Positions 1-64,000 of a DNA stretch of 64,000 bases are shown one piece after another. The stretch comes from Albifimbria verrucaria. Lineage: Eukaryota > Ascomycota > Sordariomycetes > Hypocreales > Stachybotryaceae. Below the pieces are notes generated by a model. The model did not search any database. It saw only the letters and a list, made by a program, of their open reading frames with translations, and was not told the DNA's origin. How positions within the stretch are numbered: the first letter of the stretch is position 1; every line of letters begins with the position of its first letter. The stretch lies in the NCBI GenBank assembly GCA_020081605.1, contig JAHREC010000016.1, forward strand, positions 682,001-746,000, in the 5' to 3' direction. The translations under genes were made by a program, and so were the position numbers.

Positions 1-620
1 ACGCCCTCTTGGCTCCACCTGTCGGCCCTACTACATGGGTAGGTAAGGTCGCCTTGAGAAGATGGACAGTGGATGGAAGACCGAGATCCCCACTTCGAGA
101 TTCCCCTCCATCGGGTCCTTAACAGCCCTTTGGTAGGGATCAGGGACAGACTGCTTCCCCCTGGGAAGGACAGCATCTGCATGGGCGAGCGAAGGGGCCA
201 AAAGATTCCCGCAGGACAAAATTCCTGCTCCCTTCGTCGTCTGCTAAGCAGCACGCCCCCTTTGTCCGTGGAGAGGAACCCATGAGAGAATGAGTGGTGA
301 GTGCTCTGCCAGGCGTGAATGTATTGCGGTGAAGTGGAAGAGCAGGGGAAGAGAAGAAGGCTTTCCAAGAGCTGGTGGAGTCGGATTCGCGTTGCTCCCT
401 AGCAGCGCCTAGGCTTAATCAATATGTGTGTGCAAGCGAGCCTTGCGTGGGTGTCCTAGAGAGAGAGGAGGAGACTGGCCTGTTTGGTATGGAACGGTAG
501 CTCTGGAGGCAGCAGCGAAACCAGATAGGATCAGAGACAGCGGAGAAGCAGGAGAAGAAGATGTCCGGACTATGGACCATTGATAAGGGAGACACGCGTT
601 GATCCACGGATAGCAGAGTT

Positions 621-660
621 ACAGACACAGGTACAGACACAGACACAGACACTGACAGAC
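621..660. repeat. (ACAGAC)n-like microsatellite
   Basis: An imperfect hexamer array based on acagac/acagg runs through about 40 bases. It is a simple repeat with no coding sign. Confidence 0.8.
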
Positions 661-928
661 GCAGGCTCTGTGTTTTGCCCATTTTCACCTCCCACTAGTG
701 ACCGAATACTAATCATTTTAGGTAGTGTCCCTTCCCAAACCCTTTTCTACCTACTTACATGCAGGCTGCAGTTGGGGATGGGATGCCGTACGTCGGTACG
801 CCTCGTGGTACAAAGGGATACGGCACGACACAACGACGACATACCCTGAGCAGCAAGCCTGCCCAGCCCAAACCCTACTCTGTAAGCCTGAGGGCCTACC
901 TACGCCTTATGGGGTGAGGCAGCAGGAG

Positions 929-1085
929 GGTGTGTGTGTGCGTGTGCGTAGGTAGGTCGGTAGGCTGGGGGTACAGATGGGAAGGGAGAGCAAGGGAGGG
1001 AGGGGAGGGGGTGCAAGCGTGTATGTTAGTGTACTGTAGATGTATGTATGTGTGTGTGTATGTGTATGTCTGTGTGTGTGTGCGT
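929..1085. repeat. TG-rich microsatellite cluster
   Basis: Two interrupted (TG)n/(TATG)n tracts, about 929-948 and 1,037-1,085, flank a G-rich purine segment. They produce open frames of Cys/Val repeats that are not genes. Confidence 0.8.
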
Positions 1086-1263
1086 GTTACTCTTGTGCGC
1101 TGGAGCAGAACAGACAAGGCCGGACCAGGGCTTGGATTGATTATCATTGCTTCCTCTGGGGCAGCGTACCTGAACAAACCAGATTGCCTATTTGGAACGT
1201 TTTACTTACGGCTGGCTGGTCAGATCCATCCACATGCCTTGTGCGTGTGTCCTTTGCTCTCAC

Positions 1264-1342
1264 TTACCTTGCCTTGCCTTACATTGCCTACCACCCGCAC
1301 GCACATACATACATACATACCTACCTACATACATAGACACAT
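1264..1342. repeat. CCTTG / ACAT / CTAC repeat cluster
   Basis: A run of ccttg units passes into acatacat and cctac units. This is a compound microsatellite. Confidence 0.75.
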
Positions 1343-2203
1343 GCGTACTGTACTGTAAATGGCATGGGGATGATTGTTTTATGAGCTTAGGCCCCCTCCC
1401 TCTCTTAAACATCTGCTTTCCTCGTCCCATCTCCCTCCTCTCCCTGTCAACTCAGCCCTTCAAAACCTGTGCAACCCAACGCTCTGGCATGGACAGAGGA
1501 AGCTCAATCGGCACTCTTTAGAAAGGAAAAATAACAAGACAAAGAAAGCAAAAAGGGACAACAGAAAAAAAAGAGAAGAAAACGGTTCCTCTCCGGAGTG
1601 AGCGACACTGGGAGGAGGGAAACACAAGCAGAAGAAAGAGGGCATGCTTCTATAACACGGGATCCTGTCTTTTCTTTTTCTCTTCCCGCTGCCACCCACG
1701 TCGAGCAAGAAAGCCTCGCGTTGACCAGCAAAGGCCGGGCCCCGTCAACGTTGTCCCTGACTTTGACACTGGCATTGGCATTGGCATTGACATTGACACT
1801 TGACATTGACGCACGCTGGGAGTTCCCCACAGCTTGGCTCGCTTCCCAAGACGCAGCGCAGCGCAGCACAGCGGCAAAAAGACCAAAACACCAGAACAGC
1901 GGCGGCGCGCGCCCTAGACATTTAGACCGGGCCCCGTCGACAACTTATTTTCAGCCCACGCAAGAAACAAGAGACTTTCTTTCCGCCTTGACTCTGCTGG
2001 AGCTTGGGCGTCGGTCGTGCCAATCTTGCACCGAGACGTTTTGCTCGGGCTGTTGGTTCCGATCTTTGAAGAGTCTCGAGCATCCATCAGTCAGTCACTT
2101 GCAACTCAGCCATCCTCGGCCTCTCGGAGTCTCCTATGCCCTGCTGAGCTGGACAACAAGACCCGGTTCTCTTTACCGCTCACCCACACAACGCACCTAC
2201 GCC

Positions 2204-2293
2204 ATACACCATACACGCACACACACACACACACACACACGCACTCCTCTGCTCTCTTGAGCCTGTTCTTGTTCTTGTTCTTGTTCTTCTTGT
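2204..2293. repeat. (CA)n followed by (TTCTTG)n
   Basis: An (AC)n tract of about 30 bases ending near 2,243 is followed at 2,262-2,293 by a tandem TTCTTG hexamer array. Both sit in the pyrimidine-rich leader upstream of the zinc-finger gene. Confidence 0.85.
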
Positions 2294-2411
2294 CAATTTC
2301 CATCATATTCCCATCTTCCGAATCTAGGGCTTTGTTTCTCGCTAGCCTGTCGAGCTCGGTCGCCTCTTCGGGTTTATTTTTGTCTCTTGTTTTTTTCCCT
2401 CTCTTCTCCAT

Positions 2412-2458
2412 CTGCCTGCCTACCTACCTTACCTACCTTACCTACCACCTATCCAGCT
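2412..2458. repeat. (CCTAC/CCTTAC)n tandem repeat
   Basis: Tandem cctac and ccttac units form a short minisatellite-like tract on the C/T-rich strand. Confidence 0.75.
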
Positions 2459-2933
2459 AACCCTGTCTGTTATCCTCCTCTTGTTTCTCTCTCCTCGTCT
2501 GTCTCCATCCTTTCCCTCCCCTTCCCTCCTCCCTCCCCTCCCCCACACCCATCCCACCCTTGCAGTTTGGCCTACTCCTGCTACGTCTCAACCGACACGC
2601 CCACCATCCGTTCCCCGCGATACGGATACACCGAAGCCATCGCCACACTCTACCTCTCCCACACCCTCCCCTGCCTCCAGAGCTCGCCTACTGGGGCGCT
2701 GCATTTACATCAAAACCACCTGGGTTTCCTGCTCCACATAACGAACCAGCTATCAAATATCCTCCCTCCCCGTCCATCTTCTATGACGGTTTCGGTGCAG
2801 GCGACCTGAACCTCAGCTCCCGTGTCTCTCGACTTCAGCTGTCCTAGGCTCCCTCATAAACCAGAGCTCCACCACCACCACAGTCACAACAACAACAGAC
2901 GAACCAACGCACGCTCTCTGGGCAACGCTCGCA

Positions 2934-5146
2934 ATGGCATTCGCTCCCTCGTATCGGGAGCATGCTCCTGCTCTCCCTCGTATAATAGCCCCCGGCGCCG
3001 ACCAGCTTCGAGGGCCTCCAGACATGTCAATGGGACGCAGCTATGCCATGTCCATACCTGGATCCGAGAAGCAACTGAACGACGTCCCTCCTGCTCTTCC
3101 TCCGCCGCCGTTTCCCTTGGGCAATCCGGCTCACCAGCACCCTCACCACCCTCACCACCCCTCAGACATGCCCAAGAGCCGCCGCGCCTTCGGCTCCCTC
3201 GCCTCCTCCAGCAGCAACTATGGCAGCCTCATGTCGTCCTTTGACGACCGGCCCAACTACAAGAGGAGGGATCACGATCACGCCGACGAAGGCTATGCGA
3301 GCATGTCCACCGACAGGTACTTCCCTCGCCGGTCCATTGGCACCGCCATTGGCCCGCTACTGTTTTGGGGCCGCTCTCTTACTAACATGCCATTCACAGA
3401 TCTCGCGACTCGCTGCACGCCGAGTTTGGCCTTCACCACAACAAGTTCAACTTCCAGTCTCCCGCCGACCTCCATGGCGACAGCCTTAAGCAGAAGCTCA
3501 ATCCCATCCGGACCAGCGACCGCTCGCCGCCGCGGTCCCTGCTCAGCTCCTCCATGAACGAGCTCCTACCCCGAGCCAACCCGGACTCTCGGCTCCTCCC
3601 GACGCTGAGCATGCCCGTTCAGCTCCCCATTCACAGTCGCTCCGTCCTCGAGTCGCCGGGACGCTTCACCGACACGCCCATCTACTCGGCCGTCTCTCCC
3701 ATCTCGGGGCCTTTCCAGGGCCTCCCCGCGGACCAGCGCTCCTTCCATGACGGATCCGACCTGGACCGCTCGCCTCGCCATCGCCGGAGGAACAACAGCG
3801 ACGATGCCACGTCGACGCAGGGAAGCTACGACTACAACAGTGTCGACGACATGGAGATCGACGACAACACGTCATTGAAGCGGCTGCACAACGACGATGC
3901 CTACTCGGCGGGCGGTCAGAAGCGACGGGCGCCCAGCCCTGCAGACGACCACATGATGCACGGCGTCACCGGCCCCAGCGACCTCGTCCGGCGACGAGAC
4001 ATTGGATCGCGAGGATCGCCCCGCCTCTCCACCATCCCCAGGGCTCGTCCATCTCCAACACGTCGCGATCCAACTCGTACATGTCCACCGCCTCCATGGC
4101 GCCCTCCACCGCCACGACCACGACCACCAACTCGTTCGGTCGCCGCTCGCCCGTGGCCGGCTTCTCCCCGGCGGCATGTCTCCAACCTGCAGCTCACCCT
4201 ACGCGACGCCCATCTCGCTGAACCCCAGCCCCAGGACCTCCATCTCTGGCCGATCCGCGATCCACACAAGGACCGTATCCGGAGCGAGCCCAAGGAAGCT
4301 GAATGAGATGCAGAAGCCGGGATCTAAGCTGCAAGGGTTCTACATGTGCGACTGCTGCCCGAAAAAGCCAAAGAAATTCGAAACGGCTGAGGAGCTGAGG
4401 TAAGTCATTCATTCGGTCTCTTTTTTTCCCTCTCGCACTCTCTCTTCCATGCCATCCCTTCCCATGCTCCCCCTCCCTCTCTCTCATTTACACCCCTGCT
4501 CCATTTCAGCTTGCCCCCATGGCATTTCCTGCCCTCTGCCATGTCGCACCAAGCCATAAGCAGGCTCTTTGTGTAGAGGAGCCACTGTATCTGTGCTTAC
4601 TCAGATCGTCTGGCACTTCCTCATTTGTGCATGTCCGAACGTGGGGACGTGAGGCTAACCAGGGTTCAATTCGACAGTGCACATGAAGCTGAGAAGCAGT
4701 ATGAGTGCTCATTCTGCGGCAACCGCTTCAAGAACAAGAACGAGGCCGAGCGCCACCAGAACTCGCTACACGTGCGCCGTCACTCGTGGTCGTGCTCGGC
4801 GCTGTCCAACTACGACCGGGCCTTCCACGACTCCACCAACCGTCCCGGTGAGGCCGACACCTGCGGCTACTGCGGCGACGAGTTCCTGCGATCGGGGCGC
4901 GGTCCCGGCAACGGCGCTCTGAGCGGCGGCATCGCCCCGAGGCACGTCACCGACGAGGACTGGGAGGAGCGCGTCCGCCACCTGCAGGAGGTGCACAAGT
5001 TCCGCGAGTGCAACTCGGGCAAGAAGTTCTACCGCGCCGATCACTTCCGCCAGCATCTCAAGCACAGCCACGCGGGCACGAGCGGGAAGTGGACCAACAT
5101 GCTGGAGAACGCCTGCATGCTGGAGGAGGACCCAACTCCACGGTAG
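2934..5146 (+). CDS. C2H2-type zinc-finger protein, probable transcription factor
   Basis: Three exons: 2,934-3,316, 3,400-4,399 and 4,678-5,146. The introns have CTAAC branch sites. The corrected length is about 617 residues. The first 430 or so residues are low complexity, rich in Ser, Pro, Arg and His, and likely disordered. The C-terminal part carries the zinc-binding region: a CxCC cluster near residue 440, a classic C-x2-C-x12-H-x4-H finger (YECSFCGNRFK... then H-x4-H), a CGYC knuckle, and a last degenerate finger ending KHSH. This layout fits a sequence-specific nuclear regulator; targets cannot be inferred. Two single-base losses disturb exon 2, in C runs at 4,036-4,039 and 4,166-4,169. 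Between them the third frame reads a Ser/Thr-rich linker that joins both sides. The start is the first ATG in frame with the exon 1 protein. The family is recognisable but I know no gene name. Confidence 0.85.
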
Positions 5147-8100
5147 AAGAAGAGTCGGGCACCACGGACTCACCACCCACGGCAATCAAAAACACACGAG
5201 CCGGCAGCTTTCAACAAGATACATACACGAACAAATCATCATCGACACGAATTACAGGCGCCCGGGAAGACGGCGACCGCGTGTTTGGGGTAATGCGGAA
5301 AACGGAACACCGACTATGGTGTGCATCTCCAGGTATCTCAAATGGACGAATAACGACCCCTGTTTATTTTTTTTCCTTATTCATTTTTTCACTCTTCATA
5401 ATCTTTTTATTTTCCCAGAGGCGTTCCGGCACACAAAGGATTGAGCATCTTGCGGATTGTAACCGAGAGAGCATGAAGGAGGGGCGTGAAACGGGGCTGA
5501 GCTCGCGCTGCATCTGCGAAGGAGAAAAGACAAGGCCCATTGGAAGAGCGGAGGCATTGAGGACGAGGTGATACCCACTGCGGGGCGATGTTTCTTGCGA
5601 AGGGAAAAAGTCGGGCGGCAGCAAATGGTTTACACTACAGTTTCTGGTTTGGCATTGATCATTATGACTTTTGTTCTTGGGAAGATACAGTGTTGCAGGC
5701 CTCGTATGGAGAGGCCCATGGTTCCAGTGCAAGGGGAGAGACGGACATGATGAGCAGGCTTCAAAGGAAGAAGGGATCTGCTCGTGGGATGTATGTGTTA
5801 CTATTGGCGAGATAGCCAAACATGGTTGCAGAAGACAGAGTCTGCCCTGCTCCAACCCCCGCTCACCAAAGCGTGTTATCTTGCTGTCTTTGGCTAAGAG
5901 GAAAAGCATCAGGGGGCACGGAAGACCAGGGATTGCTAGTATACAGAGAAAAACATGAACAAATGAGAAAACGCTCTACGTCTGGGCCAGCAAAGCTGTC
6001 CCAGCACTTTCGAACCACATTGCTCCCCCAGCGCCCGTGCCAAATACGTGATACAGTGTGCCAGGGCACCGAATCTCGGATCCCCTGCTTACCATTGAAC
6101 GCTTTACTTCCCCATGTATACGGACGGGCAAGGTAGTTCGGACAATACTTACAGGCGTGCAGCAGCTCGCCTCCGGGGCTCGCCGGGGTGCCGTCGCTGC
6201 CGAGCGCTCGCAAGGCCAACTCCCTTGCAGCAGGATTATCTTACGTCTGCGTGAGTGAAGTGAGCTAGGACCGTTGGTTGGCCTGCATCTACCACGGGTG
6301 TGCCTGGCGCCGGGCTGCTTCTAGAAGCTAGGGAAAGGCGAAAGAAGAAGGGAAAAAAGGCACAATAATCCTGGTTGTGCGTGGCGGAGCGAAGCCCTCC
6401 CCGTTGGCGTATGCAGTTCCAATCGCCCTACGAGGAATCGCATCTTCATTGGAGAGGACGCCTGCTCCGTCTAGGGCGTGAAAAAGCAAAGTTAATGCGA
6501 GAAGAGCCTTGCGCGGCTTTAGACAGCCCAGCTACGCCGTCTCACTGGTCCGAGAAGCAATATCCAAACTCGCCACTTGACGCATGCAAGCGACTAAGCT
6601 GGCTCCGTACGAACGGATCCCTCCCCTTTTTTTTCTCAGCAGCAAAGTGCTTCGCTAATGGAAGATGAAGACCGAGCAATGCATCTACGGCTATGCCATT
6701 CGTCAGGGCTGATGTTACTACTACCCATGGGATGGGAAGCGAGGAAGCCTAGGCAGGCTGAAGTCCGAACCCGAAACCCATTCAGCCACTGATCCCTGTC
6801 CAGAGTGTTACACACTATGAGGATGCGAAGGCGGCTAGTTGTGGCATTGGCTCTCGCGTTTGTGGCGTTGGTGGATGTCTTTGTGATACCTTGACTGTAT
6901 GGATACAGGTCTGTATAACGGTTGCTTTGCTTGATGGGTAGACACTAAACAGGAGGAGGGGCGTGTGAATGAGAACAGACGGCCGAGTAGGGGTCACGGA
7001 CGAATGAGCAGCCACAACCGCCCGTGCTGAACATGTCAAGCTTGAAGTCAAAAAGCAACGACGGACATCTAGATGAAACGGAAAAACCTCCATGACTCGG
7101 GATGACGAGTTGCTCGGGCACTCACCGGTAGAGGGTCATCCCGTGTCTGGCTGCATGACTTAGCCAGATGACTGATGCGCTGACCAAGAAAGCCTCATCC
7201 TCGCCGTCGCCAACACGCCATGCCGTGAAACAGGGCTTGGTGGCTGTTGGTTTCGAAGATGGGCATATGCCACGTGAAAAATAGGGCGGCGGTTTGCGCC
7301 ATATTGCACATTTGTTGGCTTGGGCTAACTCGAGAAACCAACGCCTTTTCCTTGGCCATTTCCCTGTCACCTTTTTTTTTGTTTTTTTCTGCCATGGTGC
7401 TGACTGTCATCTCGGGACTTGCCGTTGACTGGACGGAGCATCAATAGCCCATCGCAACTGAATCAGGGTAAGAGCACTAGTTGGGGCTACGGGATTCTGC
7501 CCTGGCGGGACTGGGTTTGTTGGAGAGGCAGACCGTGGATTACATCGGCGACGGGTGAAAAGCTCGGAACCCTGGCCGAAGTCCTTGCTGACAGGAGCGG
7601 AGCTGGTCGTTGAGATGCTCGTAACCCATCCACTAGGAGGGAGCCGTGCGGAGAGCCTTACCAGGCCTTGGCTTACACGTCAAGCGTCGTCCTGGCTCCT
7701 AACGTTAGATCGACAATTAAACATTGAAGGATTCAACCTCGTGGTTCCCGGGATGGGAGATGACTCTAGTTGAGTCATAAGAAAGGCCGTTCGATAACCT
7801 TCCTTAGTCAAACCAAAGTTCGGCCGTGCGAACGGACACGAACGGAGGCCTGGGAGCCACGGCCCGTCTATAGCGTTTTTCGGCTTGCGGTAGTCCAGAG
7901 ACATGCATGCCACTCATTTCGCCTACCGTTCCCTCGAGCGATTGTCGTATGAGCATGGTTGTTTCCTTATCTCCACCATGGCTTTTAGGATTGACGGGGT
8001 TTTTGGGGCTCCCAGTCATCGTATGCTATTGATAAAGGGATCTGCAGCCATTCGCAGTGGCTTGATAGCCAAAACCGCCTCGGAGCCAGCCCCGTCCAGG

Positions 8101-8903
8101 GCCTACGGTGGGCGGGAAGAATTCCGGCGAAGGAGCTGAGGCAGCTGAAGCGTAGGCATGAGGCGAGGCGGCAGATGAAGTGCCGCGCTTGGTGGCGTTT
8201 GATTGTCCACCGGTGAGTTTCCACGATAGGTGAGGGAGAGGGAGAGGGTGTACGATGCTGAGGGTTGTATTGCAGTTGCATCGAGTTGCAGGTATCTGGA
8301 GAATGGGCAGTTCATCATGGGATCAGTGCCAAGGGCATGGAACGGACGCTACGGCGAAGGGTTGCAGTAAAGCAGCCATTAGAGACTGCTGCAGGAACTT
8401 TTGTTCGCGTGATATATTTCCAACGTAATTCTTCAAGAACGGATTGTAATATCATCGACTACGAAATCCTTTCACACTGTTTACTATTCGAGCTTTTATA
8501 TTGCATTTATTGTCTTGTTTTGAGATGCCCCAAAAGGAGAAAGACACGGGTTTCCTTTCAAGCAAGTGTGGCGTAACGGGCGGGTGTGGCTGTGCTGAGG
8601 GGTAGGTCTGGGTTCTGGGTCTGGGAGGCAACGAAAGATGGAGGGGCAGTTTGTGAAATTTCACATCAAGTTGATACCGCGCTCGTGAGAAGTGACTCAC
8701 ACGGCCACGCCTCTCGCTGCTTATTTTTCGGTCACGGAGCTGTACTCTTGAGGTGTACGTCTGTTTTCATCGCCGGACTGGCTTATCAACACGCTCGACA
8801 AGAAGAGGAGGACGCAGCGGACTCACCACTGCAAGCGTGGGAGGAATTTGGCCATCGCTTTGAACCTGCCGAGCTGGCACGTCTTAAGAATAGCATTGTC
8901 GAG
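5147..8903. other. Intergenic region, no gene supported
   Basis: About 3.7 kb between the zinc-finger gene and Yvh1. Open frames are short or out of character; the longest, a minus-strand frame near 5,364-5,909, lacks any family resemblance. The first few hundred bases probably hold the 3' UTR of the zinc-finger gene and the last few hundred the Yvh1 promoter. Confidence 0.5.
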
Positions 8904-10249
8904 ATGGCGCTCAACAGGATAGAGGGCCAGGATGAGCTCTTTGTGGGTGGGTGAGTAGATTTGTGCCCTCGACAAAATTCTTCTCTGCTGGCCGTGGGTC
9001 GTTCTTTGTCTTGATGGGCCCGTCACAAGATATCACACTCATGCTGACTTATTCTACTCTAGATTATGGGCTCTTCGCCGAGCTGATTCTCTTACGGAAC
9101 GGCGTATCACTCATGTGCTGTCCGTTGTGGGCTTTAGTCCCGCCGATTTGAAGAACTTCAATGACGAGCCGTGGAGCGAGTACGGCAAGGGCTTCAAGCA
9201 TCTCATCATCGACATTGACGACGTTGACGACGCCGACTTACTGTGTGAGCTGCCCCGTGCCGTCAAGTTCATCGACGAGGGTCTCCGAGGTGCTGGCGAC
9301 GCAGAGCCGCTGGCCAACGCCCCCGAGCCGGCTAGCGGTGACGCGACCGGCCTGGAGAAGGACATCCAGGGCCTCGGCCTGACCGGCAAGCAGGGCGGTG
9401 TCTTCGTGCACTGCGCCGCGGGCAAATCTCGGTCGGTCTCGGTCACCATCGCCTACCTGCTCTGGCGCTACCCCAACCGCTTCGACCCTAACATCGTGCC
9501 GGCCGCGGTCTCGGACCCCTCGTGGTCGGCCCCGACAGACAAGCCGGCAGGCAAGCGGTCTCGCAAGGATACCGCCGAAGAAGCCGTGCACGCTGCCTTG
9601 ACCTTTGTTCGGCGCTCACGCCCCATGGCCGAGCCTAACCCTGGCTTCATGGACCAGCTCGCTCTGTGGTGGGCCATGGGCTGCCCGGACGATGTCGAGA
9701 GCCACCCCTCTACCAGCGTTGGGCCTACAAGCGCGAGGTCGAGGAGCACCTCGCTGTCGGGCAGGCGCCCTCGCGTTTACGCTTCGAGGACGAGGAGGCT
9801 CAACACCACGCAGGGGACGAGGCAGGCCTGAACCTGCGGTGTAGAAGTGCCGCCGCACCCTAGCCACGGCGCCCTTCATCCAGGAGCACAAGCCCGCCCC
9901 AGCGCGCAACGATCCCAAGCCCGGCCCCCAAGTGCTATGTCAGCATTTCTTCATCGAGCCGCTGAGCTGGATGCGCAGCGAGCTCGAGAAGGGCTCTCTG
10001 AACGGGCGCCTCCTGTGCCCCAACGCGCGCTGCGGTGCTGCGGTTGGCCGGTACGACTGGAAGGGCTTCCGGTGCTCGTGCGGCGGGTGGGTGATACCGG
10101 CCTTCTCTCTGCAGCGAGCGAGGGTGGACGACGTCGTGGCCAGGCCTGCGGGCGGTGCTACCGGTCCAGGGGCCGAGCTCAAGTCCATGGGCATCCGGAT
10201 GCCTCCCGGCGCAGGGTCGCGTGGAGGGGCAACCTCTGAGCGGGCGTAG
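8904..10249 (+). CDS. yvh1: Dual-specificity protein phosphatase Yvh1 (DUSP12 family)
   Basis: Two exons, 8,904-8,950 and 9,063-10,249. The intron has a CTGAC branch site. The corrected product is about 411 residues. The N-terminal phosphatase domain carries the HCx5R signature (VHCAAGKSRS) near residue 117. The C-terminal zinc-binding domain is typical of the family: a CRKC knuckle, a CQHFFIEPL.W block, then CPNARCG, YDWKGFRCSCG and a PAF.L.RARVD end. In yeast, Yvh1 releases Mrt4 during late 60S ribosome assembly, mainly through this zinc domain, and also influences sporulation and growth. A Pro/Gly/Ala insert of about 40 residues precedes the catalytic loop. Two single-base losses break the frame, in the C run at 9,705-9,708 and the A pair at 9,845-9,846; both flanks continue the same family protein. 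The start ATG is the one that opens the MALNRI..ELFVGG segment usual for fungal Yvh1. Confidence 0.93.
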
Positions 10250-13200
10250 GCTGCAAAAGTTCGGACTGCTCGCTGCCTGTAGGGCCGTTGCGCACTCCCA
10301 CATGAACCGCTGCGGTACGCTCCCGTTCCACCACGTTTCGTGGAGCAGAACCGCCCACCTGCTCCTTCGGCACGACCTGCAGGCAGCACAGAGTCAGTAA
10401 GCAGCGCTGCGCAGCGCAAACATTGTGTTGGCAGTTGATTGCGAGCATCGCGGGTCACATCCTTGCGGGCCGTCACATGCCGTCTGACATGCATCCAGAT
10501 CGGCTAGTCCTAACCACCCTCATCGGCTCACTCGTCTGTTCTTCCCCACGGCCGGAGGGGGAGCGCTTTGGCCATGTTCGTCCAGATGGAGAGCCAGACC
10601 GGCGAGCACTCTGCATTGTTACAGACACGCCGCGGTTGGATGACATCGACATGGGGAGGGAGGGAGGCAGACCTCTTTCTCTCGTCACACTGCCGTGTAC
10701 GCGCGCGTGCATGCGATTGATTACTGAGCGGGAGGACATCTCGCTCGGCTTCGCCGCAGGGGGCTTTTGGTTTGGATGGACGTAGCAAGGGCAAGGGAAT
10801 GGGGATGGGATAGCCACTTTCCCATATGATGATGAACGAGCATGGTGGGTGTTGCTGTGCGCGTTTAAAACACCTGGGGTGTCAAACCAATTGCCGCTTT
10901 TGGGCGTCTCACGCACACGGCCACGGGAATGGGAGGGCCAGGTAAACGTAGTCTGTATCTGGTAAAACGTTGCGCTTCATGCCGAACGCCGAGCATCGAA
11001 CCACCACGTTACCTTTGCTATCGTGCGCGAAGAACGAGCTGGAGGATCCAAGTGGATATGCGTTTGATAGACAGTAACGACAGAGGTCTAGAACGAGCTG
11101 AATATAGCAGCTTACATCTCGGCGTTTGGCCCCAGTGGTCTTGATCCCGGCGGTGTCCCTCACGGCAATGCCTGAAAGGGTTTTATGAAACTGTGCTGGG
11201 AACTATTAGCCGCATCACAGACGTTGACGAATTAGATCCGGCGACCAGGGCCTTCTTTTCTTGCTTAAGAGTGATACTGGGCTGTCCATAACCTGGTGCT
11301 ATATCCCAGAACGGCAGCGTTCTGCGCTATGATGTGCGCGGGAGTCCTAGCTTCGTTTGCCAGGATTCTGATGGACGGGCTTATGCGGGGAAATTGCCAA
11401 TCATAGGACAATATATGGCCAAGTGGAGGTAAAGCTTCAGCGTAAGAAAGACTCAAGTCAGGTCAGCGGAGTATCTACTCCACGGGCTTGAGATGTTGTC
11501 GTATGAGGGCTGAGGTTATCCAATGTTGTGACCCTAGCGTTTTACCGGGATCAACACACATCGTAATTGGGATAATGCTGCGCACGTAGATTGACAATGC
11601 TATTGGTTATTCAACCTTTGGTAGTTTATCTCAATGTTATGTGGTAGTTCTTGGTGCAAGCACTAGCCAAGCCAGCCAAGGGCCGTCCCGACACACTCAA
11701 CTCAACGCTATGGCATCACTTGTCACGGATAAGATTAAGCTAAATACTCTAACAACTTCGTGTGGGTTAGTTAAGTTATCTTTCTGCATATACTGAGCGA
11801 AATAACTGAAGCTGCAGGTATATTAATGTGGTCTCTTCACATGGAGCGACAACGCCATCGTTGCGGAGAGAGTCCGACTATCTCGCATCCTGGCCAATCA
11901 AATCAACCTAGTTCACTCCTCTTCTGCAACCTCAACGTCCAAGCAGTTCAAACAACTTGCATTTGTAAAAGACTCACGGTCGCGGCGAAATTGCCGTGGT
12001 TGTCGACGCTGCCTCCAGCGCTGGTCTTTGCCACCGACGTAAGCGTCAGCATGGGCGTCAGCCTTTACGATTCTCGACAGCCAGCACCGCGACAGCAGAA
12101 GCGCTAAGACGATCATCTCCTGGGGGAGTGGAAGCGGACTGGGAGGTAAATTACCTATTGTGTAATTCTAAAGCCCTACGGCGGCCAGGGTCTGGGAAAG
12201 TGCAGATCTACATGTGGACCTGATCACAGCGATTAAGGGTCGTAATCCGATGGCCAAGTATGCTGATATTTGTCGAGAGTTTGTCCTGTAAGATCCTGCA
12301 CAGAATATGACAGGTCACGTCTATTCATAGACTAACGTCGGGTTATTCTAGGTGTGTTTGGACCCTGCGTATTGCCACTCTCAAGCAGGTCCCGGTCAAC
12401 ACCATCTGGATGCATTCACATCAATTACCGACACAGCCGGCTCTACGGTGACTTTGGCTGAGATGAAGTCATGTAAAGCATCTGTGAACGGTAGATTCAT
12501 GTGGAAAGGTCAATTGCAACAATACAGATGTTTATTCCTCTTCAGATATTTCCTTGGGCCGGAATTCCATCAATTGCTAGAACAATGGCCGCCGGACGTC
12601 GCTACGCGTGAGCGCCTATGGCGACAACCCGAAGCTAGCTACACGCCATGACAATCGCAAGAGGCAGGCCAGAGCGCTGCATGGTTGTTGCGCTACATTC
12701 ACCTGAACCGCTATTATAAGCAAGATTACACATGGGGACATCTTCTATCCTTTCGGCCGCCTCGTCGCTGACGTTCGGACTGGAATTCCGGTCGTGGGTC
12801 CTAACACCGTCACGGAGGACGGAGAAGGACAAGGGCTGACCTCGGCGTTCAACCGTGGGGCTCACAAGCTGGGTCTTGGAGATGCTTAATGGCTCGCTCG
12901 TTCGGGCTTACCATGACTTCAACGGTGATTCTATGCATCAGGTCTTAGCTCCGACACTAACAAACGCACCTCGCACACGCCTGCTTGAGGATCGCAGCTT
13001 GGTCTATAACGTTGGTACTCGCTTCCGTCAACGTTGGCTCTAACGAGATGTATGATTAGAAATCGCAGCCGGTCCATATATTGTCAGATATCCGCTGCTT
13101 ACCACGGGACGAGCAAAGTTACCCAATCAGGAAAACACCACCGCAGCCTTACCAAAAGATTCGTCATGGCGAAACCAGCTTCTTGCTGTACATCTGGTCG

Positions 13201-16200
13201 GCCCGATCGGTCTAGCGGCCTTGACTGGCATTTGTCTGGCGGTGATCAGCTTAAGGTTGTTCTTGCACAGCTTGAAATGTCTCCCTTCGGAGACAATAGG
13301 CGGAGCACTAGTCCTGTTGACCAGCAATTGCACATGGGCCCGTTGTTCGCACGCTGAGTATCTCAACCCTCCCCTGCCGCCCCATTGATGGACGAGATGG
13401 ACGCAATGCCCCAGAGCAGGCAGCCTTACAAGCCCTAATTATGACTCTTTCTGACCCAGCATGGCTCAACTAACCTTGATGCACGTCCTTGGTGCATGCA
13501 CTGGGGCATATGGGGGTATGAACACCATATCCATGCATGGTTTTGAGGCGCTGCCAAGTTAATAAGGCCATGTAAAGACATTGCCATGGCGTACGAGCTA
13601 TCCAGGGTCATATTTTACGCTGTCATGGATTCAAAACGCATGTGGAGAGTCGGGGGCGAGGCTATCTGATACACGGAGCCAACGCGGCGTCGGCCGGTCG
13701 CCAACCAACATACCCATATTTACCGTCGGGCCAAGCGAAGAAACCTGCTACAATCGGTAGAAACCCTCATGGGTCTCCCCGCCGACTTCTAAAAGGCCAG
13801 CGGCCGACATCCTCCTACTGCTGCGGCGAGGTGGGACTGCCGTCAGCGACCCGCGCCGAGCAGGGCGGCAGTCTTTGTCAAGCTCTCGTCATCTTTGTCT
13901 CCGCGTCTCTCTTTTCTCAACAGTCCTAGCCTTGGATCTCCACGGCAGGATTCCCGCACCTCGTGTCAGGGGTGGGCTTTGGAGGGGCTAAATCAAGATT
14001 TCGCCTCACGCCCCTCCCCTTTCTTCGACACCGAGATGATTGTCCAGGATTTCGGGGAGTCTGGAGACACCATCTCGTGAGAAACTAGCCCAGCCACGCC
14101 CTTCTGTATCTGGGAAGCGAAGCTGAGGCGTGGACGCATCAACAATGGATTAGGAAGTTTTCTAGAACCACAACAGCCGTCTTTGGAAGCCGAGTTCATC
14201 GCGGCGCAGATCAATCTACTCCCTAGCTCTGGCTGGCTCGAGCACGCCTGCGAGGCGGCCGCTCGACCACGATAAGACGTGGCTTATTCTCAATATCCAA
14301 AATAACCCCTTGTCGGACATATGCCTAAGAGACGGAGATATGACGTTTAACGGTAGGGTCTCAGCGATTGGCCACTGAACATGAAGACATCGAGTTTAGT
14401 CGCTTGACAAACTTCCGCATCGGTGAGTTATAGGAACCAATTTCCGGACCCGGTTCTTTCTCGGCCGCTTGATTCACTGCGAAGCCCGTGTTACGGGTTC
14501 AAGGTGGCCAGGTTTACGACGACTCGAGTTAGTACAGCTGAACTCGTCGACGGCATTGGAGGCCTGGCTGTTTAGCTACTGTACCCTCGGCGAGTCTTTC
14601 CTCGACTAGGAAATTCCATATTAGGGTATATCAAGGATTCGAATCTGATTCTAACAAGCTTCTAGCCACATCGATGGCAATATGTGGATCGAGTGCTTTG
14701 AAACATGGCTTTGTTTAGGGAACACACGAGGCGCTGATCGACAAGCCAGGCTGCACCCTTAGGATGCCACTTACGATTCCAGACAGCCTCACAGACCCCG
14801 AAACGTCCTGTGCTGAAATGGACCAGATGATTCAAAGAACACACCGAAGCAAGGACCAGTTTCGGTGTTGAGGAAGTGGTACGCCAGCTTATACACCCGA
14901 CGGGCAACAGTGATCGCCCTAGCCGTATCAATCCCCGTAAGGCTCCGGTAAGTGTAAGCCGTGCCAGGGGTCCATGCCTTAGAGGGCTTTGCTTGAGGCT
15001 GGATATTTCCCCATTGAGCAGACGAATTGGTGCAAAAGCGAGTGACTTGTGGTGACTTTGGAGTACCAGCAGATAGGCGCACGCCTCCAGACGCAAAGCC
15101 AGGGCAGCGATGGAGGGAGGTGTGTGAGGATGTGGATATTGCGCTCAAGGCTACATCCTTACCTTGGGCAGGCATCATGAGAGCTCCAAGTCGACATTGA
15201 CGTGCATGCAAAGTATCACGCATCTTTGCACGATCCACCGTGACGTCGAATAGAGATGCGCGTAAAAGGCGGAGATTGTGCTGACCGCATGAGCATGGCT
15301 GCCTGTATGGCTGTCAAAATAGTGTGTGGCTTCGAGGTGTTCCCTGGGATGCATCATAGGTGTGGGATGCCTAGATGTTTGTTGCTTCGGGCTTGTCAGC
15401 CGTCAGCAAGCCATGTTAGTCGTCGAGTAAATGAGTCGACGAAACCGCCCGGCGATGCCCAAGAACAGCCTTGTTTTTTTCTGGCCGTTGCAATGCCGCG
15501 TCCCACGATGTAAGAGATCATGCCATATTATTCAATTGTCACAGCTGCCCATTTTTTGCTTAGAAGCTTCTCGTCATGACCAGGACTTGGCGCAGATGCA
15601 CCCGTCCACGACCCACGTTTCTTCGTAAGCGGTCTCCAGCCGTAAAATTCTGCTTCTTAGAGGATGTGCGCCCTCGGGCTTTGCACATGTTGGTTCTCAG
15701 TGATTAGGGCTCGTGCGTGAGTCGTAGCATTCTACATGTCATCTTTCAGGCTCGAATGTGGCCTCGTGCCGCTATGAGGACCGGGAATGTTGTCCGAGGG
15801 CCCATTCAGTTCCCCGACTGCCTTCGGCTCCATGTCCATGCAATTGTCGTCTATTGACAAAGATGGCATAGCATTACTGTCGATGGTTGAAGCCCGTGCC
15901 AAGGCGTCTCGTGGCATTCGTCCTTGGTGTGCAATGTAAGCGCTAACAGTGCCCCAGTCATGCAGTGCATCGGTCGTCCGCCCTTCAGTCCCTTCAGTCG
16001 CCGGTGTATTGGATTCTCCGGGCTGGGTCCGAGAAACAGGTTGAAGGCAGTGGTGGATAAGTAATCCATGTGGAAATGGCTCGGAACGAAACCGCCTGGC
16101 GCTTCCGGCCGAGAGGGTGGGCCTATCTCGGCGCCAGGCATGGCACTGAATGGGGTTCGGTGTGCTGTCAACATGCTGTGATACCTGTGGGCTTGCTGGC

Positions 16201-16748
16201 CGTTAAATTGCGGGGTCTAAGGCGAGCCAACATTTGCTATACGCCAACGATGGCACGTTGCTGTTGGTTGACGCTCGTAATGAGCAGAGCCTTGTTTGCC
16301 ACGGACACGAGCAACTCACTTCGGCGGTTCGGCGAGCAAGAGGAGCCGAGACATGAACCATAGTGAAACGAGGATTAGTAGGCATATCGTTTTGAGCTCG
16401 TTCTAAGCTAACTTGGCCCAATCTCCCCAGTGATATAGTCCAGGCATTGGCAGTCTAGCAGTCTCGTATTCCATGGGTAGAGACCCGTAGCAAAGGCGCC
16501 ATCGCACGCTGTTTCAGAAGCGAGAGGCGAAAGGAGATGGCTTCACGGCAAAGTGGCGAGTTCGAAGTTGGATTAATTACATCCACGCCATTCCAGCACA
16601 CTTGTGCTTCACGAAGTAGTTGGCAGGCCATGAATGCCATGGGTCCAGGCACTCCCCAACAGAAAACCTCCTAGCAGCATTACTGCAGACACATGGGCGT
16701 GGTCAAGTTGAGCTTGGGCGTGCTATCTATGAAGGATCATGAAGGACT
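10250..16748. other. 6.5-kb gene-free region
   Basis: No frame on either strand shows a recognisable domain, conserved-looking block or sensible exon structure. Base composition is visibly less GC-rich and less pyrimidine-biased than other intergenic stretches, without long simple repeats. It could hold decayed mobile-element sequence, a non-coding transcript or a lineage-specific gene I cannot see. I found no terminal repeats, tRNA or rRNA. Confidence 0.45.
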
Positions 16749-17476
16749 TCACTTTCCCGGCAAGTCCGTGGGCACCGAGGGAAGTATCCAGGCTGAGAGG
16801 CCCGTTCGCGGTCCCGCCTCGCTGCTTCCGCTTGTCTCTTCTTCTGAAGGCGTTGCGAGTAGAAGGCACTGCGATGTGTGTTAGTGGGATGCGGTCTCGG
16901 GATGTAACGTTGATGCGCCAACCTCTTGAGTTCGAAGACACGAGGCTCCTCTTCTTCTGGGGCGGTGACTCGTCTTCTTTCTTCTGGGTAGTGTTAGTCG
17001 GGTTTCAGATACCATGCGACGGGTTGCGCTCACTTCGGCTTTGGACCTGTCGTCGTCTTTCTGGTCGCTGTCGTCCTTCTTGTCGTCCTTGTCCTTGTCT
17101 TTGCCCTTGTCCTTTTCCTTTTCTTTGGCTTCCTTTTCCTTCTTTTCCTTCTTCTTACGCTGCTTCTCCTCGTACTCCTTTTTCAGCTTCTCCTTTTCCT
17201 CAGCCAGCTCCTTCTCGCGCTTTGCCTTGACGGCCTCTTCGTCAATCTTGGGGCTGCAGAAGTAGCGGTCCTTTAGATGACCTGGACATACGTAGAAGAA
17301 ATCCTTGCAATCACTCAGCCATGTGGAGCAGGCGGGTATTGAGATGTGAAGTTGCACACCTTCTTGTCTGGGGTAATGAGCACTGAGGTGCTTGGTTTAT
17401 AGCAGATATCACAGGCCTTGGCGGAGGCGTCGGCCACCTTGCGGTGAGTGTAGAGGTTGGGGAAGGGCGCAGCCAT
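16749..17476 (-). CDS. vfa1: Vps4-associated protein 1 (Vfa1 family)
   Basis: Four exons on the minus strand: 17,476-17,360, 17,303-17,034, 16,983-16,923 and 16,868-16,749, about 189 residues after correction. The N-terminus (MAAPFPNLYTHRK, then KACDICYKP..VLITPDKK) and the exon 2 start (DFFYVCPGHLKDRYFC) form the cysteine-pair zinc-binding head of the Vfa1 family. A long Lys/Glu-rich coiled coil follows, then a C-terminal RVFELKR...FYSQRLQKKRQAEAARRDRER segment ending Q-P-G-Y-F-P. In yeast, Vfa1 binds the AAA ATPase Vps4 and stimulates it in ESCRT-III disassembly at endosomes. Introns 2 and 3 have CTAAC branch sites. Two single-base losses occur, in G runs (plus strand) at 16,959-16,962 and 16,779-16,781. 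The second, if real, would replace the short native C-terminus. The gene is divergent from rtt106. Confidence 0.9.
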
Positions 17477-17912
17477 GGCGTAGTCTGATGGAGGCCCCAG
17501 GAGAAGATGATGCTAGACAGACCAAGACAAGAGACGCCAGCAAAAAAGAAGTTGTTGTAGTGCTGTTGGTCTGGGTTTAGGCAAGGTAAGGCAAGGCAAG
17601 ACAAGGCTGTAGTTCCGCCTAAGGCGAGTGAGCGAGTGAGTGAGTGAATGAGACTAGACTGGACTGGACTGACTGACGTAGCGGCGCAGGGCCAGAGCCA
17701 CAGCCAGAGCCTCAGCCAGAGCCAGAGCCAGAGGCAGAAGCGCCAACAATTAAGCGCTGGCGAATGACTAAGCGCCGCCAGTCACGTCACGTCTCGCCTC
17801 GACAATGTTGAATTCTTTTACAAGATCTGCATTCTGCCATTGCCCATCCAAGCCTGCCCTGGACCTCGCGCCGTCTTCGTCTTTGGCATCTTCTCACTGG
17901 ACCAACGCGACC
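17477..17912. promoter_or_regulatory. Shared divergent promoter of vfa1 and rtt106
   Basis: The 436 bases between the two start codons must hold both promoters. They contain a GAGT array, an AGCCAG array and a GC-rich stretch next to rtt106. I see no TATA box that I would trust. Confidence 0.6.
17628..17735. repeat. (GAGT)n, (GACTG)n and (AGCCAG)n tandem repeats
   Basis: Three short arrays lie close together in the bidirectional promoter: gagt/gagc units at about 17,628-17,652, ggact/gact units at about 17,655-17,680, and agccag units at about 17,694-17,735. Confidence 0.8.
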
Positions 17913-19528
17913 ATGGCAAAATCACTGGATCTGCAGCGGCTGTCCAGCGTCTTCGAGTCCCGCCCCGACATCATCAGCGGCATACAAACAGCAGCCGGTA
18001 CCAAAGACACATGCATGCATCATCGAACCACACCTACTAACGTGCCTTGCCAGACTCTCCCGCTAGAATCGCCCTGTTCAACGAGATCACCAGCTATGTT
18101 CAAGATCGATTGCAGGCCAATGGCGAACCGGCGCTCAAGCGGAGGAAGGTCGACAACGGGAGCGTCAACGGCGTTGCCGCTCCGCCCGTGAAGACAAACG
18201 CTGCAGACGAGGAGGTGCTTCTCGAGGTCAAGGAGATCTCCGTCGCAGTGCCACAGCGAAAGAAGTTCGAGCTCTGCTTCACCGCACACCATCTATACGC
18301 CCGCGCCCCGGGAACCACCGCCCCTATCCCGGCAATTACACACTTGTGGTCGGATATTGGTTCGTAAACTCGAGCCCTTCTAAGTACTTTCAAGCTAACC
18401 ATGGCTAGAATATGCTTTCTACCTCCCCATCCCCGACAAGGCCCAGGTCCAGCACAACTATGTCCTCTTCCCTAGGGGCACCTGCTTGCCCTCCAAGACC
18501 AACCCTCCCACCGTCGAGCCGCTGGTTTTCACAGTCCCCGCCACTCCACCGAAACAAGGCACCATCGGAGGCGCCGAGGCAAGCAGTGCCAATGCCGTGT
18601 CCGATACCTACAAATCCCTTTTCCACTGGGCGTTGGACAGGCGCTTCAAGAGCGTGGGCAACCCGGTGACCATTGTCTCGGCGAACCCAAACAAGTTCCA
18701 CAGCATGATTCGCCAGCCACACCGGCCAAACGAGAAGGCCGTCCATGTTACTGGTTTTAGAGGCTCCAAGGACGGTTTCCTGTTCTTCCTCGAGAACGGA
18801 ATTCTTTGGGGTTTCAAGAAGCCTCTCATGTTCATGCCTCTCGAGCGCATCGTGGCCATCAGCTACACCAATATTCTTCAGATCACGTTCAACATGGTGG
18901 TCGAAGTCATGTCCGGCGAGGGTGAACAAAATGAAGAACTGGAGTTCGGCATGTTGGATCAACAAGACTACGGCGGCATCGATGACTACATCAAGACCAA
19001 CCGCCTCCAGGACCGAAGCATGGCTGAGCAGCGCAAGGCAAAGCTCCAGCTTGCAGAGAACAGAAAGAAGGAGCCGACGGAGAGTCAGCCGAAGGCGCTG
19101 ATGGCGATGCTGGCCAGGAAGGTACCACTGAGCTCGGCCTTGCGCAGTTGCAGGCAGAGCAGCTGCTGCAAGATGAAGAAGACGAGGACGAGGAAGATTA
19201 CGACCCGGGCAGCGACGCTGATAGTGATGGATCTGGCGAGTCAAGTGACGATGACGATGATGATGACGACGAAGAAGATGACGAAGAAGAGGATGACGAG
19301 GAAGCTGGAGAGGAAGACGCTGAAGGTGAGGAAGGCGGCGAAGCCGAGGCTGAGGAAGAAGAAGAAGAGGCTCCTGAAGAAGAGGCCGCTCCTCCACCTG
19401 CCCCAGCACCAGCCCCAGCACCAGCCCCTGCTAAACGAGGCTGGGCTGCGTTCACCTCACGACCGTCCAGAAACGCCAACGCCAATGCTGACGCTATGGA
19501 TACGGATGAGAAGTTCGATGTTGTCTGA
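17913..19528 (+). CDS. rtt106: Histone chaperone Rtt106
   Basis: Three exons: 17,913-17,997, 18,054-18,359 and 18,409-19,528. Both introns carry a CTAAC-type branch site. The corrected length is about 503 residues. The centre (EYAFYLPIPDKAQ, LFHWALDRRFK, DGFLFFLENGILWGFKKP, then MLDQQDYGGIDDYI) is the tandem PH-like Rtt106 domain that binds H3-H4, in yeast preferring H3 acetylated on K56. The C-terminal tail at about residues 391-460 is almost pure Asp/Glu, as expected for a histone chaperone, followed by a Pro/Ala repeat and a KRGWAAF end. The nuclear role is nucleosome assembly behind replication forks and heterochromatin silencing. One single-base loss near 19,083-19,090 shifts the frame just before the acidic tail; the uncorrected frame would replace the acidic tail with a basic sequence, which is implausible. 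It is divergent from vfa1. Confidence 0.92.
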
Positions 19529-20458
19529 ACAAAATCAGGAGAGCAGAGCGCTCAATCATGATGAGCTTGTAAATGATATTATCTGTTCTGGGAGCGACAT
19601 GGGCTTTTATCAGTGGGTCGCATCTGGCGTTGTTGATTGAGTTGTGGTACGGGGAGAGTGTATGATTTTTGAGACGTGGGCTACCATATATTAAAAATGA
19701 ATGACTAAATGACGAGCATGGCCATGGTGGCGGTTACATGTATTATTAAGTGGTGGTGGACGTGACATTTGGTGAGGGCAATTCATATATGTGAGGCTTT
19801 GTCATACCTCGTCATTTTCATTTCAACTCACTCACATAGCCCTTTACCACAGATCAATCATAGTCGTTTAAGACCTTTTGGCATAAGGTATCATCGCATG
19901 CTTTACACCTCATCTATTTGATCTTCTATATTTGTGCTCTTCTTGGCTGGGCACTTACTCTCGTGGTTCAACAAAGTGATGTCCAGGGTAAGCGCCTAGC
20001 CTCAGCCGCAGTTGATGTCTTGGGTTACTGAATATCCATAGGTAACTGTTGTTTTTTATAGCTAGGGTGTTTAAGAGCTCTATATCCAATACATTAATTA
20101 ATGCACAATGCAATTTGTCGCTTGCCGTGCTTCCATGTACTTCATCTAAGAGGGTGAGGGATGCGGGCACCAACCAAGACTTCGCCATCATGCACCAGAA
20201 CTAGCGTTCAGCTCTGTTTGCTGTTATAATTGGTCTCGTGCCGTTGAAGGCTGTGTAATTTATCCAACGCCACAATAGACTACCTCTCCTTGGGTGCCAG
20301 CGTGGCGGCGTGTGTCGTTGCATAGCCTCCTGGCCTTGCCTTGCACAGAGCCTTGTCAGCTATCTATATTGCGAGCGGAGGGCGCCTCAAGCGCCCTTGT
20401 CATGGCCTTTCGCATTCTGTATTACTGAAATCTTCAAAGGTCTGTATTGGCTACGACC
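19529..20458. other. AT-rich intergenic region before the NLR gene
   Basis: About 930 bases with no supported gene. It turns visibly AT-rich at about 19,680, after the Rtt106 3' UTR. This change of texture marks the left side of the NLR/Galpha block. It must contain the NLR promoter. Confidence 0.5.
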
Positions 20459-23276
20459 ATGGATAGCTTAGCTGTGGCAGCAGCAGTCATTCAGTTCGTC
20501 GAATTCACGGCTGGTCTCATCTCCAAAGGCATCACCATACATTCATCGTTGACAGGCCTAACTAATGATTGCGAGGAGCTGGGAAGAATTACTGAATCAC
20601 TAGTGCAGAACAGCCATGAAATCAAAGAGTCCTTTGGAATATGCAATCGACAGCAACTGACTGGGAACGACAAGGATCTGGAACAAATCGCTTCGGATTG
20701 CCAGGTCGTTGCGACCGAATTGTTGGACGCATTGACTAAGCTCAGATCGAAACATCCTAGAACGAAATGGCGTTCCTTTCGACTGGCCCTTCAAGCGGCG
20801 TGGAGCGAAGGAAAAGTAAAGTCTCTGGAAAGTAGACTCGATCGATTTAGACAGCAATTAATGGTAAACGTCTTGAACTCTTTGAGGCGAGAGGCGAAAA
20901 GGTCGATCCAAGAGCAGATTTTGATGCGAGAATCACTTGAAAGGGTCGAGCAACTTCAACGCAACACTATCTCTGTCGGTGATCTCTTTATTAGGAATGT
21001 CATGGAAGGCGAGCGGTGGAGGAATGATTTGCTTCAGATGATACACGAGCAAGGTCAAGCAGACTTCCAGAATACCGATCTGGCTAGCATTGTACACGGT
21101 GCAGCCACAACTCCTGATGCTGTGGTTGTGCAGAATAGGCGGATTCGGGAACGTGTAATGCGCAAGTTGGCGTATAGAAACATGGCTGATCGGGAGCGAC
21201 GCATCTGCAAGGCGCATCAACGAACGTTTGAGTGGATTTTCAAGGACCCCAAACCTGGATCTAAGCCGTGGTCGAGTTTCAAGTACTTCATGGAGCATGA
21301 GGGTGAGATATATTGGATCACAGGCAAACCAGGCTCTGGAAAGTCAACACTGATGAAGTATATCCGGCATCACCCCAAACCACTAGCTTGTTACGCACGT
21401 GGAGTGGAAATGACCCTGTGATTCAAGCTGCGTACTACTTCTGGAACAGTGGTTCAAAAATGCAAATGTCAGTTATCGGCCTTCTACAGACCGCCCTTCA
21501 CAACTGCCTTCAGCAACTACCCGAGGCAGTGCAGGCAGTTCTACCAGAGAGGTGGGAAGCAGCAACTCTCTTTGATGTGGACGATTTCCTTGGAGCTTGG
21601 AGGAGATAGCCCAGGCTTTGAGGAGACTCGTCACGGAGGTCTGCCCTGAAAAGAAGTTTTTCATAATGATTGACGGACTTGACGAGTGCGCTGAAGATCA
21701 GACACAATTGATTGAGTTGATAGAAGAACTTGCACAAGATACAAACAACCTTAAGTTATGTGTTGCGAGCCGTCCATGGAATAATTTTGAGGATGCCTTC
21801 AAGAGCCGGCCGAGTCTAAGGCTTCAGGATCTTACGTCAGGCGACATTGAGCACTACATCAAATCGAAATTCACTGCCAATGAGGGGTTCGCAGAGTTCC
21901 TAGTACTCGAACCTTCAAAAGCAAATGAACTGATGGATGCCATTTCCACAAAGGCCAAGGGTGTTTTTCTCTGGGTGCATCTTGTTGTCCAGTCTCTGCT
22001 CGAAGGCTTGACAAACGGAGATGGAATCCGGGATCTCCGTATAAGACTTGCGGAGCTTCCACCCAAGCTCGAGGATCTTTACACGAAAATATTGAAGAGT
22101 CTGGAAGATAAGTATTTGGACCATGCATCTCGGATTTTCCAGATTGTCAGGGCTTGTGATGACTCTCCCACACTCAAGTGCATCGCGCTCGCCGACTTGG
22201 AGGATACAACTAGGGCTATGCAAGCACCAGTCAGACCAATTCCCGAGCCGACATTGACTGCTTTGTGCAAAAATATGAAGAGAAAACTGAGCAGCCGATG
22301 TGGTGGACTTCTAGAAGTCTCATTGACCAACCGGCAACGAGCCATTCGCAGGAAACCAAACTATACCGATTCTTGGCAATGGCAGTTCATGCTGGATTTT
22401 GAAGATAGTCAAACAGACTCCTCATCGGAAGACGAGACCGATGAATCAGTTTGCGAGGCTTCTATAGCCGACTTAGAAGTTCAGTTTCTTCATAGAAGCG
22501 TTCGAGATTATATCCTGGATTCTGAGATATGGTCCTGGCTGGTGTCGATCAATGCAGAACCCTTCAATCCCCATCTTTCTTTACTTAAAGCAAATCTTCT
22601 ATTGCTGAAGGGACTGGATCCAGCATCGCTATCCGGTCAGGAGATGGGCTTTCACGTTTGGATGGCGATCAAGTACGCAAAACGGTCTCTTAACGCATAT
22701 AACGAAGAGGACGAGACAATAGAGGTTGTATCCTTGCTTGATGAGTTAGACCGCGCTGCTATAGCTCTGACAAGCCCATCCATATGGAGGGTTTCAACCT
22801 TTACAGATCGAATCGGTGCCCTGGATGGCTACCATTGGTCATTTTTCTTCCTCACACACACCTCAAATCCAACTTTTCTGTGCTTGATGGCGGTATGTGG
22901 TATCCACCAGTACTTAGAATTTCGCCATCAGAGATTAGAATCGAGAAACAAGGTCGAAAACATGAAGGAGAGACGAGCCAATAGCCAGAAACCTCTTTTG
23001 ATCGAGGCTGTATCGGCGACACCCAATATTCCGCAAATATATGGCTACGGTGAGATGCTCGGCCCTCATATCGAGGTTATAAAGACGCTATTAAAACAAG
23101 GAGAGGATTGCCATAAACGACACGGTCGCGCGTCCGCGTGGGAGAGAGCAAACATGGTAGGATATTATACCATCGTCAGACTGTTTGAGGAATACAGCGG
23201 CAAGCCGCGGTCACCCCCATCATATGAAAAAGCAAAGGCGACTCCAGCAATGACAAAACATATTGCAAGCCTATGA
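20459..23276 (+). CDS. NACHT-domain STAND protein (fungal NLR) with fungal N-terminal domain
   Basis: A single-exon gene of about 939 residues after correction, starting at the ATG of MDSLAVAAAVIQF. Residues 1-250 form an all-helical domain resembling the fungal STAND N-terminal domain (HeLo-like type). The NACHT ATPase follows: Walker A GKPGSGKST at about 289-297, Walker B FFIMIDGLDE at about 401-410, and a sensor-like LCVASRPW. A winged-helix region and the LEVQFLHRSVRDYI block typical of fungal NACHT proteins come next. The C-terminal 400 or so residues show no WD40 or TPR array; only one ankyrin-like unit (HIEVIKTLLKQGED) is visible. Such proteins act in non-self recognition and regulated cell death in fungi. 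Two single-base losses break the frame, at about 21,377-21,379 and in the G run at 21,599-21,600. The gene is convergent with the Galpha-like gene 700 bases downstream, which has the same kind of N-terminal domain. Confidence 0.88.
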
Positions 23277-23981
23277 AAGCAAGCTCAATATGCTCGGGTA
23301 TTTCTGGTGTTAAACTGAAAGCTGAATCAGACACATCGACGGAGGCTGTGGTGTCATTACAGAGATGATCTGGCACTTGCAGATGAGGACAAGCCAGAGG
23401 GATCGAATGCCGAAGACACACTACGAGAGGGCACGTATTGAGGATTCAGGCTTGGTATCAAGTATGAAATAGCAACATTTTCAAGGAATTGATGGGCGGG
23501 TATGTATTGTTGTAGTTCAAGGCTATCAGCGGGAGCAGAGATTAACGTAACAGTCTACGGCCAAGGCCGTCGACTCAGTATTTACGGTGTTTTTATTTAG
23601 TGCATACCATCATACAGTGTCAACGTTGATAGTAATGAAGGTGGTTGGGCCATGTAGTGCAATGTCGATGAGGCTTGAGGGGACGAGTGATGTTCATGAC
23701 CAATCTATCAAAGTATGGACTGTGTGTTGTTGTAACAAGCAAAATAATCAATTTGCATTGCACAAATGTACAAGATGAACCACAATAATTCATGTAATAC
23801 TGCCGGGCACATATCTTCGATGACCATCAACGGCTCCATAACCAGCTTGTCGAACTGTGTCTCGAGGCGTCCCGTAAATCAGTGCATCACAATAAAATCC
23901 GATATGTCTCACCTATCTTATACCTAGTTTCTCCTCACTATCATCTAAGACCGTACAAGAACTAGTACCGCTGTTAAATTG
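23277..23981. other. Convergent intergenic spacer between the NLR and Galpha-like genes
   Basis: An AT-rich spacer of 705 bases that holds the 3' ends of both genes. No coding frame is supported. No clear polyadenylation signal can be assigned. Confidence 0.55.
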
Positions 23982-26011
23982 CTATACGACTACCTTCATA
24001 ATAGTCTCTCCTAAGGTCTGTATGTTACCATGGACCAAATCCGTGTATATAACTCTCAGACCTTTACGCTTCTCCTCATCTTTCATCTGAGAAGCAAAAA
24101 GCTATACAAATAGGACAAGTACTCTTCCATCGTCACTGTTTGACTTTTGCTCTGTGTAGGCAAATCTGAACGCCAGTCTTGAACGGGTGCAAGCTTCATG
24201 GTCTCCTCAAGCAAGTCAATGTGGGTCATGACAAGAATGATAGATGTCTCCTGAACCGTTCATGGTTGGCAATTGATTCAAAGAGAACCAACTGCTCTTC
24301 CATGCGGTTAACATTCTCAGCTTCGTAAAGAAGCTTACAGTATGCAGTTGTATCCACCGTGAAAAGGACTGTTGATATATTCTCAGCAACCCGCAGCCAT
24401 TTCCTCCGCTGGGATCTTAGGCCTCCTAGATCGAACACACTAAGTGTGTAGTATTTCTCATCCCAAGAGGTTTCTATAATATCGATAGTCGTCACATGCG
24501 ACTTCAGTATGTCCGAAATGGTTGGCACAAAGCCTTGCATTGCAAGGTTGTGAATATCATCTGCAAATGACTTAGCATTGACATTCAATTGATATTTGAA
24601 GCGGCATCGGTAAGCCTCTTTGAAGCCAGCATCGTCCCACAAGGAAGCTATTGCAAGCTCTGTCTCTTCTGTCAGCGCATCTACCAGCGATGGCTGCAAT
24701 TGGATCGTATGAGCATCGAAATACTTTCGATCATCCTCAAGAAACATTCCCAACGATTCCATAGCGTCGAGAATAGCCCTTGTCGCCTGCATGATATTCG
24801 TGAATATAGTTTCAGTAAAGAGGCCCTTTCCTTCACGGAAAAGTCTCCATTGTGGTAAAGTTTTAGGATCTTGAGCAGAGTCGACTTTCCCGATTCTGAT
24901 GTGCCAAGTAGCATTACCTTGCGTTGTGGAGCATTTTTAACTGACGCAGTATTTGATTGCAGAAACTCGCCAGCCTGCGTTTTTGGGTAACGTTGACTCT
25001 TTGACCTCCGTAGGAAGCCAGCGCAGGCACTCGGAACATCCCACGTAATGCATCTTTGGTGCTATATTCTGAATTAGTCGTATTAAACGTCTGATCTGAA
25101 TTGCCGCGCCTGTGCGAGATTCGAGGTGGAGTTGGGTTGCTGTCGTTGAAGTTACTGGCCTGGTGCTCCTCGGGGGCCTGAGACTCTGAGGTTGAGGGTC
25201 GAGCCCTGCGTCTGGTGCAGATTGTGCTCCTATGTTTGGCCGGATATCGGTACTGATCGAGGCTTGATCATGCTGCCGGCCAGCTCTAATAATTTGTTTC
25301 ACATTTGACCGGTGAGCTACTTGGTAAACTTGTGAGCCCAAGAGAACAGGATCGAAGTCGAACTGAATGCTGAGAGCATTTGTGTTGTCAGATAGGATGC
25401 TTAGTCGATCGGCAAGGCCTATGACCGATGAAGTGCAGTCCCTGGCCAACTGCAACACATCTTGGCTCTCTTTTTCCTCAATTTTTTTCTGCTGTTCGTG
25501 CCATGTGCTGCTGTATAGTTGTTAGTCCTGAGGATATAGAAATAGAGAATTATTGGCAAACCAACCACTGAACAGCTTGTAAGAAGAGGCTCAAAGCATT
25601 GACCTGTCTGTCAACCAGCGTTGTATATGTGGCCACGTCACGCTCATTCCACAGATACGACAACCGATCATGCAGGTCTGGCGTTTCATTGTTAGATATT
25701 AAGAAAACCTCGAGGTTATCTAAGTACTGCTCCAGTGTCGTAATCATAGGACAAAAACACTCCAACGATTTATCTATCTGCGTAGCCAAGTGGTTATATC
25801 TCGGGTCATTGACAGAATGGGTCGACTTCCATCGCGTTAATTCTGCAATGACTGCTTGGATGATGTATAGCTGTCCGATTAAAGTCGTTACCTGCAATGG
25901 TGCATTGCGATCCGCGGTTCTTAGGTCGCTGAGCTTGCGGATGCTCTTTGCCACAACGTCAGCAATGGAAATGATCGAGCCGACCAACCCAACAACAGAG
26001 ACGGGATCCAT
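23982..26011 (-). CDS. Fungal STAND-type N-terminal domain fused to a degenerate Galpha-like domain
   Basis: Exon 1 is 26,011-25,566 and exon 2 is 25,510-23,982; the intron has CTAAC and CAG. The corrected length is about 659 residues. The N-terminus (MDPVSVVGLVGSIISIADVV, then a helical bundle to about residue 200) resembles the N-terminal domain of fungal NLRs. A Ser/Asn/Pro-rich linker leads to a heterotrimeric Galpha-like domain: P-loop GTSESGKST at 352-360, switch II DLGGLRSQRRKW at 510-521, and RTSIILVMTHIDLL near 573-584. The intersite distances match Galpha-i (26 residues between catalytic Arg and Gln sites, 65 from Gln to NKxD). The catalytic Gln is Leu514, the catalytic Arg is His488, NKxD is THID, and the TCAT loop is not evident. 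Nucleotide may still bind through the P-loop Lys/Ser, but hydrolysis should be poor. Five single-base losses occur at about 25,196, 25,026, 24,817, 24,247 and 24,096; all five must be repaired to join the domains. No N-terminal myristoylation Gly is present. Confidence 0.85.
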
Positions 26012-26864
26012 CAGCACAGGCTAGATGTCGCTCATAGGGGCCACTGAAAGGCGAGCAGAGCTCATAACTATGCCAAGGGCTAGAGTGTCTCCATAAACCA
26101 GTGAAGATTTCTAGTCAGATACGTTTGTCGAGATCGGGGCTGAGGCTGAGGGGTTTCAGCCTATGTGTGCAGTACGCCTTGTCCATCCAGGCATGTGCCC
26201 AATTAGGTGTGCAGTCGAATGCAGTGCACTCTCAATGTAACGTAAGTGCTTGCATGAAGCCGACCTAGCCAGCGAAGATTTATTGATTTCTCTATTTTCC
26301 TAACGGGGCAAGTTTCAATTATAGACTGCAAATCGACGAAACTGGTAGTTATTTTTGGCTTTCGCTATGGTAAATCATATCGTGCATTTTAAGACTCGCC
26401 GTATTTTGACAAGTTTAATTATAGTGTTTCCTAACTGCTAGAAAATGGAAATGGTTCAAGCCAGGCCAAGACGAGGGTGGTGGTGATTGACATTGGGATC
26501 TCTTGCTGCTTCACTCTCTCCTATAAATTGACTGCCGTTCATGTTTAATGGACCTTGTGATTGAGGTTAGGAGTAACGTGCTAGCAATTGAACTGGGCCT
26601 TTGGGAACTTCTCTACCACTGAACATATCCTTGCATGTCATGTAAGCCTTGGTATTCTGAGCCAAGCCCAGGCCCACTTTGCCGAGCTCAGGCGGTGCAC
26701 ATCCTACGCCTGCCGATCACCGGCTTGTCCAGCGTCATTATCCACTGAAGTTGGCACGGCGGAGATGGGCCTGGTGGTATGGGTTGTAATAAAGAAACCC
26801 GACGCTGCTCAGACTTTGGTTGAAGGAAGGATTCCCGAGCCAGCTTTGACTGAAAGCTGAAACA
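26012..26864. promoter_or_regulatory. Divergent promoter region of the Galpha-like gene and a small membrane-protein gene
   Basis: The 853 bases between two divergently transcribed starts. The composition is AT-rich and no gene is supported. An open plus-strand frame around 26,588-26,860 has no protein-like features. Both promoters should lie here. Confidence 0.45.
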
Positions 26865-27282
26865 ATGATTTTACCGCAACATTACGCTCCTGTAAGTTAA
26901 CATGTCTCCCTCGTTAACTCTTTCTCCTAACTCAATATAGATCGCGACAAATGCCATCCAAACCCGCGCCAGCATAGGCACCGGCTCTGGCATCGCCGCC
27001 GGCGGTGTGGCAGCGGGAAACAGCAACAACAACAGATTCATCATCGGCTTCAGTGTAGCAGTCGGCGGAACACTACTCATTGTAGCCATTGCATACCTGT
27101 ACAGAAAAGGTTACTTGCACCGCGCAGTGGGCAAACAGAAGAAGCCCAGGCCAGCGAACAAGAGCCTCAAGAACCGCAGGCCAGGACGAAATGATAACTG
27201 GCCGTGGAAGGGCGTGATTCTGAAGCCGCCTTCGCGGACATACCGACGAGAGAAATACCGTGAAAAGAGACTGCCTGTGTAA
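26865..27282 (+). CDS. Small single-pass membrane protein with basic tail, unknown function
   Basis: Two exons: a 27-base first exon at 26,865-26,891 (MILPQHYAP), a 49-base intron with a perfect GTAAGT donor, a CTAAC branch and a TAG acceptor, and a second exon at 26,941-27,282. The product is 122 residues. An N-terminal stretch of about 40 residues rich in Gly, Ala, Ser and Asn precedes one strong transmembrane helix (FIIGFSVAVGGTLLIVAIAY, about residues 47-66). The rest is very basic (many Lys/Arg) and ends KRLPV. By the positive-inside rule the basic tail should be cytosolic, so this is probably a tail-in type I or III membrane protein without a classic signal peptide. I do not recognise the family. 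It starts 853 bases from the Galpha-like gene, in the opposite direction. There are no frame breaks, and the splice signals make the model credible. Confidence 0.65.
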
Positions 27283-28086
27283 TATTACAAGGAGTGTTGT
27301 CTGGAGAAAGACGTGGTCGTGGAGGAGCCGCTTTGATGGTTGTATTATACCCCTGTGTTTAACACTTTGTACACTATCTACTGCCATTCATACGAGAGCA
27401 TGGAGATGCCTTCTCCAAGGAATAAAGTAATATTTGCCTTATATAATTGCAAGGTTTTAGAAGTGGTTTCGTATTTTAGCTGCTTGATGGTGCTTCCTTG
27501 TATCTTGCTCTTCACGCCTCGGATCCAAGATCCACACGGCGCCGAGAAGACTCCACCATACACAAGGCACAACGACGCAGTGAATAGACAACCCACGCGC
27601 CACGTATCTATGAGAAAGAACATTCTGCTGTTTGAGAATTGTAAGATATTCAGTTTGAAATGCTTTTAAGAATCGTTTTGCTCTTGGTCATGAATCCAAG
27701 GGTATGGATGGAGACGGTAGTATCAGTTCCAAGTAAGATTCAAGCCTGTAGGGCCAGGTCATTGATCAAAAGGAAAGCTTCAATTAGAAAAGTCTCTTCA
27801 TGGAATTAAATCTACCTACTTATACCGAAGCATTTGCAAAGCCCAAGATTCAGAACCAGAAACTGTAGCATCCCATCCAACTTCCAGAGCCCATCACGTG
27901 ACCCACTATACCACCACAGCTCCAGTCGCGTCTCGCACGTGACCTTCAATTCCCGTCCCTGAACATGCACCAGGACTTTTTCCCGACTAAGGCAGCGTGC
28001 TATATCGCCAGGTCCATCGAGAATCCAAGGTCCCCTTCGCAACCGCCAACTCTCTCCCCGACGCTCCAGATCTCCTCTCGCCCACC
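27283..28086. other. Intergenic region, no gene supported
   Basis: About 800 bases between the small membrane-protein gene and mrp10. It is AT-rich to about 27,830 and then becomes C-rich towards mrp10. The change of composition may mark the right side of the accessory-looking block. Confidence 0.5.
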
Positions 28087-28463
28087 ATGCCTGCCGGCAC
28101 CGCCCGTCCCATCCGTCTGCCGCCGCTCAAGACGCTGCGCGTGCACAACCCCAAGCGACAGCCCGAGAACCCTTGCATTGCGCTCATGTCCACCGTCCTG
28201 GGTAAGCCCACACGTCCTCCATTGGGGCCCTTTCCCGCCTCCTTCTGGGTCCCGAGCTTGGGAAGAATCTTGCTAACTGGCGTCCTTCCACACAAACAGC
28301 TTGCTGGGCCTCTGCCGGCTTCAACGCCGCCGGCTGCGCTGCTGTCGAGAACCAGCTGCGCAAGTGCATGGACGGACCTGCGCCGCCGCCCGCGCCCGCC
28401 AACACGGTCAACTACCACCTCAACCGTATGAAGAAGCACGTCATCAGCAAGGGCAGACAGTAA
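28087..28463 (+). CDS. mrp10: Mitochondrial small-subunit ribosomal protein Mrp10 (mS37, CHCH)
   Basis: Two exons, 28,087-28,201 and 28,300-28,463, encode 92 residues without frame breaks. The intron has a CTAAC branch site. The protein is a twin CX9C (CHCH) protein: CIALMSTVLAC is the first CX9C, CAAVENQLRKC the second, with ten residues between them (ACWASAGFNAAGC). The N-terminus is basic and Pro-rich (PIRLPPLKTLRVHNPKRQ) and the end is KKHVISKGRQ, both matching fungal Mrp10. The protein is imported into mitochondria, oxidised by Mia40 in the intermembrane space in yeast, and assembled into the 37S subunit. Length and layout match the family. Confidence 0.93.
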
Positions 28464-29744
28464 AAACGCCCTCATTACCATCGAGCCAGCGTACCAGGAC
28501 GAGAAACCATGCGAGCGGCACCGCGAGAGCTTCACGATTGTCCATTCAGCCTTTTCATCGGCAGAGAATTCGAGAGGAAAGGAACACAAAAGGGGTTTAA
28601 CAAAACCGGCTGTCGCACGAAAAGCTCCACGAGACGAATTGCATTGCCATTGTTTCAATATAGACTAAGGCGTGAACACTCAATCTCGATCAACAGGGGC
28701 TAGCAGGGAAAGACGGCATTCATAAGGCGTTGTTTGTATTAAGAAACAAGTGTGCGATATCTGTATCATAAAGGCGACTGAGTTGACTCCTATAGTTGGG
28801 AGGATTGGATGTGTAAACATCTTTGTATAAACACAAATAGACGAACTAACTTGTCAGTTGATTAAACTTGATGATTGATCACCCTGCCTTGTATGAGCAG
28901 TAACATATGTTATCCCTAAGAGAGCACATCATCGCTTTTCAGACATCATCTCCTCCTTTGCAAAGTGGCACAATTAATTCACACTGAGACATTCTTTTGC
29001 ATTACTCTGCTACCAAGCAAAAATGCCCCTTCCGCTCATCCGTTGCTCTCCTATCACCACATCTATCCTATCTCAACACCATCCAACTTCCTACTTGAAA
29101 CAACACTGTGAAAAGAGCCCCAAGCCCTCCGATCCTTGCCTTGTAACAGAAGGAGAAAAACAAAAGTTGCGATGCAAATGCCATTACCAATTCCCAGTCT
29201 TTATCATAAGCGCCATGGACCCATAATAGTAACGATAGTGAAGAACCTGAGATGCGATTCCAAGAAATAGATGAAAGCCTTCCCAAGAAAGAGTTTGATT
29301 GCAACGAGACAGCGCCAGCCTTATATCAATGTGATGTTCCGGCTGGGACTGCACGCGCGCCAGCTGGTGCTTTATTCGGTTATGGGATGCCGTATAGAAG
29401 CGTGCTGATGAATTTGAGCATAAAAGGAACGGTGGCGAGGAAGCTCAAATTGTTGGTGTCGTTGTATAAGTGGCCAGGTAAAAAATGTTGGTAAGATAGT
29501 ATAGCATGTAATGGGCTTCGAAATTTGATGTTCCACTCATGGTGCAGTTCGTCGCAAGATGGCGTCTATATAATAACCCCATGGCTCCCTTATTCATGCG
29601 CAATCGTTATAGTCGTGCTTCGCGTTCCCACCCGTAGACGGAGGGGATAATGTAGAACGGCGAGTCTCCAAGTGCCTGGTATCTCTGTAGTGAAACGTCC
29701 CTTCGTTGATCATCATGGAGACCCGCAAGGTTCTACCCAAGGCT
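28464..29744. other. Convergent intergenic region between mrp10 and cdc24
   Basis: About 1.3 kb that holds the 3' UTRs of both genes. A short plus-strand open frame at 29,252-29,494 lacks recognisable features and I do not call it. Confidence 0.5.
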
Positions 29745-32700
29745 TCATGTCATCTCTCCGACGCAGAAGAGCTCTATCTCTCCAACGCCACCCGAGTACA
29801 TGTTTCTAGCCCCTCTCGCCATTCCATAAACGCAATCTGAATGTCATCATCGCTCTCGATGGTGACGTCGTCGCCATCCTCGTCTCTGTATCTGAGCTTC
29901 AACATACCCTTGCTAATGCTGCTGTTTGTGAAGCGGCCGAGTTTGGCATCGATACGGTCAATCAAGGATTGGTAGGTGATGTTAAAGGCAACGACCAAAG
30001 TCACATAGTTGCCGCTGTCACAGTTGACTCGAACCTTCAGCTGCGTCGGCAGCGGCATTTCGGGGCTCGAAGTCAAACCAGCTGACGGAGGGGACCGTGC
30101 TCGTGCCGAGAGCCGGAGATATGGTTCTCGCATTTGCTGTGTACGAATCGACGCGCAAGGGATTGCCTGAGGCGGTCTGGGGGTTGTCTCTGATAGACAG
30201 GCTGCGCAGGGAATTGCGTCATCTGACCACCAAGGCTGCCAGAGTGCGAGTGCAATCGCTCGCGTTGGGAGCCCGGGCTCTGTGTATTTGAGCGCATAGG
30301 CAAATCGTTTCGGGGAGAGCCTGTCTGTGACCTGGGAATGTTGCCGTCGTGCGCTGGGTGTAAATGCTGGGGATACCTGGAACAGCCGGGACATTGGTTT
30401 GGCTAGGTTGACGCCGGGCGCCAGTTGGGCCATTGATGTCGGCAGTGCTGTAGGAACGGCTTCTTGACAGCTGAGCGGCGCTCTGGTTTGAGGCCATAGC
30501 CGGAAGCGAAGGGCCTCGTAGATTCCTGCCGTTCATAGATTGTGGGTTAGGCGAAGCTCCATCACGAGAGGGGCACGAGGCATGGGTGGCGCCGTGTATC
30601 GTTGTTGGTTCTCATCCCAGACAGGCTGAGGGGTTCCCGCTTTCGAGAATTGATTCGTGAAGACGCTACTAGCTGTGCTCGTCCGGGAAGATGCAGGAGA
30701 CTCGGCTCCGGGCGAGAAGAAATTGTCACCCGGACGGAACCCAGGAGACTGAGAACCATTAGATAAGTTAAGCGGAGCCGGGACCTGAGGAACGGGGGAA
30801 TCGTGGCGGTGCCCTGGCGATGCTCCCTGCTCGTCCGCGCAAGTTTGTGGATGACGACTGGCGGACGATACCGACGTCTGGTCCTGCAAATCCTGGGGAA
30901 TTGCGCCGTAATCCTCTTCGTCATCCTCCTCTTTGTATGGGTTGATGAGGTCGAGGTTCTCGCTCCAGATGAAGCCTTTAGGTTCTGCGCTCGATAGTCG
31001 TGGAGCGTTCTCCTTTCGTTGAATTTCCAGCCCATTCGCCCACTTCTTCATGTCATCTTCTGTGATGAATCTAATCGTGAAACTTTCGACGGCTGGTTCG
31101 CCTTTCCACCAAATCTGGACGCTGTGGGAGCCTAGGCTATATTAGATAGAAGTCTTGGCTCGAATACAAGAACACTTACCTGGCTTTGATAGGGACACAA
31201 CATCAGTTACGTTAGCCATGAATATTCTGCCCTTAAGCTGCAGCTTCGCGTTCCTGTTTCTAATCTTAGGGCCCTGGGAACGTGTCTTGTCCTTCTTGTC
31301 CCTGCTCTTGCCCGGCGAAACTTCTTTGCAACAAAGTAGGATACACTCAAAGAGAAAGATTTCGTACTGTTTCCTCGCGTTAGTGAATCGGTCATAAGTG
31401 GACGTGAAAGATTGCACGTACATCCTTCTCCTGCTCCGTCTTGCTGGTTGTGACTCCATACACACCGTGCAAAAGTAAACGTCCAAAATGCTCCGGTTTG
31501 TGGTTCTTCCAGTCGTCTACTCGGTTGAAGAGATCTCCCATTGCGTCCTCCAGTTCGTCTTGGTGTACTGCATCGTTCGCTTTGCTGAGGACTCCAGATG
31601 CAACTTCACATCCAGCTTCCAAATCGGCTTTCACATCACTATCCTCAGTCTTCTTGATAAGATCCTGAAAGATTGTCAGTCACCGAATCAATATGCGACT
31701 TAGGGACATTGCTACCTTCAAAAACATGGGGTACTTGACCAAACGTTGCATTGGCTTTAGTAGGAAGCCATCCAAAGTGTTGAAGTCGGCCGCGACGGGA
31801 TGGCCTGACTGTTGAATTTGCTCAAAGACCTGGTTCGCAACTTGTGCAGCTTTCTTTTGGTTGGCAATAAACGGGTGGTAAATATCGAACGAGTGCTCGA
31901 ACATGACAAACGGTGCACCCCATCGCTGAGTGTCCGCAGGCATCGAATTTGTCGTTTCAACTCGGATAAGAAAACGACGTTGGAAATCAAGAATGGCGTT
32001 AATGTTGAGAAAGATCTGATGGATAACATCGCCTGTAATGGCGCCGGTCTGTTCGAGCGTCGTCTTGAGATCGTGCAGGTTCTCCAAATCTTGAACATAC
32101 TTTCGCTCGGTATCGACAATCTCCCTCACCAAATAATCACGGTGGCTCATCTGGGTGCCCTCGGCAGTCGCATTAGGCTCATCTTCGGGGTATGGCTGAA
32201 CTTGAAGCAGAAGGCCGCGTTGTTCGGCCAAATCTAGAACATAGTTGACGACTTGAATAACCTAAGGGGAGCAGGTTAGTATGCGTTGCTGATGTGAGTA
32301 CGGCAAAGGGAAGAGGTGAGAGTAACCAACCTTGACAAAGCCAGTTGTATCATTTCCCATCAAGTCGGTAATGACAAAGCTCTCCGCCGACGGAACTTGA
32401 AGCTCCTTCAAACAAGCTTGAACAAACTTGAACACGGCAAGCTTGGCAGTCTTGGCCCTTTTCGCATCGGAGTCACTTGGACTTGGTTCGTCGACCATGA
32501 GCGGCTCGGCAGGCTGGAGGGCATTGTAGATGACAAGTAGAGGATAGCCGGTTCGGAAGAGGTTCCACAGGGGTCGACGGGGTCGTAGGGATCTAGCTGC
32601 TGCAGAAGAGGCTCGAAGCTGGGGACGAGAGCGAGGCGCTGCTTGAGGGTGATGCACATCTGGTAAAGCGAGCGGGAAGCATCTGCTTTCTGGTTGATGA

Positions 32701-32919
32701 TATTGCCGGTGGCGGTAACGGGGCCGCCATTCTGGGGACGACGGTGGCAGCACTGGCGAGCGAGCTCAACGAGGCGGTAGAGCCGCCGTAGGCCGTGGAG
32801 CCAGAGAGCTGGCTGGCGCGCGGCGCATGGTTCATGATGCCGGATATGCTTCCGACACCGGACTGACCGGACTGGAACACGGGTGCAGTATTGTTACGAA
32901 GCAGCGGAGCATGAGCCAT
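29745..32919 (-). CDS. cdc24: Rho guanine-nucleotide exchange factor Cdc24
   Basis: Five exons on the minus strand: 32,919-32,331, 32,261-31,716, 31,664-31,422, 31,366-31,180 and 31,131-29,745. The length is about 985 residues. Order of domains: a calponin-like CDC24 domain at about residues 80-195 (SLYQMCITLKQRL, then DPLWNLFRTGYPLL), a RhoGEF/DH domain from about 225 (RDYLVREIVDTERKYVQDLE, FLLKPMQRLVKYPMFLK), a PH domain across exons 4-5 (IWWKGEPAVESFTIRF), a long Ser/Pro-rich linker, and a C-terminal PB1 domain (LKLRYRDEDGDDVTIESDDD). Cdc24 activates Cdc42 at sites of polarised growth, with Bem1 binding the PB1 domain. Clear single-base losses lie at 32,734-32,737, 32,570-32,573, 30,570-30,573, about 30,334 and 29,820-29,823. 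The linker between about 30,060 and 30,340 changes frame at least twice and is not fully resolved. Repairing 29,820 restores the usual acidic GEIELFCV-type end. Confidence 0.93.
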
Positions 32920-33654
32920 GCCCACTTACTCCATTCGCCCAGGAGCACAGGGCAGAAATCGAGGGGTTAGGAGGAGGAAGAAGAAGAAGAGAGGGAGAAG
33001 ACAAAGACGACGGCGAGAAGGCCGAGACGTGGAGAGTAGAGGCGAATGTCGTTCCGCAAGACCGGCTTGGGGGTGATGTGATGGTTGGAAGTCTGCAAGG
33101 TGGATGTTGTCCACGAGTCTCCCTTCCCAGAGTGCAGCGGTAGGGTCACGTCATGCAACGGCAGGTGGTCGCGCGATGCCTCTTCAGCCCCTTTGAACCC
33201 CCAAGCTAAGGTAGGCTGGTTCGTGACTGCTGACCTGCGTCGTGTGTGCCTGTTTTGGGACGTCGCTGTGTCTTGGTATCGGCAGCGGGCGGATGCAGAG
33301 GCGAAGGAAAGAAGAAGAGGCAGACACACGCACACACAGGGCGTATGTCAGCCTACGTATGTACGACTCCTCCCGTTGGTATGGGCGCCTCGTTCGCGAG
33401 GTAGGATTCAGGCTGCTGGCTGCTGTGTTGACCCCTTATGTGCGGGGTTCGGCCAGGAAGCTGGGGGTTCGCGAGGATGGTCTGGACGGTTGTTGGATTA
33501 AGAAAAGGCCGTGCTCGTGCGGCTGCCGTCGAGAGAAGGTCGTTTGGGAGAATCGTCGCGGGTTCGAAGGGGGTGTTGCTGTGGGAGGGCGGCGAGGGCG
33601 ACGGGAGGGAGAGATATGGGGGTTGGTTGCGTGTGCTGTAGGTAGCAGACAAGG

Positions 33655-33790
33655 TCTGGTCAGGTCAGGTCAGGTATGAGAGAGCAAGCGTTTGTGGGTG
33701 GTGGATGATGGTGGGTACAGGTACATGGAGCGTGTGTGGCTGCAAAGTGCCGGGGAGACGCAGAGGCAAGGCAAAGGCAAGGCAAGGCGC
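33655..33790. repeat. (GGTCA)n and (GGCAA)n short tandem repeats
   Basis: Four GGTCA units at about 33,656-33,675, and several GGCAA/GGCAAA units at about 33,766-33,788. These are simple sequences in the cdc24 upstream region. Confidence 0.7.
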
Positions 33791-34892
33791 TGGCTGGGAT
33801 TGGATTGCGTTGACGCTTCGCAGCCCAGCCCCAGTGTAGACTACTGTACGGAGCCCCAGCGTAGCGCCCAGCGTAGTGCTTGGAGGGCAATGCGGTGCGG
33901 TGCCGTTGCGGTGCGATGCGGTACGGAAGGGCTGTGGGTGTGGTGCGGACCTACAGAATCCACTGGGCTTGGCCGTTGCGCCTCTGTAAAAAATAAGAAA
34001 TAAAAAAAATGAGAAGCTGGTAGAGGGTACAGAGTGCAGCCAGCAGCTAATGATCGGTAAGGGGCGCTCGCTGTGTGTCTCTAGTCAGATCCCGGTCGTG
34101 GGTTCCAACCACATGCGTGGCGGTCAGCGGTCGACTAAACTATTATTAAAACGAATTAAGATAAGGGGTCAAGAGAGGAGAAGAAAAAACGTCATATCAG
34201 CTATTCGGTGACAATGCGCTACTTTTTTCTTCTTCTTCTCACAATCGGATTTGCGAGAAAGAGAGATAAAGCAGGAAAAAGAAAGAGACGTCAGGGGAGT
34301 GAATGCGTGGGAACTAAAGAGGCTGCGGTTTGAGGGCCAATGTAACACGGATCTGGCAAGACGAGACAAGCTCGAGGGGTCAGGCTGATCCTGCTACTTG
34401 TCGGGTACGGCACGGTGCGTCCTGCGGTCTGCGGGCCACAGTACCCATCATGTACCGTGAGTGGTTATATCGGCGCTGGCCGTCCCCTGTGGCACCCCTA
34501 CCCGCTACCTCTATTGAACCGCGTCCCTACCGTCTCGACCACCCTGCCAGAGGTACCCGTTGGTTCCCTGCCGGTACCCTCGCATCGCATCCCTCTTCAG
34601 CCCATCGTCTTCCTCTCCACGGGGCTTCAATCACAGCGCCTGTATGTCTACCTTACCTTTTCTTCAACCATGGATGGCTTCTGTCTTTACCAACGGCCCA
34701 CGCACGCCATGATACCTCCCCGACGACGCACTTCAATGCCTCGGCGGTATTACCAATATCCCTCCAAGTTAGCTTACGCTTTCCTTGCTCGGCATCCTGG
34801 AAGCATGGAACGTGGATTGCATTTTGGAGTTCGATTTGTTTCAAAATTAGCCTAGGCTGCACCAGCCCAAGCCTGGCTCAGGATCCCGGTCG

Positions 34893-34935
34893 CAATGGAT
34901 GAATGGATGGATGGGTGGATGGGTGGGTGGGTGGA
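34893..34935. repeat. (GGATG)n/(GGTG)n array
   Basis: ATGGATGGATGGGTGG-type units form an interrupted 4-5 bp tandem repeat. Confidence 0.8.
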
Positions 34936-36530
34936 CGATGGTCAACCTGCCTACCTCGAAGCGGACACGGTCCCAGAGTGGGCGGGATGGGGTAGCTATG
35001 CCGCTCCTGGTTGCTCTTATTCATGCGCATGGTCTGTCCATGTGCTTGTTATAACATACTGCGAAGAAGACGACATTGCCCAATCTTAAGCCCGCCTCGC
35101 TAGCCGCCTATCCTCGTGAAACCCGATCACGCATCGGTTGGGCGCCCGGCAGACGAGGCGAAATAGGTAGCAGAGAGATGTTCCTCCGCGCTCGCTCGCG
35201 TCGCCTGGATCGGCGTCGTACAGTACAAGTACAGCACGGCTTCGGCCAGCGGCAGAATAACTGGATGCGGAAATTCGTCAACAAGGGAACGACAGCCAAA
35301 AACGTGGACCCTCAAAACTCATGAGGAGAAGGGAGGTCCATGCGAGCGCAAGATGGCGGCGGCCGGCTCATGCCAACCCTCCACTTCCAACCATACATCC
35401 AAGAGGTGGACCCCACCGGCCAGAAGCAAACACCATCCATTTGTCGAGACTGACAAGATGGACATGCTTCTCTACCAGGGGTGGCAGGCTTTTTGGCTGA
35501 AGCGAGGCATTAGACTTTGGCCCTACTCGAAAAATAGGGGACCTGCAGAAAGGACGGCTTTCTTTCTAGAAGAAGCCACGGGAGCCCAAGGGGCCGTCGG
35601 TGTGGGCGGGCTGATCAAGATACTTGATCAATCGACTAAGACTAAGCCTTTGCTCAAATCTGCATCTAGCGCGGGCCATGTTCAATGATGACCCAACGAG
35701 CGTATGCTGACCCTGAGTTTCCTTGCTTTATCAGCGCCACTGCAGTGGCACCGACTCCTGGCAGTCTCAGTCTGAATTTGGTGACCGGCTCATTTCGCTA
35801 GCAGAACGCTGCTATTTCGTACCACCTTTGCAATTCCTGGCTCGGTGTGGTGTAGTGGCCAACCGCAGTGTCTAACCGCAGTGCCTGTAGGATCCACGGC
35901 ACATGCCCGGACGCCATCGGCACAAAGCCGCTCGGTAGTCCATTCGGGCATGGTCCTATCGACGTGTTTGTCGGGCATGCACGGGCACGTACAGTTAGGT
36001 TACAACATCGAGAGCATTTATCTCGAATGGTGCGCAAAAATCTCCGAGACTGACCGAAGGTGTTGTTGATCAGCTGCCTCTTTACTCCAAACTAGCAACC
36101 CGGAGTTGGCGCAAGGCATGGCCACAAGCATCGTCCCTCTCCCAGAGTTCCCCGAAGTCGCGAGGATAACCCTAAAGAGCAAGTGGAAGTTTACTCCATG
36201 GCAAGGGAGATGGGCGAGCTAAAGGCCAGGATCCGGTGTTGCGGCCACGGCCGAGCCGTTTGTTTCAATTCCTTCGTCTTTCCCCGCCCAACCCACGATT
36301 CCCATCTTGGCAAAAGCCACGCGGGACCTGCATCGAACATTCCATCGAAAGGCCCCTAGCACAGCTGCAGAGGAACCCACCATGGACTCTACAGCATGTA
36401 CGGACGTGGACGCTGAGTCAAGCAAGCGGGTGCACCCATGCTGCAGATGATTACAAGGAACCCTCGAGTCAATCGGGACGGCACTGCAGATAAAAATACC
36501 GTCAACCAGGTAGGGAGGGCACTGAGTTAG

Positions 36531-36546
36531 CGGGCGGGCGGGCGGT
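36531..36546. repeat. (GGGC)n run, possible G-quadruplex
   Basis: Four closely spaced GGG groups separated by single C bases. The pattern can form a G-quadruplex on the plus strand; any role is unknown. Confidence 0.6.
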
Positions 36547-37025
36547 CCTTAACTCCACGGGTCACGTAATGTCTGGCCACGCTGACTGTTGGTGGCCTCA
36601 CTGGAGCGATGCTTCTTACGATGTAATATCCCTGACGAGATAGCGGCGAGAGCCTCTTTCTCTGGTTGCCTTGCTAGCCGCTGTCGCCTCGTTTACCATC
36701 GTATCAGGAACCTGCGTCTTCCACAGCCCGTTTGCGGCCATACGAAGCGAGCTGCATGGTAACGTAGCACCCTGCGGGCTCGGGCAAGCGAGACTGGACG
36801 AATAAGCGACACTTTGGTGAAGCGTAGCCCGACAACTCAAGGACGCTTCAGCTGCCTGCAAGGCGTAGAGCCATCTGCCTTGACAGTTGGTCTGGTGGCC
36901 CGCCTTTGGCTATTCCCAAAGTGATGTCGAGGTGCGAGCTGTCAGGACGGGTCTGATCACTGTCGGCAATAGATATATCAAGTTTCACATGGGAAACAAG
37001 TGCCAAGAAGTTTCCAACACCAATA

Positions 37026-37110
37026 ATTTCTTTTTTTTTAATTTCTTTTCTTTAATTTCTTTTCCTCCATTTCTTCTATTTGCTTTTTCTTTAATTTTAT
37101 TTTTGTCCGT
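37026..37110. repeat. T-rich low-complexity tract
   Basis: About 85 bases of T-rich sequence with repeated TTTCTTTAATT-like units. No coding sign. Confidence 0.75.
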
Positions 37111-38171
37111 ATTATTGTTACCAAGTTGCTCAAGACAATGATGTGCTGTAATTCATGCCCGGAATGCTTCCGTCGATCACCACAAACAGCGTAAAACCGT
37201 TTCATGGCAGATCAGATTATCACGGTTTGGCAAGTCAATGTGATGCCAGTGCTTGTAATGATCATGTGGTTCGCTTTGCTGCATGTAAATGCTGTTTGGA
37301 TTGGACATAGATGCGCGGATTGGTACTGTAGCCTAGCGCTTGGTGTCATGCGTTTATGGCATTCAAAGAAGGCAATTTAAGGCTGAGATGTTGATCTGCC
37401 TGTCCAAGACATCCCCCTCTCCAGTTACTAGGCAACAAGTACTGTACCTTGACAATGCGCATTTCACAGGCGAATTTTGGTGCAAGCGTCGAGGCAGTGG
37501 CTGTACTCGCAGCGGGGCGCTTATCAGACAGGGCTGGCAAGGCTCTAGGCTCTAAGCTCCAGGGCTTGTAGCGAGGATTAAGACATGCCTCAGCACCGTC
37601 CAGGCAGGTAGGTAGGTACGAGCTGCTGCACCAATGCCTGACCTGCGGATGAGGTACCTCTCTACAGGCGCCGACGCCCAGCCAGGTCCAGTCCAGTCCA
37701 ATCCAGCCTTACCCCAGCGGGCCAAAAGTTACTTTGATTACGGATTTCGTCCCGCTCCCACTGCCGTCTCTGCTCCACCAAACAACTTGCTTGACGCTTG
37801 CGCGCACTGTCCAGCTCGGGCCTCTGGCGGCTCCATTGAGAACAAAAGAGTCCTTTGGGACGTCACTCATCACGACATCTGCTGCCCTTGTCATAGGGTA
37901 CCGAGGCCGACTGCCGTACTGCTCGCCGGAAATCGCCGCTGCAAATATCTAATACCAAGCCCGCTCACCGTCAACACCACGCATCAGTTACAGCCCCATC
38001 ATCAACTCTTGTTCGTCCCACTTCGCTCGCTTCGACCCGTGGCACCTTCGCTGCCAGCTCGCCGTTACCGCTCCTCGTTTCCTCTCGCCCCGCGCGCGTC
38101 GTCTCATCCGAGCCTCACCTTGGCGAATTGTCGACCTCCATGTTCGGGCCACGGCCGTGACATCAAACACC

Positions 38172-41100
38172 ATGGCCAAGAGAGATCAGCTCTCGCCCAT
38201 GGATCACTTCTCGCCAGTTCACCAACCCGACGAGGGTTACTCCGAGGACCCCATCAATCCTACCGCCCACTTCGACCTCCCCGTGCTTCTTTCAACGCTG
38301 AGATCTCCCGCGGACCTTCCAACATGGCTCGCAAGCAACGCTGCCGTGCTTCCTGTCAAGATCCGAACTGGTACGAGCCTTCACACCAGTATACCCAACG
38401 AAAGCTCATTGTATGCTAACCATATCGTAACAGAACTGACTATGGCCCTTCTTGACGAGCTGCCAACATATGCCATTGCCGAGATCGTGCAACGACTCAA
38501 CCCTAGACTATACATCGACTTTATCCGCTACCTCCCCTGAAATTTGCCTGAAAGTGTTATCTTACCTTGATCCAGTTTCCTTGGTTAGCGTACTGCGAAC
38601 ATGTCGAGCCTGGTACGACCTGGCACTTGACCGAAAATTATGGGAGAGGTTGTATTACATGGAGGGTTGGAAGGCTATACGGAGCGAGATTGACGCTTGG
38701 GAGGCCAAGGTCAATGGTGGTTTGAACAACTCGATAAGTCATCTTCACCGCATCCAAAAGTCAGAAGGCGGGCACACGAGTAAAATACGGGCGCTGCTCA
38801 ATGATGATGAGGACCTCGAAATGGCCGACACAAGTACCACCAGCAACATAACTGGGGAGACGCCAGTCCTGTCGCCTAATTCGTCTTTCAGTTCCACCCG
38901 ACCAAGCGCAGGGCTGTTTGGAGACATGGATTTGGACAATGCGTCGTCCAAAGGCAAGAGCGTAGACAGGAGCCTGAGCACACCCGACTCCAGGAGTAAG
39001 CGCAAGGAAACGGATGATACGCACATGGTCTCATTGCCGCCGATCCTGGCAAGCGATTCTCCTGGTGGCATTCTTCGGTCAACCTTGGGAATGTGGGATG
39101 CTAACGGCTCCCGATATCGCATTAATTGGAAATATCTCTACAACATGAGGCGACGTCTCGAATCGAACTGGGAGCTCGGCAAGTACACGACTTTCCAACT
39201 GCCTCATCCGAACTTCCCGAAGAGGGGCACCAGGAGTGTGTCTACACCATCCAGTTCGACGCAAATTATCTTGTCAGCGGAAGCAGGGATCAAACAATGC
39301 GTATATGGAATATGCACACCCGCAGACTGGCTCGGCCGCCCCTTACCGGCCACTCTGGCTCTGTACTATGCCTTCAATTCGACGCTGACCCCGACGAGGA
39401 TCTACTCGTGTCCGGCAGCAGTGATTCGAATGTGTTTATTTGGAAGTTTTCAACCGGTGAGCTCCTCCAGAAAATCACCAGAGCACATCGTGAGTCTGTT
39501 CTCAACGTCCGGTTCGATCACCGTGTTCTTGTCACGTCCTCGAAAGACAAGACCATCAAGATCTTCAACCGTCGGCCACTACGGTATGGTGACGTCGGAT
39601 ATGGACCGCATGATGCGGTAGTTAACCCGGTGGCCACCAACCTCAAGCGGTATGGGTATGAACCGGACCTATCCCAGGAGTTGCCAATTAAGCCTCCTTT
39701 TACGATGATTGCTCGACTCGACGGACACACAGCGGCAGTCAACGCTATTCAAATTCGTGATGAAACAATTGTCTCCGTGTCTGGGGATAGACACATCAAA
39801 ATCTGGAACTGGCCTAAGGAAGTCTGCACCAAGACGATCCCCGCGCACGAAAAGGGAATCGCGTGCGTCGAGTTCGACGGAAGGAGGATCGTGAGTGGTA
39901 GCAGCGACTACGAAGTGTGCATCTTCGACGCACCTACTGGGCTCAAGGTCGCACAATTACGTGGGCATGCTCATCTGGTGCGTACAGTTCAGGCAGGGTT
40001 TGGCGATCTCCCCTACAGCCAAGCCGAGGATGAGGCCGAGGCGAAGGCAGTAGACGCACGCTACTTTAGGGCTGTAGAAGCGGGAGAGATTAATCACGAG
40101 GGGAGCGGCGAACTCGTCACAACCGGCGAGCGAATGCCGGCAGCTCACGTCCTAACGAAATTCAAGCAACCGGAGCCAAGATTCCTCCTGGTGGAGGAGG
40201 AGGCAAGAAATATGGACGCATCGTCTCGGGTTCGTATGATCAAAGCATTATCATCTGGAGACGTGACAAAGAGGGTGTTTGGAAGCCAGCACATCACCTT
40301 CGCCAGGAAGAAGCAGCTGCAGCTGCTCAGCGTCAGTTCGCGGCTCCGTCTGGTTCCGCCGCGGCGACTGATGCAGGCAATATCCCACTTCACCCATCTG
40401 TCAGACCACCAAGCCAAACACCCACCCCTACGACGCCTGGCGGGCAGCAACTGCCTAGCATCGGCCACCTTGCTTACCTAGCCCAGCTACCTCTCCCTCT
40501 TTGCCAGACCCGCAGTCTCGCCAGTCTGCTGCTGCCTACATGCAACTCATCGACCAAGTCGTGCCTCTTGGCCAGGCAGCCCTCCAGCAAGCGTTGGCAC
40601 AGCATCCTGCAATTTTAGCATACCAGAACTACCTGCAGGCTGCCATTGAGCGTGAGCCGTCGCCTTTTATGCGGACACTACTGAGGCACGCCGTGGCAGA
40701 AGCGCTGGGACGCTTACAGAGGCAGAGACTTTTCAACAACCCGGGTGCTCCGCCCCAGAGTCCAGGCTCGTCAGCGGCCGCTACCGCAGGTTCTTCCACA
40801 TTGCCAAGTAACCCAGGCGAAGCTGGTAGCAGCCACCAATCTGTGTCACCTGTTGCAGGTCCAGGCTCCCAAGGTGAATCTTCTGGAACGCCGGGTGCTG
40901 CCGGTTCGGCTCTTGGTGCTCAGCCTTTAGTTTCGACGCCGGCCCCTAATCAAGCTCCGCAGCTGCAGCAGCAGCTTCCGGCTGCTGTCCATGCTCAAGC
41001 TGCAGCAGCGCAACATCACCCACACATGGCCGAGACGGAGATAGCCCCGCTCGGGTCTTCAAGCTGCAATTCGACGCACGAAAAATCGTGTGCTGTAGCC

Positions 41101-41186
41101 AGGCGCCTGTCATTGTCGGCTGGGATTTCTGCAATGGAGACGCAGAGCTGGAGGAAGCGTCACGATTCTTTGCGACGGTGGATTAG
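38172..41186 (+). CDS. fwd-1: F-box/WD40 protein, FWD-1-like (beta-TrCP/Slimb family) SCF substrate receptor
   Basis: Exons 38,172-38,370 and 38,434-41,186 (63-base intron, CTAAC) give about 985 residues. After a disordered N-terminus come a helix (LTMALLDELPTYAIAEIVQRL) and an F-box (PEICLKVLSYLDPVSLVSVL, near residue 118). A WD40 propeller then begins at about 350 (CVYTIQFDANYLVSGSRDQT, GHSGSVLCLQFD, HTAAVNAIQIRD, KGIACVEFDGRRIVSGSSD, GRIVSGSYDQSIIIWRRD). A long Gln/Ala/Pro-rich tail follows, with a conserved-looking end (ARVFKLQFDARKIVCC..., GWDFCNGDAELEE). FWD-1 in Neurospora targets phosphorylated FRQ for ubiquitination. Assignment to FWD-1 rests on domain order, length and the helix before the F-box; another F-box/WD40 orthologue is possible. 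Single-base losses lie near 39,217, 40,178, 40,500 and 41,045. The C run at 38,534-38,537, inside the F-box entry, needs +2 or -1 bases. Confidence 0.85.
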
Positions 41187-41692
41187 GCTAGGGCATTGGC
41201 AAGGAATAGGAGTAGTATACAGGCGGATGTGTGCATCATGAAAACTTGGGAAATTTCACGGTAGCATTTGGAACATTGCTCACAGGCGTATGCGTGCGTA
41301 GTCTTGTTCCTGGCTCGGTGGCCTTGCAAACGCGGTTGGGATCAAAGGACGGATAGGCGTACACAGCACCAAGCCTTGGGAAAGGGCTTGGGAGCTTCTC
41401 CAGATTCTAAGGGAAGGGAAAGGGAAAGGGAAAGGGAACAAATATTTAATAGCGAAAAAATTACTGTCATTGCACTATGAGAACTCCTGAAGCCATGCGG
41501 TAACTAAACTCCACAAGCTCCTGTATATCCAACCGAGAAGCCAACCGAACCGACGCCGCATCAACGCCGCATAGGAAAGAGGTGAAAGCTGCCGACTTGG
41601 CTTGCTGACTACTGCTCCACCACAGCGAGCTCAACAAGTTAGAAGCCGATGTAGTGATTGAAACGCTCGTGATGATGGCTAGCGCTCTAGAG
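41187..41692. other. Convergent spacer between the F-box gene and vps60
   Basis: 506 bases holding both 3' ends. It contains a GGGAAA array at 41,411-41,438. No gene is supported. Confidence 0.6.
41411..41438. repeat. (GGGAAA)n tandem repeat
   Basis: Four to five tandem GGGAAA hexamers in the convergent spacer. Confidence 0.85.
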
Positions 41693-42331
41693 CTAACCGG
41701 CGGCCTGCTTGACCTTGTCCTCGGTCTGCGGTGGCTCGTCGATAAACTCGGGCACGACCTCGTCCTGCAAGAAGCCAGGAACATGACCGCCCATCTCCTG
41801 CTCCAGCTCTTGCTCAAGACCCAGAGCCTCAAGCTCAGCATCAAGCTCGGCCTCGTCCACCTCGTCGGGGATGTCGTAACTGCGCGACAGGCTCTCCTGG
41901 ATGTCGTTGCCGACGTCCATCAGATCGGCCATCTCATCCTGCAGGCGCTCGATCTTGTCAATGTCGATCTTGCCGTACTGCTTGCGAAGCTCCTTGTTGG
42001 TGGTCTTCATGGCGTCGACCTGGGTCATGACGTTCTTGAGGTTGTCCTGCATGCTCTGGGCCTGCTCCATGTTCCAGACCTGGCTCTCGAGCTTCTCCTT
42101 CTCGGCCTCGTAGGCCTTGCGCTTCTGCAGGACCTTGAGGGCCTTTTGTTTGATGGCGGACTTGCCGGGGCCTTCGCGCATCTTGGAGAGCTTCTCCTGG
42201 TAGGCACCGAGCTCGCCGTTGATGGCCTTGAGCTTGGTATCGATGGAGGCGATGCGAGTGTCGAGGTTGGAGATGGCGCCGTTGAGGGTAGGCTTGGGGC
42301 CCGTGGGCTTGGAGCCGAAGAGACGGTTCAT
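41693..42331 (-). CDS. vps60: ESCRT-III-associated protein Vps60 (CHMP5)
   Basis: A single intact exon of 212 residues. The start MNRLFGSK and the basic helical hairpin (helices at about residues 12-100 with SAIKQKALKVLQKRKAYEAEKEKLE) followed by an acidic C-terminal half (DEVDEAELDAELEALGLEQE, then PEFIDEPP) are characteristic of the Snf7 superfamily, Vps60 branch. In yeast and animals Vps60/CHMP5 binds Vta1/LIP5 and thereby modulates Vps4 disassembly of ESCRT-III during multivesicular body sorting. Length matches the family (about 210-230). The start is preceded by no other in-frame Met in the conserved part. No frame break is seen. It is convergent with the F-box gene. Confidence 0.95.
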   Translation of the reverse strand: MNRLFGSKPTGPKPTLNGAISNLDTRIASIDTKLKAINGELGAYQEKLSKMREGPGKSAIKQKALKVLQKRKAYEAEKEKLESQVWNMEQAQSMQDNLKNVMTQVDAMKTTNKELRKQYGKIDIDKIERLQDEMADLMDVGNDIQESLSRSYDIPDEVDEAELDAELEALGLEQELEQEMGGHVPGFLQDEVVPEFIDEPPQTEDKVKQAAG

Positions 42332-43788
42332 GATGGGCGGTGGATGTGAGGCGACGGCAGGTTTGAGGATTGTGCTATGCTATGCGACGAGGCTCGTAGA
42401 CCAAAGGTAGATACGGGGAGCGGGTAAGGTTGTCGGCTCAGCGTCGGAAGAGACGTGATGCCGGTGTCGTGTCGTGTCGTGGCGTGTCGTGTTGGAGGCT
42501 GCGCAGATGGACAAAGTCGAGGCCTGGAGGCGGGATGACGTTGCGCCTGAGCTGGCGGGGCAGAAGAAAGCCTGGACCCCGCCATACCGGATTAGGAGGC
42601 CGTTGACGATGACTCAGCAGAGCTTGACATTAAGGTTGCGTTGCAATGGAGGATCTGGCCCTGAGATCTGATGGGATTTGGAGATGGCCATGTTGTAAGT
42701 GGAGGGCGGCAAAAATAGTATTGGGAATTTTAATGAGTGCGTTTAATGCAGGGAGGTGGGATAAAAGGGTTGAAGTTTTGTTTTTAATTTTCAAAATTGG
42801 CTAGGTGGGAATAATGTGCATGGTAGATATATTAGTTGTTGTTGTTGTTGTCCATCATGTACATGTATGTATGAAGGCGCATGCATGGGTGGGTTCCTCC
42901 CGAGAGGGCCCGTGGTGAAAAAAAAAACCCCCAAACTTTGTAGATACTGTACTCTGACTGTAATTGATTGAATAGTTGAATGGCTGAATTGTCTGCTCTA
43001 TTGTGCCATTCATTTTTCCCTATTCATCTGGCACGCTGCTCTCCTCCTCACCTGGACCTCAGATGGAAGTCAGGCACAGGCCGAAAACCTGGCCCAAAAG
43101 GGCAAGGCGCATGCCTATCGCCTGGGAGGGTCCCCGGAATTTTTGTAAACAAATGAGCTTCCCTGTCACGCTTGTGCTTCTTTTCTTTGACCCAAAGCCA
43201 CGACCAGGCGCGACGAGAAGCGTGTTTCTTCATCCGAACCTCCACCACCATCTCTCGCCGTGCTCGTGCGTTTTCCCTCCCACCCTTTTTCTTTTGAACG
43301 ACATCTCTTCTCCCGGCAACATTGTTGCCCACACCCTCTTCTCGCCTCGCTCGTCCCGGCTTTTGCTGGGTTTGTTTACTTTCGGTGGTTTGTGCTGCCC
43401 GCCGTCGCGATGGAGGTGACGGCGGCCCTTCGTGGGGATTTGGGCTCTCGCCCATGAAGATGTGAGCCACGGTGCCTGCTCTCGAGCATTGACGCGATGA
43501 CTGATGTGTCTGCAGCAACCCTCTCCCGGCGTCGTTTGTCGCTTTTTCCCGACCGACGTGCCCACTGCCCGTCCTGCCTCGACCGATGGCAGCGAGATTC
43601 CTGGCGCCAAGCCAGAAGAAGTGTACGCGCTGCTCCGACCAGGTCCACTCCGAGAAGAACATTGACTGATTGCTTGGGAATAGTTACTGGACCGGCCACC
43701 TGGCCAACCCGCCGCCTGTTTGTCGGCTGCCCGCCTGGGAACGCGTTCCCACTCAAGCACACTCAGGCACCCCTTCAGCGGCACCATC
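42332..43788. other. Divergent intergenic region, vps60 and the large disordered-protein gene
   Basis: About 1.46 kb with both promoters. It includes a GTCGT-rich stretch near 42,465-42,490 and a T/A-rich core at about 42,690-42,860. Overlapping minus-strand frames at 43,048-44,012 are antisense shadows of C/T-rich leader sequence and I do not call them. Confidence 0.5.
42833..42851. repeat. (GTT)n microsatellite
   Basis: Six tandem GTT units inside the AT-rich core of the divergent region. Confidence 0.8.
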
Positions 43789-46700
43789 ATGAAGCGCGTG
43801 GCGGTGCTCAACTTTGAGCCCGCCTCCCCGTACAGCCTGCAGGCAAGCGCGGAGGCTCGCTCTCTGGCCGACGCTCCCAAGAGCTCGCGCCAGAAGCTCC
43901 TCCACAGGCCGTGGGACGGTTTGAAGCAGCACCGAGGCTTCGCCGGCGCGCCTCTGACGGAGGCCAGCGTGACTAGCCTGCGCATGCAGGCACGAGGTTG
44001 GTTACTTGTCATGTTTTCTTACTGTTTGCAGGCTAACCGTGGCTCAGTTGACGTTACCAACTCGCTGTTGGCACAGCCCGCGACGCGACTGTCCAACTAC
44101 AAATCCGAGTACAGAGTCGTGCCTGTCAAGCGCGCTCTGACGATCGAAGGCCACGCAGACCAGGAGGCCAGACCGGGCAACAAGTTACCCCTTTATATCG
44201 AGCTTCGCCCGCTCCTCGAGAAGGCCGCTGCAGACGGCATAACGCAGATCGATATGGCCAAGGCCTCGTTTGCTCACTCGACCGCCATCCTGCAAGGCCT
44301 CCACCCTGATCCTCGCACCCAGCTTGCCGCTCATGGAGCGCCGGACCTCTCCTTTATCACCGACATGACGGAGCCCAGCAGCCCTCATGTTATGAGCCCT
44401 CCACGCGTCAACGCCGAGGCCAAATCTCCTACGAAGCGCGACACAATCCCTCGAGCCCCTTGCAGAACAGCTGTAACCGCCTTAAGGCTGCCAAGGTCGA
44501 CCTTTTCCCTACTGCCAGCCCCAAGGCTGAGCCTTCGCCTACAAAGTCCTCTTCCGCGCCCTCTACGCCTCTCAAGGACCTATTCACAACCACTAAGCTC
44601 GCGGCAACACCATCCTTCCCGAGCCCTACGTTTGGTTTACACCCCGTCACCGAAGAGGAAGTCTCGTGGCCTGCTGTTTTCACCCCTCATATAAAGATAC
44701 ATCCTCGCTGTTCAAGATCCCACAGCAGCAAATACACTCCTCTCCTACCAAGGTGGCAACAGCATCACCTCTTGAACAAACACAATCAGAAGTGTTTACA
44801 CCTCGCACTGAGAGCAAGCAGCCAGGAAAGACATTTAAAGTCCCGTCGTTTTTCGATTCTTCCTCATTGGATCCTTCGACCCAGTCTGCAGACCCAGAAC
44901 TACCATCACCTACTAAATACGCCCGTCCAGTGGCACCTACCCCATCCAAATGGGGCCGTTTCGATTCACCCTCTACACCTCTGCCTGACACCCCAAGCAA
45001 GGATGACCTGCTTGGACTTGTTGCCTCTATCCCTGCTGGCACTCCTGAGCCAGCTCAAATGTCGTTTGACGTTAATGCCTCGAACAACATCTCCAACTTT
45101 GACTTCGGACCTCACTCGTTGATCTTCGCAACATGTACTGCAGAGGGCAGTGGCACCCACTCAGAGGAATCTCAGCGAGCAAAGGATCTTAATGCCCGTC
45201 GTCGCCGCCAGAGTGAACCTCTTTTCAAGACCGCCTTTAAGGTGCAAAAGCGCCGGCGCTCGGCTTCACCACACAAGTCTATCGAAGAAACACCCAAGGC
45301 TCCTACAAACAAGGGTATCTCGTCTAGCCCAGCTAGCGCCTCAGGTGTTGCAGCCGAGAAACCACTCGAGCTGGCCGATATTCTTCACATGACCCCTCTT
45401 GCTTCCAATGCTCTGAACGCAGATGCCACACCTGGCAGTGTTGCACGCGGCACGAATGGACTGTTTATGAACACACCATCCATTCAGGTTTCTCCTGCGT
45501 CTGAACAGGCTGTTACCCTGCTGCTCCCGATTCTGGCGTAGCAACTATTGATAACTCCAGCGTCCTTAACATTGACGTCCGTCAGAACCCTGACATCTTT
45601 GGCATCCATCGCCCTGACCATGCCGTTAACCAACTGGCCCGGATGGCTGAGGACCGCTGCGACGGTCACGCTAAGGTCGTGACGTCCTATGAAAACGGAA
45701 GATTTATCGTTCGGTTTAAGCTGCCAACCGAGTACGCCTCCGTATTTCCTCCTAGCCAAGGCTTTGACGAGTCTCGTTTTACTACGTCGCCTTCCGCAAT
45801 CTCATCGTCTCCTAGAATTCGATACGATGAAGCCAAGACGATTGATGCATCGTCCCAGAGCCACAAGGCCAATCCTTTCGTCGCTGCCGAACCCAAGCTG
45901 AAGCCTGCTTCGCCATCTAAGACGTCTATGTTCGCATATAGCAGCCCGACCCGACCAACTCGCAGCTCTCCTCTGAAGCTGCCACCTCTAACGCAGTCAC
46001 CTCTTGAACCTCCCTCTACCGGGAAGCGGTCTGCTCTCTGGGACCAACTGTCCACTCGTTCGGACAACGACGAGACCCTTGTTGTTGGCGACTTTGGTAC
46101 GACCAGCCTCATGCAGAGTTCGCCCATGAAGCAAGTCGTGGATACACCTGTTTCAGAGGAAAAGTTCACCTCGTTCATCCTAGACACGCCTTCCGTCACG
46201 GGCATTGGCATTGTCAACCGTGATACGCCTGAGCATTTGCGTTTCACAACATTACATTCCCTTACCAGGGAACTCCTTTAGCATTTACACCGGATGTTCG
46301 AAACACGACTGCCCCTGTTCTTACTCCTTCTATGAACGCGACGGCCCCATACTTCGGATTGGACTTGCAAACCCCTACATGTGCTGAAGCGTATAGCATG
46401 CCGGCTAGCGCATCGAGTGTGGGAAGCCAGCCGCCACCGACGTCGAAGCCTTCTACCCCGGCTTTCGGAACCACCCCTCAGCAGCGAGCCTCAACACCGA
46501 GCGTTGCTGAACCTATTACTGCATCTGAATCTCGCGAGAACGTCGATGCTCCTACTACTCCACCTCCGGCTGAGGAGAGTACCACCCCGAGAGTTCGCCT
46601 ACTCTGAACCTCTCTTTCACGCCCGTTAACCAACGCTCGTCTCGCGAGAATACCCCCAAGCGCAGCCCTGAAGCTACCTCACCTACGCCCAAGCGCCCTT

Positions 46701-47662
46701 CCCCAGCTTTGGCCACTGAGGATCAAGTCTCGAAAGCTGAAAGTCCCGCAGCTGCATCTAGCCCTGTTGCTGAACAGTCTACTATTGTAGACGATGATAG
46801 CCCGGGACGCGAGCACATGCGGAAGTTCATTGAGCGCAACAAGTCTAGAAGACTTTCAACCCTGGAGAACGGGTCACCAGTCGTGCAACAGACTGAGCGT
46901 AAGCCACTTGGAGTGAAGAGCCCTAATGCGGCCAGCCCACTGAAGGCAAAGCGCAAGTTGGAAGATGCTGAGCCTCAGTCTCCGCTTAAGAAGCCAGCTG
47001 AGCCGGTGGCCAAGCGAACACGTCGAACTCTGAGAGGAACCAAGCCAAAGGCCTCAGACGATATCGATGAACTTGCAACAGACCCTGCTCCTTTTGTTGT
47101 GTCAACCGAGAATGCCGACGTACAGGGCGGAGATGTTGAAATGGAGGATACAACTGTGACACGACGATCGAAGCGTCTCAGACCTCTCGACCGTGCGGCG
47201 AGTGCTAATGGCAAGCTGACCGCTTCGAAGTCTGCTATTCCCACCCTCAAGTACCGATCAGGAGCTGGACGCGGTGCTGTGGGCCCGGTTCTCAATGCTT
47301 CTGTCCGCAACGAGCAACAGGAGCTCATGCATCAGACACGCATGAATACTCGCAAGAATAAGGGCAATGCCGAGTATCCAGCACAAGTCCTAGCTAGGCG
47401 CTCACAGGAACTGCAGGACGATGAAGCAGAAGAGAAGGCTGCTGAACAGCTCAAGTTGACTGCTAAGGAACGGAAGACTGTCGGCTGGAGAGAGCCTCTC
47501 GAGGCACATCAGGAGAAGCCCAAGAAGGGCCGGCCAGCTTCGAAGGTGGCCAAGCCGAGCGGAATCGCGAAGCCACGAAAGGCTGCTCCGACGACCAAGG
47601 TCGAGCCAGCTGAGGCTCGACCGCAGCGAATGACGCGATCGAGGACGCGTAGCCAGGCGTGA
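43789..47662 (+). CDS. Large disordered, basic, probably nuclear protein, unknown function
   Basis: Exons 43,789-43,996 and 44,048-47,662 (51-base intron, CTAAC branch) give about 1,275 residues. The N-terminus (MKRVAVLNFEP) and residues about 65-150 look structured (LYIELRPLLEKAAADGITQ). Most of the rest is Ser/Pro/Thr-rich with many SP/TP sites, so it may be a CDK or MAPK target. A second conserved-looking block lies at about residues 600-660 (NQLARMAEDRCDGHAKVV, then ENGRFIVRFKLP). Basic clusters such as RRRRQ...KVQKRRR and TRRSKRLR act like nuclear localisation signals. The C-terminus has KKGRPASK and RKAAP motifs resembling AT-hooks and ends RSRTRSQA. Five single-base losses lie at about 44,444, 44,686, 45,522, 46,250 and 46,592. 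All shift in the same direction and each junction rejoins the same compositional style. I do not recognise the family. Chromatin or mitotic association is a guess from composition. Confidence 0.75.
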
Positions 47663-50600
47663 AGCCTAGGCAATAACAACCATTGAGAAGGAACCCAGAT
47701 GACAGGTTTCATAATATTTATACCGTATTGCTGCATTAATACGCTTTTGCGAGCGGCATTCTACTTGGCATTTTCAGCAGGAGTTTGGATTCTGCGAGAC
47801 ACGTAACCAATTTGTTTTTTACCCAAGCCAGCCGACGATGGAGGTATTGGCTAAGGGAAAGCCAACATTGCGAGATTTTGGCATTTTCGAAGAGGGCGTC
47901 TGGATTGAAGCAACGGAAGCTTGGTATTGTGCATGGCGTTGGGGCATTTTGCGAAAGTAGATTGTTGAAGTTGCTATAGAGCCGAGATGGCTATGAAGAC
48001 GATGAATAAGATTGCCTGCTGTTTACCACTTAAACTATTTTTCATGTCACTGTGATTGATTTCCTTGGATACGATGAGTGTGCTTTCTGCGAAGGGCCGT
48101 TCTACGGATGATTTAGGGGCTGGTTCGTTTGTGTAGGAGGTGCTTGGGGTCTTGGGGGATGGTGTGTATTCTAGACTCTGAGTAGAGCTCCGTTGATTGA
48201 GAGTGCGAGCATGGGGAGGCAGCCTAGAAGTAGAGGAGCAGTAAGGGGAACTTCACTGTGTCACGATGCTGCATTAGCTTCCAAAAGACTCAGTAGTCCG
48301 AGAGTCCAGAGAGGATTCTTCTTGAAGTCATGGGCGAAGTTTCCAGTGCCTAAAGAAGGAGGCTCTTTCAATAGCAATCCTGGTAGACCAGTGCTCTTTG
48401 TTGGACAGAAACAATAGAACGTGATTGTCGTGAAACTCGAACATGTCATGGGATGGCAACATCAGGTAGTCCAAATAGTTCAAACTGAGGTCATACACGA
48501 TGCTCTGTTGTAAGGAAGGAATTACATCAATGGAGTATGGAAACATTTGCCAGACGACAGAGCAATTGAGCAATGGATCATCCATATTCTGGCAAACACC
48601 ATCCTGTGCATATCGAATTGCTAATGTATCCTACCAAGCCTCGATTGACGAATCAAACTCCCAACAGCAAATACAATCACAAGTTCTGTCTGAGTCGTCA
48701 CGTCATTCTTACATGCAAAGGCATCTGCTGAGTAGGCGTCTAAGATCGAGATCAGAAACGCCCCATGTCGAAGTCTCAACTGACAACCTTATCTGGGATT
48801 GCGCAAGTATGGACAAGCTCGAAATGGCATTTCAATCGGTCCAATGCAAGTCTGTAGATCAAGCCTTCGGGCCTGGGTCCGAAAGCAAATGAGAGCCACT
48901 CAATTCATGGGTACGGTCGGCAGGTTTTGATTGCTGCAAAACGTTCCTGCATGTTTAGGCGGCCGATTATCAGTCTTGCACAAGTGCTTGGCATCTACTC
49001 AACCAGTGTAGCATCGAATAATGACGTCTTGTCGACGAGGCGTCTTTGGCGCCGTCAGCGTGCCGTCGCCTCTCGGCACCAGACGGATCCGGCCGGGCGA
49101 AACGGGGTCCTGAGAGAGCAGCAGCAGAGATCAAAGCAAATAGCACGTTGCCGTGACAGACGGATATCAACCGACTTAAGTCTGATGGGCATATATGTTT
49201 TCCTTTTTGGAATCGACAATGACACATTGATAACAGACAGTGTCTCCCCGAGTGAGACAAATCTGTGAGGCGGTGATGGATGCACTAGTCAAGATGACAT
49301 CACGCCAACCCGCATGGCCTGCTTAGGGCGGAACCGCAAAGTGGCGAGAGGCAGGAAATGCAGGGTCCTTCCTAAGAGCGCCAAAAGCTCCGGGCCCAGG
49401 GGTTGACAGTGGTCGATCAAACGGGCGCTCGGGGACGATCACTACTTGCTGAGATAGATATGGAATATGGGCTTGTCAGCTTACAGACCATTATGACGCC
49501 GCTGGACCAGGGCGAAGCATTTGCTGGAATAGGGAAATGATATCGCAACGATTTGCCTCTGGCAGCAACGGAACCCCGAGTTGTTAGGGCTGGGGATGTG
49601 ACCGAACGGGGGCGATTGATGCTGGGTCCTTTTGACCGGCAACAGAGACAGAATTCGCTGTGCCGTCCACGGCTACACGCCACCACCATCACCACCCCGT
49701 CGCAGAAGCGATTCTCCACTGCCAAGACGACGGCGAGAGGGGATATGGAGACGCAAACCGGGGCCGAATCACTCATCAAGCCCATCTTTTCCGAACAGAA
49801 GCAGGTGGGCTTGAAAGAACACGGAGCATGGGGCCGAGGGGAGGGATGGCCGGACCGACGAGGCAGCGGCCTGGGCTGGACACTCACCGAGGGTGTGAGC
49901 GGTGCGCTTCTTCGGCATCGAGGGCGAGTTGGTTCCGATGGGGCTAAACGGACGGCGGGATACGGAGGGCCCGGCCGGGCAACAGAGACAGACAGAGTCG
50001 ACTCGTTGCCCTTCGCTGGGCTTGGCATGGCGGGGGCCTATTGGGACTCCTGACTCCTTGGATGGAGCGCAAGGAGAGGAGAGGGAGGGGGCAGATGTGG
50101 GAGGCCCTGGGGAGGGTGTGGGCGGAAGGCCTTGGAGAAGAGTGGGTGTATCACAAGGCATACAGTAGCATCTCTGCGTTGCCTTCGCTTACCTAGGTGC
50201 TGTCCTGTCAGAACAAAGAGACATATCAAATCAAACCAACACTGGCCGTGGCTAGCTGTTCTCGTGGAAAAGAGGTGCATGCGTGCGCGGCTCCGGATGA
50301 CTCAAGACGAATCACCTGGCGCAGGCAACGAAGCGAAAGGGGGCCATGCCATGGCGATGTTCGGTGTCGCCTTGTGCCCTTTGCACGGGGGTCACCTGGA
50401 CCACACAATCGCGAGTAAGAGGCCAAGGAAGCATTGGGAGGAGCGAGAATAGGGAGCGTATTCGCTCGCGGACTAAGGTAAGCCAGGAGTCAGAAGCAGC
50501 GGTTCGACGCTTGCGAACAAGGAGGGGGAATGCGACCGGTTCGAGATTGTCCGTGGGCTCTGGAGGATAAGCATCCGAGACGACGCGTCGTACGTGAAAC

Positions 50601-53600
50601 TTACTGGGTAAAAAGAAGGATCCAGATGCCGCGATTGGGGAAAAGACCGGAGGTTAGTTCTTTTGAGCGAGCCATCGTGGGAGTTTGCATGCGTGTGCAA
50701 GTCGAAGAACCGGGGTCCCGCATCGAAGACGAGCACGCCGAAGCAGCAACGTGGTACGGCAAAGATGGAGAGAGCTACCTTGGGACCTCCTAGTTCCCTT
50801 TTTTCCCTCATGGCATTTTCGATAAGCCGCGACTAGTCATATGTCTCTGATTCGACGACCGCCATGGGGAAATGGAGGGTCGAAAGAGAGGGAGGGGTCA
50901 CTACGCTCCTCATGGGTGGAGGGACCCTGAATCTGATAGGGCACAACGAGGCAAAGTTGTCTAGTTTGCTTTTTCCATTCACCTGTTTTTGTCTTTGTCG
51001 AATAAGCTTCTTGAGATCGTGTAACCGGTATTTGGTCTCGGGGTCGACGAGGCAGCGTGTGTCAATCGATCACGAGATACGGCGGAGGGGGCTCAACACT
51101 TCAATACATTACATTACAGCACAGCACATAGAGCTCATCTAGAACAAAGCAAGGGCTTACGGACGGAACTCATTCTCGTGTTCCCACTTGGGTAGGTTGA
51201 CGCTCTTGGGCCACGCCCCTCTCGAGTCCCCGCCTTTTCACTTGGGCAGTTCGAGTTCATGCGTGGTGAAGATGCGGGGAAAGGAATGAAAGAAAGGGCA
51301 ACAGATAGAATGTTTTTGCTTTTTTGTTCCTTTTTAACACGAAGACGGGAAAGGGGACAGGGGGCTGCATGTGATGGGATCGACGGGACCACAAGCGCTT
51401 GGGTTGCTCTGCTTCCCGCCGTCCAGCTTCCCCGTTTTGTATGGTTGCATGGCCCAGGGCAAGGCAGCCAGCCGCGCTGATGGCTATATCGGGCAGGCAG
51501 ACAAGGTAGCACAAGGGTAGGCGGCTGGACTGGAGAGATACAGTATCAAACCCAAGAGACGAACTGATTGGGGAGGGAGGGGAGGGCGTTGTTCTGTCAT
51601 TGTGAGAGGGAATTGCGATATCTCTGAGGACCTGAACCGTCGTGGACCGCTGCGTGGAGCCCGAAAAAAGAAAAAGGCCAAGAGAGATACACGACGCTCT
51701 AGATCCATGGCGATGCGTTGTGATTGGGAGGCCGACCGTGGCCCAAGACACGAATGATATAAGGCCGTGTTGCAGGTCAGCTTCGTAGCCTGGGGAATTA
51801 TTGCAGCCTGCTGAGCTCAGCCTGACCTGCGCCGCGCCAGCGACCCAACGAACTGGCGAGCCTCTCGCGTGCTGTAAAGTGTTTCGGTGTCAGCATCAGC
51901 CCCCTGGGCCTAGGGGAGCAGACGTAGGGCGGTTGAGTGGCCGTCCGTTGCTGTTACTGTGACCGCAAGTTTGTGCTGGGGTTTCTCGGTGCACCCTTGG
52001 TGCTGGTAGTCGTAGCTTGTTTGGCTGCTGCTGCTCGTCTTGTCTGGCGCCACGCACTTTGTTCAACTCGTTGGCACACACGCCCTGGTCGAGCCAGGCG
52101 ACGAGAAATACCCAAGGCCACAAAGCCAAAAGAACGGAACCCGTCGGGTTGATTCTGGAACTTGCCCCCTTTCCCCTCCCCGTCTTGTCCCTCCTCCCCT
52201 GTGGAACTATTGCTTCCGGTCAGTGAGTGTAAAGCCAAGGCATGGTTCTGGGCCAGCGTCTCGGGCGGTCCAGCTGTCAATAGAACATTCAGCTTCCATC
52301 GATGATTCCGGTGCGCATTCTTATTGTCTCTGCTGGTCGCTATATCGGGTTAATTGAATTGAATGAGTTCTGCTGAACACGCCCTCTTACCCACCCTTCC
52401 CTACCCATCCTGTCCGCGGCAATGTTACAGTCGCTGCACAGCTGGATCGGGTTGTGTTGCCTTTGCGGGCAAAACAGAGAGCAAGGCGTGGGCAATCAAT
52501 TGCCGGATGGGGCGACCCCAGAAGCCACAAGGCCAAGACAGCCGCCCGCAAAAGAACAGAGAGGCGAAAGAACCAAGCTTGGGGCATTTTGGCCATGCTG
52601 TTTCCTTGGTTTTTTCCATTCAGTCCAGTATATTCATCATCCATCGTTTGCTGTCGTCATTGCCGGTGCTTGGCCATCTCATCTCAACGCAGGCACTGGT
52701 CTGGGAAGATGCCGATTCCGGATAATTACTGTAAATGGCCTTGGTCTACTGTGCTGGGCTGTCTTACAGCAGCAGCTTGTAAGCCGTGGTTCATTCTGTC
52801 GTCAAGCGACAACCGGGTTTTCTTCAGCTTCCCGTGTCACCACCACCATCTACGAAGCAGGCCAGTAAACAATAAACCCGGGGTGTGTGTGAGTGTGTGT
52901 GCTAGCGCCCAGGGCTCTCGATTCACGACTCGGCCTCTCCCCACCGAGGCTCGATCGACGACTCATTCCAGCTCCCTCCGCTGGGCCCGAACGAAGAAAA
53001 GTATACCGCCCTCGCCGAAAACGAAAACCGTAAGCTTCTTTGCTGAGCTGTAGTGGTCATTCTTGGGAAAGGATAACGACCCTGACGATGATGCCAGCCC
53101 CCAAGGGTCCGCCCTGCTGCCGTGCGCCACATTTTGTAGTTGTAGTATCCGAGTAATACATTGTCGTGTCGTGTCAAGTGCCGTGATTCATGGCATCGAC
53201 GAGGCGGCGCCAGCATCGTGGCAGCTCCAGGTATTAGGAATTATCCCCATGGGACGACATCATTCACGTTCCTGCGCTTGTTCAATCCAGCTAGCGACCT
53301 TCCTCGACGCCGACCGAGATAGAAAAGGCGGCCAATCTTTCCCACATCGCTGCCTTCGCCCAGGCTATCAAGTGCGTTGGCCGCCGAGAATTGCACCGAA
53401 CAAACTACAATTCCGTAGGCAAAATACGGGAAATCAACCACCCCATCCAAACCGTAGGGCTCGTCTCTGCACGATAGAAAACCCGGTCAAAAAAGACGCC
53501 GTCTTGTTGCTCTCCCCGCAAAAGACGCGCGAGCAGTATCCACGGGCTCCAGATAACTCGGCCAAGGTGAACCTCGGTCGCGGGCTCGGGACCCAGAAAC

Positions 53601-54349
53601 AGAGCAGTCGTCTGCCCAACGCAAGAGTCACGGCCAAGGACACCGATCCAAAGGAGGGGCGTGCGATCCATCCAACAGATCCACGCGAACCCACCGCACA
53701 CTCCTCCATCAGCCCTTGAGGGAGCACCGGCTGGACCCGCAACGCCTCCGGGGTCTCCTGCTCTTGGTCTTCTGCCTTGTCTGGCCTTGCCTTTGCCTTG
53801 CACTTACTGGGTCCCCTGATTGTTCTTCTAGTTTATGAACCGGAGCCTCCCGCCATCGTCTCGCCTCTGGAGCTCTGATCTCTATTCAATCCTCCCTTCT
53901 GCACCAAAACCAAACAACAACCCCTTCCTCCTCCTCCCTTCCGCCTCCACACGATAATCAAACACACACACCGACTTCCGGTAGCGCAGACACCAACTCC
54001 CATCTTCGCCCTCGCCTCGTCGTGCTTCCTCCTCAACGAGGCCCCTACAGCTCATTGTTCCTGACGCCCGGTCCCATTCTACACGGATCTCCCGTCTTTT
54101 TCGTGGCACAGACAAAGAAACCGAGAACCTTCCAAAAACCAAGCTCCTGCGCTGGTCGCCCTGATCGTGAAACGCAGCCACCCTCCCACTCGCCACCGAC
54201 CAGGCTTCCCTTGATACATCATCCAGGAGGCCCCAATCAGTTACATAAACATTCAACCGGTCCACGTCAGCCGTCTGGATTTCTCCTCCGTAGAGAATAA
54301 CCGTCTACTGCACACTCAACCGCAAAATCACCCACATACACACGTCGCC
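47663..54349. other. 6.7-kb intergenic region, no gene supported
   Basis: A long stretch with many short open frames but none with recognisable domains or consistent splice structure. The last 450 bases before 54,350 are C-rich and probably a 5' leader. Two similar CGGGCAACAGAGACAGA-like words occur near 49,637 and 49,976. A gene with unusual composition or many sequencing gaps could be hidden here. Confidence 0.45.
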
Positions 54350-54631
54350 ATGTCTCCCAAATCATCTGCCGAAACGACTTCGTATTACTACGTTGTCCCC
54401 AACCTGCAGGCCCTCGATCCCACAGCTCGCGAGGTCGATCTCAGCGCACACGCCTGGGTCCAGCCCACAGTCATTGACGATGCCGACCTCACCTTTGGCG
54501 GAAAGCCGCTTTGCGCCTGGTACGAGGAGGAACGCCGCCGCCTGAGCAATGGCGACGAGGAGCGTCGAGGTCGTGAGCGCGTACGAAGACAGTACGAGGG
54601 AAGCAGCACTGGCAAGCCTCACAAGAAGTAA
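54350..54631 (+). CDS. Small acidic/basic protein, conserved-looking, unknown function
   Basis: An intact single-exon frame of 93 residues. The ATG sits in a good fungal context (CGCCATGTC). The sequence is soluble: a Ser-rich start, a SYYYVVPNL segment, a DLSAHAWVQP.VIDDADLTFGGKPL core, and a charged Glu/Arg helix (WYEEERRRLSNGDEERRGRER) ending in KPHKK. There is no signal peptide or membrane segment. The third-position bias towards C and G fits real coding sequence in this genome. I do not recognise the family. It has long pyrimidine-rich flanks on both sides that look like UTRs. Confidence 0.65.
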   Translation: MSPKSSAETTSYYYVVPNLQALDPTAREVDLSAHAWVQPTVIDDADLTFGGKPLCAWYEEERRRLSNGDEERRGRERVRRQYEGSSTGKPHKK

Positions 54632-57433
54632 AGAAGCCTTGTGGGCGGCAGAAGCTGAACCGTTTTCTGCTTTTTGGCTTCCTTTCTGCATGCAGCTGAG
54701 AGGAAGTCAAACCTTTCTCAGCCTCTGAATCTTCACCGACATCGGCATCAACACCTACCCTCGACCTTCAACTTACGATACCCTTACCATCACTCACCTC
54801 AACACCTCGGTTTCCTTCTTTTGCTTTTTTATAAACATCGCATCTTGAGACTTGGCATCAGCGTTGCCTATCATGGGACAGCATATCAACGGATGGGATA
54901 TAGACTGGCTTCATTCACGGATAAACTCGTTCGACACGGACACAGCATCTCCCACCGGTATGGGATCGATCAACCCTCATGACCCCAGACACTACAGACG
55001 TCACAAACTTATCACCACAACTCAACACCAACCAGCGGTGTTATCACACTCGCGCTCGACATCCATCACAGCGATGTCGATCATGCTTTCTCTGGCTCTT
55101 CTACATCTGCGTTCCATTATCGCTCCTCTCCCATTTTTCCCAGTCCCGTTATGAAGGCACTTCCATGGCGTTGTTTCTTCTTTTTTTTCCTGCTATGTCA
55201 TTTTGGACATGGGTGATACCCACGACTCCCTTGGCAAGTGTTCATTCTGGGCTGGAGGAATGGGATAGGGTCTGCCCTCTAGTAGGGTGGCGACGGAACC
55301 GGTAGCTACTTGGAGCTGGGCTAGCAGAGCAAGGTAGAACAGAGCCAGAGTAGCTCAACTGAATGGCAGCAATACCATAACCTTCTACACACTAGAAAAA
55401 TGTGCCACCTCGTGCGTGCATGTGAATGTATATGCGCTATTTCCACTGACTGCGTCCCGTGTCTTACCATGAATATGCCACATGCACCCTTGTAGATCTT
55501 TGCTACTCAGTCAAGATATGATATCTGACCAGCGATAATATCCAACAACAAAGGGTAGAAATATGTGAGGGGACTACAGAGTACTCCGATAACTTCTGTG
55601 CGTGTGGCTTGCCCGCCCGGCTTGGTCAACCGCGTTTTCGCTTTTCGTCTTGGGTGGCGTGGCGCACAACGGCTTCTCCCAACAACCCAGTTACTCTCGC
55701 CCCTCCCACCCATCAACTCACCAAGAAGCAAAGCTCCGTTACGAGGAGGGACAGGCCCAGAGAAAAAAAGCTTAACCAATACCGTCCTTGCAGAAAAATT
55801 ACTCAAGGAAAAGGCAGCACCGACAAGCTTTTCCGAGACGACGGAACTGGCCTTATTCGTCGTCTCCCCGTTGGCTCAGGTTCAGCAGCATTCAGAGGCT
55901 AAGCGAATCCATTACGCCTTTGATTCCAGCGTATTGACACGTGAACGAGAGGTAGACGCGCAAGGAAGAAGGGGTATAGCTCGGGCAGTGTAGCAGCGTG
56001 CGCGCACCAGGTGATGGCTCCGGGCGGAATGGATGATATCATTGATACCCTTCTTTTCCGTTCCACGTATAGCCACACGCCCCACGATATGTGGGCTTCT
56101 TGCCTTTTCCCCGCGTCCAAAACCTGCGGCTCTTAGTCCTGGGCGAATTGTGTGCGAAGGCTGCATTTTGCATGAATTACGATAGATTGATGGTATGGCG
56201 CAGCGGGGTAAAGGAATCCATCAGATGATGGCAGGCAAACGGGATGAAACAGGCTTTGGCAAGGCAGCAAGACGGCCTACGGCATCATGCGTCGTATGCG
56301 AGTGGACGATGGGAATCTACGGGAGGAAGATTGCAGATGCTTGTATTTGGATCATGCGAATCTTGGTTTGGGATGTGGTTATAAGAACCTGTTTGTCGAC
56401 AGCCGCCCGCATGACATGGCTGGGCGCATGTAATGCGATCCAGCCACATTGTGTCCGCGGAGTTGTTTCTCCCGACAGAGACAAAATCCTACGATCTCAC
56501 ACAGATCACGATCCATCTGTATTGACTCTCTGTTTCGGCATTCTGTAACGTTCCTCGAGGTGATTATTTGGAAGCATCCTCGGTAATCGGCCGAGAGGGT
56601 GCACCTCGGGATGAGACCGGACATAAGTGGGGCCGTATCAATGGGTGTGTGCGTAGCACGCCGGTCCGGACGTCGCTCAGTCCGAGATCGACGCATCTCA
56701 GCGGGTCACGATGCGAAGTCCAAGATGAAGCCGGTGTCAGTGGATTCGTTTCAACCGTGGAATGATAAACATGTTTCAATCTGCATCCTTTTCCATCAAG
56801 TTCTAAGAATACTACAAGTACTGCAGCATGCGAGCAAGCGTCATGCTTGGATGAGTCAAATACTGCACAGTAAGCTGACAAACCATCACACGAGCGCAGT
56901 GTAGCGAGGCGGTGTTGAAGCGCATACCTGACTTTTGGTCATACTTCCTGCCGAGTAATGGCGCAGTATGTCTTCCAAATATTGCGGAACCTTCGGTGCA
57001 GTTGATCAGTCACAAGACAAGACAGGTAATTCGGGCAATGCCCGTTTCTGCAGACGAGACTACTGCATCTTGGAGGCTCGGCGTAGACGGAGATGCATAT
57101 GCGGCTTATTTGACCAAACGCAGCATTTACTGCCAGGTTGCTATATTCAGAGTCATACGCAATGAGTAATTTTCGGCCGTTCTATCCAGGAACGCGGCAT
57201 TCACTGTCAAGCCACTATCTTCAGAGTAATCCGTAACGAGTAATTTGCCCCTATTTTGTTCAAAGGAGAGTATTGCTATATACTAACCTTCTTGAGAATA
57301 TCATGTATCCATCATATGTACAGTCCCAATCATGGAGTCCATCAATTACAGCCATGTTTTCCTAATCCTCGCACAATTCCCGTGGTATATCCCAAAAACC
57401 CTTGATCCCAAACAATTCTAGAACGATTCATAT
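54632..57433. other. Intergenic region between the small protein and the glycosyltransferase-like gene
   Basis: About 2.8 kb. The first 500 bases are probably the 3' UTR of the small protein gene. No coding frame is supported. A diverged direct repeat lies near the right end. Confidence 0.5.
57118..57246. repeat. Diverged tandem direct repeat, about 55 bp units, 74 bp period
   Basis: Bases 57,118-57,172 and 57,192-57,246 align without gaps. Shared words are ACGC.GCATT.ACTG.CA, CTAT.TTCAGAGT and GAGTAATTT. Most mismatches are transitions (C/T or G/A), which would fit RIP or simple decay. Confidence 0.75.
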
Positions 57434-58804
57434 TTACTTCCAGTCCTTGGCAACCCTCCACTGGTCATCTATCTGCAAGCCCGCGCCGGTAATAATGTCG
57501 CAGTCTCGGTGGCCCCATTTCCGCCGGAACACCTCACGCCCTGCCTCCGTCAGCACGTCAATGGCCTCGGCGATGCCACGGGCTGGGTAGTAGAAGGGCT
57601 CTTTGGCGCCGCCGCGTTGGCCTTCCTGCCAAGTGTTGCGGCCTCGATCGCCGTGTTTGTAGTGGAACATGCGGTCAGCGGTGTCCCGCAACCGCCGCCA
57701 GTACGCGAGGTCCTCCTCGGAGACTTTCGGTTCACCGGCATCTTTGAGGATTCCTTGACGGGGTGTTGTGTCGTCTCGCTTCATCTTCTTCCCGCCCTCC
57801 TTGTTAGGCGGCGGAGGGTTGGGGTCGCGGAAATCAACCTCGATGGTCTTGTCCCGGTACAAAGCCTTTAGGTTCTTCAACGCGGCATTGACATCCGTGA
57901 TGATACCAGCTTTAGCGTCCTGCTGCGTCCAGTTATCCATCAGCAAACGCGAGTGCATGTCGCAGTCGTTCATGTAGTACGGGATAAAGGTGTCCCATCC
58001 TCCGACCTGGTCATATGCCTCGCGGTTCACCAGCGTCAAGTGGTCGTAGGCGAAGAACTTGTCAGCCCAACGCTCGTCGGACTTCATTACACGGCCCAGC
58101 TCCTTGAGGCATAGTTCGTAGAGTGATTTGTAGCCGTCCTCGCCCGCGCGCGGGTTACACCCTCCATGCCATCCTCGTAGGACAGTGCCAGCACATCCAT
58201 GTGCGACCAGAAGTAGTAAGGCCACTTGTGTTCGTGTGCCAGATGGGTGTAGAAGTTCTGCAGCTGGGCAAAGTTCATAAGCACTGGCGCCTGAACAATA
58301 TTGACGCCCAGCTTCTTGAGCGCAGCGTGGTTCAAATAGAAAGGATTCTGCAAAGTCAGGTTCCTCGGGCATTGGCCCATTGGACACCGGTATTCTCGAC
58401 CACATAGATCTGCTCCGCCGGCCAGCCCGCAGTGATGTACGACACAACAGCTTGTATTAACAGCGGCCAAGTACGCGTGAACCCGATGAACAGCGGCGGC
58501 GCATAGTCAATCCCATATGTCTTGTGTAGGTCCTTCTTAGGGACGTTCCATGCGGGAATCGGCGGAGGATCCTGCTCGAGAAGCTCCGGGAATGGGTCCT
58601 CAACCGGAGGCGGCACCCATTCTGGTTCGGGAAGATAGTTGGGTTTCGGCGGGCCGGGTGGTTTCCCTTTGCCTTATCGACGGCCTTGTCGATATACTCT
58701 TTGGCCGTGGATCTGGAAGAGTCGCTGACAATGAAGAAGAGGAAGGCGGCGACGAGGAGCAAAGCTAAGGTGACATAGCGACGACCGCGCATGGGGAGGA
58801 ACAT
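57434..58804 (-). CDS. Type II membrane protein, putative glycosyltransferase
   Basis: A single exon of about 457 residues after correction. A short basic N-terminus (MFLPMRGRRY) is followed by one transmembrane helix (VTLALLLVAAFLFFIV, about residues 11-26), giving a type II topology suited to the Golgi. After a Pro-rich stem, the lumenal domain reads LFIGFTRTWPLLIQAVVSYI, IYVVENTGVQWANARG, then a HMDVLALSYEDG block and GGWDTFIPYYMNDCDMHSRL. That order, nucleotide-sugar-fold start, D-containing centre and ND.D acceptor-side motif, resembles GT-A fold glycosyltransferases. I cannot name the CAZy family. Three single-base losses occur at about 58,665-58,667, 58,363-58,364 and 58,160-58,162 (plus-strand C runs). 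The protein otherwise looks complete, ending DQWRVAKDWK. Confidence 0.75.
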
Positions 58805-61800
58805 GGCGGGCGATTCGAGGGCTGCGACGCCCTAGGTCGGGGAAGTTGGCGATGCGTTTCGTTTATGCTGTCATCGATCGGGAGTCGCTCGAGTGCTCGC
58901 AAGATTCAACTGACGGCGCAAAGCGCGGCAACGTCAAGATTTCGTTCCGAATCGGTGGCCGCGCGGTTTTTCACCGGTCGTCCGGGGATGTCTTGACGGA
59001 AAGCCGTTTCGCAAATCGACCTACGCCGTCGTCCAAGTCGATAGCAGTCGAGCAATTCAACACAATCGCCCCAGCCTGTGGAGCAACCGCAAATTGAATG
59101 CTTTGGTAGCAAAGCTATCGCAAAGAGCAAAGCTAAAAGCCCACAAAATCTCCACCGTGATCGCAAAAGCACCGCAAACGTCAGTAAACTATCGAGTCGT
59201 CGTGTCAAAAGCAATTCGATCAAATGGCGCGCTCAAGCAGCGGGAGGGGAAAATGACACGCGAAGCTGAAATGACGATAGACCAGAACAAACGCCAGGGT
59301 ATAACGGAAGCCAAGGAATCAAGAATTTGACGACCCAAGGAATCCTTCGCCCAAGGATTTACACGGCAGTCCAATGAGAAGCAGGGGCTCTAACTGCTGC
59401 CATTCGGCTGTGGCTGAGGTCTAGGCTTACTGGGTTAAGACTAATGCTCCCCACCAGTGTTATCTCAGGGTGATTGTGAAAAGGGGTTGAATGAGATCCA
59501 TGATGGCATCAATTGGCACAAGGAATGGTTGTTTGAGTAAAAAGTCGAAGAGTTTTGTTGTTGAAGTCATGCCAACTAACAAGAGCTGTTACTCGCGTGA
59601 GCACAGTCACGGCAGTTGAAGCTCCTCCACCCATTAAAGTTCTGCCTGCACCATGTACGTATTACGGCAGATTCGATGCATCAGCAGAGGACCAGCAGTT
59701 CGAACCCACTCGGCACGTACCGACCGAAGTGCCGTGAGTCTGTGCAACGAGTGAATAAGAATGTCCTGTCTTGTGCTGCGCTCAGTCAAACCTATCATTC
59801 AAACATGGCGGATGAAAAACCTGATTCAATACCGTTCGTCTGTTCATCTCAAGAGAATTAAGCTAACAAGATGATCTATTGTGGGTAAATATTTTTAATG
59901 CCGCTGCTATTAACAGACCAACCGATCAAGCTGCCGCATGCGGTCAGGGACTAACAAACTGAATCACGTATTGGTCGATCAACGGGGATAAGGCTGGCGG
60001 ACAATTGCTGACTGAGTTCCACACGAGGCCGTTCTGTCTCAAGCATGCGTGATTCAGACCCGTCTGAAACCTCCACATCGAGACTCCACGAGTCGGCAGC
60101 GAACAGCAACGTCCCAACCGGCTACAGCTCGCATAAGCTCAACAAATTCCGGATCGTGTGCAAACCAGAAAATAACTTCGAGTTTGCTCCTGTTCGAGAA
60201 CGCAGAAAACAAGTTTCCACCATACCGTACCACTGATTCGCGCCCTTCATTCCACACGGTGACGACTCTGCTACGAGAGTTCCCCGCCCGTCTGTAACCT
60301 TCCCGGTGCCTTGCTCGTCCCGACAACGGACCAGGTCTGGCCTTAGGAAAGAATAGGCACCGGGATGGCAAGTCTGGGTTGGGTTCAAGGTGCCTGAACA
60401 GCTCGACCTGGTAGCTTTCCAGCATTCCTCCCTCGGTGGGCCTGGGCTTGATTTCTTCCGCCGCTGACTTCGATCGTTGTAACTCCCTCTTGCTTAGGCG
60501 TCGTCAGCAAAACTTATCTCGAAAACTTCCGGTCAGTCATCACATGTCGAGTGTAGCCCGATTTTCCTTAGTCCCGCAAGAATCGGGTGACTCAACACGT
60601 CCCCGATAGAGGAGTTGTGTATTGGACCACGCCTTGTGTTCTTGGGCCAACGCGCCAATTGCTTTCAGCGAGTAGACAGACATGGAGGCTTGAACATAGC
60701 CTGACCTGCATTCACGCGATCCATAACCTTATCGCCCGCCTAGTTGCTCACAGAGCTAGCAACCATGGCCCTCTGGTGCGACGCTGCCTTGTGACCCTCC
60801 TTTCCAGCAATCTCCTGACCCTCGCGACAAGACGCCACCAGACCGCGCGACCTATGGCGCTATAATGCTATCTTCTGTTGCAAAGCTACGATGCTAGAGG
60901 GCTGAGGGCTGAGAACACTATCAAGAAGCCAAGCCTGGCGGCGTCAGCAACCACGTTTCGATACCAAGCCAAGCGAATCCTTTCCAACGGCCAGCGGGTG
61001 CTCGATTTCGCAATGCTACGGTGCCTTAGTACAGTCTGCTGATCGCTACTGTGTCTGCATATCGTTGTTTGTAAGCCATGGCATCATCGCCATGGCCTAT
61101 CACCGACACCGCCCTGATCCTACCTAACCCCCATGTCAAAACCCGTACGAATTACACATCGGTGGTCGTGTCGGAGATCGGATTGGTGCTCTTGCCTGTG
61201 GTTCGTCGCTGCCATGTATCTGACAGCATGCAGTACCGTGTCCACCATACAGTAATGACTCACTGTCCGGAGAATAATGCATGGCAGCTTTCGGCATTTG
61301 GAGCTTCCTTAACACCATCTGCCTTTCGGGCCCATCAACGCAGGCCAAACATTCCAGGGCCAGCCTCCATTTGTCCAGAGCCCAAGCCATCCTCGATCTG
61401 TCCAATGACCCTTGTGATGGAGGGCCCATAATCACGGCGCCAGTTACCCCCACCCATGCCAAAGCCCTTCAATCTTCTGTCATTATGCTGCGTGGTAACG
61501 GGCGGTGCCCGGACCCCTGCGAATCATCACCATCATACATTGCCTTTTTCGTCCCCGTGGCGTTGAACCCCAACACCTGTAGAGCGCAACTTTGCTGTAA
61601 CTTTGTCTGCCCTGCAGGGCTCCCAAGACCTACTTTTTACTTTGGAGGCTTGATGATGCGCACGGGGGACCCGTTAGGCTACATCCGTCCCACACGCTCT
61701 GCATCTGATGGTCATCCTCTGGCTTACTGTCATGGCGGTTGATGGCAGCGCCTGCGGGCTTAGCTGGGCCAAGGACCGCCCTATAAAGGATGCCGTCGCC

Positions 61801-62178
61801 GGACGGCTCGGATGCGCAGGGTCTGACCTGGTTTGTGTTGTTAGCTTCGTGTCATGATAATATAAGGCGAGCCGGCTCGACCCACCTTGACAACGCATCA
61901 ACGTCCTGCGTCGAAACAAGTTCAAGGGCATAACACAGCGAAATAAAGGGGAAAACAAAAACCAAGGCAGACGAAGCTCTCCAACGGCAACCCTGAGCCT
62001 GTACTAGTCGCTATCTATTACCTATAAGCGTCCCAACGACGCCCAACGACAGCGCATCTTCAATCCACATAAGTGAACAACCTCATCCAGCAATTACACG
62101 CCGTGCTCTGCATAAGTGAACGGCCACAACCAGAATCTACAAGCACCACCCACTCAAGTGCATTGACAATTGGCAACA
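58805..62178. other. 3.4-kb intergenic region, no gene supported
   Basis: Only short, unconvincing frames. The first part contains AAAGC/GCAAAG-like words around 59,100-59,180. The last 350 bases are likely the leader of the gene at 62,179. Confidence 0.5.
62068..62121. repeat. 11-bp direct repeat CATAAGTGAAC, two copies
   Basis: Identical copies at 62,068-62,078 and 62,111-62,121 lie 60-110 bases upstream of the start codon at 62,179. They may be paired regulatory sites or chance. Confidence 0.6.
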
Positions 62179-62723
62179 ATGTGTCAAACTCAAACTCAAC
62201 GTCGTTCTTCCATTAACTCCCTAGGGTTCTCAGAGAGCTTTCACTCATACGACAAACCAGTCTTCACGACCACCATGAGCAGCTACCAAGAGGACATCCC
62301 CGAGGGTCTCCCCATGAGGGGCTTCGATCGTAGTCGCCAATCCAGCACTTGCTCTGAGCGCAGCTGCGAGGGCATGAGCACCGACGAGATGAGGTGTTTG
62401 TGGAAGGTCATGTTGGAGCTGCAAGAGCGCTATGGCTGCTACAACTCTACGCGAGTCAGTCTGGCTGTCAGAGCTGGTGATGATGCAATTAGTCTGATGC
62501 GTAAGTCCTCCTTGTTTCATAACATACCTGCAGAAGTCTGCAAACTATCAACATGAAACTAACAAGTTTAACAGCGAGTCGCTTCATCATCGACACGCTC
62601 AACCACTCGCTAGTCGACCTTCCTGAAGAGGGATGGGAAATGCTTGAAAACTCATACCTCCGCCACGAACACGAGATATCGCCGCCGAAGCAGAAGCGCC
62701 GGCTTTGGCACAGGCGATCATAG
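62179..62723 (+). CDS. Small protein of unknown function
   Basis: Two exons, 62,179-62,500 and 62,575-62,723, with a GTAAGT donor, a CTAAC branch and an ACAG acceptor, encode 156 residues. The N-terminal third is Ser/Gln/Thr-rich (MCQTQTQRRSSINSLGFSES). The centre has a helix-rich block (TDEMRCLWKVMLELQERYG, then a DDAISLMPSRFIIDTLNHSL stretch across the splice junction). The end is basic (PPKQKRRLWHRRS) and could be a nuclear localisation signal. There is no signal peptide or membrane helix. The smooth reading across the intron supports the model. I do not recognise a family. Confidence 0.65.
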
Positions 62724-63363
62724 TGATTGCCTTCGTTCCCTACAAACTGACGGATCACTCCAGTCGTTATTTCCTGTTATTCAAGCATTGTTTTTATGTT
62801 TGTGATTTATTCATTGCTAGCGGGCAGAGGAGTTTGGGCATTTGCTTGGCTAAGACCAGGGTCAATACCTATGAGGGTAGGAATGGAGTTAAAACAAAAA
62901 ATGCCTGGTAAAACGGCACGGCGAGATACTCATAACAATTTGACATTATTTAAAATGGCTAAGCAAAGTCAATTATAGCATAACTGGAGCACTTCACACT
63001 GTATCTCATTGAATGCGCGAAGACCATATTTAGGTTGCGAGCCCATAGCTTACAGTGGAAGGACAAGGATTCCACATATTTCATGAAGACATCTCAACTA
63101 ATAGTCAAAATATGAAAGAACAAATGATAAAAAGAATAAGGAATTTATGATAATACGATCATGAATTCAAGAAACTATACGCATTTCCTAGAGCTTCTTT
63201 CCATAAGGTCCTGTATCCTGAAAGAAATCGCAAGGTAGGCGGAACTTCTGTTCTCATATTGTAGATATTCAATTCATTCAACACCTACATCATAAACACC
63301 ATACCGATCAAGGCCGGACAACGCAATGTGACCTTTGCACATTCAATGAGATACCTCCTTCTC
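62724..63363. other. AT-rich convergent spacer
   Basis: 640 bases, clearly AT-rich, between convergent genes. It must carry both 3' UTRs. No coding frame is supported. Confidence 0.6.
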
Positions 63364-64000
63364 TCAAAGCGATTCACTTAGAAGTGCATGCTGCTGATGT
63401 CCCATATGCTCGACCTGGATCTTCATACTATCCAACACTCTCTTCTTGATGTTCACATCTTCAATATCAAACCCGTCAAACATTCCATGTGTTGCATGGA
63501 ACTCATACGGCTTGAGCGTCTTCCACATGCGCGTAACCTCTTCGGCGCTGAGCGGTATCATGTTCGGGATGCTCCACATGTACGCAAATGTAGTTGCGTT
63601 CTTGGGCCTTTCCCGTGGTGCCCAGTTCCCCAAGCCTGCTGGCGTCGTGACCAGGGTGTCTGCGTGGAACATCCGCCCGTCAAATATTGAGACGAGTGAG
63701 CCAGGAAAGTGCCCACCCAACTTGATAGCCTTGACCCCAGTACCCTCAATGTCTGTCTCTGTCGTGGTGAGAGCGACCTGATGATTCGACTTGAGCGCCG
63801 TCCAGGACATGTCCTCAGAGGAGAGGTATACAGGGCAGCGGAAGGCGCGTGCCCATTGGATATGTGTAGTATAGAAGTGTGGGTGGCTGATCACAATGGC
63901 TTTGAGCCCACCCGCTTTCTCGATATGGTCTATGGTCTCCTGATCCAAAAGCGTGATGCAATCCCAGAGCACATTGCCGTGGGGTGTCTTGATAAGAACG
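63364..64000 (-). CDS. Metallo-beta-lactamase-fold hydrolase, 5' end beyond the window
   Basis: The frame is open to the right edge, so the N-terminus is missing; 212 codons are visible. The visible part starts in the first beta sandwich (LIKTPHGNVLWDCITLLD) and carries a metal-site motif SHPHFYTTH, then LGGHFPG, a FHADTLV Asp site and a late THGMFDG His. These are the expected zinc ligands of the superfamily, except that the Asp of HxHxDH is absent and the spacing is HxHxxxxH. The fold includes many hydrolases (glyoxalase II-like, lactonases, quinolone-type and secondary-metabolite enzymes). The substrate cannot be told. This variant motif is seen in fungal cytosolic members, as I recall, but I cannot check. 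No signal sequence is visible because the start is not included. No frame break. Confidence 0.85.
   Translation of the reverse strand, partial: VLIKTPHGNVLWDCITLLDQETIDHIEKAGGLKAIVISHPHFYTTHIQWARAFRCPVYLSSEDMSWTALKSNHQVALTTTETDIEGTGVKAIKLGGHFPGSLVSIFDGRMFHADTLVTTPAGLGNWAPRERPKNATTFAYMWSIPNMIPLSAEEVTRMWKTLKPYEFHATHGMFDGFDIEDVNIKKRVLDSMKIQVEHMGHQQHALLSESL

What the first reader, a model, noticed from the sequence alone, without database searches (positions are those of the whole stretch)
23982..26011. NLR-type N-terminal domain fused to a Galpha-like domain
The first 150-200 residues look like the helical N-terminal domain of fungal STAND proteins, yet the C-terminal half is a heterotrimeric Galpha-like domain instead of NACHT or NB-ARC. 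The P-loop, switch II and NKxD sites fall at the same distances as in Galpha-i. Such a protein would replace the STAND NTPase switch by a Galpha-type switch, a plausible self/non-self or death-signalling device that is poorly described to my knowledge.
Basis: partly seen in the sequence, partly recalled or inferred. Interest (0 to 1): 0.8.

Follow-up and report, generated by a model that had tools for sequence, protein, structure and literature searches.

The report
Fungal helical-bundle Galpha fusion protein
This fungal gene joins a four-helix domain of the kind found at the front of fungal immune receptors to a G-protein alpha domain that has lost its GTP-cutting residues, and it belongs to a widespread family that I did not find described as such in the papers I could search.

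Summary
On the minus strand (26011 to 23982) one gene encodes a ~150-residue helical N-terminal domain, a linker and a Galpha-like domain. A second copy of the fusion lies on contig C41 (59% identical over exon 1). Of 154 proteins fetched, 102 match the N-terminal profile; 44 of these start with M[DE]P and align to at least 200 of 353 Galpha columns. Named members span Pezizomycotina. The N-terminal domain is PF17111-like: one relative passes Pfam's cut-off; the window's own domain is modelled as four long helices. The Galpha half is clear but altered: K46, D200, G203, W211 and D272 mostly stay, Q204 remains in 2 of 74 rows, P-loop G42 is mostly Ser, N269 is Thr or His, and 0 of 69 rows keep both R178 and Q204. 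It should bind nucleotide but barely hydrolyse GTP. In close relatives the Galpha half diverges faster. Best reading: a conserved helical output domain controlled by a hydrolysis-poor Galpha, analogous to MLKL or plant XLG proteins; inferred, untested. The window copy's five frame changes, without nonsense codons, are most likely assembly indels.

The parts
23982..26011 (-). whole gene: N-terminal helical domain, linker, Galpha-like domain
   Evidence: frames read; Pfam pieces; same order in the C41 copy and in relatives
25566..26011 (-). exon 1: ~148-residue helical N-terminal domain, modelled as four long helices (3-33, 39-64, 70-106, 113-148 with a break at 123)
   Evidence: open frame; model pLDDT 75, pTM 0.67
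25511..25565 (-). 55-nt intron (GT...CTAAC...AG)
   Evidence: read by eye; splicing keeps the frame and gives sequence like that of relatives
25195..25510 (-). exon 2, first part: linker with the conserved FDFD..Y..RS.L motif (FDFD at 25351-25362)
   Evidence: F, D, F, D, Y, R, S, L invariant in 9 of 9 relatives
24917..25200 (-). linker continued, in another frame (borders approximate)
   Evidence: no significant Pfam match
24840..24923 (-). Galpha P-loop GTSESGKST (24879-24905), in another frame
   Evidence: PF00503 E 5e-9 on piece 24684-25061
24229..24840 (-). Galpha helical domain, switch I and switch II (DLGGLR, 24415-24432)
   Evidence: PF00503 E 4.5e-42 on piece 24229-24936
24110..24250 (-). 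Galpha G4 region, THID at 24215-24226, in another frame
   Evidence: PF00503 E 0.002 on piece 24086-24250
23982..24101 (-). C-terminal piece (...GLRVIYTDLVHGN...) and stop; no TCAT box and no receptor-coupling tail seen
   Evidence: no Pfam match; resembles the relatives' end (DLVH/DLIH) by eye

Best explanation
It is a member of a family of fungal proteins in which a four-helix N-terminal domain of the PF17111 (HeLo-like, STAND-type) kind is fused through a linker to a Galpha-like domain derived from fungal Galpha. Shown: the fusion, its second copy in the genome, its spread, the loss of the hydrolytic residues, and the slower divergence of the N-terminal half in close relatives. Inferred: the Galpha half binds guanine nucleotide with little or no hydrolysis and acts as a sensing or regulatory switch that holds or releases the N-terminal bundle, which is the conserved output and probably acts at membranes through its uncharged first helix, as proposed for HeLo, HELL and MLKL bundles. 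A defence or allorecognition role is the likeliest setting, but only by analogy.
For: Fusion: 9 of 9 relatives of exon 1 at E 0.001 or better carry PF00503; 102 of 154 fetched proteins match the N-terminal profile, which was trained on nine of them, and 97 of the 102 align to Galpha; 44 start with M[DE]P and align to at least 200 of 353 Galpha columns, 34 to at least 260; the C41 copy has the same order and, by eye, the same intron position. N-terminal identity: P0121 passes PF17111 (29.5 bits, cut-off 27.2), P0130 is below it (24.0), P0142 joins the domain to PNP_UDP_1 and P0154 joins the N-terminal region to ankyrin repeats. hhalign to six N-termini of the same genome scores 32.0 against 22.7 reversed and at most 25.6 in 20 shuffles; four of those six genes have an NPHP3_N/NACHT match downstream (L028, L030, L032, L037), L038 had none and L034 was not tested. 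Galpha. Residues in family rows: G42 kept 4/89, K46 88/89, D200 70/76, G203 73/76, Q204 2/74, R208 73/75, W211 75/75, N269 1/76 (T 63, H 12), D272 73/76, R178 41/74; both R178 and Q204 in 0 of 69 rows aligned at both sites, against 42 of 52 other proteins. The window has H, L, T and the C41 copy C, C, T at 178, 204, 269. Divergence: in 161 pairs of 44 members with N-terminal identity 0.5-0.95, Galpha identity averages 0.50 against 0.64 and is lower in 98%; the genome's canonical group I Galpha is 91-96% identical to those of three other species. First helix: no charged residue at 3-16 in 59 of 61.
Confidence: 0.4

Rival explanations
1. An XLG-like atypical Galpha: the protein works by binding or sequestering Gbeta-gamma without a GTPase cycle, and the N-terminal domain only places it in the cell.
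For: The switch II surface RSERKKW is mostly kept (R208 73/75, K210 66/75, W211 75/75) although Q204 is gone. Plant XLGs have an extended N-terminal domain on a Galpha-like half, bind Gbeta-gamma and take part in defence (passages of PMC8584482).
Against: Other positions recalled as Gbeta contacts vary (214 kept 8/75, 216 28/75, 213 44/75). The faster divergence of the Galpha half is not what binding to a conserved partner predicts.
Confidence: 0.25
2. The window copy is a decayed pseudogene; the family is real but this copy is dead.
For: About five frame changes in about 1.1 kb. The window copy also departs from the family at switch I (KSHVTTID) and G4 (THID).
Against: No nonsense codon in the seven coding pieces. 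A conserved F-box/WD40 gene of the same window changes frame between its F-box and WD40 frames at a GGGG run with no room for an intron; the ACT and formyl-transferase halves of the gene next to the C41 copy lie in two overlapping frames; the C41 copy also changes frame at least twice (by eye).
Confidence: 0.25
3. The N-terminal domain is a general scaffold or dimerisation module with no membrane or death role, and the protein is an ordinary signalling adaptor.
For: The same kind of domain sits on proteins of other sorts (PNP, ankyrin). The fold evidence does not single out MLKL-like bundles.
Against: The uncharged, hydrophobic first helix is conserved in the family, and reviews describe such a helix in HeLo/HELL domains as membrane-active (passages of PMC12881547 and PMC10197012).
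Confidence: 0.25
4. Two adjacent genes fused by misreading or misassembly.
For: The window copy cannot be read in one frame.
Against: A second copy on another contig and 44 relatives with both halves in one predicted protein, from many sources. Those relatives are gene predictions, not transcripts.
Confidence: 0.02

Closest known systems
Fungal Galpha subgroup I (GNA-1/FadA type)
   Same: Fold, helical insert, P-loop Lys, DxxG and switch II surface; the family forms one clade beside group I in the tree (local support 0.873).
   Different: N-terminal domain added; starts MDP, not MGxxxS; Q204, G42 and N269 changed; no TCAT box or receptor-coupling tail aligned; much faster divergence.
Fungal NLRs with PF17111 (Helo_like_N/PigL_N), SesA or Goodbye N-termini
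   Same: N-terminal helical domain of the same broad kind, followed by a nucleotide-binding domain; the same genome has a PF17111 plus NACHT protein (L028).
   Different: No NACHT or NB-ARC match; the nucleotide-binding half is a Galpha.
Plant extra-large G proteins (XLG)
   Same: Extended N-terminal half plus Galpha-like half; XLGs take part in defence (passages of PMC8584482).
   Different: The XLG N-terminus is Cys-rich with NLS and NES, not known to be a four-helix bundle; plants only.
MLKL and plant MLKLs
   Same: Four-helix N-terminal bundle on a nucleotide-binding-fold partner that has lost catalysis (pseudokinase, recalled).
Extra Galpha-domain ortholog groups of Aspergillus and the fourth Galpha GaoC
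   Same: PMC5307856 (2017) lists Galpha-domain ortholog groups limited to A. niger, A. flavus or A. flavus plus A. oryzae (passage); the family has members named A. flavus and A. oryzae (P0131, P0143).
   Different: The passages seen mention no N-terminal fusion or residue loss; identity with these groups or with GaoC was not tested.

Membership tests
Heterotrimeric Galpha (PF00503) | Profile match over Ras-like and helical domains | tested here: met
   Piece 24229-24936 scores 144.8 bits, cut-off 48.8; fold of a relative
Heterotrimeric Galpha (PF00503) | P-loop GxxxxGK(S/T) | tested here: met
   GTSESGKST in the window; K46 in 88/89 family rows
Heterotrimeric Galpha (PF00503) | Catalytic Gln of DxxGQ and Arg of switch I | tested here: not met
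   Window L at 204 and H at 178; both residues kept in 0 of 69 family rows
Heterotrimeric Galpha (PF00503) | G4 (N/T)KxD | tested here: inconclusive
   Family mostly TKxD, N 1/76, D272 73/76; the window reads THID
Heterotrimeric Galpha (PF00503) | G5 TCAT box | tested here: not met
   Of the family rows aligned there, 0 of 24 have the Cys and 0 of 20 the Ala; the others do not align
Heterotrimeric Galpha (PF00503) | C-terminal receptor-coupling tail | tested here: inconclusive
   0 of 97 family rows align to the last 14 columns, but local alignments may stop short
Heterotrimeric Galpha (PF00503) | N-terminal MGxxxS myristoylation site (subgroups I and III) | tested here: not met
   Window protein starts MDPVSV
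Fungal STAND/NLR | NACHT or NB-ARC NTPase | tested here: not met
   No NACHT or NB-ARC match at E 1 or better in the seven pieces
PF17111 N-terminal domain | Score above the gathering cut-off | tested here: inconclusive
   Window exon 1 no match; P0002 E 0.09; P0121 29.5 bits against 27.2
HeLo/HELL/MLKL four-helix bundle | Fold | tested here: inconclusive
HeLo/HELL/MLKL four-helix bundle | Membrane insertion and cell death | not testable with these tools
   None
Plant XLG | Cys-rich N-terminal half with NLS | not tested
   Not looked for; the N-terminal 150 residues are modelled as helices

The most novel reading that the evidence does not exclude
Pezizomycotina hold a separate class of intracellular sentinels in which the STAND NTPase is replaced by a Galpha that has lost GTP hydrolysis: a one-way, nucleotide-loaded Galpha switch that releases a HeLo-like pore-forming bundle, with the fast-diverging Galpha half doing the sensing in self/non-self or anti-parasite defence.
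Probability: 0.22. Interest if true: 0.88.

Novelty: new variant of a known kind. Interest (0 to 1): 0.62.

Why it matters
If true, fungi have a way to gate a four-helix death bundle other than NLR NTPases and amyloid signalling, and G-protein parts were recruited to cell-autonomous defence in fungi as XLGs were in plants. Even without that, a widespread Galpha family with naturally lost catalysis is a natural test of which Galpha functions need GTP hydrolysis. It also warns that counts of fungal Galpha genes by PF00503 mix true subunits with these fusions.

Tried and rejected
Two separate genes: rejected because of the second copy and the relatives. SesA as the identity of exon 1: not supported (hhalign 16.8 against 24.3 for the reversed control). 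Classical PigL_N proteins as nearest kin: hhalign not above controls, although Pfam finds the link in relatives. A conserved gene pair with an NLR: the window copy has an NLR-type gene next door (20456-23276), but near the C41 copy (about 8 kb on one side and 10 kb on the other) none was seen among the 27 open frames of 130 aa or more (three of them the copy itself), ten of which were scanned by Pfam. Foldseek of the N-terminal model: no match at E 0.001 or better. NCBIfam: nothing useful. The L038 frame, which looked like an NB-ARC type by eye, had no Pfam match at E 0.01. Ten paper searches (45 sought XLG papers and 94 GaoC) gave, among the titles and abstract starts listed, no description of this fusion; the listings held 2 to 25 rows. 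In PMC9815663, PMC12881547, PMC10197012, PMC12258605 and PMC4986451 I searched the main text for G-alpha, GTPase and heterotrimeric (and in some for Galpha, G protein or PF00503): no occurrence. Only open-licence papers are in that library. Tree caution: the distant root row sits on an almost zero branch and family branches are long.

Full report
The gene. The minus strand from 26011 to 23982 holds an ATG, a 446-nt first exon, a 55-nt intron with GT, CTAAC and AG signals, and a second exon that ends at a stop at 23984 (read by eye). The second exon changes frame about five times between roughly 25200 and 24100, but none of the seven coding pieces holds a nonsense codon. A conserved F-box/WD40 gene of the same window (38440-40481) also changes frame, at a GGGG run, with no room for an intron; Pfam finds the F-box in one frame and the WD40 repeats in the other. 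The gene beside the C41 copy has its ACT half and its formyl-transferase half in two overlapping frames. Assembly indels are therefore the likelier cause; decay of this copy is not excluded.

The Galpha half. Three pieces searched apart hit PF00503 in collinear order: model 15-60 (E 5e-9), 57-250 (E 4.5e-42) and 250-285 (E 0.002); only the second alone passes the cut-off. A profile of nine relatives finds Galpha-i1 of the PDB at 4e-77. The AlphaFold model of relative P0006 is modest overall (mean pLDDT 56) and better in the Galpha part, where most blocks lie between 70 and 91 and some at 46-66. Foldseek matches it to Galpha-q and Galpha-i structures at E 4e-21, with target-normalised TM of 0.82-0.85 for the best four rows.

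The family. Exon 1 found nine relatives at E 0.001 or better among 479 candidates; all nine carry PF00503. The Galpha part of P0006 found 104 proteins at E 1e-10 or better among 3002 candidates, and the N-terminal part of P0082 found 52 at E 0.001 or better among 3721. Candidates were limited by length and by shared words, so these are samples. Of the 154 distinct proteins, 102 match the N-terminal profile, which was built from nine of them; 97 of the 102 align to Galpha. Of the other five, P0142 and P0154 have other partners, P0121 and P0138 have weak PF00503 matches and P0137 has PF00503 listed. The Galpha parts of the family form one clade beside subgroup I, with local support 0.873, long branches and an insecure root. 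Named members include Clonostachys, Stachybotrys, Xylaria, Xylographa, Periconia, Sclerotinia and Talaromyces. Four were looked up: Lecanoromycetes, Dothideomycetes, Leotiomycetes and Eurotiomycetes; Sordariomycetes for Xylaria and Clonostachys is recalled. This genome has two matches to exon 1 and three Galpha loci with the normal DVGGQR.

The altered switch. With a canonical fungal Galpha of Galpha-i1-like numbering as reference, the family keeps K46 (88/89), D200 (70/76), G203 (73/76), R208 (73/75), W211 (75/75) and D272 (73/76). It has lost G42 (kept 4/89, Ser 74), Q204 (kept 2/74, eleven other residues) and N269 (kept 1/76, Thr 63, His 12); R178 is kept in 41/74. The two Q204 rows, P0090 and P0145, have W and Y at 178, so 0 of 69 rows aligned at both sites keep both, against 42 of 52 other proteins. 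Those 52 keep Q204 in 43; four of the nine exceptions (P0013, P0019, P0080, P0081) look like N-truncated family members. Because position 204 holds so many residues, Gln seems released rather than selected against, whereas Ser at 42 and Thr at 269 look fixed. Loss of this Gln (Q to L) leaves Galpha unable to hydrolyse GTP, and (N/T)KxD is an accepted G4 motif (passages of PMC8584482). Binding with little hydrolysis is therefore the prediction; it was not measured.

Which half varies. In 161 pairs of 44 members with N-terminal identity between 0.5 and 0.95, the Galpha half is less conserved in 98% (mean 0.50 against 0.64). For 776 more distant pairs the means are 0.34 against 0.37, and the share is 63%. 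Pairs are not independent. The genome's own canonical Galpha is 91-96% identical to those of three other species. Kept binding residues beside fast change elsewhere fit a sensing half and a conserved output half, but partly relaxed constraint would look similar.

Mechanism and standing. I think the Galpha half is a slow or one-way nucleotide switch, perhaps also a sensor, that controls the helical bundle. Whether the bundle acts on membranes, and whether the setting is defence, is inference. An XLG-like role through Gbeta-gamma is the main rival. The parts are known domain families; the combination with systematic loss of catalysis did not turn up as a described family in the searches listed under Tried and rejected. 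Extra Galpha-domain groups in A. niger, A. flavus and A. oryzae were noted in 2017 without discussion of a fusion in the passage that I saw (PMC5307856), and older texts mention unusual fourth Galpha proteins (passages of PMC3100592 and PMC2566311).

Noticed in passing
window 20456-23276 (+): An NLR-type gene (weak SesA, NPHP3_N NTPase, DUF7791) converges on the Galpha-fusion gene and has frame changes of its own, by eye.
   Followed up: partly
window 38440-40481 (+): F-box/WD40 gene with a frame change at a GGGG run, a sign of indel errors in this assembly.
   Followed up: yes
G000 C33:2588806, C4:761299, C8:2077746, C15:3926121, C15:5477256: Further divergent Galpha-like matches in the same genome; neither of the two exon-1 matches lies there.
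   Followed up: no
L024 (G000 C41:3908961): A PF17111-type N-terminus, a downstream motif like the family's FDFD..Y..A linker (by eye) and a RhoGAP frame (E 3e-24).
   Followed up: partly
G000 C20:63167 and C20:71581: Two equal-scoring PF17111 matches 8 kb apart in opposite orientation; the first precedes an NPHP3_N/NACHT frame (L032), the second was not looked at.
   Followed up: no
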